From Chitinispirillales bacterium ANBcel5 (GTDB lineage Bacteria > Fibrobacterota > Chitinivibrionia > Chitinivibrionales > Chitinispirillaceae): DNA of 64,000 bases. The position numbers and the translations under genes were made by a program. Of the stretch, positions 1 through 64,000 are shown piece by piece. The stretch is taken from positions 186,001 through 250,000 of the forward strand of contig JARUKZ010000001.1 in NCBI GenBank assembly GCA_029688955.1, read 5' to 3'. The stretch's first letter is position 1; every line of letters starts with the position of its first letter. The notes under the pieces were generated by a model. It saw only the letters and a program-made list of their open reading frames with translations. It was not told the origin of the DNA and searched no databases.

Positions 1-1636
1 TTTTGGTTTCATCATCTGGACTGCTTTTAGTATCCTGGAACTGCTCAGATGTTTCTACCTCTCCACTTTCATCGTTACCTTGTGTTTGGTTTTCAAACAT
101 CTGATCGATTTTTTCTGAAACATCATTTCCGGAAATCGCTTGTTGCCCCTGGTCCTCAGAATTAGAGTCGTTGGCCAGCAGCTCATTTAAGTTCTGATCA
201 TCAGAAGTATCGGGAGTTTGTTTTTCCTGCTCAAACATCTGATCGATTTTTTCTGAAACATCATTTCCGGAAATCGCTTGTTGCTCCTGGTCCTCAGAAT
301 TAGAGTCATCGGCCAGCAGCTCATTTAAGTTCTGATCATCTGAAGTATCGGGAGTTTGTTTTTCCTGCTCAAACATCTGGTCTATTTTTTCTGAAACATC
401 ATTTCCGGAAATCGCTTGTTGCTCCTGGTCCTCAAATTTAGAGTCATCAGACACCAGCTCATTTAAGTTCTGATCATCGGAAGTATCGGGAGTTTGATTT
501 TCCTGCTCAAACATCTGGTCTATTTTTTCTGAAACATCATTTCCGGATATCGCTTGTTGCTCCTGGTCCTCAGAATTAGAGTCATCGGCCAGCAGCTCGT
601 TTAAGTTCTGATCATCTGAAGTATCCGGAGTTTGATTTTCCTGCTCAAACATCTGATCGATTTTTTCTGAAACATCACTTCCGGAAATTGCCTGTTGCCC
701 CTGGTCCTCAGAGCTAGAATCATCAGTCAGCAGCTCGTTTAAGTTCTGATCATCTGAAGTATCCGGAGTTTGATTTTCCTGCTCAAACATCTGATCGATT
801 TTTTCTGAAACATCATTTCCGGATATCGCTTGTTGCTCCTGGTCCTCAGAATTAGAGTCATCGGCCAGCAGCTCGTTTAAGTTCTGATCATCTGAAGCAT
901 TCGGAGTTTGATTTTCCTGCTCAAACATCTGGTCGATCTTTTCGGATACATCTTCACCAACTATCTCGTCACTCTCTGCAATTTCGAATTGGTCTGCTTG
1001 AGTATCCGGTTGGGTATGAGGTTGGGTATGAGGTTGGGTAGCCTGGTTCAGGTCCAATGTGGTAGCATCAAATGCAGAGTCACTTCCAGCTGAATCATCA
1101 GCAATAGGGTTAGGAATATCAATTTCAGATTCAACACTTTGTACATTGGAAGAGAGAACAGAAAGTTCTTCTGAAGACTGAGCGTTAGGTTTAAGTCCAA
1201 GAATATCAAACAGATCAGTTCTGCCTGTGGGCTTGTATTTAAAGCATAAAAGATTTATAGATTCATTGTCAGGATCGAGGTTGTGTAGAAGCCAGTAGAG
1301 GTCGCCTGCATTTTCTTTCATGTCCTGTTGCACATAAATGTCTGCTAACATTTTAATTGCAATTAGGTTTTTAGGATCTAAGATGCAGGCTTTTTGAAAT
1401 TCCTGAAGGGCACTATTGTAGTTTCCCTGCTCGAGGTAGCATCTACCAAGGATTATTCTCCCGGTAACATATTCTGGATGAGCTTTTAACCCCTCAATAC
1501 TCACTTCAATAGCGCGTTCGATTTCACCATTTTTTCTATATACATCTGCAAGCTGTGAAAATAGGCGTGAATTAGGGTTGTCCCTGAACTTCTGTTCCAG
1601 GGATTCTGTTGTTATCTCCTGAGACTGAACAGCCAT
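1..1636 (-). CDS. TPR protein with C-terminal 46-residue repeats (partial)
   Basis: Open reading frame read leftwards from the ATG at 1636 and still open at the window edge, so the C-terminus is missing. The start is supported by GGAGG seven bases upstream. The first ~180 residues hold tetratricopeptide-like helical pairs (motifs such as ADVYRKNGEIERAIEVSIEG and GRCYLEQGNYNSALQEFQKA). There is no signal peptide, so a cytoplasmic scaffold or adaptor is most likely. After a Ser/Asp-rich linker with a TQPH triplet comes an acidic Gln/Asp/Asn-rich region built of seven 46-residue repeats, each starting near SEKIDQMFEQENQTP. The repeat part looks intrinsically disordered with one short predicted helix per unit, which would suit multivalent binding. 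Function unknown; the TPR assignment is firm, the role is not. Confidence 0.8.
   Translation of the reverse strand, partial: MAVQSQEITTESLEQKFRDNPNSRLFSQLADVYRKNGEIERAIEVSIEGLKAHPEYVTGRIILGRCYLEQGNYNSALQEFQKACILDPKNLIAIKMLADIYVQQDMKENAGDLYWLLHNLDPDNESINLLCFKYKPTGRTDLFDILGLKPNAQSSEELSVLSSNVQSVESEIDIPNPIADDSAGSDSAFDATTLDLNQATQPHTQPHTQPDTQADQFEIAESDEIVGEDVSEKIDQMFEQENQTPNASDDQNLNELLADDSNSEDQEQQAISGNDVSEKIDQMFEQENQTPDTSDDQNLNELLTDDSSSEDQGQQAISGSDVSEKIDQMFEQENQTPDTSDDQNLNELLADDSNSEDQEQQAISGNDVSEKIDQMFEQENQTPDTSDDQNLNELVSDDSKFEDQEQQAISGNDVSEKIDQMFEQEKQTPDTSDDQNLNELLADDSNSEDQEQQAISGNDVSEKIDQMFEQEKQTPDTSDDQNLNELLANDSNSEDQGQQAISGNDVSEKIDQMFENQTQGNDESGEVETSEQFQDTKSSPDDETK
93..1000 (-). repeat. Seven tandem 138-bp coding repeats
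   Basis: The motif TCAAACATCTG recurs at 93, 231, 369, 507, 645, 783 and 921, an exact 138-bp (46-codon) period. Units are nearly identical at the DNA level, differing by a few bases; the rightmost copy (protein-proximal) decays into unique sequence after about 960. The sequence left of 93 is a degenerate further copy. Near-identity of units implies recent expansion or homogenisation, and copy number may vary between isolates or be mis-assembled. Confidence 0.9.
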
Positions 1637-1804
1637 CAATAGCCTCCATTAACCTGACCATATACTCTGAAGGGGCAAAATCATTCAGAGTAGTTTAAAA
1701 ACGAATTTAGTAGTTCTCGAATATTCGAGTATTTAGTTATACTGTATTCTATATATAATGAAGCTTACTATGGTGCTGTAGAAAGATCAACAGCACTAAG
1801 CGAT

Positions 1805-2281
1805 TCATAAACGAATTTTTTTGATAAGAGACGAAGTCGAGCACTCATCAACGAAAGAAACAATTCTTACCTGGCCGCCATTATTCTCTACCGTTTCCCT
1901 CTCGAGAATATCTTGTGAATAATCCCCGCCCTTAACATGTATGTCTGGTTTAATAATGTCCAGGAATGTGCGTGGGTCATCTTCCCTGAAAATAAAAGCA
2001 ATATCGACCATTTTTAAAGATGCAATTAAAAATACCCGTTCCTCTTCGTCCTGAACAGGTCTTGAAGGACCTTTGAGTGTTTTTATTACATCATTGCAGT
2101 TGATGCCGACCAGAAGTAGGTCGCCCAAATCAGCAGCCTCATAGAGATACTTTACATGTCCTGCATGAACGAGATCAAAACAGCCGTTTGTAGTGACTAT
2201 TTTTTTACCCGAGTCGCGAAAAGGTTTAAGATATTCTGCAATCTTGAAGTAATCTGCAAATATTAAAGGCTTTCTTTGCAT
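1805..2281 (-). CDS. rfaE2: D-glycero-beta-D-manno-heptose 1-phosphate adenylyltransferase
   Basis: A 158-residue nucleotidyltransferase matching the C-terminal domain of bifunctional HldE, here as a stand-alone protein (RfaE2). It would transfer AMP from ATP to heptose-1-phosphate to give ADP-heptose for the lipopolysaccharide core. Visible hallmarks are TNGCFDLVHAGHVKYL (HxGH nucleotide-binding motif) at about residues 30-45, LKGPSRPV, ERVFLIASLKMVD, VKGGDY and the C-terminal STSSLIKKI. Length is normal for the family. The HldE kinase domain is not in this window. A heptose-containing LPS fits a Gram-negative host. It stands 168 bp downstream of the repeat-TPR gene's start, on the same strand. 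Confidence 0.92.
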   Translation of the reverse strand: MQRKPLIFADYFKIAEYLKPFRDSGKKIVTTNGCFDLVHAGHVKYLYEAADLGDLLLVGINCNDVIKTLKGPSRPVQDEEERVFLIASLKMVDIAFIFREDDPRTFLDIIKPDIHVKGGDYSQDILERETVENNGGQVRIVSFVDECSTSSLIKKIRL

Positions 2282-2567
2282 CTTTTTGGTTTTTTCTTTT
2301 CAGGGTTTTTCTCTTTTTACTGTAGAAATATACCATCTGGGCACTTGCAGATCTAAATTTGTGTTGGGAAGTAAAATAAAAAGTAGTAATTTTTGCGAGA
2401 AAAAAGCAACGGGGATAAAAAAAAAGACAATACACATGTCAGCGAATTTCAAATTTGGCCAGCGTCTGGTGCATGCTGGCCAAAATTGAAATGCATAACC
2501 TGTAGCAGAAAAATGTACCTGTGCTTCTGAACTTTTTGAACTGAACTTACTTTAAAAAAGATGAAGT

Positions 2568-2846
2568 TCAGGACTTTGAGTTAGATGCATTGGAAATGAT
2601 TCTATATGTTTGAGAAACCGACAGCTTAATTTTTTGGGCAATTTTTGTACCCGGCATACCCTCATTATACAACTTGAGGATTTCCTGGTTGCGGCTATCA
2701 TACTTGTCCTCAACTGGTCCAATGTCATACTTCTTACGCATCTGGTGAACAGCCTGCCTGGTTATACCGAAAAGCTCTCCAATGGCTTTATCGGTTTTAT
2801 ACTTTTTTTGCAGCTTAATTAGCTGTGCTTTGCTAATTTTACGCAC
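2568..2846 (-). CDS. Small helix-turn-helix DNA-binding protein
   Basis: A 92-residue basic protein starting with GTG at 2846, supported by AGAGG about ten bases upstream. Residues ~8-40 (KAIGELFGITRQAVHQMRKKY) form a clear helix-turn-helix, and residues ~50-85 (EILKLYNEGMPGTKIAQKIKLSVSQTYRII) form a second, resolvase/Hin-like one. There is no sensor or dimerisation domain, so it is likely a simple transcription factor or recombination accessory factor. No family name can be assigned. It is a lone gene beside a tRNA. Confidence 0.65.
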   Translation of the reverse strand: MRKISKAQLIKLQKKYKTDKAIGELFGITRQAVHQMRKKYDIGPVEDKYDSRNQEILKLYNEGMPGTKIAQKIKLSVSQTYRIISNASNSKS

Positions 2847-2977
2847 GTTTAGTAACCTCTTTCAGAAAGGTTGAAGTAATACTTATTATGTAAATATATC
2901 AAGTGCAACAAGACAATTACAACTTTTTATCATTTTTTTTTATGGAGTCATGTGATAAGGTGATTTAGGGGGCAAAA

Positions 2978-3054
2978 TGGCACGGCCAAAGGGAGTCGAA
3001 CCCCTAACCTTCTGATCCGTAGTCAGATGCTCTATCCAATTGAGCTATGGCCGC
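2978..3054 (-). tRNA. tRNA-Arg (anticodon ACG)
   Basis: Read on the minus strand, the sequence folds as a full cloverleaf. The acceptor stem pairs GCGGCCA with TGGCCGT, the anticodon stem TCTGA/TCAGA encloses loop CTACGGA (anticodon ACG), the T-arm carries GGTTCGACTCC, and CCA is encoded at the 3' end. Confidence 0.95.
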
Positions 3055-3338
3055 ACAATTTTTTTTCCAGATAACCAATATAAATAATATTCGGTATCAA
3101 AGTCAAATTCGGTGTAATAATTATTCTGCTAGTATGAAGAATGGTTTTGGAAGCCCTGTTCTGGGTTTAGGCTAAAACAGGTTGACATATTTATAAACAG
3201 GTGTATAATCAAAGAAATGGGGTTGTGTGTTGGGTTAGTGGTCAGTGGTGTAGATAAGACAAAATTTGCAGTAACAGTTCTTTAGGGTATAGATTCTTTT
3301 GCGAAAAGATCAGGTGATTGAAACAACCAGGAGGAGAG
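3055..3338. other. Intergenic region with the promoter of the large envelope cluster
   Basis: This 284-bp spacer separates the divergent tRNA-Arg from the long plus-strand cluster. It contains one consensus-quality promoter (3182-3209) and otherwise AT-rich DNA. No coding potential seen. Confidence 0.6.
3182..3209 (+). promoter_or_regulatory. Consensus sigma70-type promoter
   Basis: Perfect TTGACA (3182-3187), a 16-base spacer and perfect TATAAT (3204-3209). Transcription would start near 3216, leaving a leader of roughly 120 bases before the ATG at 3339. It is the only strong promoter seen ahead of the tightly packed genes running to 22322. Confidence 0.7.
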
Positions 3339-3605
3339 ATGAGGATTAAAAGCTGTTATCTAACCACTGGTCAGGTAGCAAGTCGTTTGAGGGTTTCAGT
3401 TTCAACGCTTAAAAGGTGGCTTGAAGTGCATGATTTGGCAATAGCTGAAAAACGAAACGCCAACGGTTGGCGACTTTTTTCGGAACTAGATGTGGAAAGG
3501 TTACGGCAACTTAAGCGGGAACTAAGAAAAAAGGGGCGGCGGTTTAGTGAAGCGACCCTTTTACCTGTTGAGTCCTTGGAAAAAAAAGATGGGCCTTCTA
3601 AATAA
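3339..3605 (+). CDS. MerR/excisionase-type HTH regulator
   Basis: An 88-residue protein from the ATG at 3339, chosen over the TTG 21 bases upstream because GGAGG lies six bases before it. Residues ~7-60 (YLTTGQVASRLRVSVSTLKR, then RLFSELDVERL) are a MerR/excisionase-like winged helix that inserts into DNA. No ligand-binding domain follows. It is the first gene of the envelope cluster and its 3' end overlaps the next gene by 17 bp, so it is probably co-transcribed and may autoregulate the operon. Regulatory targets are inferred only. Confidence 0.8.
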   Translation: MRIKSCYLTTGQVASRLRVSVSTLKRWLEVHDLAIAEKRNANGWRLFSELDVERLRQLKRELRKKGRRFSEATLLPVESLEKKDGPSK

Positions 3606-4668
3606 AAGACATATAATGGTTGTCATGATTTTGTTATTCTCTACGATATCTGCAGTGGGGCAGGGTACGGTTAAAAGAGGAAGGAATGAAGGTACAGCAA
3701 ACATTCCAGCATCAAATGTACTTGGTAGTGGCAACGTAAATGTCTATACATCTTTTATCGGGGATCTGGTTTCAGAGGGTGTTAGTTCAAATGTTTCAGC
3801 AGGAGCATCGATAGGTGTTGCAGAGATGTTACAGCTTTCCTTCTCAGCTTCACTGGCTGACTTATCAAGAATTGGGCCGTTCGAGTCTACTTTACAAGTT
3901 ACTTTGCCGGGTAATGATAGGTTTAAAATCTTTGGGACGGCACTTCTTCTCCAACTTTTTCTGTCTACAGAAGCAGATACTTTGGGAGAATCAGCGCGAG
4001 CTGATAAACCCGATTTCCACTCGTTTATAAGACCGGCGGTGATTTTTGATCTGGATTGGTTTGCTTTAAACAAATCGTTACCATTAAAAAACTACCTTAT
4101 GTTTTCGTTTGTAGAAAATCAAAATATTCTTCATTTATATAACCAGGCTGTTATCAGTGCTGGTATTGAATGGAAAGGCTATAAAAACAGCTTTTTTGTT
4201 GACGGTAGATACAGTATATATAAAGAACGACGTATAAGAGGCTTTCATGGTGATAGGGGGTATAAACAAAGTCTGCTATGGATTGAGCCTGGGTGTAGGT
4301 TAAGAATAGCAAAAAATCTAAGAATTACAGTATCGGCCAGGTTACTATTAAGAGAAAATTTGAAACAAGAAACTTTGATACCTGTTACTTATAATAGGCT
4401 TGCAGTAGAAGTTGAAATTCCTCTTTTATTCAGAAAAACAAATACTGAAACTATTAGGAGTTTGATCTTTAAGGAAAAGCGGAAGAAAGAAAAGGAAAAT
4501 GAAGTAGAAAAAATTTTAAAAGAGCAACAACACATTGAAGCTATGCTTCGGGATATTGTTATTGATTTACCAAAAGAAGATGACCATGAGGGTGAGATCC
4601 GCAAAAAGAGAAAAGAAATAATGCTAAAAATGGAAGAAATCAAAGAGAAGCTTCAAATTTTGGATTAG
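3589..4668 (+). CDS. Predicted outer-membrane barrel protein (first of a paralogous pair)
   Basis: About 359 residues from the ATG at 3589, which yields a clean signal peptide (hydrophobic MVVMILLFSTISAVGQG). A more upstream in-frame GTG at 3547 would spoil it. The mature part alternates short amphipathic strands rich in aromatic residues and Gly/Ser, as in outer-membrane beta-barrels. Residues ~110-125 (STLQVTLPGNDRFKIFG) match GELKLTMPQNDHLRFVG in the next gene, and both end their barrel with IPLLFRKTNTETIRS / VPIRFKSSNSELIRS, so the two are paralogues. This one adds a charged coiled coil of ~60 residues at the C-terminus. No named family recognised. A paired barrel arrangement recalls GltA/GltB and NfsA/NfsB of Myxococcus (inference). 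Confidence 0.7.
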   Translation: MGLLNKRHIMVVMILLFSTISAVGQGTVKRGRNEGTANIPASNVLGSGNVNVYTSFIGDLVSEGVSSNVSAGASIGVAEMLQLSFSASLADLSRIGPFESTLQVTLPGNDRFKIFGTALLLQLFLSTEADTLGESARADKPDFHSFIRPAVIFDLDWFALNKSLPLKNYLMFSFVENQNILHLYNQAVISAGIEWKGYKNSFFVDGRYSIYKERRIRGFHGDRGYKQSLLWIEPGCRLRIAKNLRITVSARLLLRENLKQETLIPVTYNRLAVEVEIPLLFRKTNTETIRSLIFKEKRKKEKENEVEKILKEQQHIEAMLRDIVIDLPKEDDHEGEIRKKRKEIMLKMEEIKEKLQILD

Positions 4669-4672
4669 AAAT

Positions 4673-5821
4673 ATGGGAAAAAAAATTCATTACCATAAGA
4701 GTGTATTTCAAGGTGCTGCCATTTTTATAATGTTTTTTATTTGGTCGCATTGCTATGGACAGCCAGGAAGTGTAAGGGATAGAGGTGAATCCTATCTGGG
4801 GTGTCGCACATCAAATACCACAAGTTTTGGGGATATATGGCTCTCTTTTGGAGGGGTAGGCCATGTATGGGACAAGCACCCATCACTATTAGACAGTGTA
4901 TCAAAAGACCAACTGAAGTGGTATTCAAACGCAAGATTCTTTCCTGAGTTCAGAGTACATGCCGGGCTGTTTAGTTTTGGTATGATAACGATTGAATCAA
5001 GGCCGGTTTCCTGGTCTTTGGAACCAGGCTGGGTATCGGGTGAACTGAAATTAACAATGCCCCAAAATGATCACCTCCGATTTGTTGGAATTGGTTATTC
5101 ATTACGATATGCCCATCATTTCTGGGATGGCCCTCCCACAATAGGAGGGTACCGCGGATTTACACCAGAAGGATATATAACAGAAGGTGGAAGAATTGAA
5201 AACCGATTGCTTTTGGAATTAGATTTTCTCGCACACAAAGGGCGTTTGCCTATTAGATTTATTACTAATTTAGGGCTGAGGGTGCCAACGGATCGGGAGT
5301 TATGGTCATCTTCTCAACTGTTACTAGATGTGGGCGTAGTGTACAATGCTCATGCATATGATCTCTTTTTTCAGTATTCGCTTGAAGCGTTCAGGAATTT
5401 TCTTGAGCCCAAAGTATTTACTATGAATGATTCGCAAAAACACAGTAAACGGTGGCTTGTTTATTTTACAGAAAATATGAGCTACTTGTCCTTAGGTGGA
5501 AACGTAAGATTTCCAAAAGGTTCAATGTTTTCCATATCTATACCAATGCTTCTTAGTGTAAACCAGCAATCAAGTATAAGTATTCATCATCAGGAACTAC
5601 TTGACAGAAAAAGTGGTGCTTTTCCTGATGAAGAAAAACGTGGAATAAGAGATCCCTTTGATCCATGGTTTGTGAAATGGAAGATTGTAACAACCGTTAC
5701 TGTTCCGATCAGATTTAAAAGTAGTAATTCTGAATTAATCAGAAGTCATTTGTTATATCAAAACAGAAATAAACCGAACCGTATAAATTTTGATGAATTC
5801 ATACGAGAACTAAATAAATAG
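4673..5821 (+). CDS. Predicted outer-membrane barrel protein (second of a paralogous pair)
   Basis: 382 residues starting 4 bp after the previous stop; there is little Shine-Dalgarno signal, suggesting coupled translation. The N-terminus has a basic stretch then a hydrophobic signal segment (GAAIFIMFFIWSHCYG) and a likely cleavage site. The remainder is strand-rich with repeated aromatic/Gly pairs and shares the LKLTMPQNDHLRFVGIGYSL motif with its upstream neighbour, without that neighbour's coiled-coil tail. Likely an outer-membrane component of the same complex as the adjacent TPR proteins. Function is inferred from context only. Confidence 0.7.
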   Translation: MGKKIHYHKSVFQGAAIFIMFFIWSHCYGQPGSVRDRGESYLGCRTSNTTSFGDIWLSFGGVGHVWDKHPSLLDSVSKDQLKWYSNARFFPEFRVHAGLFSFGMITIESRPVSWSLEPGWVSGELKLTMPQNDHLRFVGIGYSLRYAHHFWDGPPTIGGYRGFTPEGYITEGGRIENRLLLELDFLAHKGRLPIRFITNLGLRVPTDRELWSSSQLLLDVGVVYNAHAYDLFFQYSLEAFRNFLEPKVFTMNDSQKHSKRWLVYFTENMSYLSLGGNVRFPKGSMFSISIPMLLSVNQQSSISIHHQELLDRKSGAFPDEEKRGIRDPFDPWFVKWKIVTTVTVPIRFKSSNSELIRSHLLYQNRNKPNRINFDEFIRELNK

Positions 5822-5856
5822 CTGCTAGTAAAAGAGTTCTGTTTGGTGAGGAAAGA

Positions 5857-8800
5857 ATGATAAAAATAAGAAATGAGCAACTGGCGTTAAAAAGTATCAT
5901 TGTTTTAGCGCTTATTATGTTCTCGTTCACGTTCACAACGGTGGCTTATAGTGAGAATAGAGATAAATTCTTTTCAAACGAATTGATGGTAAGCAGAATG
6001 TTTGCTCATTATAATAAAGCAGACCAATTTGAAAAAAGCGTTGAAATGTTACAAGTAATCGTCGATGATATACAGTTGATAATAGATGCATATCCAAAAA
6101 TTTTGGAAAGAGATGAAAGAATTCGCTTGGATGAAACGATAGCGATGGCAAAAAATAAGTTAAGGCAAAAAGAAAATAGTGTCAAAATAATTAGAAACGA
6201 CATAGCCGAAGATTTAAAAATACTTCGGACGACAATCGTATCAAGGGTAAGTGAAACTAAATTAAAAGCCATTTTGGAAAAAAGTAATCATAAAAGAGTT
6301 GAAGAATTATTCAAGATAGAAAGAATGTTTCACAAACTCTGGATGGATCTTAAGGGGCAAATAGATAATCTTGGTATGAGTGCTGCAGGTTTTGATACGT
6401 CTAAGATAGAAATATTGGAGCCAACATCCACTGTAACATTTTACAAATATGGGATAAAAGAATTATCAATAAAATTAAGTCGCATTAAAGAAGGTATCAT
6501 TAATAATGGCTCTGATGAAAAAGTAGGTAAGATGTATGACACGGAAGTGGTAAATCTTACTCATTATCTTGAAAAAAGTAAATATACGGCAGCTAAAATT
6601 AAAATCAAGGAGATAAATAATAGTTATAAAATAAGTGAAGAAAAAATAGATAGAATGCATATTAAACTACTGTATAAAACTGGGAAAAAATCAGATGCTT
6701 TGTTGGAACTTGAATCATTTAGAGCTGGCCCTTTTAAAAGACTTTATACTATAAAATGCCAGTACGCTTTGGGGCATTATGAGAAGGTATGGGACCAGGA
6801 ATTAGAATCAGAAATAGATAATATCAATGCTGAGGAACTTAATGAAGTAATTTATCTAATGATTGAAAGTGGAATAAAGCTTGGGTATAAATCGCCAAGA
6901 TTTGCACACCTTGCATCACTTGTAGATAAAGACGCTTCTTATTCTTTGCATGTGATGCATGCGTTAGGGCGATACTATTTGAATAGCAATGATATTATTA
7001 TGGCAAAAGATGTCATGTATAATGCTATAAACAGTAGCAAAAAGGATCTGATAGATAATAAAGCAGCAAAAAATATTCAAATAAATCTTGCAGAGCTCGC
7101 TTATGAAGCAGGGGAATACCAAAAAGCGTTAGGGATCTATTTTTCACTTCTTAGAAATCAGTATAATATTGATAGAATACTGTTTGGTATAGCCTGGTGT
7201 TATTATAAAATGGGGCATCGTGAACATGCTCAAAAAGTTTTTAGGCAGGTATTGAATCAAAAACCCGATTCCCACTATGCAGTCAATGCTGCCTTTTATA
7301 TGGCTAAACACTTATATGGTAACGCTTTAGAAGAGTGGGATATGGTGCTGAGTATAAATGCAGAAGAACAGAGAATCACTAAGTTTATTAAAGATATTGA
7401 AATGAGAAAAGGTGATTTTGTCGGAACCGAACAAGAGAAAAAAATCATTGCAGCAACTGAAAAGTTGCTGCAGCTAAAATCAAAACTTAAAGAGCAAAAA
7501 AATTCAGGCGTTGTAGATACTATGTTTACTCATTCATTAAAGGTAATAGAATTTATTAATAGGCACTACTCGATTGGAGCATTTCAGCAAGCTTATTTAG
7601 ATCTGGATGAAGTGTACCTGTTAAAAAAAATCGATTCTCTTGAAACTGTTATGAAAAAGAAAAACTCATACAGAAGTGAGGCGCTCAATTTTTATGGGGA
7701 AAACAAAAAGATCCAAGAAATTGTTAATCGGGCCAATGTTTTAAAAACGGATATATTGCTAAAAAAGCATAGATGGGAAATGGATTATATAGACTTGCAA
7801 AAAACAAAACATGCAAACAGTACCGGTAGTAGTGAAGATGAAGTAAAAATTAGTAATAACATTATAGATTCACTATTGCAATTAGAACATGAAAAAAGAG
7901 AAAAAGCTATATCTTCAATTGAAAAGCAGATTAATAAAGTTATAAATAGTGGTATAACTATGAACGATAAAGCTTATTTCAGATATCATTTGGGAGAAAT
8001 GTACTATTCACGAAACAACATCCAGTACGAGATAGAATACGAAAAATACGAACAGGCTATGAAAATATATGAAGAACAACAAAATAGTAAGGATAGGGCT
8101 ATAAATCCAGAAGACCATACTATACCACAAAAGCCCAAAATAAGTCACGAGCAAAGTATAAAAGAATTTAAAAAAGCCATTGAGATAAATGCTTGTGAGC
8201 AGGTATCTGCTGCTGCATCCTATAGTCTGGCATGGTGTTATAATGATCTTGATATGATTGATAGTGCCTATAAATACATGAAAAAAGTCGCTGAAAAATT
8301 TTACAATAGCCAGTATGCACCGCAAGCTTTGATGTATTGTGGGGAACATAGTTTTGATATTGGCAGGCTTGATGCAGCAGCACGCTACTACAGGGCTGTT
8401 TTAAACTATCATGAAAGTGAATGGTTTGATAAAGCACTTTATAAATTAGCATGGACACAGTACAGGTTAGCTTATCCTAAGCAGGCGATTAGTACATTTC
8501 TTGCGTTGGTTGATCTTGGAGATATGGAAAGTATGGAAGCTTTGCTTCAGAGTGAGGCTCTTGATTACGTTGCAATTAGTTTAAGTGAAATTGATATGGT
8601 TGGTGAATCAGGAGTCAGAAGAGCAGTAAATTTTGCAAAGAGAATGAAAAACCATAAAAGAGGCCATGAAATTCTCCACAGGCTTGCTAATGTCTATAGA
8701 GAACAAGGAAGATATGAACTATCCAACAAAACCTATACTGAAATATTGGAGCATTTTCCTGCATATCAGAAAAATCATATCATAAGAAAAGAACTGCTTG

Positions 8801-9246
8801 AAATAAAAAAGAGGAATTTAGAGTATAACGAGTCTGCTAAATTGATGATGAATTATTATGAGATGTATAATAGATATAGCACTTGGGCAAAGGAACAGAA
8901 TGACATTGAAGTAGTAACAGAAGCAGACAGTATTGCCTCAGACATGTTATTTAACGCTGCTAATCAGTTTCATCATCTGGCGCTGCAAAATAATATGGAA
9001 ATGCATTATAAAGAAGCATTAAAGGCATACAGAAGATACAATGAGAAGTATTCAAATAGTCGATTTTCAGATGAAAGCCACTATAACATTGCAGAAATTT
9101 ACTTTTCTATTGGCGAGTATAAAAAAGCAGCTTTAGAGTATATTGAAGTTTCAAGACAAAAGACAAATTCTCAGTATAGCGAAACAGCTGCATGGAATGC
9201 AATAGTTGCATCGCAGAATTATCTAAGGGATTTAGAGGAGAAATAG
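5857..9246 (+). CDS. Giant periplasmic TPR protein
   Basis: 1129 residues, with the ATG at 5857 preceded by GAGGAAAG. An N-terminal signal sequence (IIVLALIMFSFTFTTVAYS) targets it to the envelope. Residues ~290-480 and ~690-1120 are arrays of TPR-like helical hairpins (for example NLAELAYEAGEYQKALGIYF, GIAWCYYKMGHREHAQKVF, ALYKLAWTQYRLAYPKQAI and SHYNIAEIYFSIGEYKKAAL), with a long coiled-coil stretch between them. Such proteins usually act as scaffolds spanning the periplasm. In size and position it parallels GltD/AgmU or NfsD of Myxococcus, which sit beside TolQR-like motors. That parallel is an inference from architecture and gene order. Confidence 0.8.
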   Translation: MIKIRNEQLALKSIIVLALIMFSFTFTTVAYSENRDKFFSNELMVSRMFAHYNKADQFEKSVEMLQVIVDDIQLIIDAYPKILERDERIRLDETIAMAKNKLRQKENSVKIIRNDIAEDLKILRTTIVSRVSETKLKAILEKSNHKRVEELFKIERMFHKLWMDLKGQIDNLGMSAAGFDTSKIEILEPTSTVTFYKYGIKELSIKLSRIKEGIINNGSDEKVGKMYDTEVVNLTHYLEKSKYTAAKIKIKEINNSYKISEEKIDRMHIKLLYKTGKKSDALLELESFRAGPFKRLYTIKCQYALGHYEKVWDQELESEIDNINAEELNEVIYLMIESGIKLGYKSPRFAHLASLVDKDASYSLHVMHALGRYYLNSNDIIMAKDVMYNAINSSKKDLIDNKAAKNIQINLAELAYEAGEYQKALGIYFSLLRNQYNIDRILFGIAWCYYKMGHREHAQKVFRQVLNQKPDSHYAVNAAFYMAKHLYGNALEEWDMVLSINAEEQRITKFIKDIEMRKGDFVGTEQEKKIIAATEKLLQLKSKLKEQKNSGVVDTMFTHSLKVIEFINRHYSIGAFQQAYLDLDEVYLLKKIDSLETVMKKKNSYRSEALNFYGENKKIQEIVNRANVLKTDILLKKHRWEMDYIDLQKTKHANSTGSSEDEVKISNNIIDSLLQLEHEKREKAISSIEKQINKVINSGITMNDKAYFRYHLGEMYYSRNNIQYEIEYEKYEQAMKIYEEQQNSKDRAINPEDHTIPQKPKISHEQSIKEFKKAIEINACEQVSAAASYSLAWCYNDLDMIDSAYKYMKKVAEKFYNSQYAPQALMYCGEHSFDIGRLDAAARYYRAVLNYHESEWFDKALYKLAWTQYRLAYPKQAISTFLALVDLGDMESMEALLQSEALDYVAISLSEIDMVGESGVRRAVNFAKRMKNHKRGHEILHRLANVYREQGRYELSNKTYTEILEHFPAYQKNHIIRKELLEIKKRNLEYNESAKLMMNYYEMYNRYSTWAKEQNDIEVVTEADSIASDMLFNAANQFHHLALQNNMEMHYKEALKAYRRYNEKYSNSRFSDESHYNIAEIYFSIGEYKKAALEYIEVSRQKTNSQYSETAAWNAIVASQNYLRDLEEK

Positions 9247-9249
9247 ATA

Positions 9250-12174
9250 GTGAAAAGGACACTGTATCTCTTGGTACTAATTCACACTCTCTTTAGGTGT
9301 GCTGCTGTAAATACTTTTGAAAGTGATAATTTAAATAAAAGTGATAAAGTAAAGGAAACGATAATTACAGATAAAGAAGGTAGTCGCCAAAGCAAGAATC
9401 TGAAAACAGACACGCTAGATAAATTTCATAAGAACAAGCTTTTGGATGCAGAAAAAATGGTAATGGAAGCTTGTGCTAATTATTTACATCTTTATCCATC
9501 CAGCCCCAAAAGATCTGAGGTTTTAGAGATAAAAGCAAATATGTTATACAATAGGGGGCGTTTTGGTGAAAGTAGAAAGATATATCAGAAGATAATTTTA
9601 GAGTTTCCGGAGGAAAACGATATTGCCATAAGAATGACTGCTCAATCATATTATGAAGAAGAAAAGTACGATTCAGCACAATTATGGTACGGTAAGTTAA
9701 TTAAGGAAGCAACCGGGAGTGAAACTAAAAGAGATGCACAATTAAGGATGGCACAAACTCTATTCAGAGTTGCTGAGCAGTATGAAAAAGAAGAAAGATA
9801 TAGGGATGCAGCAGTACAATATAAAAGAGCCGCCAGGGAATTTCCGGAAACAGAAATTGCTGATGTCTCTCTTTTTAACACTGCTTTAATGTATGAAAAA
9901 CTCTCGCAACTCTTGCGTGCAATAAAAACTCTCCAAAATCTTATCGTAAACTATGAAAACTCTGCAATGATTCCAGGAGCTAAATTCAGAATCGGTTTGA
10001 ATTTTGAAAAATTAGAGCGGTGGGATGATGCTGCCGAAATATATTTACAATTAGTTTCAAATCATCAGGATTCTGAGCTTGCCGCAAATGCTATGTTGAA
10101 TGCAGCATATTGTTTCGAACAGAGTAACCGGTTGCTGGAAGCGGCAGCAACATTTGAAAGAAAAGCCATTGTCTTTCACTCAAGTGATAATGCCCCCGAT
10201 GTTCTTTTTAGGGCTGCTGATTTATATGGCCAAATAGGAGACTGGGAAAGTGCTTCAAGAGTTTCTGAAAAATTTACAAAACGTTTTGGTAGTGGAGATA
10301 ATCGTTTAGTTCAGGCTCATTGTTTGGTTGGCATATCCCTGAAGAATCAAGGAAAGAAAGAGATGGCAATTCAACAACTTTTGACAGCTGTTGAAAGTTT
10401 ATCAAAGATAGAAAAACCAGATGATAATAGTGTTTATTACGCCGCAAAATCATTATTCACTATTGCTCAAATCTACAAAGAAAATATGTCACAGATAGAA
10501 CTAGTGCTTCCTGAAAGGGAATATAGAGAAAGAATAACTCGAAAATATGATTATCTGCACAAAGCAATAGATTATTATACGGAAGTAATTCAATTGGGAC
10601 TTCTTGAATGGACCACAAAGAGCCTTTACCAGATTGGTGAAACTTACGAGGTGTTTGCGGAAGGTCTTTTCAATCAAGAGCGACCATCAAATGTCGACCT
10701 AAATAAACAAATCGCCCTTGAACTTGGTATAGTAGAAGCAATTGAAAGATATTCTGTAGAACAAGCTCTCTATTATCACCAACAAAATGTAGAACTTGGT
10801 ATAAAGCAGTTTATTGAAGATGAATACATATCGGCGTCTAATAAGAAATTGACTTTACTGCCAATGATTGCAGCTAATCAATATTTATCACTTGCGGATA
10901 TAGCACTAACTATGAAAAGCGCAGAAGGTCTTCAAGGTCCCAGGCTGATTGCAAAAAAACTAGATATACTGCAAAAAGTAACACCACTTCAAAAAAACGC
11001 TATAAACCTTTTCTTAAAAACACTTGAACTTGGAAGCAGATATAAACAGTTTGATAATAGTTATTTTGAAGCTGGAAAAAAGATTTTAGAAACTTCATTA
11101 ACTTTAGGTGACAGTTATTATGAAGTTATTAATATAGCACGCCAGGCCCCTGTGCCCAAAGGTTTAGATGAATATGAACGATTAATTTATAAAACGAGAC
11201 TTCTTTCCCAAACTGAAGATTATAAAGAAGAAGCTGTAGAGTCGTATCTATATGGGTTAAAAATAGCGCAGGCCTACAATTTAGAAGAGAGCGAAACAAC
11301 AATTCCAAAGGAAAGGATTGCGCAATTACAGTTTGAGTGGGCTCGTAGCTATGATTTACTCTATCAAACAATAAAAACGGATCCGCCAATCCCTTCAAAT
11401 ATATCTGTACATGAAAAAGATAACTACAGAGGAAAATTTGAAGAGCTTGGGAAGCAACTAAGAAGAGAGATGATAAAAAATTATGAACGTGTCTTGGAAT
11501 TTGAACAAAAAGGATATACGGCCGGTGAGTATGTCAGGCATGCATATGTTAGACTCTTTCAGAAAAGCAAAGAAATATACGGAATAAAAAAAGATACGAT
11601 AATAGTCAGAACAATGTCTTCGGGAAGACGGTGGCGAGTTAAAAGGGGAATGGCCAAAGAGAATGCTGAGAGGTGGTATGAAAGAAGTTTTGATGATAGC
11701 GGCTGGAAGGAGCCAAAGAGAGTTGAAGTGTTGGACCAGGACCATTCAATGCTTAGAAATGCTTCAGAAACGGCAATGTGGATCGACGAGGAGAACTCTA
11801 CTGAAAAAAAGAACAGAGATGTCTATTTTAGAAGAGAAGTGATCATAGAGGTAATACCCTTTAATGCAGAAATATTTTTAAGAGCAGACGGGGACATAAG
11901 TCTGTTTGTAAATGGTACAAAAGTGTCTTTGGAAGAGGCCCAGCCCGGCACATATAGGGCAGATCTGTTAGGAAAAGTACAAAGAGGCAATAATCTGATA
12001 GCTGTATCAGTCTCTCCCCAAAAAGATGCCAAACATGGGTTGTTACCCCTTTTGAGGATTAAGTCATCTTCTTATCATTTTATTCCCCAACCACCTAACG
12101 AAAACCCTTTACCAAAATATAGTGTTCGTCCGGAAAATTATATCTTTCCCGAAATAAAAAGTAAACTGGAGTAA
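9250..12174 (+). CDS. Giant TPR lipoprotein with a C-terminal beta-sandwich domain
   Basis: 974 residues from a GTG at 9250 with GAGGAG upstream. The N-terminus ends in a lipobox (LFRC, Cys 17), so it is probably lipid-anchored. Residues ~60-400 contain TPR units (RFGESRKIYQKIILEFPEEN, RYRDAAVQYKRAAREFPETE, WDDAAEIYLQLVSNHQDSEL), followed by a long alpha-helical region. The last ~170 residues form a galactose-binding-like sandwich (ERWYERSFDDSGWKEPKRVE, AEIFLRADGDISLFVNGTKV, GNNLIAVSVS). It may link the outer membrane or a glycan to the periplasmic scaffold. Four bases separate it from the previous gene; they are surely co-translated. Confidence 0.8.
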   Translation: MKRTLYLLVLIHTLFRCAAVNTFESDNLNKSDKVKETIITDKEGSRQSKNLKTDTLDKFHKNKLLDAEKMVMEACANYLHLYPSSPKRSEVLEIKANMLYNRGRFGESRKIYQKIILEFPEENDIAIRMTAQSYYEEEKYDSAQLWYGKLIKEATGSETKRDAQLRMAQTLFRVAEQYEKEERYRDAAVQYKRAAREFPETEIADVSLFNTALMYEKLSQLLRAIKTLQNLIVNYENSAMIPGAKFRIGLNFEKLERWDDAAEIYLQLVSNHQDSELAANAMLNAAYCFEQSNRLLEAAATFERKAIVFHSSDNAPDVLFRAADLYGQIGDWESASRVSEKFTKRFGSGDNRLVQAHCLVGISLKNQGKKEMAIQQLLTAVESLSKIEKPDDNSVYYAAKSLFTIAQIYKENMSQIELVLPEREYRERITRKYDYLHKAIDYYTEVIQLGLLEWTTKSLYQIGETYEVFAEGLFNQERPSNVDLNKQIALELGIVEAIERYSVEQALYYHQQNVELGIKQFIEDEYISASNKKLTLLPMIAANQYLSLADIALTMKSAEGLQGPRLIAKKLDILQKVTPLQKNAINLFLKTLELGSRYKQFDNSYFEAGKKILETSLTLGDSYYEVINIARQAPVPKGLDEYERLIYKTRLLSQTEDYKEEAVESYLYGLKIAQAYNLEESETTIPKERIAQLQFEWARSYDLLYQTIKTDPPIPSNISVHEKDNYRGKFEELGKQLRREMIKNYERVLEFEQKGYTAGEYVRHAYVRLFQKSKEIYGIKKDTIIVRTMSSGRRWRVKRGMAKENAERWYERSFDDSGWKEPKRVEVLDQDHSMLRNASETAMWIDEENSTEKKNRDVYFRREVIIEVIPFNAEIFLRADGDISLFVNGTKVSLEEAQPGTYRADLLGKVQRGNNLIAVSVSPQKDAKHGLLPLLRIKSSSYHFIPQPPNENPLPKYSVRPENYIFPEIKSKLE

Positions 12175-12178
12175 TAAA

Positions 12179-12490
12179 GTGAATGTCTTTAGAAGCGTAA
12201 GACTGTTGTTAGTAGCTATGCTTTTTCTGTATTCCTATCCTGCATGGTCAAACGAAGAAGAGGGGTTCAGTTATAAAATAGAAAAACCCGGGACAATAAC
12301 TTTTACCGTAGGTGCACAAATTTCTGCCGATGTACATAAACCACAAGTAATAATTTTTCTCCCTAAGGAGGAAATTTATTATAGAGATATAAAGATGACT
12401 CATTCATTTACAGAACAAATATCAAAACCCTTATCTTTAAAAAGGATACGGAAAAATGAGATTCGATTTGACGGGGAATCATTTGAATGA
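12179..12490 (+). CDS. Small secreted protein, C-terminus possibly frameshifted
   Basis: 103 residues from a GTG at 12179 (GGAG seven bases upstream) with a signal peptide (LLLVAMLFLYSYPAWS). The mature part is strand-rich. It stops at 12490, but the +1 frame stays open from about 12456 to a TGA at 12560 and encodes a plausible continuation (GNHLNDTLIVRGRNQDVVTL). Both frames share an 'RFD' stretch near 12465. The extended form would end five bases before the next start, matching the tight spacing elsewhere in the operon. So either the gene is 103 residues or a one-base indel hides ~30 more. No family recognised; its slot corresponds to GltF in the myxobacterial arrangement (inference). Confidence 0.6.
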   Translation: MNVFRSVRLLLVAMLFLYSYPAWSNEEEGFSYKIEKPGTITFTVGAQISADVHKPQVIIFLPKEEIYYRDIKMTHSFTEQISKPLSLKRIRKNEIRFDGESFE

Positions 12491-12564
12491 TACACTGATA
12501 GTGAGAGGCAGAAATCAAGATGTTGTAACTCTTTGTATGAGATTTTATTACCTGGAGTGAATAA

Positions 12565-13197
12565 ATGGAAGTATTAGCTAAATTTTTCCAACAAGGTGGG
12601 TACTGGATGTATCCAATTGTTGCAGTATCTGCAATTTCATTAGCAATAGTCATAGATAGGGTATATTATCTATATGTTCATTGCAAGATAGATTCAAGGG
12701 CTCTTTTATTTCAGATTACCCGACTTGTTCGTAATGGAGAGGCGGAACGGGCTTCAAAGCTATGCAGTAAACTCAAAAAACCTTTGGCTATTATACTTGA
12801 AAGTGCTATTTGGCATTATGTTCAAAATGAGCCGGATCAGGAGATCCAAAATTCTATGGATGAAATAGCGCTGAGGGAGTTACCAAAAATTCAAAAAAGA
12901 ACACATTATTTGTCGCTTTCGGCAAATGTTTCTACTTTGCTTGGGCTGTTAGGTACCATTTTTGGTTTACAGCAAGCTTTTGGTGCTCTGGCTGCAGCTG
13001 ATCCTGCTCAAAAAGCAACTGTTCTTGCACAAGGAATTGCTATAGCTATGAATACTACAGCAATGGGTTTGATAGTAGCAATACCTTGTATGGTAATGCA
13101 CTCAATTCTTGGTGCAAAAGCTAATGCTATTATTGAAGAAATCGATGAATGTACGGTCAAACTACTAAATTTGTTAAATGCCCAGGGAAGAAGTTAG
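12565..13197 (+). CDS. MotA/TolQ/ExbB proton channel subunit
   Basis: 210 residues with GGAG upstream. One N-terminal membrane helix (YPIVAVSAISLAIVIDRVYY), a cytoplasmic loop, then two helices with the family signature SLSANVSTLLGLLGTIFGLQ and MNTTAMGLIVAIPCMVMHS. With TolR/ExbD-type partners it forms an inner-membrane channel that turns proton flow into motion or force. It heads a TolQ-TolR-TolR trio like AglR-AglQ-AglS of Myxococcus. A close paralogue lies at 62705-63334, also followed by two TolR genes. Confidence 0.92.
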   Translation: MEVLAKFFQQGGYWMYPIVAVSAISLAIVIDRVYYLYVHCKIDSRALLFQITRLVRNGEAERASKLCSKLKKPLAIILESAIWHYVQNEPDQEIQNSMDEIALRELPKIQKRTHYLSLSANVSTLLGLLGTIFGLQQAFGALAAADPAQKATVLAQGIAIAMNTTAMGLIVAIPCMVMHSILGAKANAIIEEIDECTVKLLNLLNAQGRS

Positions 13198-13207
13198 TGT
13201 TTAGAAC

Positions 13208-13705
13208 ATGATGAACTTACCCAGTGAAAAAAAAAGGTCTCTGATAAAACGTTTAAAAATGGGCGGAAAAGAGGTAGATCTTTTTGATTTGGATGTTACG
13301 CCTGTTATGAATCTATTTATGGTACTTATCCCTTTTTTGGTATCGATGGCAGTATTTACACATATAGCAGTGATTGATTTTAGACTGCCATCCTCAGATG
13401 TTCAGGATTCACAAGTAGTGGCTGATAAAAGAAATGATCTGGACCTCTCAGTAGTTGTTTCTTCAAAAGGATTTAGAGTAGTTGGTACGGGGAAAAAACT
13501 GAATCTTGTACCGATTGAGCATGGTCAGTACAATTTTGATACATTAAAAGAATTGTTAAGAGTAGTAAAACTCGAATACCCTTCCCAGGAAAGCATAATA
13601 CTGGTTTTTGAGGGAGGGGTTCTTTATGAGAATATTGTAAGATTTATGGATATATGCCGGGAACTGCAGTTTGAAGATATTGGTTTATCCGGAGATATCG
13701 GATGA
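13208..13705 (+). CDS. ExbD/TolR family motor subunit 1
   Basis: 165 residues: short cytoplasmic N-terminus, one membrane helix (MNLFMVLIPFLVSMAVFTHI), then a periplasmic domain. The Asp of DVTPVMN at the start of the helix is the expected proton-carrying residue. Its stop overlaps the next start by four bases (ATGA), so translation is coupled. Closely resembles the product at 63334-63828, which shares the DVTPVMN and IPFLVSMAVF motifs. Confidence 0.9.
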   Translation: MMNLPSEKKRSLIKRLKMGGKEVDLFDLDVTPVMNLFMVLIPFLVSMAVFTHIAVIDFRLPSSDVQDSQVVADKRNDLDLSVVVSSKGFRVVGTGKKLNLVPIEHGQYNFDTLKELLRVVKLEYPSQESIILVFEGGVLYENIVRFMDICRELQFEDIGLSGDIG

Positions 13706-14190
13706 TAAATCACAAAAAAAAAGGCAGCTTTTACACAAGCAAAGGATGTAAGCCCCAGCTAACTTCTCTTATCGATGTTATGGTTATATTGCTTATATAT
13801 CTGCTTCAGTCATTTTCTGCTGAAGGTGAAATAATGACTGTTGGACCTGATCTTATACTGCCAGAATCAAGTTCTGAATTAACTCCTGAAGCAATGACGA
13901 CCGTTATAGTGAATAATAGTTTCATTATGGCTGAAAACAGGAAGCTAACTACAGTTGACAAAGTGCTTGACTCTGAGGATCTAATAATACCTGAACTTAG
14001 TGAATGGTTGCGTCAGCGCAGAGAGATTTCAGAAAAACTGGGTAGGGTTACAGGCAGGGAATTTAAAGGTGAAATAACTATTCAGGGTGATAAAAGAATT
14101 CCGTTTGATTTGCTTAAACGGATTTTATACACATGTGGATATCAGAATTATAATCAATTCTCACTTGCAGTACGTAAGAGAGAAGAATAA
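13702..14190 (+). CDS. ExbD/TolR family motor subunit 2
   Basis: 162 residues with a single membrane helix (LIDVMVILLIYLLQSFSAEG) containing the conserved Asp, then a periplasmic region. The KPQLTSLIDVMVILL motif is shared almost exactly with the partial protein at the right window edge (63853-64000). Two different TolR-like subunits per TolQ-like subunit is the arrangement of AglRQS-type motors, rather than the single TolR of Tol-Pal. Confidence 0.9.
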   Translation: MINHKKKGSFYTSKGCKPQLTSLIDVMVILLIYLLQSFSAEGEIMTVGPDLILPESSSELTPEAMTTVIVNNSFIMAENRKLTTVDKVLDSEDLIIPELSEWLRQRREISEKLGRVTGREFKGEITIQGDKRIPFDLLKRILYTCGYQNYNQFSLAVRKREE

Positions 14191-14199
14191 AAACCTACA

Positions 14200-15210
14200 A
14201 TGGGTAAGATAATTGTATCAGGTTCTACTGGATGTAATATAAATAAAACGGTGCTAAAACAGGTAAAGGGATCTTTTTACCGACCCCAAAATAAAGCTTT
14301 TTTGGCTTTAATCTTAGCATCTGTTATACTACATTTTCTTATCCTTTATTATTCAAATAAAAACTTAGTACATTATGTTGAAGATGTTGAAATCGATACT
14401 GTTCCTGAAAGGTTTGCCAGATTAATTATAGAAAAACCAATACCGCAGGATCAAAGTGTAAAAGAGTTTATAAAAAAATCAAAAGTTACACATAGTGATA
14501 TAGAGACTGAAATAGAAAGTAAAATGGCAAAAACTAATGTGGAAAAAAAAGCTACTGAAACCATAACTAAGGTAGAAGAACGGGTGAGAAATGTAGGGTT
14601 ACTTGGAATGTTAACCGGAACTGGAAAGTCTGCAAATGAAACATCTGTACCAGATGTACTTGGAGCAATAGATAGGAAAAACAGATCGAATGATCTGGAA
14701 GAGGCACTTAAAAACATTCAGGGGCTTAGGCGGGTGCAAAAAGGTGATGCTTTAGAGCAAAAGCTTGTGAGAAGAGGTGTTGAAGCTTCTATGCAGCGGG
14801 AAAATATTGATGATCTGATTGCTGAAATCGGTTCTGCTAATGTAACTACGTTGAGTCGAAAGGGTGATCTATTTATTGAGCGACCGGAAGCTATAGAGGG
14901 TGCGGGTTTAACTAATGTAAAAAGGGGACAATCTGCAATTAATTCAGTGGTCGCTTCCCATCGATCTACTATTAGATTGGTCTATCAGAGATATTTAAGG
15001 CGTGATCCGAATCTGAGTGGTAAAATTACTGTAAAGTTTACAATCAAAGCATCAGGAAGAGTTGTTGATGTGGTTGTGATTGAAAATTCAACAGGAAGTG
15101 AAAGTTTTAAAGAAGAAGTTATTAGAAGAATACAACTTTGGCAATTTGAGAAAATTCCTGAAGGAGATGTTACTGTCACGTATCCTTTCATTTTCTCTGC
15201 TGGGGGGTAG
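14200..15210 (+). CDS. AgmX/PglI-type TonB-like energy transducer
   Basis: 336 residues: a cytoplasmic N-terminus of ~45 residues, one membrane helix (FLALILASVILHFLILYYSN), a charged periplasmic linker, and a C-terminal domain (~245-336) with the pattern STIRLVYQRYLRRDPNLSGK, KFTIKASGRVVDVVVIENST, RRIQLWQFEKIPEGDVTVTY. That pattern matches the AgmX/PglI C-terminal fold, related to TonB. Such proteins carry motor energy across the periplasm to outer-membrane partners, here presumably the TPR proteins and barrels encoded just upstream. It parallels GltG/GltJ in Myxococcus but lacks their N-terminal FHA/GYF-type modules. Confidence 0.82.
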   Translation: MGKIIVSGSTGCNINKTVLKQVKGSFYRPQNKAFLALILASVILHFLILYYSNKNLVHYVEDVEIDTVPERFARLIIEKPIPQDQSVKEFIKKSKVTHSDIETEIESKMAKTNVEKKATETITKVEERVRNVGLLGMLTGTGKSANETSVPDVLGAIDRKNRSNDLEEALKNIQGLRRVQKGDALEQKLVRRGVEASMQRENIDDLIAEIGSANVTTLSRKGDLFIERPEAIEGAGLTNVKRGQSAINSVVASHRSTIRLVYQRYLRRDPNLSGKITVKFTIKASGRVVDVVVIENSTGSESFKEEVIRRIQLWQFEKIPEGDVTVTYPFIFSAGG

Positions 15211-15219
15211 AGGTGTATT

Positions 15220-16116
15220 ATGAGTAGAAATAAAGCCAGATTATTGGGTTTTGTATTATTTATTATTGTTTTTAGCACCGAGTCTTCAATTTTGCAGCCC
15301 GGTGATGTGGTAGACATTCAGATAATTTCTCATCCGGAAATGTCAGGAAGGTTTACTGTCAGAGCCAATGGTACTATTAACTATCCTCTTTTCAGTGATG
15401 AAATAGTAGAAAACAGAACCACTGCAGAGTTGATGAATGATCTTGTATTCAGGCTGGCAAGGCATATTGAGAACCCTTTGGTTATGGTATCAAAAGTAGA
15501 AAACCCCGAAATTTTAGTCACAGTTCTTGGTCAGGTAAAAAAACCAGGACCAGTTGTGCTCTATGAAAATGCATCAGTGCAGGAGGCAATAGTAAAAGCA
15601 GGAGGTATCTTATCTGATGCTAATTTAGAAAAAATAAAAATACATAGAAACGGTAAACGCATACAGGCGATAGAAGTTAATCTGAAAGATTTTTTCAGCA
15701 GTGGGGATATAAATTTGCTTCCGGATTTAAAAGCTGATGATGTGGTAGTTGTACTTGGTCATAAAAAAAACAGAATGGTTAAGGTATTGGGTGCGGTAAA
15801 AAGACCGGGATTATATGAAATTGAAGAACAGGCTAATATCTTCGAAATGATATATATGGCAGGTGGGCCTAACGATAGAGCTGATTTGAGAAGGGTACGA
15901 AAAATAACCAAAGAAGACGACAAAACATCTGAAGAAATAATTGACATTCAGGCTTTATTGGACCAGGGGGATATGGATAGTATGCCCACAGTGGAAAGAG
16001 GAGATGTAATCCTGGTTTATTCCAGGTGGTTTGACTGGAAAACTATGATGAGTTTTTTAAACAATACCTTACTACTGTTAATAACCGTTCAAACCTTCGC
16101 AGGATGGTTTAAATAA
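15220..16116 (+). CDS. Polysaccharide export protein (Wza-like, SLBB domains)
   Basis: 298 residues with a signal peptide, then a poly-export domain (residues ~25-100, LQPGDVVDIQIISHPEMSGR) and two SLBB domains (~105-185 with VLGQVKKPGPVVLYENASVQ; ~185-260 with VLGAVKRPGLYEIEEQANIF). A C-terminal helix (MMSFLNNTLLLLITVQTFAG) could insert in a membrane. Wza-type proteins form the envelope conduit for capsule or exopolysaccharide. There is no lipobox Cys, unlike classical Wza. It is adjacent to its expected partner, the Wzc-like protein. Confidence 0.88.
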   Translation: MSRNKARLLGFVLFIIVFSTESSILQPGDVVDIQIISHPEMSGRFTVRANGTINYPLFSDEIVENRTTAELMNDLVFRLARHIENPLVMVSKVENPEILVTVLGQVKKPGPVVLYENASVQEAIVKAGGILSDANLEKIKIHRNGKRIQAIEVNLKDFFSSGDINLLPDLKADDVVVVLGHKKNRMVKVLGAVKRPGLYEIEEQANIFEMIYMAGGPNDRADLRRVRKITKEDDKTSEEIIDIQALLDQGDMDSMPTVERGDVILVYSRWFDWKTMMSFLNNTLLLLITVQTFAGWFK

Positions 16117-16119
16117 AAA

Positions 16120-18252
16120 ATGGAAGAGGTACGCAATGATTGGGTAATGGCACAACCTGCAATTAAGGACTATATTGCCGTTATAGTAAACCATAAATGT
16201 ATAATCCTGTTGGCATTATGTACAGTAGTATTGTCAACGATGTACTATGTAAGACAAATTGAAGATGAGTTTGAATCATATTCCAAAATTGTGATCGAAG
16301 AACAAAGTGCTCTTCTGAACCCTGTGTTAAGATCGAACTACAGGCCTCTTAGTTTCTATGAGGGAATACTAAATAGCCGATCCTTTCTTGGAGGGCTAGT
16401 AGATAGTATTGGGATGAAAACATTTAATAGTACATACCCTGACTTATCCCCAGAAGGTGCCAGGGAATATATACGTTCAAATATGGGCCTGCGAAAAACT
16501 CCTTACACCTCTTTTATTCGCCTCAACGCAAGAGCCGGGGCAGATGAGTTGGCATTTTTGATGGCTGATAAAGGTACAAAGTTACTTATGCTAAGGTGTC
16601 ATGAAATGGCAAGTGAAGAGTCAAGACGTACTGTAATTGAAATAGAAAAACAATTGGCAATAGTTAAGGAGAATTTAAAACTTTCCGAAAAGGACTATCA
16701 AAATTTTATAGAAACTGTTGGTAATCTTAAGGGAGGGACAACTCCTGAACTTACAACACTGCAGGACGCGTATACCAATAATCTGGCACAAATAGGAATA
16801 ATGCAAGCCGATTTTGAAGCCGAAAGGGAACAGTTAAAAAATATTGAAAAAAGGATTGCCCCAGACTCAAGAGAGTTATCCCCTGAGTTTTATAAACTAA
16901 GGGAGAAGTTAAAAGATCTGGAAACTGAAAAGATGAGACTTGAAAACCTTGGAATCAGGTTTTCAGGTTTATCAAAAATTGATAGAGAGATCCGTGAAAT
17001 CGAACAACAGTTGCTTCAATACCAAAAAAAAACTGTTGCACCGGTAGATCCAATGAGCTTACATCAGTGGCAAGAGCTTAGAAAATCGGTGATTGAAAAA
17101 GAGGGTGAACTGGAGTTGTTTAGAAGAAGACTTGATTCTTATGAGAATGCTATAGCAAATTATAAAAACAATAATCCAAACATTCACTATCAAACTCTTG
17201 AGTTGATGAGAATTAAAAGAGCAAAAGAAGTGTATGAAAATATCTATTCTATACTTCTTGAAAAGGTGGAGGAAGCAAGGATTAGAAGCAGGTCTATAGA
17301 GACGGGTATTAAAATTGTAGATGAGGCCACTTTCCCTTTGGAGCCAATTTCTAAAAATGAAACAATTTTTTATGCATTAAGTGTAATTATCGGGTTAACC
17401 CTGGGTGTTTCAATAGCATTTTTGCTTGAATACAACGATACCTCTGTAAAAACTACAGAAGATGTGGAAAAATACTTGGGTTTATCTGTTTTGGGCTCAA
17501 TACCTCATATTCATCTTAAAAGGAAAGTAAAAGATAATTCAAGTAGGAAAGGCAAAGTAGCACAGTATACTAAAAACATTTATGATATCTCTAAAGAAGA
17601 TTCTGTCATTTTGGAAGCGTACAGATCTTTGAGAACCAATATATCATTTGTTAGCCCTGATTACCCTTTTAAAACCATTGTGCTTACCTCTGCCAGTCCG
17701 GGTGAGGGGAAAAGTTTAACCGCTTCCAATCTTTCAATGGCTTATGCTAAAATGGGGAAAAGAACACTTTTAGTTGATACTGATTTAAGACGGCCGGTTC
17801 AACACAAAATCTTTAATCTAAAGAGAGAAAATGGTTTAACAAGTTTGTTTTTGGAGAACACAAACTATGAAAAGGTTATTAAAAAAACAGATCTGGACAA
17901 TCTTAGTATCATTACAGCCGGAGTTTTTACTCCAAATCCTTCAGAGTTGATTGGATCACAAAAGATGACTCAGTTGATTGAAACCTTCAAGGAAAATTTT
18001 GATATAGTTTTGTTTGATACTCCACCTGTTATAGCTGTAACTGACCCTGCGTTACTTGGAACTAAAGTGGATGGTGTATTACTGGTTATTAAATCACAAT
18101 GTACAGATCGGCAATTAGTAGGGAGGGCAGTAAAAAGCTTCAGCAATATTGGAGTTGACGTAAATGGGGCAGTTCTCAATAATATAAATATTTCACGGCA
18201 TTGCAATAGTTACGGTTATTACAAGTACTATAAAAGTGATATGAGCGGCTAA
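16120..18252 (+). CDS. Wzc-like polysaccharide co-polymerase / tyrosine autokinase
   Basis: 710 residues. Wzz-type chain-length domain with a membrane helix near residue 28 (IILLALCTVVLSTMYYV), a long periplasmic coiled coil (~170-390) and a second helix (~415, ETIFYALSVIIGLTLGVSIA). A cytoplasmic BY-kinase domain follows, with Walker A SASPGEGKSLTASNL, Walker A' TLLVDTDLRRP and Walker B IVLFDTPPV. The C-terminus has a tyrosine cluster (YGYYKYYK), the usual autophosphorylation tail. It controls chain length and export with the Wza-like protein encoded four bases upstream. An alternative start is the ATG at 16147. Confidence 0.92.
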   Translation: MEEVRNDWVMAQPAIKDYIAVIVNHKCIILLALCTVVLSTMYYVRQIEDEFESYSKIVIEEQSALLNPVLRSNYRPLSFYEGILNSRSFLGGLVDSIGMKTFNSTYPDLSPEGAREYIRSNMGLRKTPYTSFIRLNARAGADELAFLMADKGTKLLMLRCHEMASEESRRTVIEIEKQLAIVKENLKLSEKDYQNFIETVGNLKGGTTPELTTLQDAYTNNLAQIGIMQADFEAEREQLKNIEKRIAPDSRELSPEFYKLREKLKDLETEKMRLENLGIRFSGLSKIDREIREIEQQLLQYQKKTVAPVDPMSLHQWQELRKSVIEKEGELELFRRRLDSYENAIANYKNNNPNIHYQTLELMRIKRAKEVYENIYSILLEKVEEARIRSRSIETGIKIVDEATFPLEPISKNETIFYALSVIIGLTLGVSIAFLLEYNDTSVKTTEDVEKYLGLSVLGSIPHIHLKRKVKDNSSRKGKVAQYTKNIYDISKEDSVILEAYRSLRTNISFVSPDYPFKTIVLTSASPGEGKSLTASNLSMAYAKMGKRTLLVDTDLRRPVQHKIFNLKRENGLTSLFLENTNYEKVIKKTDLDNLSIITAGVFTPNPSELIGSQKMTQLIETFKENFDIVLFDTPPVIAVTDPALLGTKVDGVLLVIKSQCTDRQLVGRAVKSFSNIGVDVNGAVLNNINISRHCNSYGYYKYYKSDMSG

Positions 18253-18285
18253 CTAAAAATTTACACCAATTTTAGAGCTAATCTT

Positions 18286-19377
18286 ATGATAATAAGCTGG
18301 ATATATCCTAAAACAGAAAAATGCGGCATAAATCATTATTCCATTGCTTATATAAGTGCTATTGGAAATTTGGGGGTTGAAATCAATGCTATACCCTGGA
18401 GTAGTTTGCGAGAGAGTCATAAACTAAAAGATATAAATAAAAGTGATCTGGTTCATATTCAATACGAACCATCTATATTTCTTAACAAAAACAAAGATTT
18501 CTATCCTAAGTTGTGTGCTAAAATTAACAAACCTCTCATTGTTACCCTGCATGAGATCTACGAAACTTTCCCTGGTGTTTTTCCAAAATCTAAGATAAGG
18601 GGTAGATTAAAACTCTTAAAAGAGCTCATATATGATTACCGGCATTCTGCTCAGACCGCTTTTTATCGTAATCTCAACAACAGCTTTTATTCTGACCAAA
18701 TTATTGTACATCACAATTTCCAAAAAAAAATTCTTGTAAAAAAAGGAATGAGTGCTGAAAATATAGCAGTTTCAGGTTTTCCTGTAAAACATGAGTCTGA
18801 ATATAGGGAGTCAAAACCACAGAAAACTGTTCAGCTTGGCTGTGCTGGTTTTATAAATTCACAATTTGATTATGAGTTGCTTTTTCAACTATTGTCAAAA
18901 CTAAAAATAAAGTGGAATTTCACCTGGGTTGGGGGGGTAAGGCTCAGCGATCACAATTATCTCCAAACCAGTATAGAGCAAAAAATAAAACAACTTAATT
19001 GGGAAAATAAATTTAACATAACAGGGTATCTCGATATAAACAATTATGAACAAGAAATAAGAAAACTTGATGTAGGACTATGCCTTTTTTCAAACAGAAG
19101 TGCATCAAAGAGTATATCTGATATGATGGCAGAGGGGGTTATAATTGCGTGTAGTTGCATAGAAATGACAGAAGAAATTGCGGCTGAATACAATCCGGTA
19201 TTTATGTTATCCCCAAACTGTTTAGACGCTGCTGCTCAGATAGAACAATTAAGCACAAACCATAGGCTTAGAACTAAAATTCAGGAGGGAATGGGACATT
19301 ATACAAAAAAGTATAGTATAGAAAACCTGGCTGCTAAAACATTAAACTTATACAAGAAAAAAATACTGAATGTTTAA
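18286..19377 (+). CDS. Glycosyltransferase, GT4-like
   Basis: 363 residues of GT-B type. The N-terminal domain begins ISWIYPKTEKCGINHYSIAY and contains DLVHIQYEPSIF and HEIYETFPGV. The C-terminal Rossmann half includes LGCAGFINSQFDYELLFQLL and the donor-site region LDVGLCLFSNRSASKSISDM. Probably adds a sugar during synthesis of the polysaccharide exported by the Wza/Wzc pair. Donor and acceptor cannot be told from sequence. It overlaps the next gene by eight bases. Confidence 0.82.
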   Translation: MIISWIYPKTEKCGINHYSIAYISAIGNLGVEINAIPWSSLRESHKLKDINKSDLVHIQYEPSIFLNKNKDFYPKLCAKINKPLIVTLHEIYETFPGVFPKSKIRGRLKLLKELIYDYRHSAQTAFYRNLNNSFYSDQIIVHHNFQKKILVKKGMSAENIAVSGFPVKHESEYRESKPQKTVQLGCAGFINSQFDYELLFQLLSKLKIKWNFTWVGGVRLSDHNYLQTSIEQKIKQLNWENKFNITGYLDINNYEQEIRKLDVGLCLFSNRSASKSISDMMAEGVIIACSCIEMTEEIAAEYNPVFMLSPNCLDAAAQIEQLSTNHRLRTKIQEGMGHYTKKYSIENLAAKTLNLYKKKILNV

Positions 19378-20317
19378 AAAAGGTCCCAAAGTATCTTTTG
19401 TTATTCCGACCCGAAACAGACCCGACGAACTTACTGTTTGTTTGGAAAGTCTTTGTAAAGAAGATGTTGGTAAAAGATCGTCTATCCATATTATTGATGA
19501 TGCTTCAAATTATAGGCAAAAGGTATTAAATCAAATAATATGTAACAAATTTAAGGTTGATTACTGCTATCTTGAAAAAAACAGAGGCATGGCAGTCGCA
19601 AGAAATATCGGTATATCCAGATCTAATGGGGATTGGGTGGCATTTCTTGATGATGATGTTGTCGTAGATAGTGGCTGGTATACTACACTGCGAAATAATC
19701 TGCAATCAGTACATGAAAATGTAGTTGGTATTGAGGGAAAAGTTACAGCCTCAGGTGGCGGTTTGTGGGACAATGAGGTCCAAAACTCAAGTCAGGGCGG
19801 CTATCTTACTTGTCATATAATATACAAAAAATGCAAATTAGAGCAAGTGGGTGGTTTTGATAGCGCTTTTGAATACCTGGGGCCATTTTGCGAGGACCAT
19901 GAGCTGGCCCTACGCATGCTTGAGCAAGGTTTTATTAGTTACTGTCCAGATTTAAAAGTTACTCACCAAGCAAGAAGTATAAATTATTTCGATAAAATTA
20001 CAAGCACAACAAAACGAATGAGGGGACTTATAAAAGCAGAGTGTTACTTTTATTTAAAGCATCCTATGAAATATAAATCGGTAAGATATCATTCCTCTTT
20101 TTTTCAAACCTACAGGGCTATTCTTATGAAACACACGCTCACATCAATGCGCAGAAGAGGAGTTAGAAAGCTGTGCTCAAAACCATTAGAAGCACTGATG
20201 CTGGTATTAATGTCGTCTTGGGAGCAAATAAACGCCTGGTTTCTGTTGCCTGCGGTTATAAACGGTAGAATCTTAGATGTAAGATCATGTGATGAAAAAA
20301 CAGATTGGTGTAAGTAA
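19370..20317 (+). CDS. Glycosyltransferase family 2
   Basis: 315 residues with a GT-A fold: N-terminal SFVIPTRNRPDELTVCLESL, nucleotide-sugar pocket ENRGMAVARNIGISRSNGDW and the metal-binding DxD as LDDDVVVD. The acceptor region GPFCEDHELALRMLEQG carries the ED catalytic motif. No multiple membrane helices, so it is cytoplasmic or peripheral. Part of a four-glycosyltransferase set. Confidence 0.88.
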   Translation: MFKKGPKVSFVIPTRNRPDELTVCLESLCKEDVGKRSSIHIIDDASNYRQKVLNQIICNKFKVDYCYLEKNRGMAVARNIGISRSNGDWVAFLDDDVVVDSGWYTTLRNNLQSVHENVVGIEGKVTASGGGLWDNEVQNSSQGGYLTCHIIYKKCKLEQVGGFDSAFEYLGPFCEDHELALRMLEQGFISYCPDLKVTHQARSINYFDKITSTTKRMRGLIKAECYFYLKHPMKYKSVRYHSSFFQTYRAILMKHTLTSMRRRGVRKLCSKPLEALMLVLMSSWEQINAWFLLPAVINGRILDVRSCDEKTDWCK

Positions 20318-20333
20318 CGAAAAAGGAGATGTT

Positions 20334-21284
20334 ATGAGAATAAAACCAGGCATTTCTGTTGTTGTTGCTTCTCATCGACCTGGTTTCATTAAGGAGCTTC
20401 TTATTTCTCTGCTCAAGGCTGCACAAGACATTAAATTCCCCTATGAAATTATTGTAGTTGCAGACTACCCCATAGAGCCATTACGAAAGCAATATAACTA
20501 TGTTAAGTGGATTTTTATAGATGACATAAGCATATCAAAAAAACGTAACTGTGGTGTAAAAAAGGCAAAGTATAGTATAATTGGATTCGTTGATGATGAC
20601 TGTGTAGTTGATAAGGACTGGTTAAGGATTGGTTATGAATTTTTACTCAATAATGAACAGTTTAGTGCAGTTGAGGGCAAAACCTTTATCAGGGCAGATG
20701 GATCGGAATCAAGACTGATAAATGAGTATAAGCGGCTCGAAAAACCTAAGTATAGGACAAATAACATATTTTATCGAAAAAAAAATTTTGAAGAAAATGG
20801 TAGCTTTGATGAGCGGTTTACGGTTCAGAGAGAAGATGTTGATTTAGCATTTACCGTCTTAAAGAATGGTGGATCAATTGCCTTTAATCCTTCAATGAAT
20901 GTGTATCATAGGTTTAGAAGTGGTGAATGGTGGGATTTACTAAAAAACTGCTGGAATAGAAGGTTTGATCCTCTTTTGCTTAAAAAACATCGCCAGGAAT
21001 ACAGAAAAAAGATAGGATCTGCTTTCTCGGGCACTCTACTATCGCTTTTGTCCATTCATAGTTTGATTATCATTTCACTCTTTTTTATGGATAAAGCTAT
21101 TATCCCCCTTATCGTGCTTGAAATAACAGTTACAACTGCTTTTACCATAAGAAGGATAGGTGTTGAGAATGTTGGTTTTGACTACTTTATTAAAGAATGG
21201 TGGTGTATGTTGGTTTCTCCTTTTGTCCTTATGGCCGCTTTGTTGTATGGAAGTGTGAAATATAAAAAGTTACTATTATATTGA
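20334..21284 (+). CDS. Glycosyltransferase family 2 with C-terminal membrane helices
   Basis: 316 residues from the ATG at 20334, preferred because AAGGAGATG lies just upstream. A longer reading from 20289 would overlap the previous gene. GT-A motifs are ISVVVASHRPGF, KKRNCGVKKAKYSIIGFVDD (with the DDD metal site) and RFTVQREDVDLAFTVLKNGG. After residue ~230 come two hydrophobic segments (LSLLSIHSLIIISLFFM and WWCMLVSPFVLMAALLYGSV), so it is probably anchored in the inner membrane. Sugar specificity is unknown. Confidence 0.87.
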   Translation: MRIKPGISVVVASHRPGFIKELLISLLKAAQDIKFPYEIIVVADYPIEPLRKQYNYVKWIFIDDISISKKRNCGVKKAKYSIIGFVDDDCVVDKDWLRIGYEFLLNNEQFSAVEGKTFIRADGSESRLINEYKRLEKPKYRTNNIFYRKKNFEENGSFDERFTVQREDVDLAFTVLKNGGSIAFNPSMNVYHRFRSGEWWDLLKNCWNRRFDPLLLKKHRQEYRKKIGSAFSGTLLSLLSIHSLIIISLFFMDKAIIPLIVLEITVTTAFTIRRIGVENVGFDYFIKEWWCMLVSPFVLMAALLYGSVKYKKLLLY

Positions 21285-21290
21285 GAATTT

Positions 21291-22322
21291 ATGAAAATCG
21301 CAATTATTAGCCGATATTTACCCTCAGATGAACCAAACGGGGTATCAATTCAAGTACACAATCTTGCTCAAACTTTAGTCCAAAAGGGACATGATGTCAT
21401 TTGTTACAGTTTTAGCCCGGCTGTTAGAGGAATGCTGTATAAACACGTGCAGCTAAAATGGAAATGGAAAAATAGACTATTCAGAAAATTTGAACCAGCA
21501 TTTGCCTTTAAAAAAATTGATGTGAAATCATTTGATATAGTTCATTATCATGGAGATGATTATCTTAAAGCGGGAGCTACTAACAGAGTACGTACTTTCT
21601 ATGGCTCTGCAATCAGAGAGGCTATGCATGCAAGAACGTGTGTAACCTTTTTCTATCAGTTCACCTTCTATCTTTTAGAAATTGTGTCCGCTTTTCGTAA
21701 GGGCGTAACGGTTGGGATATCCAGGGATACTGTGAAATGTATACCATTAATAAAAAAAGAGATCCCCTGTATGATACCGCATAACTATCACAGGGGTGCA
21801 AGGAATATAACAACCCATCCAACAGTTCTCTTTATAGGGGCTATGGGTACCCGTAAACGCGGGAACTTAATGGTTGAGGTATTTAAAAATGAAATACTGC
21901 CCCAAGTTAAAAATTGTAAACTGATCATAGTTGGAGCCCAGGGGAGATCCGATGAACATATTACCTATAAAGGTCGGATTACTGATAAACAACTTAGGGA
22001 AGAGTATTCTAAGGCATGGGTTTATTGCTGCTGTAGCTCTTATGAAGGGTTTGGTGTGCCGGTAATTGAAGCCATGGCCAACAAATGTCCTGTCGTTGCA
22101 ACTTATAACCCCGGGGCTGACCAGGTAATTACTTCTGGATATAATGGCTTACTGTGTACATCAGGTAATCTTGGAATAAATATTTTAACAGTTTTGTCTG
22201 ATTCAGCTCTAAGGTCAAGGTTAAGTGAGAATGCATTTAAAACTGTAGAAAAGTATTCTTGCAAAAAAATCGTATCCCGCTATGAAAAAGTATATAACGA
22301 TGTTCTTAAGCTTAAAGCTTAG
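21291..22322 (+). CDS. Glycosyltransferase, GT4 (group 1)
   Basis: 343 residues of GT-B type. N-terminus IAIISRYLPSDEPNGVSIQV is the typical acceptor-domain start; the donor domain has VLFIGAMGTRKRGNLMVEVF and the E-x7-E region (SYEGFGVPVIEAMANKCPVV). Last gene of the cluster. No flippase (Wzx), polymerase (Wzy) or initiating sugar-phosphate transferase is seen in the window, so those steps must be encoded elsewhere. Confidence 0.9.
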   Translation: MKIAIISRYLPSDEPNGVSIQVHNLAQTLVQKGHDVICYSFSPAVRGMLYKHVQLKWKWKNRLFRKFEPAFAFKKIDVKSFDIVHYHGDDYLKAGATNRVRTFYGSAIREAMHARTCVTFFYQFTFYLLEIVSAFRKGVTVGISRDTVKCIPLIKKEIPCMIPHNYHRGARNITTHPTVLFIGAMGTRKRGNLMVEVFKNEILPQVKNCKLIIVGAQGRSDEHITYKGRITDKQLREEYSKAWVYCCCSSYEGFGVPVIEAMANKCPVVATYNPGADQVITSGYNGLLCTSGNLGINILTVLSDSALRSRLSENAFKTVEKYSCKKIVSRYEKVYNDVLKLKA

Positions 22323-22421
22323 AAAAGTAACTCTGTAGCAGAAAATGTTATCTTTATAAGGTAAGACGATAAACTGCAACACTTTTGCCCTTTGATCAGA
22401 CCGGTTATTAAAGTTTGTACC

Positions 22422-23564
22422 TTAAAGCATGGTTGTTATTGAAAAAAGTACCTCCAATAAAATACCCAAGCCAATAAGAGAGATAATTGCAGAAAATTTC
22501 AACAGGTATCCAATAAACCTTCTTGTCAAAGACTGCCGATCGATTGCTTTTATAAGGTCTTCCATTGATTGAAAACGACGTTCTCTGTTTTTTGCCATCA
22601 TTTTACGAATCAAAAGAACTGATTTTATAGATATATCTCTGTTAAATTTTCTCGGTGATACCCATGGGCCCTTAGTTTGCTTGGCAGCAACTTCCTGAAT
22701 ACATTTTCCGCTATAGACTGTGCGTCCGGTAAGCATAAAGAAAAGGGTGGCACCCAGGGAGTAGATATCGGTGCGTCCATCTATATCCCTAAGTCCGTTG
22801 ATTTGCTCAGGTGAAGCAAAGTGGATGGAACCCACCATGAAACCTTCTGCCGTAAGAGTCAGGTGGTCATCATCCTGGTGCATTACCACTCCAAAATCTG
22901 TCACCTTTGTTACGCCACAGTCATCGACAAGAATATTTTCAGGTTTAATGTCCCGGTGAATAATGCTGTTTTGATGTGCATACCCCAATGCCACTGCAAC
23001 ATCGCGAATTATTTTAAGGGCTACTTTTTCTGTAAACTTTTTATGCTTTTTTATGTACTGGTCAAGAGACAGGCCTTCCACCAATTCCATTGTAAAATAG
23101 TAGCGTCTGCCGCTCTTGCCTGCATCATAAAGAGTTACGATATTAGGGTGATTTAGTTTGGCGAGTGCCCGAACCTCCTGAAAAAAACGGGAAACATTGG
23201 TCTTATCTGATGAAAACCTGGAACTTAGAATTTTTAAAGCAACACATCGTAATGTGAACTCATGAAGTGCCCTGTAGACTTTGCCCATCCCACCTTGACC
23301 AACGAGCTTCTGTAGCCTGTACCCTCCGTAATAATCACCGCTTTCTCCAAGACGGGATATCTCCTGTAATTCCTCGAGCTGCTCTTCACTCAGAAAGCCC
23401 TGTTTTATCATGATCTCTTCAATTGTGGTCTCAAGGCCTATTCTTCTGCTTTTTTTAACCAATTCTCTACAATCGAGATGTTGTTTACGGGAGACCAGTT
23501 TTCTCTCAACAGCAAGCTTTATTACGGGGTTTTCATAACGGACTTTTGTGCTCTTTTCACTCAT
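22422..23564 (-). CDS. Membrane-anchored Ser/Thr protein kinase
   Basis: 380 residues. The N-terminal ~75 residues hold two short helical repeats (VIKLAVERKLVSRKQHLDC and IMIKQGFLSEEQLEELQEIS) like those ahead of kinases and GspE-type ATPases. The eukaryote-like kinase domain (~80-345) has the glycine loop GQGGMGKVYRA, catalytic Lys in CVALKIL, HRDIKPEN, DFG (VTDFGVV) and the APE-equivalent SPEQ. A single C-terminal helix (AIISLIGLGILLEVLFSIT) anchors it with almost no periplasmic tail. All catalytic residues are present. It is convergent with the glycosyltransferase cluster and its substrate is unknown. Confidence 0.92.
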   Translation of the reverse strand: MSEKSTKVRYENPVIKLAVERKLVSRKQHLDCRELVKKSRRIGLETTIEEIMIKQGFLSEEQLEELQEISRLGESGDYYGGYRLQKLVGQGGMGKVYRALHEFTLRCVALKILSSRFSSDKTNVSRFFQEVRALAKLNHPNIVTLYDAGKSGRRYYFTMELVEGLSLDQYIKKHKKFTEKVALKIIRDVAVALGYAHQNSIIHRDIKPENILVDDCGVTKVTDFGVVMHQDDDHLTLTAEGFMVGSIHFASPEQINGLRDIDGRTDIYSLGATLFFMLTGRTVYSGKCIQEVAAKQTKGPWVSPRKFNRDISIKSVLLIRKMMAKNRERRFQSMEDLIKAIDRQSLTRRFIGYLLKFSAIISLIGLGILLEVLFSITTML

Positions 23565-23588
23565 TACATTTTGGTCCCTGAGCTCTGA

Positions 23589-23697
23589 GGGTTAGCTGTA
23601 TATTCCAAATACTAGCAATATAGTTATATTTTAAACGCTCAGCAATGCGCAAAGAGCATAATAAAGCAGTGCTCAGGCGTTCTTTTATGGCTAACCC
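23589..23697. repeat. Nested inverted repeats between the kinase and the hypothetical gene
   Basis: An outer pair GGGTTAGC (23589-23596) and GCTAACCC (23690-23697) flanks an imperfect inner hairpin, AACGC (23634-23638) with GCGTT (23677-23681) plus partial pairing. On the minus strand the inner hairpin would be followed by an A/T-rich tract, so it may terminate the hypothetical gene upstream of the kinase. Confidence 0.4.
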
Positions 23698-23750
23698 CTT
23701 TTAAATACAGCACTTTGAGGACATTCAAAACAACTCTTTAACATATACAT

Positions 23751-24518
23751 TTAAATTGCAAACAAAGGTTCTTCAATGACTGAATCAAGTAGCTGTTTTG
23801 CCTGTTTTAACTGCCTGTCATTACCCTCAATTGCAATCCACACAGCACCTTCAGCCCCTAAAACGCCTCCTGCTGATACTAAATTGGCATTACAACCACT
23901 AAGGTAGTGTATTGCCTGCAGCTCGGTAATTATGTTCCCTGTAACGGGAATTAAGCGAGGACCGGTAGCCTTTGGAGAGTTCAGGGATAAAGCAATGGAG
24001 TCGATATCATCACAAACCCTCTTCTCAAGACCTACGGGAATTATAAGCTCAACCCTTTTTCCAATGTTTGCCTGCAGTGCTGCGATAATAGTGCCTCCTT
24101 CGGGGTGTCCGATTAAAACACCTGCTTTTTTACTGCAAAGGTTAACGCAGTTTGCTCCCTTAATGATAATATCCCCTGTTTGAAGGTTACCCTTTATATC
24201 ATAGATGGTTTTCCCTTTGAGCCAGGTTCCGTTTTGAATGATTACATCACCCGGAAACTGTGATTCATCGGGAAAACGACCACTTTTGGTAGTGGTAATG
24301 CCTGGTGATGGCGTTATCCCTCTGAAAAACCGTTTGCGGCAGAAATCCTCACTTTGACCAAGATTCAAAAGCAGCTCTTCAGCAATATAGCCATTAGTGG
24401 TTCCTGCAATGATTGCAATAGTTGCGCTTTTTATTGCCTTTGACTTGGTGATTCTTTCTGCAACAGCTTTTCCAATCAGTCTTTTACCGGCGGAAGGTGT
24501 TAGTACATATTGTATCAT
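23751..24518 (-). CDS. Conserved-looking hypothetical protein
   Basis: 255 residues with AGAAAGGA upstream of the ATG. No signal peptide or membrane helix. The chain has many Gly/Ala-rich turns and nucleotide-binding-like loops (IAIIAGTTNGYIAEEL, GVLIGHPEGGTIIAALQANI, LVSAGGVLGAEGAVWIAIEG) and conserved-looking Cys residues (CVNLC), suggesting an enzyme fold. I do not recognise the family and assign no function. It appears monocistronic. Confidence 0.7.
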   Translation of the reverse strand: MIQYVLTPSAGKRLIGKAVAERITKSKAIKSATIAIIAGTTNGYIAEELLLNLGQSEDFCRKRFFRGITPSPGITTTKSGRFPDESQFPGDVIIQNGTWLKGKTIYDIKGNLQTGDIIIKGANCVNLCSKKAGVLIGHPEGGTIIAALQANIGKRVELIIPVGLEKRVCDDIDSIALSLNSPKATGPRLIPVTGNIITELQAIHYLSGCNANLVSAGGVLGAEGAVWIAIEGNDRQLKQAKQLLDSVIEEPLFAI

Positions 24519-24701
24519 ACTGTATCCTTTCTAATCTTAGAAAAGCTATTATAATTCATTTGATTAAGGCTACTGTTATTTAAAACAGAAAACATAAAAC
24601 CAAAGATTAAGTTGTAGTAACGTGATTAAAAATGTAGAATTTCCTTATAAATGGCAAGGAAATTCAGGTGTTGTTGATGGGGAAAATGTAGGTTTATACT
24701 A

Positions 24702-24932
24702 TTGTATGTATATTTTAAGCTTTCGTGCTTCTATGAAATTATGAAATTAATTCGTTTAGAATCACTACTTACACAGAACTATTCTATTAGAATACTGATT
24801 CCCTTTGTTTCCAACGCAAAAGAAGTGATAGCGGTGAGGCGAGAGTACTATCAAATTTGTGATACCTTAAATATCAGTCCTATGGTGGAAATTGGAGCAA
24901 TGCTCGAAAGAATAAATAGGATTACAATATAA
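24702..24932 (+). pseudogene. Relic of PEP-utilising enzyme I (PtsI-like C-terminal fragment)
   Basis: A 76-codon frame whose middle (LESLLTQNYSIRILIPFVSNAKEVIAV... then PMVEIGAMLER) follows the C-terminal TIM-barrel of enzyme I (pattern L..S..G..RIMFPM..SVEEV...; IEIGVMVE.P). The N-terminal His domain and the downstream catalytic Cys region are absent, and neither flank contains recognisable continuation. This is best read as a degraded fragment of a ptsI/ppsA-type gene. The similarity is from memory of the family pattern, not from a search. Confidence 0.45.
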
Positions 24933-24986
24933 GCACTTCAACTCACAGTACTATAGGTCCAGTGCCCTGTACTAATAAGTTAAAAA

Positions 24987-26564
24987 TTATCCTCTCATCC
25001 GTGCTATTCCTGATATTCCCACAACACTGCCATTACTGTCATTGAGCGGTTTTTCAGAAATTTCAAACATACAGGTTGAGCCATTCTTTCTCTTTAGTTC
25101 AACACTGTAGGGAGGCTGTATATTTCCCTTGAGACTAAGTGCCGTATATTCAGCTACAGATTTATTAATTGGATTATCGGTCAAAAATGTTTCGAAGTTC
25201 CTCATAAACTCTTCATTGGTGTATCCAAGTGTATTCTCTATTCCAAAAGCATAGGAAAAAACTCCTTCAGTATCGTGCCTGTAGATAAAGCAGCCATTGA
25301 ACTTAGATAACATAGACATAAGGCTTTCTGAAAAAACGGATAAATCAACTGCACTTGAATTGATATGTGAAATATCAGTGGCGACTGAGTTTACTTTACT
25401 ATCAAAATCATTGATTACTTCGGAGATGTTTGAAAGTTCCTGAGCAGATTCGGTGACATTATCCGCAACATCTCTAGCGCCTGTACTCATTTTTACTATA
25501 CTTTTTTCTACCTCATTAATGGTAGCGCTCTGCTCTTCTACAGCGCTGACGATAGAATGAGAAATAGAATCAACTTCACCAATGATTTCAGCTACATCTT
25601 TAATATCCAACACAGCAGATTGAGTGTCTGTTTGAATTTTTGTTATCTGTTGCTCTATTTCTTTGGTAGCCCTGGCTGTTTGTTTTGCTAACTCTTTTAT
25701 TTCATTGGCGACAACAGCGAATCCTTTACCCGCCTCACCTGCGCTTGTCGCTTCAATCATAGCATTAAGTGCAAGAAGGTTTGTCTTATCAGCTATTTTG
25801 TTGATCACAACAGTAATTTTACCGATAGATTTTGCAGCATTATTAAGCTGAACCATCGAGTTTTTATTAGTAATAGCTTTTTTATTGGCACTCTGTACTA
25901 TAGATAACTCTTTTTGGCAGTTGAGCGATACTTCATTTAAAGACGCACTTATCTCCTCAACTGCCGTAGATATGGAGACTGCTGAATCGGACATCTCTTT
26001 AGCGGCAGAAGAGATCGTACTGATATTACTGGAAGTTTTATCTGTTGCGGCTGTAATCATAGAACTTTGCTCGCTCATCTCTTTGGCGGTTTGTGACATA
26101 TTGGATGATTTCGATGTCAGTACTATTGCCGAATTGGCAACACTGTCAGAAGTTAAAGTAATGTTACCAAAAATATCTTTCAGTTGAGTGGCAAGCGTGT
26201 TAAAGGAGCGCATTAGCTCTCCCAATTCGTTTTCTGGTAGTGCAGTGTTAAATTTTTGATTAAGATCACCTTTAGACAAACTTTTATTCATATCAATAAT
26301 AGTTTTTAAGGGTTTTTTGATTTTGATCATGATGTATTTAAGTTGCAAAATTAAGGTAAAGGTAAGAACAGGTATAATCCAGAAAATATGTTTCCAGTCA
26401 GAAATGGCGAATATGTAGGTCGCAAGGGAGGCTTTCAATGCAAATAGAATGATTACCAAACTGATGGCATAAACTATAGAGCCCTTGAAGACTATTTTTG
26501 ATACTGAAATTAAGACACTAACTGCTGAAATCAATGCTATCAGATAAGCTACATGCATATTCAT
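24987..26564 (-). CDS. Methyl-accepting chemotaxis protein with a C-terminal PAS domain
   Basis: 525 residues, ATG supported by GCAGGAGT. Three hydrophobic segments in the first ~80 residues ([51 protein letters not shown]) leave little periplasmic sensor. A HAMP-like region ([20 protein letters not shown]) precedes the signalling coiled coil, whose hairpin tip is [20 protein letters not shown] then [15 protein letters not shown]. After residue ~410 comes a PAS domain ([40 protein letters not shown]). A PAS at the far C-terminus, after the signalling hairpin, is uncommon. It suggests cytoplasmic sensing, perhaps redox or small ligands. Confidence 0.9.
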
Positions 26565-26868
26565 AAATTGAACTACTCCTGCTACCCAATTTTTTTTTAA
26601 CTCGATGTTATTTTATCACCCGGGGCACTGTCTGGGAAGTTTTTTTTAAAATTCACAGGCTGGTTTGTTGTTTAAACCTAAAAGGGTCAAAAAGTTAGGG
26701 TTTGGGGTGTATATTTTTATGTGCCATGTAGCATTTCAAATTATGTTATTGATATTGAACTATCAGCCCCCGATAAAACAGGCATAGATAAGGCAGAGAG
26801 TTGCACTATTTTTAGCTCTGTTATATTTTAAGGTAAAGTAAGTTAGCGTCACTGAAGTCAGCTTAAAA
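26565..26868. other. Non-coding interval
   Basis: AT-rich interval between the divergent MCP gene and the next small ORF. I see no stable hairpin, repeat or coding pattern in it. Confidence 0.5.
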
Positions 26869-26964
26869 ATGAAATTTTGTTTTAAAAAACTGCCTGAAAT
26901 ATCCGAAGATGAATTTTTTCCTCAAATACAGTACCTTCACGAAAGTATAAAACCCGAAAAATGA
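26869..26964 (+). CDS. Short ORF coupled to the CDP-glycerol transferase-like gene
   Basis: A 31-codon frame (starts MKFCFKKLPEISEDEFF) whose TGA overlaps the next ATG as ATGA. The frame is open a little upstream of the ATG, so it could also be the tail of a truncated gene. The codon pattern looks protein-like and the overlap argues for coupling, but there is no Shine-Dalgarno signal. Function unknown. Confidence 0.35.
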   Translation: MKFCFKKLPEISEDEFFPQIQYLHESIKPEK

Positions 26965-28047
26965 TACGAGTTCTTTTCGATGTTGTGCAGGAATATTATT
27001 GGCCATCAATGGAGCCAATATTCAAAGAGATGGCCAAGGATTCACGTTATGACCTAAACATTCGTATCGGTCCCAATCAAAAGAGAGTGCTTGGACTATT
27101 CCTTATTAGTCGCAAAAAAAGAGATAGAAGCATCTTTTATAAAAGATGGCTATAAAATTACAGAGAAGCGCAGTGGATATGATGTAGTAATTTCGGGTGA
27201 TACTCTCAAAGAGCCACAAGCCTATGGCGACGCCTTACTTTGCAATGTGGACCATGGGCCGGGGATAAAGACACTGCGTTACCGAAATTTTCTCCGGCAA
27301 AAAGATACACGATATGTGGTATTTGTAGAAGGCCGCTACAGGATTGAAAAATTTAAAAAATACGGCCTCGATAAAAAGCATACATTTATCGATGTCGGTC
27401 TGCCAAAGCATGACCCTCTTTTGAGCGGTGCATTCAGCAGGGAAGAAATCATTCAGCAGTATGGTCTTGATCCCGAAAAAAAGATCGTGGTGTATGCGCC
27501 ATCATATAAGCCGACTTCCATCTTTATGATCGGGGATAAGCTCCTTCAGCTTCTTAATGACTACAATGTTCTGGTAAAACTGCATCCCTACAGTTGGGCT
27601 GGAAAATACGCCTCCCATTCTCAACATCGATTCTTTGAAAAAATGTGCTCAAAAGATCACCGTCTTCAACTTGTTCCGGCACACGAGCACAATATGCTTC
27701 CCTATCTTTGGGCTGCGGACACAATGATCAGTGAAGGCTCCAGTGTAATAAACGAATTTCTTGCGCTTGAGCGTTGTGGGATTATAGTTAATCTTCCAGA
27801 TGAAAATTTGCGACATTCAGATGGGCAGCCTCATCTTGAAGAAAATTCCAGAGAGTGGTTAAAGGGTTCTTTTGTACACCTTGAAAATCCTGATCAGTTA
27901 CTCAAAGCGGTTGAAACCGCTCTTAACCCCGATACTGAACGAATCAAAAAGATCAAAGAGGATAGAGAATTTCTATATACCCATGTGGATGGCAAAGCTT
28001 CTAAAAGATTAAAAAAGGCTGTTGAAGAACTTCTGGAGCAAAAATGA
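26961..28047 (+). pseudogene. CDP-glycerol glycerophosphotransferase family protein, frameshifted
   Basis: The gene is read in two frames: 26961 to ~27095 gives the N-terminus (MIRVLFDVVQEYYWPSMEPI), and the next frame carries the rest from about 27080 to 28047. The second part has family features: GDALLCNVDHGPGIKTLRYR, FIDVGLPKHDPL, VVYAPSYKPTS, VLVKLHPYSW and the donor-site MISEGSSVINEFLAL. Such enzymes transfer glycerol-phosphate-like groups from CDP-polyols to surface glycans. The break lies between ~27060 and 27100, near an A7 run, so a one-base sequencing indel is plausible. Its stop overlaps the start of the nucleotidyltransferase gene (ATGA). Confidence 0.75.
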
Positions 28048-28857
28048 TAGTGAATAAAAGAGTAGCACCTCCGGCAGTTATACTTGCCGCAGGAATGGGC
28101 AAAAGACTTGGGTGTGAAAGTGTTCCCAAACCTATGGTTCGTGTAAATGGAGTTGCGCTAATCGATAACCATTGAAGCACTTGTTGACTCTAAAATACTC
28201 CATGCTGTAATCGTTACAGGACACCTTTCCCAAATACTAAAAAACTATTTGAGCACAAAGTATAAATCCCGGATATCATTAACATTTATAAAAAATGAGT
28301 ATTACTATTGCACAAACAATATCTACTCTTTCTATCTGGCCCGGGAGTATCTTGTTAATGGTTTTTACTTGTTTGAATCGGATGTGTTTTTTGAACATTC
28401 TCTGCTAAAGAAAATGGTCAATTCACCTTATGATAATCTGATAGTGTCAGACAACTACCGGCCACAACTTAATGGCACTGTTGTGCTGGCCAACAGTGCC
28501 GGACGAGTGAAAAAAATGCTGTTACCACAACAGCAAACGCCGGCAAAAATATCTGACTCTTTTAAAACGGTAAATTTCTACAAATTTGATTACACCTACA
28601 CTAATAAATGTTTACTACCCGGTTTAGAGCGTGAAATTAGCCTTAAGAATACTGGTGTGTATTACGAACATATTATTATGAAAGATATCAATGAAGGCTG
28701 CTTCTTTACTAATCTTACCACTTCGCCATTCCGCTGGTTTGAAATAGATACGCAGGAAGACCTGCGAGCAGCAGAGAAACTATTCAGTAGTGCTGGTGAC
28801 GGGGATGTATTGAGTATTAGTGATGATACGGTTATTGCTCAAACACAGGCCTCATAA
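28044..28857 (+). pseudogene. Sugar/choline-phosphate nucleotidyltransferase, frameshifted
   Basis: Frame 1 (28044-28175) gives the nucleotide-binding start AVILAAGMGKRLG and KPMVRVNG, then stops. From about 28171 another frame continues with IEALVDSKILHAVIVTGHLS, the metal-site stretch NGFYLFESDVFFEHSLLKK and the C-terminal region WFEIDTQEDLRAAE. Together they make a complete ~270-residue LicC-like or aminoethylphosphonate/phosphocholine cytidylyltransferase-type enzyme supplying CDP-activated groups. It would logically serve the preceding CDP-polyol transferase. The break is at ~28165-28172; adding or removing one or two bases restores the frame. Confidence 0.75.
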
Positions 28858-29571
28858 AGTATTTATAACAAGCATTTTTTGTTTTTGCCCTCTTGTTTGT
28901 TTCTAAAAACTGTTGTAGCAAAACTCACTGCTCTTTCAGTCCTTTTACTAAGAGTTAAAAACGGACATAATATTCTACAAAATAGAGGCATGAGGGTTTA
29001 GTATCTAAATTTTGGGATAGTAACTCTACGGTTTTGCTGCGCATTGTTTTTACGGCGTTTTTGAGTACCGCCAGATAAACCTTTTCACTAAATTATTCAA
29101 TTCAACAGCGCACCGAGCCTGTTGCTCCAGCCGAGCTGAGCGGTTGCATCTCGACTACGCTCAACGAGCGCAATGGTTGCCGCTCGATGAGCGGGAGCTG
29201 TACAACCCGGGATGTTAGTCTGCACAATGCACCCAAAAACTACCTGTCCCCAAAAGGGAAAAAGACCACCTTGTACTCCATTTTGGGTATGTTTCTTACA
29301 AAAAGAGCCATGTTTCTCAGCGAAAGATCCAATGTTTCTCAAATTTTTGGTTTAAACTATTCGTAAGAACATTGCGCTGAATATAGCAGTGCATCAAACA
29401 CTGCGGAAAACAAGGGCTGTGTTGGTTGCAAATATGCCAGGCAATTTAAAGAAAATCCGTAAAACGTTCACTGGATTTCATAAAGAATATACAGGTTAAA
29501 AAAAAATCTTGATGATTAAATAGCGAAATATTAATTTAATTAGAAATCTCTAACTGAGTGAGGATCCTACT
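28858..29571. other. Long intergenic region
   Basis: 714 bp with no convincing gene. The patch at 29100-29220 is GC-richer than its surroundings and contains short inverted pieces (GAGCG/CGCTC), similar in character to the patch at 35800-36070. An 81-codon minus frame across it looks accidental. The last 40 bases hold the candidate operator and start region of the DtxR gene. Confidence 0.5.
29540..29553. promoter_or_regulatory. Candidate operator upstream of the DtxR-type gene
   Basis: The 14-bp palindrome TTAGA-AATC-TCTAA lies 18 bases before the DtxR-family start codon. Its position and dyad suit autoregulation by a metal-dependent repressor. The exact DtxR box of this organism is unknown, so this is inference. 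Confidence 0.4.
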
Positions 29572-30057
29572 ATGAGCGAACATGAATTAACATCGACCCT
29601 TGAAGACTATCTTGAAACAATTCTTAATATCGTCTCTACTCGCAAGGTCGCACGATCCATGGAGATTGCAGAGAGTCTCAACGTTAAGCGCCCCACTGTT
29701 ACTGTCGCGCTGCGTACTCTGGCAGAAAAAGGACTCATTAATTACGAACCCCGATCCTACATAACACTTACTGATAACGGGGAAAAAATTGCCAAATGTG
29801 TGGATAAGAGACATCATGTACTCCGTGATTTTTTCATGGAAGTGCTCAACCTTTCATTGCAAGAGAGTGAAACGGCTGCCTGTCACATGGAGCATAGTAT
29901 GGATAACAATCTTTGTGAAGCTGTTACAAACTTACTCACTGCCCTCAGAAATGACCAGGATCTTGCATCCAGATTAAAAAAGGCGATGAAAACTGCTGGT
30001 AAAACCGGTAAATGTAAGAAAGTATGTAAAGGGACTGCTTTAGGAAATAAGGAGTAG
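29572..30057 (+). CDS. DtxR/MntR-family metal-dependent transcriptional regulator
   Basis: 161 residues. N-terminal winged helix (STLEDYLETILNIVSTRKVA, EIAESLNVKRPTVTVALRTL, LINYEPRSYITLTDNGEKIA) followed by the dimerisation/metal domain with KRHHVLRDFFMEVLNLS and HMEHSM. The Cys102-Glu105-His106-type ligands appear as CHMEH. There is no SH3-like third domain, as in MntR and short DtxR relatives. The tail is Lys/Cys-rich. Likely senses Fe(II) or Mn(II) and represses uptake genes; the neighbouring TonB system is the obvious candidate target. Confidence 0.9.
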   Translation: MSEHELTSTLEDYLETILNIVSTRKVARSMEIAESLNVKRPTVTVALRTLAEKGLINYEPRSYITLTDNGEKIAKCVDKRHHVLRDFFMEVLNLSLQESETAACHMEHSMDNNLCEAVTNLLTALRNDQDLASRLKKAMKTAGKTGKCKKVCKGTALGNKE

Positions 30058-30204
30058 CAGTGTTTACTGCTGTTTTGTAACCTGTTTTTATTTTTCTCGG
30101 GAAGTTAGAGAGTGCTAAGAGGTTTAGTGTGGCCTATTTATTTGGAATCGTTTTTCAATGAATTTGAAAGTAACTGATCTGAAAAGTATAAAAAGGAATG
30201 TAAC

Positions 30205-30594
30205 GTGGAAATATTTCTGCATCACATCTATGAGTACAAAAAAGGTTTACGTAGATTAGTTCTGCACACAACAGCTTCACTGTATAGAGAGTTTATCGAG
30301 GCAAAACTGAGCTCTCAGGGGATAAGCTACATAATTGTACCAGTATCCGGGATAAAAATCAATGTTTTCTTTGGTGATCCTTATTGTATTGAAATTTTAA
30401 GGTCATTTGCACATAATGATCTTTCAACTCTGAGTGATGAGCAGGACTTTATTTTGGGATCAATGCTTGGATATGATATAGTTCAACAGTGTAAACGATT
30501 TCTAAAAAGAAAAGAGGAGTATACGATTAAAGAGCGCACATGGGCAAATTCTAATAACAGCAGACTGAAAATGGTGAACACCTATGCGAATTAA
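30205..30594 (+). CDS. DUF2023 family protein
   Basis: 129 residues from a GTG with AAGGAATG upstream. The pattern MEIFLHHIYEYKKGLRRLVL, IVPVSGIKINVFFGDPYCIE and LSDEQDFILGSMLGYDIVQQ matches what I recall of DUF2023, small cytoplasmic proteins often found near flavodoxin or iron-related genes. No biochemical role is established. It overlaps the next gene by 11 bp, so it belongs to the TonB operon, which supports an iron connection. Confidence 0.72.
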   Translation: MEIFLHHIYEYKKGLRRLVLHTTASLYREFIEAKLSSQGISYIIVPVSGIKINVFFGDPYCIEILRSFAHNDLSTLSDEQDFILGSMLGYDIVQQCKRFLKRKEEYTIKERTWANSNNSRLKMVNTYAN

Positions 30595-31396
30595 GTTGGC
30601 TCTTACAGTATCATTTACACTTCTGTTTTCATTGTTTGTTAAAGGTGAGGATAGTGAGGCGATACTTTCACAGATCAGGGACTATCAGTCGAAAACTGAA
30701 GAGATTCGCAAAAAGATCACTCATGAGCAGCAGAAAGCGACAGCTGACAGTATCGCGTTCTCAGAATATGTGACAGACTATGAGAATAGAGCGTTAAGTT
30801 TACAGCAGGAGCGGGATTCTCTGAATGCTTTAGTTGAAAGGCTTAATGAGAGAAGAGGTTCTCTTGAAGCGCAGAGTGGTGTTATCCAGGCACGGAGCAC
30901 CAATTATCGGGCACAAACAAGATCATTGTTACATGCCATTAGGGATAACTGCCGGCAATTTCATGACTCTCTGCAACATCTTGCATTATTCAATATGGAC
31001 AGACAACTGCACGCGTTGAGGTTTCTTGAAGGGGAACTTGCTGCTGGAACTGTGGATGCAGTTGAGGGGCTCGAGAGGTACTGGCAGATAGTGGGGCAAA
31101 TAGAGCAGGCATCCCAAAAAATAGAAACCTGGAGTGGATCTTCACCCCATGCTGCAGTAAGTGGTGAAGTGACTTTTTTACGCCTGAGATTTGTTTGGCT
31201 TGCATTTATAAATAATGATAATAGTAAGGGATACCTTTGGGACAGTAGTAACGATGAATGGTCAATGATAGAAAATGCTTCTGATATTGTTGAAATCAGA
31301 GAAGCGAGCAATTTGATTTCCGGAAGTGCTGCTCCTCGGCTCGTAAAGCTACCTTTCAGTCATACAATCAGTGCTACTGAAAAGGAGAGTGACTGA
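30584..31396 (+). CDS. DUF3450 family periplasmic coiled-coil protein
   Basis: 270 residues with a signal peptide (LALTVSFTLLFSLFVKG), a long coiled coil (~25-110) and a globular C-terminus. Gene order (DUF3450, long ExbB, short ExbB, ExbD, TonB, TPR) is the one seen in the TtpC-type TonB2 systems of Vibrio and relatives, where this protein accompanies the motor. Its last base is shared with the next start region (TGATGG). Confidence 0.8.
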   Translation: MRIKLALTVSFTLLFSLFVKGEDSEAILSQIRDYQSKTEEIRKKITHEQQKATADSIAFSEYVTDYENRALSLQQERDSLNALVERLNERRGSLEAQSGVIQARSTNYRAQTRSLLHAIRDNCRQFHDSLQHLALFNMDRQLHALRFLEGELAAGTVDAVEGLERYWQIVGQIEQASQKIETWSGSSPHAAVSGEVTFLRLRFVWLAFINNDNSKGYLWDSSNDEWSMIENASDIVEIREASNLISGSAAPRLVKLPFSHTISATEKESD

Positions 31397-32877
31397 TGGT
31401 TTTGAAGATGATTGTTTTGTTGGTATTGTTGTCTGTTCAAACTGCAGTTGCCCGGAGAGGCAGATCTCAGGAAGATGAAAGTGAAACGCAACAGTTGTTA
31501 CAGAGCCTACAGGAAGCCAGAAGTACCTATACATCTCAAGTCGCAGCTTTGCAACGTGTTACTGATTTACGGTGGTCTCAGCGTCAAAAGCAGGTTGATC
31601 AGAAAAGTAGCTGGCAACGGGAAGCTAACCGGACCCAAAACGAAATAGAGCGGCTTTATACAGAGATTGCCAGAATTCGTGAAGAGATACTGCTCCGTGA
31701 AGGGGGGGTAAGCGGGGCTGAATCGGAGCTTAAAAGAGAGAGAGAGGGTTTTGAAGCCATTAGCAGGACTGTTGAATCGATAATCGAACGGGAAGAAGAT
31801 GCTGTCAGAACTAATTTTGCCCTTGATCAGCAGGAGCGATCTTTGGAGGTGCAGCAGATCGCAACCTCTCGAAGTACTACACCAGCTCAGCTTCAGCGAC
31901 GCTTACGGTTGCTTCAACAGTATGTACTTGGACGAGTCGCTAATCAAAGCTCGATAGAGATTACAAAAAGTACAATTTTGTTAAATGATAACTCTCTGGA
32001 TGAGGGCACAGTGTTAAGATTTGGTAATGTATTTGCCCTGGCAGTAAATGATACGGGAGATGTCTACTATCATGGATTCACGGGACAGAGAGCTGAATCA
32101 CCGTTTGAATGGGTAAAACTGACTGACGAAGATGCCGAAAAAAACATGATTACCTATGCGCCGACCTGGCTTAAAAATGGTAGAGTCGATGGCCGTGTGT
32201 ATATGGACGTTATGCAAAATACTCATACCGGTGAATTGCTTGGAGTTCAAAGAAAAACGTTGATGCAGGCTGCTGAAGACTATATACGTGCAGGAGGAAT
32301 ACTAATGATTCCGCTTGCAGCTATTTGCTTATGGGCTCTTCTTCTGATTTTAAACCGATTAATAGTGTACTCTCTGACCCATTCACGGGATAACAAGTTT
32401 ATAGATAATGCAGTTGATTACCTCAATGATAAAAAAATGAATGAGGCAACCGATCTCGCAAATCGGTCCAAAGGTGTTCTCGCACGCATTTTGAATACTT
32501 GTTTACATCATTCAAAATGGAAACGTCCGGTAGCCGAAAAAGCGGTGAAGGAACTTCTGCTTGATGAGGTCCCATCTCTTGATAAACACCTTGATACGTT
32601 GGCTGTGCTTGCTGCCGCAGCACCCCTCCTTGGACTTTTGGGAACAGTAACCGGTATGATTTCGATGTTTGAATCGATAACGAGGTTTGGTACAGGTGAT
32701 CCCAAACTTCTTGCGGGGGGAATCTCTGAAGCTTTGGTGACCACAAAAACTGGACTTGGAATAGCAATCCCGTTACTGTTAATTCATAACTTCCTTCGCA
32801 ATCGCAGAAATCATATACAATCAGAGATGGAAGTTTATGCAATGCGCATACTCAACAGACTTTGGCCTCAGGATTAG
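31396..32877 (+). CDS. MotA/TolQ/ExbB proton channel protein, long TtpC-like form
   Basis: 493 residues. A signal/anchor N-terminus is followed by a ~110-residue periplasmic coiled coil, a strand-rich periplasmic domain (TILLNDNSLDEGTVLRFGNV), then the ExbB core from ~290: helix GGILMIPLAAICLWALLLIL and the signature AVLAAAAPLLGLLGTVTGMI with ALVTTKTGLGIAIPLLLIHN. This fusion of a periplasmic module to ExbB matches TtpC, which couples TonB2-type systems. The ExbB core is complete. Confidence 0.88.
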   Translation: MVLKMIVLLVLLSVQTAVARRGRSQEDESETQQLLQSLQEARSTYTSQVAALQRVTDLRWSQRQKQVDQKSSWQREANRTQNEIERLYTEIARIREEILLREGGVSGAESELKREREGFEAISRTVESIIEREEDAVRTNFALDQQERSLEVQQIATSRSTTPAQLQRRLRLLQQYVLGRVANQSSIEITKSTILLNDNSLDEGTVLRFGNVFALAVNDTGDVYYHGFTGQRAESPFEWVKLTDEDAEKNMITYAPTWLKNGRVDGRVYMDVMQNTHTGELLGVQRKTLMQAAEDYIRAGGILMIPLAAICLWALLLILNRLIVYSLTHSRDNKFIDNAVDYLNDKKMNEATDLANRSKGVLARILNTCLHHSKWKRPVAEKAVKELLLDEVPSLDKHLDTLAVLAAAAPLLGLLGTVTGMISMFESITRFGTGDPKLLAGGISEALVTTKTGLGIAIPLLLIHNFLRNRRNHIQSEMEVYAMRILNRLWPQD

Positions 32878-32888
32878 AGGTAGTTAAT

Positions 32889-33461
32889 ATGTACCCTGTC
32901 TTTAACTACTATGCAAACAATGGTGGTATCGTAAATGCTGCAATATTTATGGTTGCAGTGATGTGTGTGTACATAGGTACAGGTAAATTATTACAGTTTA
33001 ATTCCTACAGGAAAGTGAAACTGGTTGGTTGTGTAAAAAGCGATAAGCTTGCAAAAGAGGTTACCTATATTTACGATTGGTTTTACAGTGAAAATAGTTA
33101 TTCTTTGGCGTACTATAAAAACCATTTTAGGGAGAGGCTCATTGAAGTTGTGCCAAAACTTGAAGAGGGGTTAGATACTATGGCCGCTCTTATTCAGGCT
33201 GCGCCTCTCTTAGGATTATTTGGTACGGTTGTAGGTATGATAAGGACGTTCTCGCTCATCACAACCTTTGGAACAGCTAATCCTGTGGTATTAACAGAAG
33301 GCATAACCATATCCCTTCTTACCACACAGGCAGGGCTTTTGGTTGCTTTTCCCTGTATGCTCTTTCATAACTACATTACAGGAAGAAAAAATGAATTGGT
33401 TCAGGATATACTAAATCAGGGCGAAAAGATGATCACTCTGGTATCAGAAGAAAAAGGGTAA
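32889..33461 (+). CDS. ExbB-family biopolymer transport protein
   Basis: 190 residues from the ATG at 32889, with AGAGG upstream; a longer reading would overlap the previous gene. Three membrane segments: NAAIFMVAVMCVYIGTGKLL, ALIQAAPLLGLFGTVVGMIR and LLTTQAGLLVAFPCMLFHNY, the usual ExbB layout. Second ExbB of the operon, as in TonB2 systems. Confidence 0.9.
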   Translation: MYPVFNYYANNGGIVNAAIFMVAVMCVYIGTGKLLQFNSYRKVKLVGCVKSDKLAKEVTYIYDWFYSENSYSLAYYKNHFRERLIEVVPKLEEGLDTMAALIQAAPLLGLFGTVVGMIRTFSLITTFGTANPVVLTEGITISLLTTQAGLLVAFPCMLFHNYITGRKNELVQDILNQGEKMITLVSEEKG

Positions 33462-33463
33462 AG

Positions 33464-33874
33464 ATGTTTGATGATTATGGCTTGACAAGAAAGAAGGCTG
33501 CAACTGCTGAAGTAAATATTGGTCCTCTGTTGGACATGGTTTTTATTTTGCTGATATTTTTTGTGGTTACCACCAATTTTAACAGGGAAACCGGGGTAGA
33601 TGTTACAAAACCAAGCTCTCAGAGCGCGGTTTCTCTTGGGCAAAAGACTATACTGGTTGGGGTTTCCCGTGAAGGAACCATTCATGTTCATGGTCGGCAG
33701 GTGACAGCTGAGGGATTGCTTAGTGTATTGAATCGCGAAATTTCGCAGCGCCCGGATGCCTCAGTGGTAATCGTGGGTGATGTGGGATCAACACTGGGTA
33801 AAACAGTTGAGATTATGGATATATGTGCAAGAGCAGGGGTAACTAATGTTTCGGTCTCGGCAGATAAGAGATAG
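33464..33874 (+). CDS. exbD: ExbD-family biopolymer transport protein
   Basis: 136 residues with one membrane helix (LLDMVFILLIFFVVTTNFNR) that includes the conserved Asp, then a compact periplasmic domain ending GVTNVSVSADKR. Completes the proton channel with the two ExbB proteins. Spacing to its neighbours is only 2 and 8 bp. Confidence 0.92.
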   Translation: MFDDYGLTRKKAATAEVNIGPLLDMVFILLIFFVVTTNFNRETGVDVTKPSSQSAVSLGQKTILVGVSREGTIHVHGRQVTAEGLLSVLNREISQRPDASVVIVGDVGSTLGKTVEIMDICARAGVTNVSVSADKR

Positions 33875-33882
33875 AGATTAAG

Positions 33883-34536
33883 ATGAGAGCAGCAGCATTA
33901 AGAAGATTTATACTAAGTGCTTTTCTGATTATAGTAAGATTAGTAATCGCTTTGTGTGCTGTTACATTTCTCTTTGCACTATTGCCATTTGCAAAAAGTG
34001 TGTTTAATACGGAAAGAAGTATTGATTCAACCAGACCCAAACAGATGCCGGTAATTATGCAACAAGTTGTAAGAGAACAAAAGAAAACTGAACCCATCGT
34101 ACGGGAAATACGTGAACTGAAAACACCAACCTCAAACAGATCAACTTTTTCTGGGTTGGGGCATTCGATGCGTTTTACACCCGATTTAAGCGTGGATGGT
34201 GGAGGTGATGGAGTCGGATTAGGGTCGGATAATTTGGGTAGTGCGGTGTTTGAAGAGGGTGAAGTTGATGAACCGGCAAGGCCAGTATCGAGAATGGGGG
34301 TTGAGTATCCCAGAAGGGCGAGAAATCTTGGAATTGAGGGTAGTGTATCGGTGGTGATACTGGTTGGTAGAGGTGGAGACGTTCTTGATGTTACCATAGA
34401 AGAAACATCTCATCAGTTGTTTGTAAGGCCAGTACAGGAAGCGGTACGGCAGTGGAGGTTTTTACCGGCAAAATACCAGGGAGTCCCGGTACAGGTGCGC
34501 TTACGGCAAGAAATAAACTTCAGGCTTGAGAATTAA
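33883..34536 (+). CDS. TonB-family energy transducer
   Basis: 217 residues: cytoplasmic start, one membrane helix (LVIALCAVTFLFALLPFAKS), a short linker that is Gly/Asp-rich rather than Pro/Lys-rich, and a C-terminal TonB domain (~135-217; VEYPRRARNLGIEGSVSVVI, AVRQWRFLPAKYQGVPVQVR). It should contact TonB boxes of outer-membrane receptors, none of which is encoded here. Spacing to ExbD is 8 bp. Confidence 0.9.
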   Translation: MRAAALRRFILSAFLIIVRLVIALCAVTFLFALLPFAKSVFNTERSIDSTRPKQMPVIMQQVVREQKKTEPIVREIRELKTPTSNRSTFSGLGHSMRFTPDLSVDGGGDGVGLGSDNLGSAVFEEGEVDEPARPVSRMGVEYPRRARNLGIEGSVSVVILVGRGGDVLDVTIEETSHQLFVRPVQEAVRQWRFLPAKYQGVPVQVRLRQEINFRLEN

Positions 34537-34538
34537 AT

Positions 34539-35521
34539 ATGACTGTAGCAGCACTAAGAGTTGGTAGTGTGATCGTTTTATTTTGCCTGTTTGTTACTTA
34601 TGGCGGCACCGGGAAAAATCTTGCCAGAGGAAACCAGTACTATCAAAGCGGCCAATACAATAAGGCAATAGCAGCCTATAAAAGGGCTTTAAATGAGGGT
34701 GAAAACAGTGCTCTTTCACGATTCAATTTAGCAAATGCCTATTATCAAATACAGGAATATTCAAGAGCAATTGGTAACTATAAGGCTGCAACTCTGGAGG
34801 CCACAGATTTTACCAGGGCATGGATCAATCTTGGAGTGATGTATCATGAGATGGGGGATCACGGGGCAAGTATTGCAGCTCTTGAACAGGCCCGTAGGTT
34901 GGAAGCTGAAGATGTAATGGTGTATCAGTTCTTGCTTCTGCATATATGGCACTTGAAAAGTACAGCAAAGCTGCCGTTAATTTAGAAAAAGCACTTGAAA
35001 TAGACAGCACAATGAGTGATGCTTATCTTATGCTTCATGAGATAGCGCGTTCAGTGGGGGATCGAAAAGAGGCGTTGGAATGGTTAAAAAAATATCCTAA
35101 GGATGGTGCAAGAAGGTATGATGTGTTATTGATAACTGGTGAACTGCTGCTTGAAATGGGGGACAGTGCGGGCGCTTTGGCTTCATTTAGGCAGAGTACA
35201 AGAACAGCGCCTGAGCGTATGCGCGGGTGGATGGAACTGGTGCAGCAGCTCAAAAGAATGGGGACGCCCTATACTGCACTTATAGAAGCACAGGCTGCAC
35301 TCGACAGTAACAGTGAGTTTATTCCACTGGCACTTATGGCTGCACGAATCGCATTTGAGGCCGCTTTTTATGACAGGGCTGAAAAATTTTACCAGGTAGC
35401 GTTTAAAGCAGGACATCCCGATGGAGTGGTGGGGTTAAGTAATCTCTTGACTCTTTATGGAAGATACAACGACAGTGATGGTGTGCAAAGAGTTCAATCG
35501 ATAATAAATAATTACAATTGA
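34539..35521 (+). pseudogene. TPR protein of the TonB operon, one frameshift
   Basis: Two overlapping frames make one protein. 34539-34985 encodes a signal segment and TPRs (NQYYQSGQYNKAIAAYKRAL, FNLANAYYQIQEYSRAIGNY, INLGVMYHEMGDHGASIAAL), then runs into an unrelated tail. The next frame from ~34935 continues the TPR array (YMALEKYSKAAVNLEKALEI) to 35521. The switch is at ~34932-34937, where one inserted base restores a normal TPR helix (FLASAYMALEKY). A TPR protein is the usual last gene of TtpC-type TonB operons. A single-base sequencing error is as likely as true inactivation. Confidence 0.8.
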
Positions 35522-35657
35522 GAGTTATAGTATGCAACCGCTGATAAGTATAATAATAAACTCAAAAAGAGCGGGTTGTAAAAAGGGAATTGTTTCCATC
35601 CAGATTGATAAATTAAAACAAAGAGTTAAATGCTTAGCAATTAGGAAAATCCGGCTT

Positions 35658-35807
35658 TCATTCAGTTGTGATTAAGACATCTTCCAAGCTGAATTGCAGA
35701 TCGTTTACTCTTAGCCCTTCAATACGGTCGTTTCCATCCTGCATAGTAACTCCATTGAAAATCAAATGCTGTGTTCCCAAATAATGTACGGGTAAACCGC
35801 GCAAGGG
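35658..35807 (-). pseudogene. C-terminal fragment of an unknown protein
   Basis: Minus-strand frame with no start codon, ending at the TGA whose complement is 35658-35660. Its translation reads like a real protein tail (HLIFNGVTMQDGNDRIEGLR, then VNDLQFSLEDVLITTE). The frame is lost in the G-rich run at ~35805. Family unknown; probably a remnant cut off by rearrangement. Confidence 0.35.
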
Positions 35808-36144
35808 GGGGGGCGGAAGGTGGTACTTTCTTAAGTGCCAGTGCCCTCAAAAAGCGAAGAGAGCTTGCTGTGAGCTTGTCGAACTGTCCTCGCAGCGCTA
35901 TAACCGAGGCACCGAGGAGGTACGACGAGCCTGCCCGTACTTCGCCCGCCTTTCGAAGCAAACTTCTGCGCCCGTACTCCGCAGTAGTCTGCTACGTAGG
36001 ACGTGGAGGACATTGTGCCCGAATGGGTGAACCGATGCCGTCCGCGGCAGGCGCCCGGGATATCTCAATTCCTTAGCTTTCAATTTACTATTATCCCTCT
36101 CTGCGCCCTCTATCGTTATACCATTCTCTTAAATTGTTTACTAT

Positions 36145-36300
36145 CCGCTTCACTCATTCTATCAGTTTAGTTTAAAAACCAATCCGTTGAACATTTCCGG
36201 ATCTATTTTTTTCACTACGGGGCAAAATAGAGGGTTAAACCCACAATATGACCAATCGATGTTGAACAGCGCTTCAACATTTTTACAGTCCTCAAGGCTG
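36145..36300. repeat. Dispersed repeat, copy 1 (related to 46305-46420)
   Basis: Shares CTATCAGTTTAGTT and the palindrome GTTGAA-N6-TTCAAC (36261-36278) with the copy at 46305-46420. Read on the minus strand, both give a short similar frame (VEALFN... and VEVLFK...) ending at a stop followed by TDR, so this may be a decayed duplicated gene end rather than a pure non-coding repeat. Confidence 0.45.
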
Positions 36301-36531
36301 CAACATGCCATCAAAACCTTTATATTGTAGTATAACGGTTTCACCACTGTGGTATTCTGAATAACAGATGAAATCTCTATATTCAACGACTTTAACATAT
36401 AAATTGTTTCCGGGAGGGGTCCAACATGACGAAAGTTTTTTTTAGTAATCGGCGGTCTCTGCTGCTATATCTGGCGGGTCCATCCTGGCAAACCCTCTAA
36501 TCAGCCACAATCAATCCAATAAGGAAGCTTT

Positions 36532-39036
36532 ATGACACGCTTTAAAAGTATCGCAGCAGTAGTAATGTTGGTCGCGCTGTTCGCAAGGTCGGTTTTTGCG
36601 CAGACCGTCGTTATCCGCGACAGGTTCGAGGTCAGTTACGACGGGTGGACCAATTCGGGCGACGGCGTCCCCGTTCTAAACGCGGTACGCGGGGAGGGGT
36701 ACAACTCGGGGCGGGCGATGATGGTTTCCGGCAGAACGCTGCCGAAACACGGCGCGGCGTCGCTCAAGGAGTTCTATATTGACGACGGTGAGGCTTATAA
36801 CTACAGCGTCCACGTCAGGCACGCGGGGGCGGAGGACGAAACGTTCAACCTGACGCTACAGTGGCAGCTGCCGGATGGCACTTTCAAGTCGGACGATATC
36901 GCCTCTGCCGTCGTCAAGCCAAACACCTGGACGGCGCTCACCGCGTCTTACACTACGCCGAGTGGCAGCTTCAATCCGACGTTCTTCATCACCACCAACA
37001 GCAATACAGACTTCTACTTTGACGAGTTCACAGCAACCGGCAGAAGCGCAGGCAGCCTCGGGAAAGCTATGGCTCCCGCCAACACGCCCAGCGACGTCGG
37101 GCTTCAGGACATTTACGCAGGACATTTCCGCGTGGGCAATATCCTTAACGGTCATACGGCAAACAATGCCGGCATACAGAATATGTTCCGGCTCGAATAC
37201 AACAGCGCCACTGCGGAAAACGAGCACAAACCCGATGCGACCATGACAAGGAGCGGCTCGACCAATACCAATATCAGGGCGCAGATCAACACCGGCGCGG
37301 CGGCCATAATGAATTTCTGTGAGCAAAACAATATCCCCATGCGGGGACACGTTCTTGCCTGGCACGGTCAGTCGCCGGACTGGTTTTTTGTGGAAGATAT
37401 AAATGATCAAAGGGCTCGCCAATCTACCAGCGACGGCCCCCGCTATCGCGACATACCGGTAGACGAAGTTCCGTGGGCCTCGGTTGATGTTATGAACTCG
37501 CGGTTGGAGAGCTATATCGAAAATCTTTTCAACCTGTATGAAGAGCAGTATCCCGATCTGATTTTCTACGCCTACGACGTGGTGAACGAGGCGGCGGGCG
37601 GCAGCGGCGGGTTACGCGCGCCCGGTTTCGACCATCAGGGTGCGGGCGGACAAGCGGGAAGCGTTGCGGGTGCCTCGCCCTGGCAGGCGATTTACGGCGA
37701 GAACAGTATCGATTGGATAAGAAACGCTTTTGTTTACGCACGCAGACACGTCCCCGCTCATACCAGGCTTTTCTATAATGACTATAACGAGTGGCACGAG
37801 CCTAAAAGAAACTGGATCGCCGAAAACATCCTGATACCTTTTCACAATGATGGAATATTGGATGGTATGGGTATGCAAAGCCACGTAAGCGCAAATCCCA
37901 ATGACGGGTGGTCGGGTGAGGACCGCCATCTCGCCGCGATGGATTATTACGCCAACCTTGGCATCGAAGTGCAGTTGACCGAGCTTGACCCCAGCACTCA
38001 TGGAGGTCAATATGTAGACCAGCAGCCCGGAAGATACGCCAATATTTTTAATAAGGCGATGGAGATAAACGCCAGAGACGTCGGAAAGATCACGGCAATC
38101 GTCATGTGGTGTCCCAACGACGCCAATACGTGGCTGGGAAGCGAGAACTCGCCCTCGCTTCACGATGGTAGCAACAACAGAAAGCCCGCCTATGATGCAG
38201 TCGCGGCACTGGTACCTCAATCGGAGTGGGGTGACGGGAGCAATCCCACCTTTGAATCCGGCAACGGCGGCGGAACGACCGAACCGAACGAGTGGGGCTG
38301 GTGGTTCCACGACACGTTTGAGGATAACGCCGGCGGCTGGCAGGGCCGGGGAGACGCTAGCGTCGAGACGAGCACCGAGTACAGTGCGTTGGGTGAGAGA
38401 TCACTCGCGATAACCGGACGCACCGCCGAGTGGCACGGGGCGATAATAACTCTTCCGGCCGGTTTTGTTGCCGATACTACCTACAGTTTCAGTGTTTGCG
38501 CGCTGTATACCGGCGGTGACGCGACCGAGGAGATCAAACTTACGCTTGAGTATACAGTGGAGGGAGAAACGCAGTGGGCAGATATAGCTTTGGTGACGGC
38601 GCCGCAGGGTCAGTGGGTACAGCTTGCCAACCCCGATTTCCAAATACCAAGCGGAGCGACGGGGCTGCGGATTATTGTAGAGTCCCCGAGCAACACCACT
38701 ATACCACTATACATTGATGAAATGATAGGCGCGGTCGCGGGAACCGGTATCGCCGCGCCCGAGGGTGTGTTGACGGAGTCCACGAGTATGAAGAAGCTGG
38801 TCGGCAACAATACCGTACGTCCGCGGATAGCCGTGAGCGGCAAGACGATGAACATCAACTCGCCCGCCGGTAATGAAATGAGAATAAGGCTAATTAACAT
38901 CAGGGGCAAGACTGTCGCCAATCACACCGCGTCCGGCAGCGCCAGGATATCGCTGGAAAGGATCCCGGCGGGCCGCTATTTTGTACAGGTTAGGAGCGTG
39001 GGAGTTATACATACGACTCCGATCATAGTAAAATAA
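36532..39036 (+). CDS. GH10 endo-beta-1,4-xylanase with CBM domains and a sorting tail
   Basis: 834 residues with a signal peptide. Order: carbohydrate-binding module of the CBM4/9/22 type (~22-170, RFEVSYDGWTNSGDGVP), GH10 barrel (~180-560), second CBM-like sandwich (~590-730, DTFEDNAGGWQGRGDASVET), and a C-terminal sorting-like domain (~770-834, MRIRLINIRGKTVANHTASG, GRYFVQVRSVG). The catalytic acid/base is Glu353 (YDVVNEA) and the nucleophile Glu484 (VQLTELD); HVLAWHGQ and YNDYNEW are also GH10 motifs. It would cut the xylan backbone outside the cell. Base composition is much more GC-rich than neighbouring genes. Forms an operon with the GH43 gene 74 bp downstream. Confidence 0.93.
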   Translation: MTRFKSIAAVVMLVALFARSVFAQTVVIRDRFEVSYDGWTNSGDGVPVLNAVRGEGYNSGRAMMVSGRTLPKHGAASLKEFYIDDGEAYNYSVHVRHAGAEDETFNLTLQWQLPDGTFKSDDIASAVVKPNTWTALTASYTTPSGSFNPTFFITTNSNTDFYFDEFTATGRSAGSLGKAMAPANTPSDVGLQDIYAGHFRVGNILNGHTANNAGIQNMFRLEYNSATAENEHKPDATMTRSGSTNTNIRAQINTGAAAIMNFCEQNNIPMRGHVLAWHGQSPDWFFVEDINDQRARQSTSDGPRYRDIPVDEVPWASVDVMNSRLESYIENLFNLYEEQYPDLIFYAYDVVNEAAGGSGGLRAPGFDHQGAGGQAGSVAGASPWQAIYGENSIDWIRNAFVYARRHVPAHTRLFYNDYNEWHEPKRNWIAENILIPFHNDGILDGMGMQSHVSANPNDGWSGEDRHLAAMDYYANLGIEVQLTELDPSTHGGQYVDQQPGRYANIFNKAMEINARDVGKITAIVMWCPNDANTWLGSENSPSLHDGSNNRKPAYDAVAALVPQSEWGDGSNPTFESGNGGGTTEPNEWGWWFHDTFEDNAGGWQGRGDASVETSTEYSALGERSLAITGRTAEWHGAIITLPAGFVADTTYSFSVCALYTGGDATEEIKLTLEYTVEGETQWADIALVTAPQGQWVQLANPDFQIPSGATGLRIIVESPSNTTIPLYIDEMIGAVAGTGIAAPEGVLTESTSMKKLVGNNTVRPRIAVSGKTMNINSPAGNEMRIRLINIRGKTVANHTASGSARISLERIPAGRYFVQVRSVGVIHTTPIIVK

Positions 39037-39110
39037 AAAAATGACGCTTGGAGCCAATGTCCCCAAGCGCAACTTCGGGCGGGCGTTTCACTACACGAAA
39101 GAACAAAATC

Positions 39111-41303
39111 ATGACACGCGTTAAAACTATTTTGTCGGCGGCCGTAATCTCTGCTGGTTTTATGATCGGAATCACTGTGGTTCCGCTTTCGGCTAACCCG
39201 ATTCTTAGCCACAAGTACACCGCCGACCCTCAGCCTATCGTTTGGAACAACAGGCTCTATGTCTACGCTTCCAACGATGATCAAAGCGTAGACCCCGACG
39301 CCGGATATGTGATCCAGGCTTACACACTTGTTTCCACCGACGACATGGCCAACTGGGTCGATCACGGCGAGGTGTTCCGTGTGCCCCGCGACTGGAACAG
39401 AGGCACCGAAACCAGCGCCCGTGCTTACGCCCCGGGTGCAGCCGTGCGCGACAATACCGTTTACCTGTACCCTTGCGGCGCGGGAGGTCCGGTAGGAGTA
39501 GTTACCGCGCCCCGACCAGAGGGACCGTTTAACGATGTGCATAACGGAACAGCACTTGCCGACAGAGGTGATTGGTGCGTAAACTGTAATGTTGATTGGC
39601 TGTTCGATCCCGCAGCGTTTGTTGACGATGACGGTCAGGGGTATCTCTATTACGGCGGCGCCCCCGGCGGCGATAAAGACCCTTTTCGCGTGATGCTGCT
39701 CAATGACGATATGATTTCCCTGAAGGATTCTATTGCACACACCATTGAATCGCCGCGAGCCTTTGAAGCCGCTTATATGCATAAGCGCGGGGATATATAC
39801 TACTTTACTTACGTCAATGACTTTGATCCTCCCCCTGGTGAGCCCGGAGCGGCTATCGTGTATATGACAGGAGATAATCCCATAGGACCGTTCACTTTTA
39901 GAGGCCCGGTACTGCGCAACCCGGCTATTAACGGACAAAACATCAACAGGCACAACAACAATCATCACGGAATTATAGAATATCAGGGCAATTGGTACAT
40001 GTTCTACCACGATCGCAGGGTAGCGGACGCCAATAACGCCCCCAGCGTTAATCAACGGAATATCAGCGTGGACTCTCTTGTATACAATGAAGACGGTACG
40101 ATGAGGGAAGTTATCGTTACCCATGACGGCGTCAGGCAGATCAAAAATTTTGATCCATACAAGGTGATACCAGCGACGACTATCAACAGGCAGTCCGGCA
40201 TCACGACCGACAGTATCATTGACGAGGGAATGATAGTCAGATCCATTTCCGACAGTGACTGGATCCGCCTCAAAGGCGTTGATTTCGGAGCGGGAGCGGA
40301 GGGGGTTACCGTGCGCGCCGCGAGCGGGTCATCGGGCGGGAGCATTGAGTTCAGGACCGGAAGCGCGTCGGGGACTTTGATCGGGACTTGTAACATCACT
40401 TCAACGGGCGATTGGGACACGTGGCAGGACTTCGAGTGCGATATCGAAAAAGCGGTCAGCACCGGCGTTCAGGATTTTCTCTACCTGGTATTCAGGGGGG
40501 CGGGGGAGCCGTTCAGGTTGAGTTGGTATCAGTTCTACGAAGAAATGGTAGTGTGTGATGATCCGCCGGATGCCACCCCAAATAACTTAGTCGCGGACGG
40601 TATTTTCTCTGGTCTCGGTCTCGGTCCAAACTGGACGCTTGCGAACGTGAGCGATGGCGCGGAAGCGTCCGCTGCGGTTAGGTGCAACAAAGCGCAAATT
40701 AACATTACGAGCGTAGGCACGGAGTCATATCAGCCGCAGCTCATACAGCAAGGCATAATGCTTGAGCAGGGGAGAACCTACAGGCTTACCTTCAATGCGT
40801 CGGCCGCTGAAAACGGGTCGATCGTCGTACAGCTCGAAAGACTGGGCGGGGAGGGCATAGACTGGGGACACCTATACAGCGAGGCGGGATCATTCGATCT
40901 GACGAGTAACGAGGGTACGTACACGCTTGATTTCGAAATGACCGACCCGACCGATGAGAACGTTCAGCTCGCTTTTAACTTTGGCGGTTCGGGTTCGGGT
41001 GTTACTCAGAACGTTACGATAAGCGACGTCGTGCTCCTGCCCACCGGTACGACATCTGTTCTCGCCAAACAGGCGTCGCGAGCCATTAGCCCGTCTGTCA
41101 GTGTAAGGGGCAGGATGTTAAACGTATCGTCGTTTGATAGCAACATGAGTATAAGGGTGATCGATCTCAGAGGCAAGACTGTCGCGAGGTTTAGTACGGC
41201 TGACAGCGGGATATATTCGTTGATGGGTATTCCTGATGGCCTGTATTTTGTAGAGTTGCGCGGCGGGGGGGTAAGGCAGACTACGCCGGTTGTTGTGAAG
41301 TAG
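39111..41303 (+). CDS. GH43 arabinofuranosidase/xylosidase-type enzyme with CBM6 and CBM4/9
   Basis: 730 residues from the ATG at 39111. This start gives a signal peptide and an MTR-K opening like that of the GH10 gene; the 39048 start would add 21 residues ahead of the signal. The five-bladed GH43 domain (~25-345) has catalytic-base Asp39 (KYTADPQPIVW), AAFVDDDGQGYLYYGG and the acid-site region SPRAFEAAYMHKRGDIYYF. A CBM6 follows (~365-475, SGGSIEFRTGSASGTLIGTC), then a CBM4/9-like module (~490-650) and a C-terminal sorting-like domain (~665-730). It should remove arabinose or xylose from xylan fragments made by the GH10 enzyme. Substrate choice within GH43 cannot be settled by eye. Confidence 0.9.
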   Translation: MTRVKTILSAAVISAGFMIGITVVPLSANPILSHKYTADPQPIVWNNRLYVYASNDDQSVDPDAGYVIQAYTLVSTDDMANWVDHGEVFRVPRDWNRGTETSARAYAPGAAVRDNTVYLYPCGAGGPVGVVTAPRPEGPFNDVHNGTALADRGDWCVNCNVDWLFDPAAFVDDDGQGYLYYGGAPGGDKDPFRVMLLNDDMISLKDSIAHTIESPRAFEAAYMHKRGDIYYFTYVNDFDPPPGEPGAAIVYMTGDNPIGPFTFRGPVLRNPAINGQNINRHNNNHHGIIEYQGNWYMFYHDRRVADANNAPSVNQRNISVDSLVYNEDGTMREVIVTHDGVRQIKNFDPYKVIPATTINRQSGITTDSIIDEGMIVRSISDSDWIRLKGVDFGAGAEGVTVRAASGSSGGSIEFRTGSASGTLIGTCNITSTGDWDTWQDFECDIEKAVSTGVQDFLYLVFRGAGEPFRLSWYQFYEEMVVCDDPPDATPNNLVADGIFSGLGLGPNWTLANVSDGAEASAAVRCNKAQINITSVGTESYQPQLIQQGIMLEQGRTYRLTFNASAAENGSIVVQLERLGGEGIDWGHLYSEAGSFDLTSNEGTYTLDFEMTDPTDENVQLAFNFGGSGSGVTQNVTISDVVLLPTGTTSVLAKQASRAISPSVSVRGRMLNVSSFDSNMSIRVIDLRGKTVARFSTADSGIYSLMGIPDGLYFVELRGGGVRQTTPVVVK

Positions 41304-41333
41304 AGATATAGTACGATTGGTAATGATGCAGGT

Positions 41334-41362
41334 AGGGGCGCGAGTTGTCGCGCTCCTTTTTT
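41334..41362 (+). terminator. Rho-independent terminator of the xylan operon
   Basis: Stem AGGGGCGCGA / TCGCGCTCCT with one mismatch, loop GTTG, then TTTTTT. It lies 31 bp after the GH43 stop. Confidence 0.85.
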
Positions 41363-41581
41363 ATCTTACAAAAATAGCACCACAGAATGCCTGATCCAAC
41401 AATGGCTGGTGCGATAAGTGATTGGTTAGTGGGTAGTGCGTACAAGTTTAACATGAAAAGATAGCAATCTGTGCACGGAAACAATAAAAAGTCTCACGTA
41501 AAATGACCGGTTAGCCCCTACAAAAACTATCTAAAAATGAAAAGGGAGAGGTGAACGGACTGGTCAAATAAAGTTTTTCAG

Positions 41582-41699
41582 GGTCGGACCAGTCTAAATG
41601 CCTTTTGCAGGCTCTAATCGCCATTTTGGATGACTTTTCACCTGTTTTTACCTCCTTAGAGCTCGATGAGTACCCTTTGTATCGCGCTCTAAGACGAAA
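41582..41699. repeat. REP-like element, upstream copy A
   Basis: Begins GGTCGGACCAGTC and ends with the palindrome CTTAGAGC...GCTCTAAG (41655-41693). About 90% alike to copy B at 41973. Present in the opposite orientation to the repeats downstream of the RAYT transposase. Confidence 0.75.
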
Positions 41700-41972
41700 G
41701 TTCCGACCACACCTACCTGCCATGGAATATTAAATAAAAGTAGGGTTTACAGCAAGACGCATTTTTTCCGGACGCTTACAGACAAAACCCTTTCGAAACA
41801 CCCTCCAGGCCTGTTGGGTTGGGGTAAGGCCATGTATCGTTTGTGTCGTAACGTAAGCCCAGGCCTTTGACACTTGCATTACCACTGGCGCCCATCACCG
41901 AGAATGGGTCAAGCCCATCGAACATCCAGCGGCCCAGTCCCATAGTCTGCAATACAAGAAACAAGAAAATAG

Positions 41973-42089
41973 GGTCGGACCAGTCGAAATGCCTTTTGCA
42001 GGCTCCAATCGCCCTTTTAGGTGACTTTTTACCTGTTTCTATCACCTTAGAGCTCGATGGGTACCCTTTGTATCGCACTCTAAGACGAA
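41973..42089. repeat. REP-like element, upstream copy B
   Basis: Second copy of the unit at 41582, starting GGTCGGACCAGTC with the palindrome at 42046-42084. It lies 129 bp before the transposase start, typical of REP pairs flanking a RAYT gene. Confidence 0.75.
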
Positions 42090-42217
42090 ACTTGGGACAA
42101 ATTTCAGCTCACTGCCGGAAGCATTTCTATTATTTTCTTCTTTTCCGCATACATTGTAGGTTCAAGAATATTTCGGGCACTCAAACACATCTCACCTCAT
42201 GAGAAAGGCATCTGCTT

Positions 42218-43006
42218 ATGCCAAGAGCTAACCGAACATATCTTCCCGGCTTAATTTGGCATATAACTCACCGTTGCCATGATCGGCGATATTTGTTGCA
42301 GCATACTCCCCAAAAACAGACATGGAAGAAATGGCTTATGGAGTCGAAGCAGAGGTATGGGTTGACGGTTCTGGATTATACCATTACCGACAATCATATT
42401 CATTTGCTGGCGTATGATGGCGGAAAAGAGTCTGTGATTGCTCCGAGCATGCAGCTTACCGAGGGCCAGACTGCTCAGCGCTACAATTTAGTTAACAAAA
42501 GGACGGGGGCTTTTTGGTCGGACAGGTATCATGCAACGGCAGTTGAAACAGGAGATCACCTGCTGAAATGCTTGTGTTATATCGATTTTAATATGGTGAG
42601 GGCAGGTGCAGTGAGTCACCCCAGAGAATGGGCATGGGGAGGGTATTGTGAAATTCAGGGGATTCGGCAACGGTATTGCCTTGTTGATACGGAGCTTTTA
42701 GCGTGGCTGGTGGGTGCGGAAAATCCAAAAGATCTTCAGAGGATACACAGTCGGATGATCGATGCACAGTTAAGTAAAGGTGGTTTGAAACGTGATGACT
42801 GCTGGACATCCAGTGTTGCTGTTGGGAGCTCTGAATTCGTTCGTTCAATTCACGAGCGACTAAATGAAAGATTGGTGGTGAAAAGCACAACCGATGAGGA
42901 AAAAGAGATGAGCCTGGTTAAGGAACTGGAGGCACCCTATTCAGTATTCAAGGAGAAACGTGCTTCGAATCTTTATCGATGGGCCTTGGGAGATGCGCCA
43001 TTTTAG
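42218..43006 (+). CDS. REP-associated tyrosine transposase (RAYT, Y1/HUH type)
   Basis: 262 residues related to IS200/IS605 TnpA. The HUH metal motif is seen as NHIHLLAY (~66-73), preceded by GLTVLDYTITD. The start PRANRTYLPGLIWHITHRCH is the usual RAYT opening, and CLCYIDFNMVRAGAVSHPRE contains the candidate catalytic tyrosine. RAYTs nick and move REP hairpins. Here five CTTAGAGC palindromes surround the gene, two upstream and three downstream in opposite orientation. The last ~48 bp of the gene are themselves repeated in the downstream array. Confidence 0.9.
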   Translation: MPRANRTYLPGLIWHITHRCHDRRYLLQHTPQKQTWKKWLMESKQRYGLTVLDYTITDNHIHLLAYDGGKESVIAPSMQLTEGQTAQRYNLVNKRTGAFWSDRYHATAVETGDHLLKCLCYIDFNMVRAGAVSHPREWAWGGYCEIQGIRQRYCLVDTELLAWLVGAENPKDLQRIHSRMIDAQLSKGGLKRDDCWTSSVAVGSSEFVRSIHERLNERLVVKSTTDEEKEMSLVKELEAPYSVFKEKRASNLYRWALGDAPF

Positions 43007-43530
43007 ATTCTTAGAGCTTGATTAGATGCCTTCCCATCGAGCTCTAAGGTCGGGATATTTGGCTAGAAGACAGATGTTTTTGCCCATTTCAGCTCAATTT
43101 GGGCAGTTAGGTTGTCCAAATCTGGTCCGACCCCAACCTACGAAACGAGAATCGTGCTTCGAACCTTTATCGATGGTCCTTAGGAGATGCACCATTTTAG
43201 ATTCTTAGAGCTTTATGAGGTGCCTTCCCATCGAGCTCTAAGACCGGGATATTTGACTAGAAGACAGATGTTTTTGCCCATTTCAGCTCAATTTGGGCAG
43301 TTAGGTTGTCCAAATCTGGTCCGACCCCAACTACGAAATGAGAATTGTGCTTCAGAACCTTTATCGATGAATCTTAAGAGATGCACCATTTTAGATTCTT
43401 AGAGCTTTATGAGGCGCCTTCCCATCAAGCTCTAAGACCGGGGTATTTGACTAGAAGACAGACGTTTTTGCCCATTGCAGCTCAATTTGGGCAGTTAGGT
43501 TGTCCAAATCTGGCCCGACCCCAACTACGG
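43007..43530. repeat. Three tandem 194-bp repeats with REP palindromes
   Basis: ATTCTTAGAGCTT starts units at 43007, 43201 and 43395, a 194-bp period. Each unit has the palindrome CTTAGAGCT...AGCTCTAAG, a conserved middle, and CTGGTCCGACCCC, the inverse of GGTCGGACCAG in the upstream REPs. Units 1 and 2 end with a degenerate copy of the RAYT gene's last ~48 coding bases, so the array arose by duplication including the gene's 3' end. Confidence 0.85.
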
Positions 43531-43576
43531 TCCATTATTCGCGAAAATATCGACCCAATGCGCCAAAAGTGCTAGC

Positions 43577-43639
43577 CACAGCGCCTCAACTAGCACCCAC
43601 TGCACCCAGATTAGCACCTACTGCGCCCAGATTAGTGAG
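43577..43639. repeat. Three 21-bp tandem repeats
   Basis: Units at 43577, 43598 and 43619, with the pattern CACTGCACCCAGATTAGCAC(C); units 2 and 3 differ at about four positions and unit 1 is more diverged. It lies right of the REP array and left of the metal exporter. No coding frame is implied; the stretch 43640-43866 shows nothing else clear. Confidence 0.6.
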
Positions 43640-43866
43640 CAACGACAATCAGCGCCGGGTGAAGTAATTTTGTAAGTGTAATGGAGTTGTACCGATTCTG
43701 ATAACTATACTTTGAAAGGAGTATGCACAATCTCTGGTGATAAAAGCCTGAAAGATACCGCCCAAAGAATTAGCCCACCTCAGCTTGTTTATAATGTGTA
43801 TGAACATCTATTTTTAAGAGGCAAGATTGAAAATTGGCATCAAAAGCAGAACTTTGAGGAGCAGCC

Positions 43867-44793
43867 ATGTTATGTGAAACAGTACATACCACACCGGATA
43901 ACCGAAGAAATAAGAAACGAACAATTGTGGTAATGACAATTACGGCACTCACCATGGTTGCAGAAATCACCGTGGGACTGATATCCGGATCAATGGCGCT
44001 TCTCTCAGATGGTATCCACACAGGGACACACACACTGGCTTTTCTATTTACCCTGATTGCCTATGCTTTTGCAGAGCGTCACGGTAAAAACAAAAAGTTC
44101 ACCTTCGGAACAGGGAAAGTGGGTGTTTTGGCTGGATATACCTCTGCCATAGCACTTATGATAACAGCGGGAATAATGGTGAAAGAGTCTGTTCACCGTC
44201 TTATCTCTCCCACCGATATTCAGTTTCGTGACGCTCTTATCGTATCGGTGATCGGGCTTACGATCAATCTTTTCTGTGCCCTGATACTTTCTGATCATCA
44301 CCATCATAGCCATAATCATGACGACAGCCATGGCCACCACCATCACCATGATCACAATCTGCGTGCAGCTTACCTTCACGTACTAACCGATGCACTTACT
44401 TCATTTCTTGCTATCATTGCTCTTCTTGCAGGGATGTTCAGGGGCATGGTATGGCTTGATCCTGCGGTGGGGATTGTGGGTGCAGCTGTTATTCTTCACT
44501 GGGCTGTCGGGCTCCTGAAGAGTACGGGAAAAATTCTTCTCGATTATGATGATAATAACTCTCTTATGGATGAAGCAAAGAGAATTTTGCTTGAGGGCGG
44601 GGTGGAGCACATCCGGGATCTTCATATCTGGCGGGTATCGCCTGAACAACGGTTCCTTATGGCAACTGTGGAAGGTGATGCTATCGATAAGGAGCCGCTT
44701 CTTAAAAGGTTGCGTGAAACCGATGAGTACTGCCATATAACGGTCGATATTATTCATCTTAGGACGAAAGCAGAAGTTGGCAATCTAATTTGA
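43867..44793 (+). CDS. dmeF: Cation diffusion facilitator, DmeF-like Co/Ni exporter
   Basis: 308 residues with GAGGAG upstream. Six membrane helices; the second has the metal site LLSDGIHTGTHTLAF (Asp-His-His set rather than the Zn-type His/Asp) and the fifth carries HVLTDALTS. Between helices 4 and 5 is a His-rich loop (DHHHHSHNHDDSHGHHHHHD), and a cytoplasmic C-terminal domain with HIRDLHIWRVSPEQ ends the protein. The layout matches DmeF-type Co(II)/Ni(II) efflux proteins that use proton antiport. Zn(II) transport cannot be ruled out. Confidence 0.87.
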   Translation: MLCETVHTTPDNRRNKKRTIVVMTITALTMVAEITVGLISGSMALLSDGIHTGTHTLAFLFTLIAYAFAERHGKNKKFTFGTGKVGVLAGYTSAIALMITAGIMVKESVHRLISPTDIQFRDALIVSVIGLTINLFCALILSDHHHHSHNHDDSHGHHHHHDHNLRAAYLHVLTDALTSFLAIIALLAGMFRGMVWLDPAVGIVGAAVILHWAVGLLKSTGKILLDYDDNNSLMDEAKRILLEGGVEHIRDLHIWRVSPEQRFLMATVEGDAIDKEPLLKRLRETDEYCHITVDIIHLRTKAEVGNLI

Positions 44794-45261
44794 ATGACAC
44801 CATTACTACCCTTTTTTAACCAACAAATAGTTTCGTTGCGGAAAAAATATATAAGTCACAGAAGAACTGCTTTTGAAGAGAAAAATGGGGGCAAAGCATT
44901 CCAATGCCCTGCTAAGGGGGGAAGGCGATTTTCGGCTACCCATTTACTCCATTAAAAAGGCATTGACACCATATTTAAAACCAAGTATTTTAGGGTTCGC
45001 AAATTAGAATAGGCTAAGCAAATTAGAGAAGGGTATTGAGCCGGCGGGCGCAGTCGGAACAAGTGGTACTACTCCACTACTCCAGGTCGTAGCGGGTCAC
45101 TACCCCGGAGGTATGATCGGTTGAACGCTGTAAATGCTTTGCCTGTTTTGTACTGGAAAGATCAGGCGCTTAGGGTGTGTTGGTGTTCACAATGATTTAA
45201 ACTATCTCAACAGCAGTATTCAAAAATAGTATGCTGCGGTCATAAATAGGGGGAGGGTATC
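44794..45261. other. Intergenic region between the two metal transporters
   Basis: 468 bp without a supported gene. A GC-rich stretch at ~45040-45125 has short repeats (ACTACTCC twice) and resembles the other GC-rich patches of the window. No operator or riboswitch recognised. Confidence 0.5.
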
Positions 45262-46008
45262 ATGGAAAGTATCGTGTACAGTTTTTATGCCGGGATTTCA
45301 ACTGCAGTGGGGGCATTACTGCTTTTTGTGTTTGGAAAACCTAATAAGCAATTCCTTGCCGGTCTTTTGGGATTTGCCGGTGGGATTATGATCGCGATTT
45401 CACTCTTTGAACTGTTGCCGGAAGCGTATGAATTTGGTTCTAAGTTAAGCACTGTGATAGGGTTTATTTTTGGTGTAGCACTGATGTTTCTTGTGGATCG
45501 GGTATTGCCTCACGCCCATGTGACTACATCTGAAAAACTTGAAGAAGAGAACCCTCAAAACCTAAAACCCATGAAAGACCCGGTGCTAAGGACAGGGTTT
45601 TTGGTCCTTTTCGGTATTGCTCTGCATAATCTTCCCGAAGGTCTTGCCATCGGTGCCGGTCTGGAATCAAGCCAGCAACTGGGGTTTATTATCGCCATTG
45701 CCATTGCTTTACATAATATCCCTGAAGGGCTTGCTATAGCTGGTCCCCTGAAATCTGGTGGGCTTACGAATATTAAAATATTACTGTTGGTACTTTCTGC
45801 CGGGCTTATGACTCCAATTGGAGCAATTATCGGCCACCTCTTTTTTAACATTTCAGATGTGTTTGTAGGTGGTGCGCTGGCCTTCGCTGCAGGAGCAATG
45901 GTATACATCGTAAATGATGAGCTGGTTCCCAGTGCAAACAAACTTAACACTCATTTCGCCAATATAGGCATCATGGGTGGTATTATTCTTGGTTTTGTGA
46001 TTTTCTAA
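45262..46008 (+). CDS. ZIP-family divalent metal transporter
   Basis: 248 residues with GGGGGAGGG upstream. Eight hydrophobic segments; the paired metal-binding helices carry HNLPEGLAIG and HNIPEGLAIA, the family hallmark. A cytoplasmic loop after the third helix has PHAHV. ZupT-like proteins bring Zn(II), Fe(II) or Mn(II) into the cytoplasm. It stands downstream of the DmeF-like exporter but 468 bp away, so separate regulation is likely. Confidence 0.92.
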   Translation: MESIVYSFYAGISTAVGALLLFVFGKPNKQFLAGLLGFAGGIMIAISLFELLPEAYEFGSKLSTVIGFIFGVALMFLVDRVLPHAHVTTSEKLEEENPQNLKPMKDPVLRTGFLVLFGIALHNLPEGLAIGAGLESSQQLGFIIAIAIALHNIPEGLAIAGPLKSGGLTNIKILLLVLSAGLMTPIGAIIGHLFFNISDVFVGGALAFAAGAMVYIVNDELVPSANKLNTHFANIGIMGGIILGFVIF

Positions 46009-46023
46009 TTGTATTAAAGAAAA

Positions 46024-46075
46024 GCTGAACTGTCTCTGGTGTTACAATGTGCTTGCACCAGAGACACAGTTTAGC
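46024..46075. terminator. Long hairpin after the ZIP gene
   Basis: GCTGAACTGTCTCTGGTG pairs imperfectly with CACCAGAGACACAGTTTAGC across a 14-base loop, 16 bp after the ZIP stop. There is no T-tract, so it is either a Rho-independent variant, an RNA-stabilising stem or a processing site. Confidence 0.5.
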
Positions 46076-46813
46076 CATAACAGTCAGTTGCAGTGTACCT
46101 TCAGTAAGAACCTTCCCAATCAATGCATCAGGAAAAACTTTCAACGAAAAATGTAGCCTTAATTGGGGCTATAATGAATTATCGGAAACTTATCCACAGA
46201 CTCTGCCTTCAGTTGTGCGGCTGAACCGAACAAGCCCTTCAAAAATACGCTGGTTTATGGGGTGTTAACGCTAAAATGTGCAATAAGCGTAGTGAAAATA
46301 AACTGCCTTATCCGCTCCACTCCATCTATCAGTTTAGTTATAAAATACTAATTCCCTGTCAATGTACAGACTTAAGCCTGAAAATTTGATTGGAATACTC
46401 TTGAACAGCACTTCAACTTACGACGATTGTTTTAGCTGAATGGCTACATTGAACCAGATAAACTGTTGACAAGTATTTGTTTAGAACTGTAGAGCAGAGA
46501 TGTACAAAACCAGGGGACGATAGTGAAGCGCTATCACATCGATAATGTTTGTTTCTGCTATGATACCACATAAAAAAATGACAGTGGAGGCCCCCCCCTA
46601 ACAAAACCTCCATGTCAAAGAACACTTAAATGATAGTTGCAAATCTTTACCCTATACTAAATTTGCTGCTACAAACATCTGATGTTTAGTGTAGCTTTTT
46701 ACTCTTTATTCAACTGGTATCTGGTTAATCCTGTCTGTTGAACAAAATCACAACATAAATCTACACAATTATCTTTTCAAATGCTGGTAAAATTAGCTAT
46801 ATTGGGGATATCG

Positions 46814-46853
46814 ATCTATTTTATGTTGAACATAACTTCAACATAAAATAGAT
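46814..46853. promoter_or_regulatory. Perfect 17-bp inverted repeat, candidate operator
   Basis: ATCTATTTTATGTTGAA (46814-46830) and its exact complement (46837-46853) surround CATAAC, 42 bp upstream of the TIGR02147 start. Its core GTTGAA-N6-TTCAAC recurs at 36261-36278 and, minus the outer base pair, at 46402-46417. A cruciform or dimeric-regulator site is likely. Confidence 0.65.
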
Positions 46854-46895
46854 AACCGACTAGTAGGAGATTGTAATTGAGGTATATTACTACTG

Positions 46896-47720
46896 ATGAA
46901 AAAGCTATTTGAATATTTCGATTATCAAAAATTCATGCGGGATTTCTACGAAGAAAAAAAGCAGCAAAACCCGTATGTATCATTTCGTTACCTGGGAAGA
47001 CGAATGGATCTTGATCCCGGTTTTCTCTTAAAGGTCCTGCAGGGAAAACATCATTTGGCCAAACGCTCCATTCCATCAGTTTGTGCTTTTTTTAAGTTCT
47101 CAGAGTTGGAAGCACACTATTTTGATGTACTGGTAAGTTATAATAAGGCCAAAACTGCTTCCGATACAAAACTCTATTTTGAAAAACTGATGTCACTGAG
47201 GAAGCCTCATGTGAAACCTGTTGAGGAATTTCAGTATGCATTTTACCAAAAGTGGTATCACAGTGCCATACATTCTCTACTTTCTATCTATGAATTCAGG
47301 GGTGGGTTTAAAAAGCTGGCATCCATGCTGGTTCCCAAAATAACAGCTAAACAGGCACAGGATTCAATCGATCTATTGACAAAGATCGGTATGGTATATC
47401 AGGATGATGATGGGGTCTACCGGTCAACAGATATGTATGTAACCAGTGGTGATCGGTGGAAATCGGTTGCCATTCATAATTTTCAAAAGGAAGCAATTAA
47501 GCTTTCAGAGCAGGCGCTTGATCTTCATGCAAAAGAGGTCCGTGATATATCTACGGTTACCGTTGCGCTTTCCATGAAAGATTTGCCTGAGATTCGTGAA
47601 AGAATCGATCAGTTTCGTAATTCGATTATGAGTCTTGATAATGAATACCAACCAGACACTGTATTTCAGGTAAATATTCAGGTACTACCGGTAACTGTTC
47701 AGCTTGGAGATAAGGAATGA
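46896..47720 (+). CDS. TIGR02147 family protein (Fibrobacter-type putative regulator)
   Basis: 274 residues, soluble. The start LFEYFDYQKFMRDFYEEKKQ, then SFRYLGRRMDLDPGFLLKVL (a HTH-like segment) and ELEAHYFDVLVSYNKAKTAS, follows the TIGR02147 pattern, a family amplified in Fibrobacter genomes. A DNA-binding role is inferred from the HTH. The stop overlaps the next start (ATGA), so it is translated together with the surface lipoprotein. The inverted repeat just upstream is a likely autoregulatory site. Confidence 0.85.
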   Translation: MKKLFEYFDYQKFMRDFYEEKKQQNPYVSFRYLGRRMDLDPGFLLKVLQGKHHLAKRSIPSVCAFFKFSELEAHYFDVLVSYNKAKTASDTKLYFEKLMSLRKPHVKPVEEFQYAFYQKWYHSAIHSLLSIYEFRGGFKKLASMLVPKITAKQAQDSIDLLTKIGMVYQDDDGVYRSTDMYVTSGDRWKSVAIHNFQKEAIKLSEQALDLHAKEVRDISTVTVALSMKDLPEIRERIDQFRNSIMSLDNEYQPDTVFQVNIQVLPVTVQLGDKE

Positions 47721-49375
47721 GAATAACAGTTCTACTTGTGGGGGTTCTGTTACCACTTCTCTCATGTAGTCCGGGAGATATTGCCGGAAGCGGCGGCGGT
47801 TCTCAGACAACAAATGGTGTGACCGCGAGTGTACTGAACACCGACGGTACACCGGCAGCGGGAAGTATTGTTCGCCTCCGAGGAGCTGAGTATGTAAGCG
47901 TACCGGGTGATCATGGCGGAAAACCCGCGGGCAATTTAGATACTTTCACTGATGAGTATGGTCGGTTTTTTATTACAGATATCGACTCAGGGGGCCACGT
48001 AATAGAGGTACAATCATCTTCAGCTGCAAATGGCGGTGGTGTACTTATGTTTGATTTTAGCGTGGATGAGATCAATGACACAATTGATCTTGGAACAGAT
48101 TCGTTGCACCCTGCAGCTTCAGTGATTGGTCATGTTGACAGAAGCCTTTATTCGGGACAGGAGTTGTATGTACAGGTAAGAGGGCTTGAACGTATTACCA
48201 AAGTGGATTCAAACGGCTATTTCTCTTTTCATGACCTGCCCTCTGGCAACCTTGATATAAAGGTTATTGAAAGTAGTACATTTAACACTGTGAAAGAGAT
48301 TGCCAATATCGTAACCGAGCCACAGGATACTTTCTCTGTAATGATTCCAAAGCACTCTACCTATTCTGCTGTACTAAGCATTGATCTGTCTGGTGTTTAC
48401 ATTCCTGCTTCTGCAACAATTACCAATTTCCCCATGCTTGTCAGACTCGATTCTTCCTCTTTCGATTTTTCATCTGCTCATTATCGGGGTGATGATATAC
48501 GCTTTAGTAACCTGAACGGAACTTCCCTTCCCTATGAAATTGAAGAATGGAACTCAGGTAGCGGTACCGCCGCGATTTGGGTTAGTATCGATACGCTTTA
48601 TGGAGGTATGAGTAGGCACACGGTTGTTATGAGCTGGGGGGACACTGATGCAATTGGTGAATCAAACGGTGCTGCGGTTTTCGATACTGAGGCTGGATTC
48701 GCCGGGGTGTGGCACCTGAACGAAAATCCAGGTTTGGGACCTGATGCCATAAAAGATCGTACTGTAAACGGTTTTCATGGTACCGCTGCAGCTTCTATGA
48801 CAGAAGAAAACAGGGTTGAAGGGATTGCTGGCTCAGCACTTTCGTTTAACGGAATCAGTGATTCAATCGTGACCGGTTTGCTTTCTCTGGACTCAAGCTA
48901 CACACTTAGCTGCTGGATCAAAGCTGAGCAGGGACCTTCCCTGAATTGGCGACTGATTATTATGGAACCAGCATATACTCTGTGGTACGATACTGAATGG
49001 GGTGGGATCAGAGCTGAGCACTTTGTGGATGATTTTGCGTGGCGGGGTATCTATCAGGATAACTCAGATTCTACTCCAACCTCTCTGGATATGAATGCTT
49101 GGTATCATATCGCAGTTACCTATGATCAGGATAAAATTCGTTTGTATGTTAATGGCCAGATTGTTGATTCGACAGAAACAATCGGGATGGATCCGATACA
49201 CTCCGGAAATCCTCTTTTGTTTGGAGGACGTGTTTATGGCGGGCATACAAATGAATTTTTTAAAGGCATCATGGATGAAATACGCGTAGAAACAGTTGCC
49301 CGTTCACCGGAGTGGATAAGGTTGAGCTACAAGAGTCAAAAACCAGGATCAGGTGTTGTACGATTGGGACGGTGA
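47717..49375 (+). CDS. Surface lipoprotein with DUF2341 and LamG-like domains
   Basis: 552 residues. The lipobox LLSC places the lipidated Cys near residue 17. Order: carboxypeptidase-regulatory-like sandwich (~35-110, GSIVRLRGAEY..DEYGRFFITDID), a second such module (~130-205), DUF2341 (~235-325, LVRLDSSSFDFSSAHYRGDD, EIEEWNSGSGTAAIWVSIDT), and a LamG/concanavalin fold (~330-545, GVWHLNENPGLGPDAIKDRT, WYHIAVTYDQDKIRLYVNGQ, GIMDEIRVETVARSPEWIRL). The last two usually bind glycans, so adhesion to plant polysaccharide or cell surface is plausible. Coupled to the TIGR02147 gene. Confidence 0.88.
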   Translation: MRITVLLVGVLLPLLSCSPGDIAGSGGGSQTTNGVTASVLNTDGTPAAGSIVRLRGAEYVSVPGDHGGKPAGNLDTFTDEYGRFFITDIDSGGHVIEVQSSSAANGGGVLMFDFSVDEINDTIDLGTDSLHPAASVIGHVDRSLYSGQELYVQVRGLERITKVDSNGYFSFHDLPSGNLDIKVIESSTFNTVKEIANIVTEPQDTFSVMIPKHSTYSAVLSIDLSGVYIPASATITNFPMLVRLDSSSFDFSSAHYRGDDIRFSNLNGTSLPYEIEEWNSGSGTAAIWVSIDTLYGGMSRHTVVMSWGDTDAIGESNGAAVFDTEAGFAGVWHLNENPGLGPDAIKDRTVNGFHGTAAASMTEENRVEGIAGSALSFNGISDSIVTGLLSLDSSYTLSCWIKAEQGPSLNWRLIIMEPAYTLWYDTEWGGIRAEHFVDDFAWRGIYQDNSDSTPTSLDMNAWYHIAVTYDQDKIRLYVNGQIVDSTETIGMDPIHSGNPLLFGGRVYGGHTNEFFKGIMDEIRVETVARSPEWIRLSYKSQKPGSGVVRLGR

Positions 49376-50142
49376 GCAAAATGGCGCGGGTAATTGCCAA
49401 TAGTCGGGAACTAACGGTAGGGTCAGCGCACCGGTAAGTGGAGAACATCACTGAATATATCTATGACTTAAAGCGGAAACTGGTAAGAACTTCTGTTATC
49501 CTAACTCTGGCGGGTACGATCCTTTCCAACACTTTCGATGTAAAAAAAAACTGGTGGATTCTATGTCGTTAAACTGAAATCTGAGTGACAATAATGAATA
49601 CTGTAAATATAGTACTGACCAGATAACCGACAAAACAGAATCAGGGGGGTGAACCTTACATCCCCTGATTCTTTTCACAACTCTCGTAGGCACTTATAAT
49701 TTTTCTATTGAGAATTGGACCCTCCAACAAGTGTGATCAGTATAGCCCTGTTCAGCAATAAGACGCTGCTCTGGGCGAAAAAACATTGGTCAATATCAAA
49801 AAATACTAAAAAGGACTTTCGTTCCATCTCCCGCCCCATAGAATCTGGTCCCATTTTCCCTAACTGAGGCCACCAGAATAACCCTCATTTTGACAGAATC
49901 GTTTCACAAACGTAGTGATTGCTACTATTACCGTTTTAAACCGGATCAACAGATGTTCTTAACATTCAGAAGTGATGCCGATCGGTACGCCAAATCCTCG
50001 CTAATAAAAGGGGCAACACATATCATAAAAAAAACTCGCGGTCGCTGCCGCAAAAATACCCCTTACCATTACTAATGATCTATTATATATTTTTAAGTAT
50101 ACTGGTCGTTTTTCTTTAAAACTTACCCTAAGGTTTAGACCA
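49376..50142. other. Intergenic region with a strong hairpin
   Basis: 767 bp. The perfect stem AGAATCAGGGG / CCCCTGATTCT (49637-49672) is followed by TTTT and preceded by AAAA, so it could terminate transcription from either side. A 44-codon frame from a GTG at 49438 (VENITEYIYDLKRKLVRTSV) looks somewhat protein-like but lacks a good ribosome site. A 61-codon frame at 49890 has no supporting signal. Confidence 0.5.
49637..49672. terminator. Bidirectional-looking terminator hairpin
   Basis: Eleven perfect base pairs (AGAATCAGGGG with CCCCTGATTCT), 14-base loop, short T-run on the right and A-run on the left. It lies 260 bp beyond the DUF2341 gene. Confidence 0.6.
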
Positions 50143-52437
50143 ATGCCCGAAAACTCCGTTGCTACCAGCCCGGCTTCAACCGGTACTAATACATCTCTTA
50201 ATTCACCAACACCTGGGGTACCTAAAAAATTTAGCACTTTCGGTGGGGTTTTTACACCATCTATACTAACCATTCTTGGTGTGATTATGTTTATGAGGGC
50301 CGGCTTTGTGGTGGGGCATGCAGGCATATTTACTGCCCTTATGGTGCTTGGGCTTTCCAAGTTGATCAGTATTCTCACCAGTTTCTCCATTTCTGCCATT
50401 GCAACTAATACTGATGTAAAGGGTGGGGGGGCTTACTTTCTTATATCCCGCACCCTGGGGCCTGAGTTTGGCGGAACAATCGGCATAACGCTCTTTTTAG
50501 CTCAAACGCTCTCTGTGCCTTTTTATATACTTGGTTTCACTGAAGCGCTGGTGCGTACGGCCGATTCGATCCCCTTCATTCCATCACTGCAGCCCTACTT
50601 CTTTCATATCACTTCTACTGTTCTTTTGGCCCTTTTTATCGTCACACTTAAGGGAGCGGGCTGGGCAATAAGGGTTCAGTATGTGATTATGGCACTACTG
50701 GCGCTCTCTATACTGGCATTTATGGGGGGGGCAGCATTGAACTTTGATGCTGGGCTGTTTCAAGAAAATCTCAGGCCTTTTGAAGGCACGACGTTTTCCT
50801 TCTGGGCACTGTTTGCAATCTATTTTCCTGCTGTTACCGGCATAATGGCCGGGGTGAATATGTCTGGGAATCTCAAAAACCCTTCAAGAGCTATCCCTTT
50901 AGGCACATTTGCTGCAATAGGAGTTGGGCTGGTTATCTATGCTGCACAGATTCTTCTGACCGGGGGAGCTATAGAAAGGGCTGATCTGATTGATGCACCA
51001 TATGACAGCCTGGTCTCTGTTGCCCCCTTCTACACCGGATTTTTAGTTACCATCGGTGTTTTTTGTGCCACCCTTTCCAGCGGTTTAGGCTCACTGCTTG
51101 GTGCTCCGCGCATACTGCAGTCTCTGGGGCAGGACAGGCTGTTAAAGCCGGCGAACTTTTTTGCAGCCCTTAACAGAGACGGAGAGCCCAGAAGAGCGTT
51201 GTGTCTTACCTTCCTCATAAGTGCACTGGTCCTATGGTTTGCCAGAGGTGGAAGTGAAGGCGGGGCATTGAATATGGTGGCTTCCTTAGTTACTATGCTC
51301 TTTTTGTGGACCTATGGAATCACCAATCTTGCCGCATTTGTTGAGTCTTTTAGCCGCAATCCCTCTTTTCGGCCCAGGTTTAAGTATTTTCACTGGCTTC
51401 CTGCACTTATCGGTGCGGTTGCAAGCTTTGGGGTTTCATTTCTGGTTGATGCGCCCGCGGCCCTGCTGGCTACACTTTTTGTGGTTGGGCTCTTTGTGTA
51501 CGTGAGGAGATTTGTTCTGGAAGCTTCATTTGGTGATGCAAGACGGGGTTTTTATTATACCCGCACAAAAGATCATCTGTTCACCCTTGCACAGCTTCCG
51601 TTGCATTCAAAAAACTGGAGACCAACTATAGTCGTACTTTCCGGCAATCCTAACAGCAGGCTTGCGCTGGTAAAGTATGCAGACTGGCTTGGCAGTGGAA
51701 GAGGAATAGTGACTTTGGCAGTGATGAAAGTTGGTCAGTTGCAAAACATGGCTGAAGAGCGAACTATTACTTTGGAATCACTTAAAGAGTTTACCAAAGA
51801 GCATAAAATACGGGCATTTCCGGAAGTTTTGGTAACACCGGACTTTGACCTTGGTTTAAACCAGTTTCTCCAATGTACATCCATTGGTCCTGTTAAGCCA
51901 AATGTGGTGATGCTTGGATGGCCGGGGGATCCCCAAAGAGCCGTTGGGTTTTCACGTGCTTTAAAAACGGCATCTATTTTGAATATGAGCACAGTGTTAT
52001 TCTACGATAAAGGCAAACCCTTTATAAAACCACAAAAAAAGGGTCGTATAGACATATGGTGGAGGGGCAAACGTAATGGCTCTCTTATGGTGATACTTGC
52101 ATATCTGATGACCCTCAATAATGAATGGGCGGGGACGAAAATTAGGATTCTCCGTGTAGTGCAAAATGCTGCAGAAAAAAGCAGCGCCTATGAGGATATG
52201 AGATTGTTAATTGATTCGGCACGTATGGATATTGCTATTGAGACGATTCTTTCGGAAAAACCCTTCCCTGAGCTTCTTATTGACTACTCCCGAGATGCTT
52301 CGGTAGTGTTTATGGGTTTCAGGACACCTGAGGAGGAAGAGGCCACTCAGTTTATAGCTAAAACAGGGGAGATGCTAAAGGAGCTGCCTGTTACTCTGTT
52401 GGTTTGTTCTACAGGAGAAGCGGATTTGCTTTCTTGA
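50143..52437 (+). CDS. SLC12-like cation-chloride cotransporter / amino-acid permease family
   Basis: 764 residues. Twelve hydrophobic segments between ~35 and 455 follow the APC superfamily plan, with the SLC12-type first helix GVFTPSILTILGVIMFMRAG, KGGGAYFLISRTLGPEFGGT, and FAIYFPAVTGIMAGVNMSGN in the sixth. A cytoplasmic C-terminal domain of ~300 residues (~465-764) has Rossmann-like strands (PTIVVLSGNPNSRLALVKYA, PNVVMLGWPGD, VVFMGFRTPEEEEA), as in eukaryotic NKCC/KCC. It probably cotransports K/Na with chloride, useful in a saline or alkaline setting. The exact ion set is unknown; the family resemblance is clear. Confidence 0.85.
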   Translation: MPENSVATSPASTGTNTSLNSPTPGVPKKFSTFGGVFTPSILTILGVIMFMRAGFVVGHAGIFTALMVLGLSKLISILTSFSISAIATNTDVKGGGAYFLISRTLGPEFGGTIGITLFLAQTLSVPFYILGFTEALVRTADSIPFIPSLQPYFFHITSTVLLALFIVTLKGAGWAIRVQYVIMALLALSILAFMGGAALNFDAGLFQENLRPFEGTTFSFWALFAIYFPAVTGIMAGVNMSGNLKNPSRAIPLGTFAAIGVGLVIYAAQILLTGGAIERADLIDAPYDSLVSVAPFYTGFLVTIGVFCATLSSGLGSLLGAPRILQSLGQDRLLKPANFFAALNRDGEPRRALCLTFLISALVLWFARGGSEGGALNMVASLVTMLFLWTYGITNLAAFVESFSRNPSFRPRFKYFHWLPALIGAVASFGVSFLVDAPAALLATLFVVGLFVYVRRFVLEASFGDARRGFYYTRTKDHLFTLAQLPLHSKNWRPTIVVLSGNPNSRLALVKYADWLGSGRGIVTLAVMKVGQLQNMAEERTITLESLKEFTKEHKIRAFPEVLVTPDFDLGLNQFLQCTSIGPVKPNVVMLGWPGDPQRAVGFSRALKTASILNMSTVLFYDKGKPFIKPQKKGRIDIWWRGKRNGSLMVILAYLMTLNNEWAGTKIRILRVVQNAAEKSSAYEDMRLLIDSARMDIAIETILSEKPFPELLIDYSRDASVVFMGFRTPEEEEATQFIAKTGEMLKELPVTLLVCSTGEADLLS

Positions 52438-52727
52438 GAATGAGGGAGAGAGCCGTGTAAAGCCTTGCATCCACTATGACCAATAATGCGAAGTGCAGTC
52501 AGGAAGCCCAATGTAGTCTCCATCAAAACCGCAATGTTTTGCTTGGGTAAGTATTATTTCGACACTTTTTCTTTCGTGACCTCATTTCAGGCCGGAGGAT
52601 TAAAGTGTTTAAGCAACAGATTTTTTTTAAAGATTACCTATATTTATATATATTGTAAGGGTTGGGGTATTGGGTAAATTAATCGCTTAACTTGCTACTG
52701 AAAACAATTAATAAGGTGAGGGACAGA

Positions 52728-54230
52728 ATGTGTAAAAAGAGGTCTTTCAACAAGTTACTTCTTACTGCGGCTTTTAATCTGTTGATTTTTAATTTCATTA
52801 AAGCCGATGAGGTAAGTATCGGTGGAACTGTTCTTGATCAATCGGGAAATCCGGTCGTTGGTGCTGAAGTAGAGCTGAATAATTTAGAAATAACCAACAT
52901 AACCGATGAATCAGGAAGGTTTTTGCTTATGGGGGCTGTTTCTGTTGGGCGCAGTACTTTAAATCAGCGCTCTGCGGTAGGGGCATCACTGAGAGGCTCA
53001 GATATACTTATCTCTCTAAAGGAATCATCCCCTGTAACAATCTCGATCTATAATCTCTCGGGGAGAATGGTCTATGATTTCGATCCGGGTACTCTTAATG
53101 CAGGTACAAACGTTATCTCTCTTCCATTAGAGCGCTTTGGAACGGGAGTGTACATGATCTCTGTTAACTATCAGGGGCAAAGAGAACTTTTTCGGTACGC
53201 TTTATCAAACAATTCCAGAAGCACAAAACCCTCTGTGAATAAAAACGCAACTACTACAGCTGAAGCTTTTCAGGTTACTCAGGAGGTCAATGACACAATC
53301 ATCGTGTCTGCAGAAGGGTTTGAGACGGCAAGATATCCCATAGATTCCTACACTCTGAGCGGTATCGAAATCATTCTCGAGTCGCAAAACGGAAGCGGAG
53401 GCTCAAGGCTTGATAACATTACAAGAAGCTGTGGCGATCTGATGCCTTCACCGGTTAGCGGCGGTCAGAGTGCCTGGGCATCCCGTTACTGGGACTGTTG
53501 TAAACCACACTGTTCCTGGGCCGAGAATGTTAGTGATTCCTCAAAGGTGTGCGCTAATTGCAATATCGATGATGAAGAGATAAAGGCCTGGAGAATAATT
53601 GGTGATGAATACTGGACTGGAATTGAAGGGTTAAGCAGTGGGTGTGAACCCGGTGGAGAAACATTCACCTGTTATAATCATGCACCGTTTGCAATATGTG
53701 ACCGACTTGCCTATGGCTTTGCAGCTGTTCCTCCTGGTGATGATGTGTGTGGAAACTGCTACCAGCTGGATTTTGATGGTGGTGCAGAAAATAATGATGT
53801 CAAGCCGGCTCACGAAATGGTTAAGGGTAAAACAATGATCGTTATGGCTTCAAACATTGGCCATGATGTTGGCAGTGGGCAGTTTGATATTATGATCCCG
53901 GGTGGTGGGGTTGGAGCATTTCCTGCAGGCTGCGCTACTCAGTGGGATGTGGATGTGGAAGACGAAAGCATAGTAGGGGTGAAGTTTGGTGGTTTTACTT
54001 CAACATGTCAGAAGGAGCATGGGTGGGATGCCGATCCTGAGGATCTAAAAGAGTGTGTTAGAACAATGTGTGACAACCTCTTTGGCGACGATCCCAATAG
54101 AAAATATCTTTGGGAAGGGTGTATATGGTATGTAGACTGGATGCATGCTGTGGACAACCCTACCTTTGTGTATCAGGAAGTTCCATGCCCACCGGAGCTT
54201 GAAGCTCTCTACTACAGCTCTTTCCATTAA
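52728..54230 (+). CDS. GH45 endoglucanase with N-terminal accessory domains
   Basis: 500 residues from the ATG at 52728, preceded by AAGGTGAGGG. After the signal peptide comes a carboxypeptidase-regulatory-like domain (~30-90, GGTVLDQSGNPVVGAEVELN), then a sorting-like domain in mid-chain (~95-165, SIYNLSGRMVYDFDPGTLNA, GVYMISVNYQGQRELFRY), a linker, and the GH45 domain (~235-490). GH45 features are YWDCCKPHCSW with catalytic Asp256, CYQLDF, and FDIMIPGGGVG with Asp387, plus many Cys residues for disulfides. It cleaves internal beta-1,4 bonds in cellulose. The sorting-like domain is normally terminal but is internal here. A terminator follows at once. Confidence 0.9.
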   Translation: MCKKRSFNKLLLTAAFNLLIFNFIKADEVSIGGTVLDQSGNPVVGAEVELNNLEITNITDESGRFLLMGAVSVGRSTLNQRSAVGASLRGSDILISLKESSPVTISIYNLSGRMVYDFDPGTLNAGTNVISLPLERFGTGVYMISVNYQGQRELFRYALSNNSRSTKPSVNKNATTTAEAFQVTQEVNDTIIVSAEGFETARYPIDSYTLSGIEIILESQNGSGGSRLDNITRSCGDLMPSPVSGGQSAWASRYWDCCKPHCSWAENVSDSSKVCANCNIDDEEIKAWRIIGDEYWTGIEGLSSGCEPGGETFTCYNHAPFAICDRLAYGFAAVPPGDDVCGNCYQLDFDGGAENNDVKPAHEMVKGKTMIVMASNIGHDVGSGQFDIMIPGGGVGAFPAGCATQWDVDVEDESIVGVKFGGFTSTCQKEHGWDADPEDLKECVRTMCDNLFGDDPNRKYLWEGCIWYVDWMHAVDNPTFVYQEVPCPPELEALYYSSFH

Positions 54231-54241
54231 TATCAGCAGTA

Positions 54242-54297
54242 GTAAGCACAGGGTTTTTTGACGCAAATCCTGTGCTTACATCACTACTACCTTTTTT
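54242..54297 (+). terminator. Rho-independent terminator after GH45
   Basis: GTAAGCACAGG (54242-54252) pairs perfectly with CCTGTGCTTAC (54269-54279); an outer AGTAGT/ACTACT extends the stem, then TTTTTT. It starts 12 bp after the GH45 stop. Confidence 0.85.
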
Positions 54298-54445
54298 GGG
54301 GCGCAGACCGCAGGTAACAGGAATCATGCTTACCCCAATTGAGCAATTGACCCACTTATCAGACGACCAAATCCCTCAGTGAATTAAGAAACAAGCGGTT
54401 GAAGAAATATATGGCGTCCGTTAACAGCACCATATGGCATTAATA

Positions 54446-54478
54446 ATAAAAAAAACACTCCAGCGGCACTAAAGTGTT
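54446..54478 (-). terminator. Terminator of the GntR/LacI-type regulator gene
   Basis: On the minus strand AACACT pairs with AGTGTT around a 13-base loop and is followed by a run of T residues, 11 bp past the regulator's stop. Confidence 0.65.
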
Positions 54479-54488
54479 AATTTAATGG

Positions 54489-56021
54489 CTACTTTTTTAC
54501 TCGTTTTGCAGTAGAGAGTCGTTCTATTACAGAGCCTTCAAAATAGTATACCTCTCCAGCTTTCCCCTTTTCCAGGGATGGGTGAAGAACGAAGTCGAGC
54601 ATTGCGGTGGTAAGAGAGTGGGTATTGAAATTAAAACTTGTCAATCCACCCTGAAGTCCTTCAAAAGAATTATCAAAACCGCACAGAGCAATTCTTTTTT
54701 GTGCATACGGTGCTTTATGCTGAATATAATGCATCATCAAAAGGGCGCAAAGGTCATTAGCCCCTATTACTGCCGTAATTGCCTGGTTTTCGACTATCAG
54801 ATCAAGAGCACTGCTCATAAGCTCTGTTATCATGTTGTCCCGAAGAAGTTCGATGCCATGCAACCTGAAGTTTGTGATACGTTCCCGGAAATTACCTGGC
54901 AAATACTTTTCAAGTGCATCGGTATTGAGAAGGTTGTTAAAACTTTGATCGCACATAAGGGAATCGGTTACAGACCATTCACTGGTATGTGTAGTGTTAA
55001 CAAAGGGGTGTAGTACATAATTGTGTCCCGCTTCAGAAAGGGCCTTTTTGATTCCTCTGAGTCGCATTTGCGACCACACACTTCCGTGAAAAGGTGACAC
55101 ATAAGCTATCTGCGTGTGTCCAACTTGCATAAGGTAATGTGCCATCTGCTCACCTGGTTTTTCTGAGTAGCCGATATTAAAAAACCTTACTCTTCTGTTC
55201 CACCTTCGCTTTTCAGAAACTGTATTCTCCATCCATACAGAAATTGGTTTGTTACAGACCGACAAACGAAAAATACACTCTTCACAGTCTTTTATATGCC
55301 ATGATGAAAGAATGTAGCCAAGAACTGACTCATCTTTTTTAAGATGAGTCACAGATTCACCCGACTGCAGTAAAAATACCGGCTCCCTCTGCCAATCATC
55401 ATAAACAACCAATTCAATTTCAATACCACACTGTACTGCGCCGGCAGTCAAAAACCGGTAGAAATCCTGTTCGCGGTCGCTTATGGCTTTTGGTACTCCG
55501 GGCCTGTTCCCTGCACTAATTACCACAACCCTTGGACGCCAAATTGCTGTTTTGGCCCTTGCTGAATACACCACTCTGTATCCACCACCTTGTGGCTCGA
55601 TATAGCCAGCTAAGGTCAGTGCCTCAAGAGCTCTGCGCACTGTACCGTAGGATGCACTGTAGGTAGTTTGAAGACTGCGGGTTTGGGGAAGCTGGCTTCC
55701 ATGTCGGTACTGTGCGCTTCTGATTGCAAGAGCAATACTGTCTCTTATTGCTTCCCATTTGCGGGCGCCTGATGCCTTTTTAGGTGATATCTTCCTTTTA
55801 CGGTCTTCACGTTCGGATTCCCCCGCCCGTTCAACCCGATACCCCCATCTGGTGTTTAAAGTGCCATTTCGCTCAAATTCCCGTGTGACTTTGCAAACTG
55901 TGGAAACCGATACCCCACACTTCTGTGCGATTGCACGCATGGAGGGAAGCTTTATTGCACCACTGTTACACAGCAGTTCTTTGAGATAGGTGCGAACTTT
56001 TTGGGCAGAGAAATCTTTCAT
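54489..56021 (-). CDS. Transcriptional regulator: tandem GntR wHTH plus LacI-type ligand domain
   Basis: 510 residues. Two winged helices lie in tandem: ~5-60 (LPSMRAIAQKCGVSVSTVCK) and ~90-150 (GSQLPQTRSLQTTYSASYGT, VRRALEALTLAGYIEPQGGG). From ~165 to 500 follows a periplasmic-binding-protein-like sugar sensor (VVVISAGNRPGVPKAISDRE, GHTQIAYVSPFHGSVWSQMR, ITAVIGANDLCALLMMHYIQ, RIALCGFDNSFEGLQGGLTS). One GntR domain plus this sensor is the usual AraR-like plan, so the doubled HTH is odd. It is divergent from the lichenase gene and probably controls it in response to a beta-glucan oligosaccharide (inference). Confidence 0.88.
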   Translation of the reverse strand: MKDFSAQKVRTYLKELLCNSGAIKLPSMRAIAQKCGVSVSTVCKVTREFERNGTLNTRWGYRVERAGESEREDRKRKISPKKASGARKWEAIRDSIALAIRSAQYRHGSQLPQTRSLQTTYSASYGTVRRALEALTLAGYIEPQGGGYRVVYSARAKTAIWRPRVVVISAGNRPGVPKAISDREQDFYRFLTAGAVQCGIEIELVVYDDWQREPVFLLQSGESVTHLKKDESVLGYILSSWHIKDCEECIFRLSVCNKPISVWMENTVSEKRRWNRRVRFFNIGYSEKPGEQMAHYLMQVGHTQIAYVSPFHGSVWSQMRLRGIKKALSEAGHNYVLHPFVNTTHTSEWSVTDSLMCDQSFNNLLNTDALEKYLPGNFRERITNFRLHGIELLRDNMITELMSSALDLIVENQAITAVIGANDLCALLMMHYIQHKAPYAQKRIALCGFDNSFEGLQGGLTSFNFNTHSLTTAMLDFVLHPSLEKGKAGEVYYFEGSVIERLSTAKRVKK

Positions 56022-56058
56022 TCAGTTTTTTTCCTGCAAACAGCGAACAAAAACTATA

Positions 56059-56073
56059 AAAATGTAACATTTT
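56059..56073. promoter_or_regulatory. Candidate operator between regulator and lichenase
   Basis: Perfect 15-bp palindrome AAAATGT-A-ACATTTT in the 139-bp divergent gap, 38 bp upstream of the regulator start and 88 bp upstream of the lichenase start. Short odd-length dyads of this kind suit GntR or LacI-type dimers. Confidence 0.5.
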
Positions 56074-56160
56074 GCGGATGACTTCAAGCCCCATTTAATG
56101 ATATCTTTTATCTAAAGCGATTGTTTCTAAAGTTAAAACTTATTTATTGGGGAGGTAATA

Positions 56161-58015
56161 ATGGTGCGATGCTACATCTTTTTTATTGCAGTGATTGGTA
56201 TCCTGTTTTCTGCTAATGGTCAGGATATGGTACGGGGCGGGGAGCTTTTTTCAAGCGATCAACAACTCTATGGCCGTTATGAAGTCAGAATGAAAACTGC
56301 TGAAGGCTCCGGTATCCTCTCGACCTTTTTTACCTTCGAAAATGATAGCTGGATGCCTGAGAGTGGGAACCCCTGGAGAGAGATCGATATCGAGGTGCTT
56401 GGAAGATATGACGACCGGTTTCAGACAAACATCATCACCGGCACAGCGGAGAATAGAGATATGACAGAATATTATCCCAGGGTCGATGTAAATCCTCACG
56501 ATAGTTATAACACCTATGGCATTGAATGGACACCGGATTACATCGCATTTTTCTTTAACGGTGAAGAGGTAAGACGCACCGAACTCGGAGACACGTTAGA
56601 GCAGGTAGAGGCGTGCAGGGATATTCCTCAGTCGTATCGTTTCAATATGTGGACCAATGATATTGAAGAATGGGTTGGTGAGTTCGATCCTGCTATTCTT
56701 CCCAGGTTTCAGTTCATAAACTGGATTAAATATTACTCCTATGATGAGCAAACAGGCGAGTTTTCTCTTGAATGGGAGGATAATTTTGAAACATTTGATT
56801 CTTCCCGTTGGAATAGGGCAACTCATATCATCGAAAACTCCACTCAGTTTGATCCCGAAAACGTAATAAATAAGGATGGGAAACTGATCCTTGCGTTAAC
56901 AGATAGCGATGGCAATGGCCTCGATAATATAGTGGTGCCCCAGGATGAAGCCGATCAGGGTACACCTGCTAATGGGCAGAATATGGTACGGGGCGGGGAG
57001 CTTTTTTCAAGCGATCAACAACTCTATGGCCGTTATGAAGTCAGAATGAAAACTGCTGAAGGCTCCGGTATCCTCTCAACCTTTTTTACCTTCGAAAATG
57101 ATGGCTGGATGCCTGAGAGCGGAAATCCCTGGAGGGAGATCGATATCGAGGTGCTTGGAAAATATGACGACCGGTTTCAGACAAATATCATCACCGGCAC
57201 AGCGGAGAATAGAGATAGGTCAGAATATTACCCCAGAGTCGATGTAAATCCTCACGATAGTTATAACACCTATGGCATTGAATGGACACCGGATTACATC
57301 GCATTTTTCTTTAACGGTGAAGAGGTAAGACGCACCGAACTCGGAGAACCGTTAGAGCAGGTAGAGGCGTGCAGGGATATTCCTCAGTCGTATCGTTTTA
57401 ATATGTGGACCAATGATATTGAAGGATGGGTTGGTGAGTTCGATCCTGCTATTCACCAGATTTCAGTTCATAAACTGGATTAAGTATTACTCCTATGATG
57501 AGCAAACAGGCGAGTTTTCTCTTGAATGGGAGGATAATTTTGAAACATTTGATTCTTCCCGTTGGAATAGGGCAACTCATGTCATCGAAAACTCTACTCA
57601 GTTCGATCCCGAAAACGTAATAAATAAGGATGGGAAACTGATCCTTGCGTTAACAGATAGCGATGGCAACGGCCTCGATAATATAGAGGTACCGCAGGAT
57701 GAAGACGATCAGGGCACCTCTGTTATAAACAGAGCAGGCAACCGTTCAAAAAGCACCAGTTTTTATACTGTGTCTGTTTTAGGAAACACAATGAACATCA
57801 GTACAAATTTTAACGAACAAACTGCACTTAATGTTGATTTACTCGATATCAGAGGAAGAAAAATTACTACTCTTTTGGATCGTAAGATGATAAACGGAGG
57901 AGTACAGCGCATTAGCATCGATATGCCTGCACAGTTTCTGGGCAGCAAAGTGTATCTGGCTCGTTTTACAACACCGCAAGAGTCGGTAGTAAAAAGAGTG
58001 ATAGGGGATCTGTAG
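56161..58015 (+). pseudogene. Tandem-duplicated, circularly permuted GH16 lichenase with a frameshift
   Basis: GGGGAGG precedes the ATG at 56161. A signal peptide leads to two GH16 modules of 252 residues each (starting ~residue 23 and ~275), more than 90% identical. Each has the catalytic REIDIEVLG motif (Glu74/Asp76/Glu78; Glu326/Asp328/Glu330). In both, the strand NFETFDSSRW comes after the catalytic half, the circular permutation known from the Fibrobacter succinogenes 1,3-1,4-beta-glucanase. Copy 2 loses two bases at ~57446-57455 relative to copy 1, so frame 1 stops at 57483 and the correct frame continues from ~57450 to 58015. That part carries the rest of copy 2 and a C-terminal sorting-like domain (LNVDLLDIRGRKITTLLDRK). 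Copy 1 is intact. Confidence 0.88.
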
Positions 58016-58098
58016 AGCCTAAGAGAATGATTACCCGCCTAACGAGTGCTGGTTTTTACCTTACTAGCGGCTTAGAAAACAGATTTGGTGAAAAGAGC

Positions 58099-58116
58099 AG
58101 GGGGATAAAACCCCCT
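58099..58116. terminator. Small hairpin between convergent genes
   Basis: AGGGGG-ATAAAA-CCCCCT, then CGCTTTATT on the plus strand. It lies between the lichenase stop and the convergent hypothetical gene, so may serve both; the T-run is weak. Confidence 0.5.
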
Positions 58117-58127
58117 CGCTTTATTCT

Positions 58128-58706
58128 CTACTCCTCATCTTCATCATCAGAGGGAATCTGATCTTCCAGACATTCAATCACTCTCCTTACTATTCTGGGC
58201 GAGAGAGTGATTCGTGCTTCGGCTTCCCAACTTGGCTCAAATTGTACTTCACCAACTTCTCCATGTTCCCGTAAGATACAGGCTGCAAGGAGTTGTTTGG
58301 AATTATCCAGTGAAGAGGGGGCAAATTCCTGAAGCCTGTCAGCCGCTCTGTTCACAGCACCCTCTTTTGCCTGGTTTACCGCCTGATCAAGATTGCTGTG
58401 ACTTGCTGAGCCAACCGCGATTACTTCCGGATAGCTCTGTAAGCGTCTGGTTTGGGGCATTTCACGTACAAATTTCCACTTGTAGTTTGCCTGTAGGCAC
58501 AAAATCCGTGTATCACTAAGAGTAATATACTGATCTTCATTTCCAGCAGAAGCACCTCTTCTGGTATAACTCCAGGTGCCATCACTGTGAAGCACCACTT
58601 CCTCTCCATCTTCAAGGGTAAGACTCATATCTCCTGCAAAAACTGAAAAAAAGAGAGCAAAACATACAACAATTCCACTACCTTTCACGAAATACCTACT
58701 CAACAT
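58128..58706 (-). CDS. Secreted hypothetical protein
   Basis: 192 residues from the second ATG (58706), which lies seven bases after AAGGA; the ATG six bases earlier is too close. The signal peptide IVVCFALFFSVFAG is followed by SLTLEDGEEVVLHSDGTWSY, a short motif common at the N-terminus of small secreted proteins. A helical region (ASHSNLDQAVNQAKEGAVNR) and an acidic tail (SDDEDEE) follow. Two Cys residues could form a disulfide. No function recognised. It is divergent from the RNA element at 58801. Confidence 0.75.
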   Translation of the reverse strand: MLSRYFVKGSGIVVCFALFFSVFAGDMSLTLEDGEEVVLHSDGTWSYTRRGASAGNEDQYITLSDTRILCLQANYKWKFVREMPQTRRLQSYPEVIAVGSASHSNLDQAVNQAKEGAVNRAADRLQEFAPSSLDNSKQLLAACILREHGEVGEVQFEPSWEAEARITLSPRIVRRVIECLEDQIPSDDEDEE

Positions 58707-58800
58707 AAACATTCCTTTCGCTTGTTGGAAATAGCTTTGGTATTTAAGGTAATATACGAAAAAAGGGAATTAATGGCATAAAGATTTTGAGAAAAGCTTC

Positions 58801-58981
58801 GGTGATAACCTGCAGGGAGGCCACCGAACTTAAACCAGCCCTGTGGAAAGGAGGTGATCCTATTAGCGGCGACAAACTAATGGGAGCCTCCGGCATGGTC
58901 TGTTAAAGGTAGTAGACCTGTTGGAGACTCCCTTACATTGCGGCTGCAGCCTGAAATAATCAGGCTGCAGCCGTTTTTTTT
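58801..58981 (+). ncRNA. Structured RNA with a full 16S-3'-end complement and strong terminator
   Basis: No known RNA family recognised. Contains AAAGGAGGTGATCC (58847-58860), complementary to the whole 3' end of typical 16S rRNA. Then hairpin CCTATTAG/CTAATGGG (58859-58884), and an overlapping, competing stem GGGAGCCTCC/GGAGACTCCC (58882-58891 with 58923-58932) enclosing GGTCT/AGACC. It ends in an excellent terminator. A 14-codon frame from ATT at 58862 (ISGDKLMGASGMVC) sits seven bases after GGAGG, so a peptide starting at ATT is possible. A separate promoter downstream suggests this is its own transcript rather than part of the aroF leader. No clear promoter of its own is seen; TTGGAA-N19-TAATAT near 58725-58755 is weak. 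Confidence 0.55.
58941..58981 (+). terminator. Strong terminator of the structured RNA
   Basis: CGGCTGCAGCCTGA (58941-58954) pairs perfectly with TCAGGCTGCAGCCG (58960-58973) around AATAA, followed by TTTTTTTT. Confidence 0.9.
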
Positions 58982-59008
58982 GCCTGCAGCAGAAACAGCA
59001 AAAAAAAA

Positions 59009-59037
59009 TTGACATGGTTTTTGCAGCAAAATATTTT
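59009..59037 (+). promoter_or_regulatory. Promoter of the aromatic leader-aroF unit
   Basis: TTGACA (59009-59014), 17-base spacer, TATTTT (59032-59037). Transcription would start near 59044, right ahead of the first leader's ribosome site (AGGAGA). It lies between the preceding RNA's terminator and leader 1. Confidence 0.65.
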
Positions 59038-59057
59038 AGGAATTACAGGAGAAAACT

Positions 59058-59111
59058 ATGACTAACTATTTCTACAATGCCGCCTATTTTTACTTTTGGT
59101 TTAAGACCTGA
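59058..59111 (+). CDS. Aromatic leader peptide 1 (attenuator)
   Basis: A 17-residue peptide, MTNYFYNAAYFYFWFKT, with AGGAGA eight bases upstream. Nine of 17 residues are Phe, Tyr or Trp, and YFYFWF is an uninterrupted run near the end. Bases 59072-59081 in the coding region can pair with 59122-59131. After the stop, AGGGGC (59112-59117) equals the right arm of the terminator at 59152, so it can form an antiterminator with the left arm. Ribosome stalling at scarce Phe-, Tyr- or Trp-tRNA would expose it. This is the classic attenuation layout seen for pheL and trpL. Confidence 0.85.
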   Translation: MTNYFYNAAYFYFWFKT

Positions 59112-59151
59112 AGGGGCTTATGGCGTTGTAGTGTGTTTATACAAAGTGCCG

Positions 59152-59178
59152 GGCCCCTCTAAAAAAGGGGCCTTTTTT
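59152..59178 (+). terminator. Attenuator terminator 1
   Basis: GGCCCCT (59152-59158) and AGGGGCC (59166-59172) with TTTTTT after. The left arm is also complementary to AGGGGC at 59112-59117, giving mutually exclusive terminator and antiterminator stems. Confidence 0.88.
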
Positions 59179-59195
59179 GTTTCAGAGGAAAAAAT

Positions 59196-59303
59196 ATGAT
59201 TACTTATAACTCAAACACCGATACTTCATACAATAAAGATGGCTATTTTTGCAGCTTTTTTTACTTTTGGTATTTTAGACTGCCAATCCGGGGGTTGTGT
59301 TGA
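59196..59303 (+). CDS. Aromatic leader peptide 2 (attenuator)
   Basis: A 35-residue peptide with GAGG eight bases upstream of its ATG. Eleven residues are aromatic; the core YFCSFFYFWYF (residues 17-27) holds nine of them. The codon run for FYFW is nearly the same DNA as in leader 1 (TTTTTACTTTTGGT), so the two leaders are paralogous. CCGGGGG (59288-59294), near the end of this frame, repeats the right arm of the following terminator and can pair with its left arm. This is the same antiterminator design as in leader 1. Confidence 0.82.
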   Translation: MITYNSNTDTSYNKDGYFCSFFYFWYFRLPIRGLC

Positions 59304-59333
59304 GGTTATAGTGTAAGCAGATAAACTAACCTT

Positions 59334-59363
59334 AAGGCCCCCGGGAAACCGGGGGCCTTTTTT
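59334..59363 (+). terminator. Attenuator terminator 2
   Basis: AAGGCCCCCGG (59334-59344), loop GAAA, CCGGGGGCCTT (59349-59359), then T-run to 59363. It ends 17 bp before the aroF start. Confidence 0.9.
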
Positions 59364-59380
59364 ATTTAAAGGAGAAAAAT

Positions 59381-60412
59381 ATGGAAAACGCGTCATTACC
59401 ACTGGTTACTCCGGGTGAATTGATGGCTCAGATAACACCATCGGCCACATCTCTTGCCACCATAAAAAAGGGAAGAGCCGATATTGGTGATATTCTTGAT
59501 GGCAAGGATAATCGGCTGCTTTTAATTGTGGGGCCCTGTTCTGTACATGATCCTGACGGTGTTATCGATTACGCCACACGGCTTAATGACTTACGACTGA
59601 AAACCCAGGATCGTTTGATGATTGTGATGCGTCTCTATTTTGAGAAACCACGATCTGTTCTGGGCTGGAAAGGTCTTGTAATGGATCCTGACATGGATGA
59701 TACATGCGATATAGCAAAGGGGCTAAAGGTTGCACGAAATCTGCTTAATAAGATCACTTCCATGGGGCTTGCCTGTGGTATGGAGATGCTTGATCCAATC
59801 ATTTATAACTATCTTGGCGATATGTTAAGCTGGGCTGCAATCGGTGCCCGTACATCCGAATCACAAATTCATCGCCAGGCAGCAAGTGGTATGGAGATAC
59901 CAGTTGGTTTCAAAAACAGTACTGATGGAACCATTGATTCGGCTGTAAGTGCAATAAAATCATCCTCGCATTCCCATTGCTACCCCGGAATCGATACATC
60001 AGGGAGGGTCTGTTTTAAACGTACCTCAGGAAATCCTCACGGGCATCTGATTTTGCGGGGCGGGCGGCATGGTTCTAACTACGATCCTCACTTCTGTGCC
60101 CGTACCTACGATGCACTGAGAAATGAAAATCTACCAGAATCGGTAATTGTTGATTGCAGTCATATGAACAGCAGAAAAGTACACGATAATCAGTTAGGTG
60201 TGTGGAAAGAGGTTTTGAAACGAAGGCATAGCGGGGAAGAAAACCTCAAGGGACTTATGGTTGAGAGTTATTTGCATGAAGGTAATCAGTCTCTGACGGA
60301 AAAAGGCAAGCTTAAGTATGGTGTTTCGGTGACTGATCCTTGTGTAGGATGGGAGAAGACGGTGGAGCTTATAGACTGGACGTGTGATCTTTTGAAGGAT
60401 AGTTTTTTGTAA
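59381..60412 (+). CDS. aroF: 3-deoxy-7-phosphoheptulonate (DAHP) synthase, class I
   Basis: 343 residues, the usual length for AroF/AroG/AroH, with AAAGGAGA upstream. It condenses PEP and erythrose-4-phosphate, the first step of the shikimate pathway to Phe, Tyr and Trp. Hallmarks are LLLIVGPCSVHDPDGVIDYA, YFEKPRSVLGWKGLVMDP, WAAIGARTSESQIHR, PVGFKNSTDGTIDSAVSAI, HLILRGG and VIVDCSHMNSRK, covering the PEP and metal sites. Expression is predicted to be controlled by two tandem aromatic attenuators just upstream. No other aro gene is adjacent. Its last 44 bp overlap the convergent GGDEF gene. Confidence 0.95.
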   Translation: MENASLPLVTPGELMAQITPSATSLATIKKGRADIGDILDGKDNRLLLIVGPCSVHDPDGVIDYATRLNDLRLKTQDRLMIVMRLYFEKPRSVLGWKGLVMDPDMDDTCDIAKGLKVARNLLNKITSMGLACGMEMLDPIIYNYLGDMLSWAAIGARTSESQIHRQAASGMEIPVGFKNSTDGTIDSAVSAIKSSSHSHCYPGIDTSGRVCFKRTSGNPHGHLILRGGRHGSNYDPHFCARTYDALRNENLPESVIVDCSHMNSRKVHDNQLGVWKEVLKRRHSGEENLKGLMVESYLHEGNQSLTEKGKLKYGVSVTDPCVGWEKTVELIDWTCDLLKDSFL

Positions 60413-62357
60413 TTGAGCCTTTAAACGGCTTGTCTCCTTTTGGCTTCACCGGTATATGTTTAGGGGTAGAAGCCCTGTATACCCGGGATGTTTTAAGCGG
60501 AGTACGTAGCTCATTATGCCAAATACAGGTTCTGTTTCTTCCTGAATTTTTTGCGCTGTACAGTGCTTCGTCTGCATGGAAAATAAGTTCATTAAGAGAA
60601 GGGCTGCTTTTATTTAGAAACGATACTCCAAGGCTTATCGAGACAGTAATCCTGTTATTGTGAATGCAAAAAGGGGTAGAGACCACAGTCTGTCGTAGTC
60701 TCTCTGCTACTTCTCTGGCTCTCTGTGGCTCGGTTTCGGGTAAAAGGATAATAAATTCCTCCCCACCATAGCGTCCTATTATATCTAAGCTTCTGAAAAG
60801 ATTTCTGCAGATTTCGGCAATGGATTGAATTACAACATCCCCTGCTGAGTGGCCAAATGTATCGTTTACCAACTTAAAATGATCTATATCAAACATTATT
60901 GCAGAGAGGTTATGATCGTAACGAACCGCCCGCTTGACCTCCTGTTTGGCTTTGTCGAAAAAATGACGATGATTATAAAGGCCTGTTAATGAATCGGTTT
61001 CTGCCTGATGACGTGCTTTTTCAAGTAGCTGAATGGTTCTTATCGCCATAGCAGCCTGCTGGGCAAACATCTGCATCAGCTCCACATCGGCATCCGAAAA
61101 TTCTCGTATGGCATTGTTTTCTGTAACCGAGATAACTCCTACCAGTTTTCCTGCGGCTATAAGCGGGACCGCTACAAGCCCGCTCCACTGAGTGAATGGG
61201 TACTGTGGCAATCTGCCACTTCCAACACCATGACCATGAAGCACAAGAGGCTTACGACTCTTGCCCACATATCCTAAAACATCACTACCAATCTCAATCT
61301 GTTTTCCCGAGCGGTTATCACCTGTGTTAAAAGCAACTTCAATTCGTATCGTATCATCTTTTTTATCTAATAATCCAAGCTCTCCCCCGGTGCCATCAAG
61401 AAGCGAAATGGCTCTGGTTAAAATTGCCTTCAGAAGGTTCTTTGAATTGTGCTCTGCTAACATGTCGGTGAGATTCGCTCGTAAGGCATCAAGCTCGGCA
61501 GCACGTCGCTCTGCCCGTTTTCGGGCTGTGCGCTCGGCTTCTTTAGAGCGTGTAAGGTTTTTTACCAGCATAGTAAAAGACTTTTGAAAGACTATAAAAA
61601 GAGTGATTTTAAAAATCAGAAAAAAGCCGGCTAACCGGGATGAGAATACCAGCAGCCTTACAGTGGTAGGTAATGCTGGTGACAAGGTAAGGGTGACCTC
61701 AGAAAGAAAAAAGAAAAGATGGGCTGCTAAAAGGTTTAAAAAGACCTTACGATCGAATAACGCTTTGGCATATAGTACAACAATAAAAGATAATGGAAGC
61801 ATTATCAAAAAGGGCATATTTGTTACAAATCTGCTTAGTAATGTATTGATCTCAACAAAGTAGATTAAAGCGGTTGAAAGAGAAAGTGTGTAAAAAGCAG
61901 GGATTAGAATTAAAGTTGGAACCATTCGTTTTATGGATGCTTTTTTTTGTGTATATAAAAGTGCGGTAAGGAATATGCTGTTTTGAAAACATCTTGCTGC
62001 GACCTGAAACACTCCTGAAAGAGAGTGCGGGTCACTGGTGAGGCTGCGTGTGATGCTAAAAAGAGTAAGTGTTCCACTAAGCAGTGCCGAAAACCCCAAC
62101 GCAAGAAGAAATGACTCCTTTAAGTACGCCCGGGTATTCCACCCCAGTAAAAAAATGGTTAAGCAGAGGGTTACCGTTAACAGCTCCATGGAAAGTAAAA
62201 TGTTTGTCCCGATAGAGGCAGGGGTTAGGATAACCAAAAATACAAAAAGGATTGGCGGTATATTTTTTATCAGGGATAGGGTCACTGAATAACTCCAAGT
62301 TGGTGGCGATGTGAAAACACCCAGCATACGTAGTAATAGGTGCAAAGGAGGTGCCAT
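60369..62357 (-). CDS. Diguanylate cyclase with membrane and GAF sensor domains
   Basis: About 662 residues from an ATG at 62357; a TTG at 62384 would add nine residues, and neither start has a good ribosome site. Around seven membrane helices (~25-270) form an integral sensor, a short coiled coil follows (~275-315), then a GAF domain (~320-455, LLDGTGGELGLLDKKDDTIR, GLVAVPLIAAGKLVGVISVT). The GGDEF domain (~465-625) has DSLTGLYNHRHFF, MFDIDHFKLVNDTFGHSAGD and the active-site loop RYGGEEF. It should make cyclic di-GMP in response to a membrane or cytoplasmic signal. The basic C-terminal tail is extra and overlaps aroF's 3' end. Confidence 0.92.
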   Translation of the reverse strand: MAPPLHLLLRMLGVFTSPPTWSYSVTLSLIKNIPPILFVFLVILTPASIGTNILLSMELLTVTLCLTIFLLGWNTRAYLKESFLLALGFSALLSGTLTLFSITRSLTSDPHSLSGVFQVAARCFQNSIFLTALLYTQKKASIKRMVPTLILIPAFYTLSLSTALIYFVEINTLLSRFVTNMPFLIMLPLSFIVVLYAKALFDRKVFLNLLAAHLFFFLSEVTLTLSPALPTTVRLLVFSSRLAGFFLIFKITLFIVFQKSFTMLVKNLTRSKEAERTARKRAERRAAELDALRANLTDMLAEHNSKNLLKAILTRAISLLDGTGGELGLLDKKDDTIRIEVAFNTGDNRSGKQIEIGSDVLGYVGKSRKPLVLHGHGVGSGRLPQYPFTQWSGLVAVPLIAAGKLVGVISVTENNAIREFSDADVELMQMFAQQAAMAIRTIQLLEKARHQAETDSLTGLYNHRHFFDKAKQEVKRAVRYDHNLSAIMFDIDHFKLVNDTFGHSAGDVVIQSIAEICRNLFRSLDIIGRYGGEEFIILLPETEPQRAREVAERLRQTVVSTPFCIHNNRITVSISLGVSFLNKSSPSLNELIFHADEALYSAKNSGRNRTCIWHNELRTPLKTSRVYRASTPKHIPVKPKGDKPFKGSITKNYPSKDHTSSL

Positions 62358-62704
62358 CGTGAAGAGAGTGTTATGAAGATCCAAAGTAACAGCCGTATAC
62401 TTTTTAATCCACGGGATATAAAGCGTAACTAATTAGTTTTTCAACGTTGGAGTAGTAATTGATAACTCGAAAACCTTTGCCTGACACCTTTTGAGCGATG
62501 GTATCTGGAAATGCTGATACTACGGACCTTGAGACCTTAAGCGCAATAATTACCTGAATAAAAAAAACCTTTATTCCCAATCATTGAATAAATTATACTT
62601 CAATACCGATGTATGCTTCACTGAACACTAAGTTTCACTTCTAAAACAGTTGTATCGGGCTTTTTTTCTTTGAGTAATCCGATTTATTCTATAAGGAGTA
62701 ATTG
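62358..62704. other. Divergent intergenic region
   Basis: About 347 bp between the GGDEF gene and the second TolQRR cluster. AT-rich, with no consensus promoter or stable hairpin that I can defend; AAGGAG of the next gene is at its right end. Confidence 0.5.
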
Positions 62705-63334
62705 ATGATTGAAAGGTTAGCAGCTCAGTTTAATGCCGGTGGCAATTTTATGTGGATAATTCTTTTTGTGTTGGGCTTTGCTGTGGCGGTAATGATTGAA
62801 CGGCTGTTCTATCTATATATCTACTGTTATGGCTCGAATATGAACTTTGTAAAAAAAGTAATCGCTGCTATAAAGGGGCAAAAAGTTGAAGATGCAAAGA
62901 AGATGGTTGCAGATCGCAGCTCACCGATGCATCGGCTGCTTTATACCGCTGTCGATCAGTATGCTTCCGGGGCGACTCAAACTCAAGTGATGGAAAAAGT
63001 TGAACAGTCAGCAATCAGGGAACTACCGCGTCTGCAAAAAAGGATCAATTATCTCTCGCTGGTTGCGAATGTGGCTACACTTCTGGGGTTACTTGGAACG
63101 ATTATGGGCCTTCAGCTTTCATTCAGCTCCTTAGCCGATGTTGACACTGCACAAAGAGCCTCAATGCTTGCCATGGGCATATCTCAGGCAATGAACACAA
63201 CCGCTTTTGGTCTCATTGTAGCAGTGCCCTGTATGGTTATGTTTACTTTTCTATCGAATAAACAGCAGGCTCTGGTTAAAAATATCGATGAAGGTATCTC
63301 TCATCTCCTTTCTGCTTTAAAGGAGAGTGAGTGA
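62705..63334 (+). CDS. MotA/TolQ/ExbB proton channel subunit (second AglR-like)
   Basis: 209 residues from the ATG at 62705, seven bases after AAGGAG. Same architecture as the protein at 12565: first helix (MWIILFVLGFAVAVMIERLF), then LVANVATLLGLLGTIMGLQL and MNTTAFGLIVAVPCMVMFTF. The paralogues share RELP.LQKR..YLSL and AMNTTA.GLIVA.PCMVM. Its stop overlaps the next start (TGATG). Confidence 0.92.
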   Translation: MIERLAAQFNAGGNFMWIILFVLGFAVAVMIERLFYLYIYCYGSNMNFVKKVIAAIKGQKVEDAKKMVADRSSPMHRLLYTAVDQYASGATQTQVMEKVEQSAIRELPRLQKRINYLSLVANVATLLGLLGTIMGLQLSFSSLADVDTAQRASMLAMGISQAMNTTAFGLIVAVPCMVMFTFLSNKQQALVKNIDEGISHLLSALKESE

Positions 63335-63828
63335 TGAGTTTTCTCTCATCATGCAAGACATTCACTCACCCGTCCGAGGCGGCTGATGTGGCCGATGTAG
63401 ATGTTACTCCGGTGATGAATATGTTTATCATTCTTATTCCGTTTCTTGTGTCTATGGCTGTTTTCACCCAGCTTTCAATACACTCCTTCTCGGTTCCGCC
63501 AAACGTATCAGAAGCTTTGCAACAAACTGATGAAAAACCGAAGCTTAGACTTACTGTAGTTCTGGCCGAGCAGTATCTGGCACTTACGGTTGGAGATACA
63601 ATGCTCGACTCTATTGGTGTGCAACCAGATAAAAGTCATTTTCAAGTACTAAGAGAGTCACTGCTAACCAATAGAAGTGGTCTGGATATTAAAGATGAGG
63701 TGGTTGTCGCAGTGCGCGATGCAATCAGATTTCAGGCCATTGTAAAAACAATGGATCTATGCAGAGAAGCCGGTTTTAGTCAGATTGGTGTATCAAGCGC
63801 TACAGAAAACCCTCTTGAGGGGATCTAA
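63334..63828 (+). CDS. ExbD/TolR family motor subunit (second set)
   Basis: 164 residues with GGAGAG upstream of the TGATG overlap. Helix MNMFIILIPFLVSMAVFTQL follows the conserved Asp of DVDVTPVMN, almost identical to the 13208 paralogue. Periplasmic C-terminal domain ends SQIGVSSATENPLEGI. Confidence 0.9.
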   Translation: MSFLSSCKTFTHPSEAADVADVDVTPVMNMFIILIPFLVSMAVFTQLSIHSFSVPPNVSEALQQTDEKPKLRLTVVLAEQYLALTVGDTMLDSIGVQPDKSHFQVLRESLLTNRSGLDIKDEVVVAVRDAIRFQAIVKTMDLCREAGFSQIGVSSATENPLEGI

Positions 63829-63852
63829 ACTCCATACTCGTTAAGGAGAACT

Positions 63853-64000
63853 ATGAGTGCGTTAAAAAACGTTTCAGCTTACGCAGAAAATAACTCTGGT
63901 GTGTTTAAACCTCAGCTAACCTCTCTTGTCGACGTGATGGTTATTCTGCTGGTTTTCCTTATTAAAAGTTTTTCTGTGGAGGGCTCGTTAGTAACTCCCG
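63853..64000 (+). CDS. ExbD/TolR family motor subunit, second copy (partial)
   Basis: Begins at the ATG at 63853 (AAGGAG upstream) and runs off the window after 49 codons. KPQLTSLVDVMVILLVFLIK gives the membrane helix with its conserved Asp, matching the 13702 paralogue. So this cluster repeats the TolQ-TolR-TolR order of the large envelope cluster, and an AgmX-like gene is predicted just outside the window. Confidence 0.9.
   Translation, partial: MSALKNVSAYAENNSGVFKPQLTSLVDVMVILLVFLIKSFSVEGSLVTP

Follow-up and report, generated by a model that had tools for sequence, protein, structure and literature searches.

Why should one biosynthetic gene be preceded by two leader peptides of the same kind, each with a terminator of its own? 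Attenuation is usually drawn in textbooks with one leader and one terminator. In the stretch of DNA analysed here, 64,000 nucleotides in length and referred to as the window, a DAHP synthase gene lies behind two short ORFs rich in codons for phenylalanine, tyrosine and tryptophan. Are both ORFs parts of complete attenuators? Do the two act on the same transcript? Is the arrangement found in relatives, and what could be gained by doubling the switch? We consider that the gene is probably controlled by two complete ribosome-mediated attenuators, back to back, each likely sensing a shortage of Phe-, Tyr- or Trp-tRNA. From the sequence comparisons and modelled folds described below we put the probability of this reading at roughly 85%.

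Organization of the locus

The gene at 59381..60412 (forward strand, as are the other features of the locus given here) encodes a class I DAHP synthase (3-deoxy-7-phosphoheptulonate synthase) of 343 residues. The class is assigned by a match of 417.5 bits to the aroFGH equivalog TIGR00034, for which the cut-off is 173.2, and the nearest solved structures are those of Tyr-sensitive enzymes. A second class I DAHP synthase in the same genome (L030) shares 39% sequence identity with the first, and a scan of its upstream region revealed no such leader.

A promoter-like sequence, TTGACA-17-TATTTT, occupies 59009..59037 with 10 of 12 matches and is the only forward-strand site to pass the promoter scan between 58961 and 60500. 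The preliminary description called it a good promoter. The site is certainly present, but the match by itself is no evidence since shuffled sequences give as many; positions 58500-60500 hold three promoter-like sites compared to 3.9 ± 1.9 in shuffles.

The first leader ORF, MTNYFYNAAYFYFWFKT (59058..59111), follows a Shine-Dalgarno-like AGGAG (59047..59051) and carries four phenylalanines, four tyrosines and one tryptophan among 17 residues. Terminator 1 (59151..59173) is a hairpin predicted at -14.5 kcal/mol with a T tract behind it. The second leader repeats the scheme, with AGAGGA at 59184..59189, the ORF MITYNSNTDTSYNKDGYFCSFFYFWYFRLPIRGLC at 59196..59303 (five phenylalanines, five tyrosines and one tryptophan in 35 residues) and terminator 2 at 59334..59359, again with a T tract and predicted at -25.0 kcal/mol. 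Both leaders have counterparts in three other genera. The two short ORFs, each with a Shine-Dalgarno sequence and a terminator, therefore lie where the preliminary description had placed them, and its statement that both mix Tyr, Phe and Trp codons is borne out by the counts. Terminator-like sites number five in 58500-60500 as opposed to 1.6 ± 1.3 in shuffles, the strong ones being 59151-59173, 59334-59359 and 58940-58974.

Between each ORF and its terminator, or overlapping the end of the ORF, is a G-rich segment (region 2) able to serve as the antiterminator strand according to the sequence and the predicted fold. In attenuator 1 this is AGGGGCTTAT at 59112..59121, in which AGGGGC is a copy of the right arm of terminator 1; in attenuator 2 it is CCGGGGGTTGTGTT at 59288..59301. 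The motifs singled out previously, AGGGGC at 59112 and CCGGGGG at 59288, are both found. Each attenuator also has a predicted region 1. The first, CTACAATGCC (59072..59081), would pair with GGCGTTGTAG (59122-59131) when the leader is untranslated, and the second (59200..59218) with the region 2 side at a stage when region 3 has yet to be made. Both leaders thus hold a run of codons for products of the pathway within a short ORF, and an intrinsic terminator, judged by sequence and predicted fold, stands between leader and gene.

The third strong terminator belongs to a separate small unit at 58800-58980, consisting of GGAAAGGAGGTGATCC and then the hairpin at 58940-58974. The unit may be a small RNA or a tiny ORF. 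Another genus (G006, L094) carries a 76% match to 58850-58907, there too with a hairpin and a T-rich stretch behind it; comparison of the unit with Rfam gave no family at the gathering score. The element AAAGGAGGTGATCC within GGAAAGGAGGTGATCC also marks the 3′ ends of 16S rRNA in relatives. Further upstream a gene at 56161-58015 carries two near-identical tandem copies of a domain that we take to be glucanase-like, the second of which shifts reading frame near 57413-57483.

How readily would such leaders arise by chance? The window was searched for ORFs 8-60 codons long that have a simple Shine-Dalgarno match, five or more aromatic residues in ten codons and a terminator within 80 nucleotides. 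Over both strands there were two matches, leader 1 and leader 2, and six 64-kb first-order Markov regenerations of the window, searched on the forward strand, produced none. With the requirement raised to at least six aromatic residues, both strands of all the collected loci (581,324 nucleotides, to which three weaker PF04715 loci, L058-L060, contribute as background only) gave 13 matches, all upstream of DAHP synthases, although several represent one place counted twice. The Shine-Dalgarno condition overlooks some of the relatives' leaders that were found in the upstream scan described below.

Predicted folds and codon register

For each of 13 leaders, eight from tandem pairs and five single (see below), the RNA was folded from the leading edge of a ribosome positioned at each codon to the end of the left arm of the terminator. 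Folding with and without a stalled ribosome had been suggested in the preliminary description as a check, and the predicted antiterminator register fits the aromatic run in 13 of 13. Wherever in the run the A site lies, the antiterminator formed by regions 2 and 3 keeps roughly at least 70% of its strength in every case. One to three codons beyond the last aromatic codon it has dropped, again in every case, to less than 60% of its value at that codon. With footprint edges from +12 to +20 the collapse shifts within a range of -1 to +4 codons relative to the last aromatic one, and E. coli pheL, a positive control for the same calculation, displays the same register. In the predicted folds of all 13 leaders, then, the antiterminator is of the mutually exclusive type, free when the ribosome stalls and blocked when it finishes.

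The complementarity of region 2 to its own terminator arm is exemplified by CCGGGGG opposite CCCCCGG in the second attenuator of the window (own_2) and by CTCAGGGG opposite CCCCTGAG in g11_2. Over the eight tandem attenuators the mean predicted energy of this pairing is -16.7 kcal/mol compared to -14.5 kcal/mol when partners are permuted, and a fraction of 0.00055 of 20,000 permutations is as low as the own pairs, a value that is not a strict probability given that the sequences are related. In the full pairing matrix the strongest partner of region 2 is its own arm in just four of 13 rows and five of 13 columns. With the ribosome at the last aromatic codon, g8_2 and g11_2 have a predicted antiterminator of -14.6 kcal/mol against terminators of -22.2 and -22.5 kcal/mol, respectively; being the weaker structure, it would have to form first.

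Leaders that are not translated are predicted to behave differently from the classical case, in which termination occurs in the absence of translation. When RNA beginning six nucleotides before the ATG is folded, the antiterminator is favoured in 11 of the 13, the exceptions being own_1 and g11_2; beginning 25 nucleotides before the ATG, a length that is perhaps in part not transcribed, it is favoured in eight of 13. The first leader of the window has a predicted protector hairpin, 59072-59081 with 59122-59131. As long as region 3 has not been made, the folds have region 2 paired to the leader ORF by five bases or more in 11 of 13, g8_1 and g8_2 being the two that do not. The folds therefore predict that an untranslated leader mostly reads through, and repression would need efficient translation.

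Conservation of the tandem arrangement

A DAHP synthase detected at E ≤ 1e-70 is present in 14 of the 167 genomes of the phylum. Tandem leaders precede four of the 14, all in family f1, namely the enzyme of the window (g1) and those of g8 (62% identical), g11 (53%) and g7 (52%). Put in another way, every family f1 DAHP synthase at least 52% identical to that of the window has a tandem pair, the window's own included (four of four, L001-L004). Comparison of the locus with relatives, a further check proposed in the preliminary description, hence shows tandem leaders conserved in three other genera. A single leader with a terminator occurs in five of the 14, all from g39 in family f10, which amounts to five out of five g39 genomes with upstream sequence. 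The upstream scan found no leader in three (L005, L006 and L008), nor in L007, where just 202 nucleotides upstream could be scanned, and in L041 the gene starts at the end of a contig. Two of these leaderless enzymes, L005 and L007 (the latter with its 202 nucleotides), belong to the same family as the tandem enzymes at 49% identity.

The upstream scan as a whole covered 33 regions, including L001-L025 and L028-L030, with L018 represented by 344 nucleotides; L026, L027 and L041 were excluded on account of too little upstream sequence. Nine of the 33 regions have a leader with at least six aromatic residues in eight codons together with a terminator. In a tree of 30 enzymes the four tandem enzymes constitute one clade (support 100/98) and the five single-leader enzymes another (100/100).

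Across genera, the first leaders resemble each other with a mean z of 10.8 and the second leaders with a mean z of 8.7. The similarity of first to second leaders is 6.5 between genomes and 7.4 within them, and the single leaders score 5.3-5.7 to both. Since first leaders are most like first leaders, and second like second, the pair probably arose before the four genera diverged. The preliminary description had the pair arise by duplication. That is plausible but weakly supported, and it is possible that leader 2 is of independent origin.

Outside the aromatic run the peptides differ widely. The simple Shine-Dalgarno test found no site before g8_1 or g11_1, and the exact starts of g7_1 and g8_1 are uncertain because these leaders begin within a few bases of a predicted -10 box.

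The presence of single leaders of this type in another family, in all five g39 genomes, invites the suggestion that one attenuator of the pair is functional and the other a decaying duplicate. We regard this as improbable: across four genera, with enzymes 52-62% identical to that of the window, both copies have kept the ORF, the aromatic run, the single Trp, the terminator and the register. We return to the reading in which both attenuators are complete.

Outside the phylum, the 600 nucleotides upstream of E. coli aroF contain neither an aromatic leader nor a terminator. Among five named relatives (L031-L035) an aromatic leader with a terminator precedes one, the DAHP synthase of Pseudomonas piscis (L032:2438-2860), with a leader that ends in FYFGYWFSHWRA. 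A second aromatic-rich short ORF (MNYATYYRYDMFSTWRF...) lies downstream of the first in L032 and lacks a T-tailed terminator; this may be an independent and different double leader.

Two attenuators, probably on one transcript

The distance from terminator 1 to leader 2 is 22, 23, 22 and 17 nucleotides in the four tandem genomes, and in none of the four did a scan for sigma-70-like sites detect a same-strand promoter downstream of leader 1 and ahead of the gene. The small gap suggests that both attenuators probably act on one transcript and, taken with the missing promoter, that polymerases at leader 2 should have passed terminator 1. Could each attenuator have a separate promoter, and the two operate on different transcripts rather than in series? 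The scan is blind to promoters of unknown sigma factors, but with 17-23 nucleotides and no sigma-70-like site in four genomes we think this highly unlikely. Three observations support the proposal of two in-line Phe/Tyr/Trp attenuators ahead of a DAHP synthase: four genera share the tandem layout, the predicted register holds in all 13 leaders, and room for a second promoter is lacking.

What the leaders might sense

Each of the 13 leaders has exactly one Trp, three to five Phe and two to five Tyr, and the Trp is placed at or near the end of the aromatic run in every one. The positions of Phe and Tyr vary between genera and the codons differ synonymously, so that aromatic character seems to be the property conserved. 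The mixture fits an enzyme upstream of all three amino acids.

Genes elsewhere in aromatic metabolism were inspected at 16 loci of eight genomes, around pheA-type (PF00800) and trpE-type (PF04715) genes. None of the eight pheA-type loci has a leader. Near one trpE-type gene (L050, genome G041, family f9) there is a candidate Trp leader, WWRW, on the reverse strand about 190-300 nucleotides upstream of the trpE domain match, with a terminator from -153 to -126 relative to that match; it is likely a single trp attenuator in another family of the phylum. The four tandem genomes (L054-L057) show no W-run leader with a terminator within 600 nucleotides upstream of the trpE domain match, and a weak leader match far upstream of the trpE-type gene in L054 was judged to be chance. 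The genome of the window also encodes a TrpR-like protein (G000:C18:22373-22606, L095) with a sub-threshold score of 52.5 bits against a cut-off of 67.25.

Proposed mechanism

We envisage that, in each leader, when Phe, Tyr and Trp are plentiful the ribosome would reach the end of the ORF and cover the G-rich region 2, allowing the terminator to form. If any one of the aromatic aminoacyl-tRNAs were short the ribosome would stall in the Phe/Tyr/Trp run and leave region 2 free to pair with the terminator's left arm, so that the polymerase would continue. As a polymerase has to pass both terminators before the gene, two small probabilities of readthrough would multiply to give the leak. Full starvation would open both and the dynamic range would exceed that of one attenuator. 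For illustration, assuming that 90% of polymerases stop when amino acids are plentiful and 80% pass on starvation, the range is 8-fold for one attenuator and 64-fold for two.

The preliminary description offered either an AND gate or a multiplied range. As the same three amino acids are read in both leaders, multiplied gain and lower leak are the sensible prediction, rather than a gate of different signals; the term AND gate is right only formally, the same amino acids being counted twice. We lean, by a little, to the view that the locus is a natural series amplifier, a pair of the same specificity retained in four genera that would combine near-zero leak with steep induction, and perhaps the first example of amino-acid attenuators acting in series.

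Terminator 2 is predicted to be stronger than terminator 1 in all four pairs (-25.0 and -14.5, -22.2 and -18.6, -22.5 and -18.1, -20.1 and -15.2 kcal/mol), which leaves room for a variant in which the attenuators are tuned to different thresholds or time scales, leader 1 opening on mild shortage and leader 2 on severe. The position of the stop codons agrees with this, as that of leader 1 abuts the G run in the window, g11 and g7 and the ORF of leader 2 reaches or crosses region 2. The leader 1 of g8, however, passes through its own G run, the three amino acids are identical in both leaders, the pairs are four in number and related, and predicted energies are not termination efficiencies. We hold such staging to be conceivable but the less probable arrangement, and prefer multiplication of two like switches.

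Comparison with known systems

Among the closest known systems is E. coli pheL-pheA (RF01859, Phe_leader), which shares a short aromatic leader ORF, a G-rich strand after the stop codon, an intrinsic terminator and the same register. It differs in having a single attenuator with a run of Phe codons only and in controlling chorismate mutase/prephenate dehydratase. The segment 59227-59365 scores 42.8 bits with the Phe_leader model (E 1.3e-5), short of the 55 bits set for gathering; the best score in L002 is 43.2 bits and none of 60 genomes reaches the gathering score. Two tandem attenuators of this type of locus are nevertheless the first and second matches over the 60 genomes. At E ≤ 0.01 six of the eight tandem attenuators are recovered (ranks 1, 2, 4, 12, 17 and 27), with own_1 and g11_1 missed, and sub-threshold matches at that level occur in 27 of the 60 genomes, mostly at other places. 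Sixteen such other loci were followed up (L063-L068, L070-L075 and L077-L080). Thirteen yielded nothing and three (L066, L072 and L080), with weak ORFs of three to four aromatic residues in ten codons, two of them Trp, near a terminator, were judged to be chance.

With respect to the gene controlled, the parallel is Corynebacterium glutamicum aroR-aroF, where a leader peptide with Phe-Tyr-Phe precedes a DAHP synthase gene and is reported to respond to limitation of Phe and not to availability of Tyr; the cited passages describe one leader, the run quoted there is without Trp, and the organism is of another phylum (PMC4046766, PMC11802643). A table for Shewanella lists aroF with an attenuator sensing Tyr-tRNA (PMC2659441).

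Double attenuators are known in other settings. In Salmonella mgtCBR a single leader RNA carries two short ORFs that both serve as attenuators, but the signals are different (ATP and proline) and additive and, in the cited passage, the authors state that the stem-loops do not resemble intrinsic terminators (PMC3641672). The pair before the DAHP synthase is not of that type, since both of its leaders carry codons for the same three amino acids and its hairpins resemble intrinsic terminators. The mefA/msrD system is described as a "double lock" of two leader-peptide attenuators answering one signal, erythromycin, with an intrinsic terminator at msrDL; there the arrest is drug-dependent, no amino-acid codons are involved and the mefA gene lies between the two so that they are not back to back, going by the part of the article cited (PMC10314930).

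Leader RNAs and peptides may also function away from their own gene. The trp leader peptide peTrpL is described as acting in trans (PMC7298713, in the part cited), and terminated leader RNAs or leader peptides from the present locus might do likewise. The features common to the genera, namely terminator, antiterminator and register, are cis features, and the peptides vary outside the run, which makes action in trans very improbable. Control in cis by two attenuators is our preferred reading.

A search of the literature on tandem or double attenuators and on DAHP synthase leaders, of partial coverage and hence weak as evidence, returned no back-to-back amino-acid attenuators of the same specificity. 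An equally partial search on Fibrobacter with leader peptides or attenuation found no report. Single attenuators of this kind are known, and by these searches a back-to-back amino-acid pair of the same specificity appears new.

Implications

If the series amplifier is real, the committed step of aromatic synthesis would be under multiplied termination. The tandem leaders would be the natural counterpart of engineered series attenuators, namely synthetic pT181 attenuators placed two in series; these are controlled by antisense RNA and an improved dynamic range is reported for them in the cited passage (PMC3753616). The occurrence of the same sensor twice, across genera, leads directly to the question of why a switch should be doubled, whether for gain, leak, noise or staged thresholds. 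A paper of 2010 states, in the passage cited, that before its own Firmicutes case all demonstrated leader-peptide systems, barring the atypical ermC leader, came from Proteobacteria and Actinobacteria (PMC2965389). If true, the present reading would bring a poorly studied lineage, and the enzyme at the entry to the shikimate pathway, within the reach of leader-peptide attenuation, with one run of codons reading Phe, Tyr and Trp.
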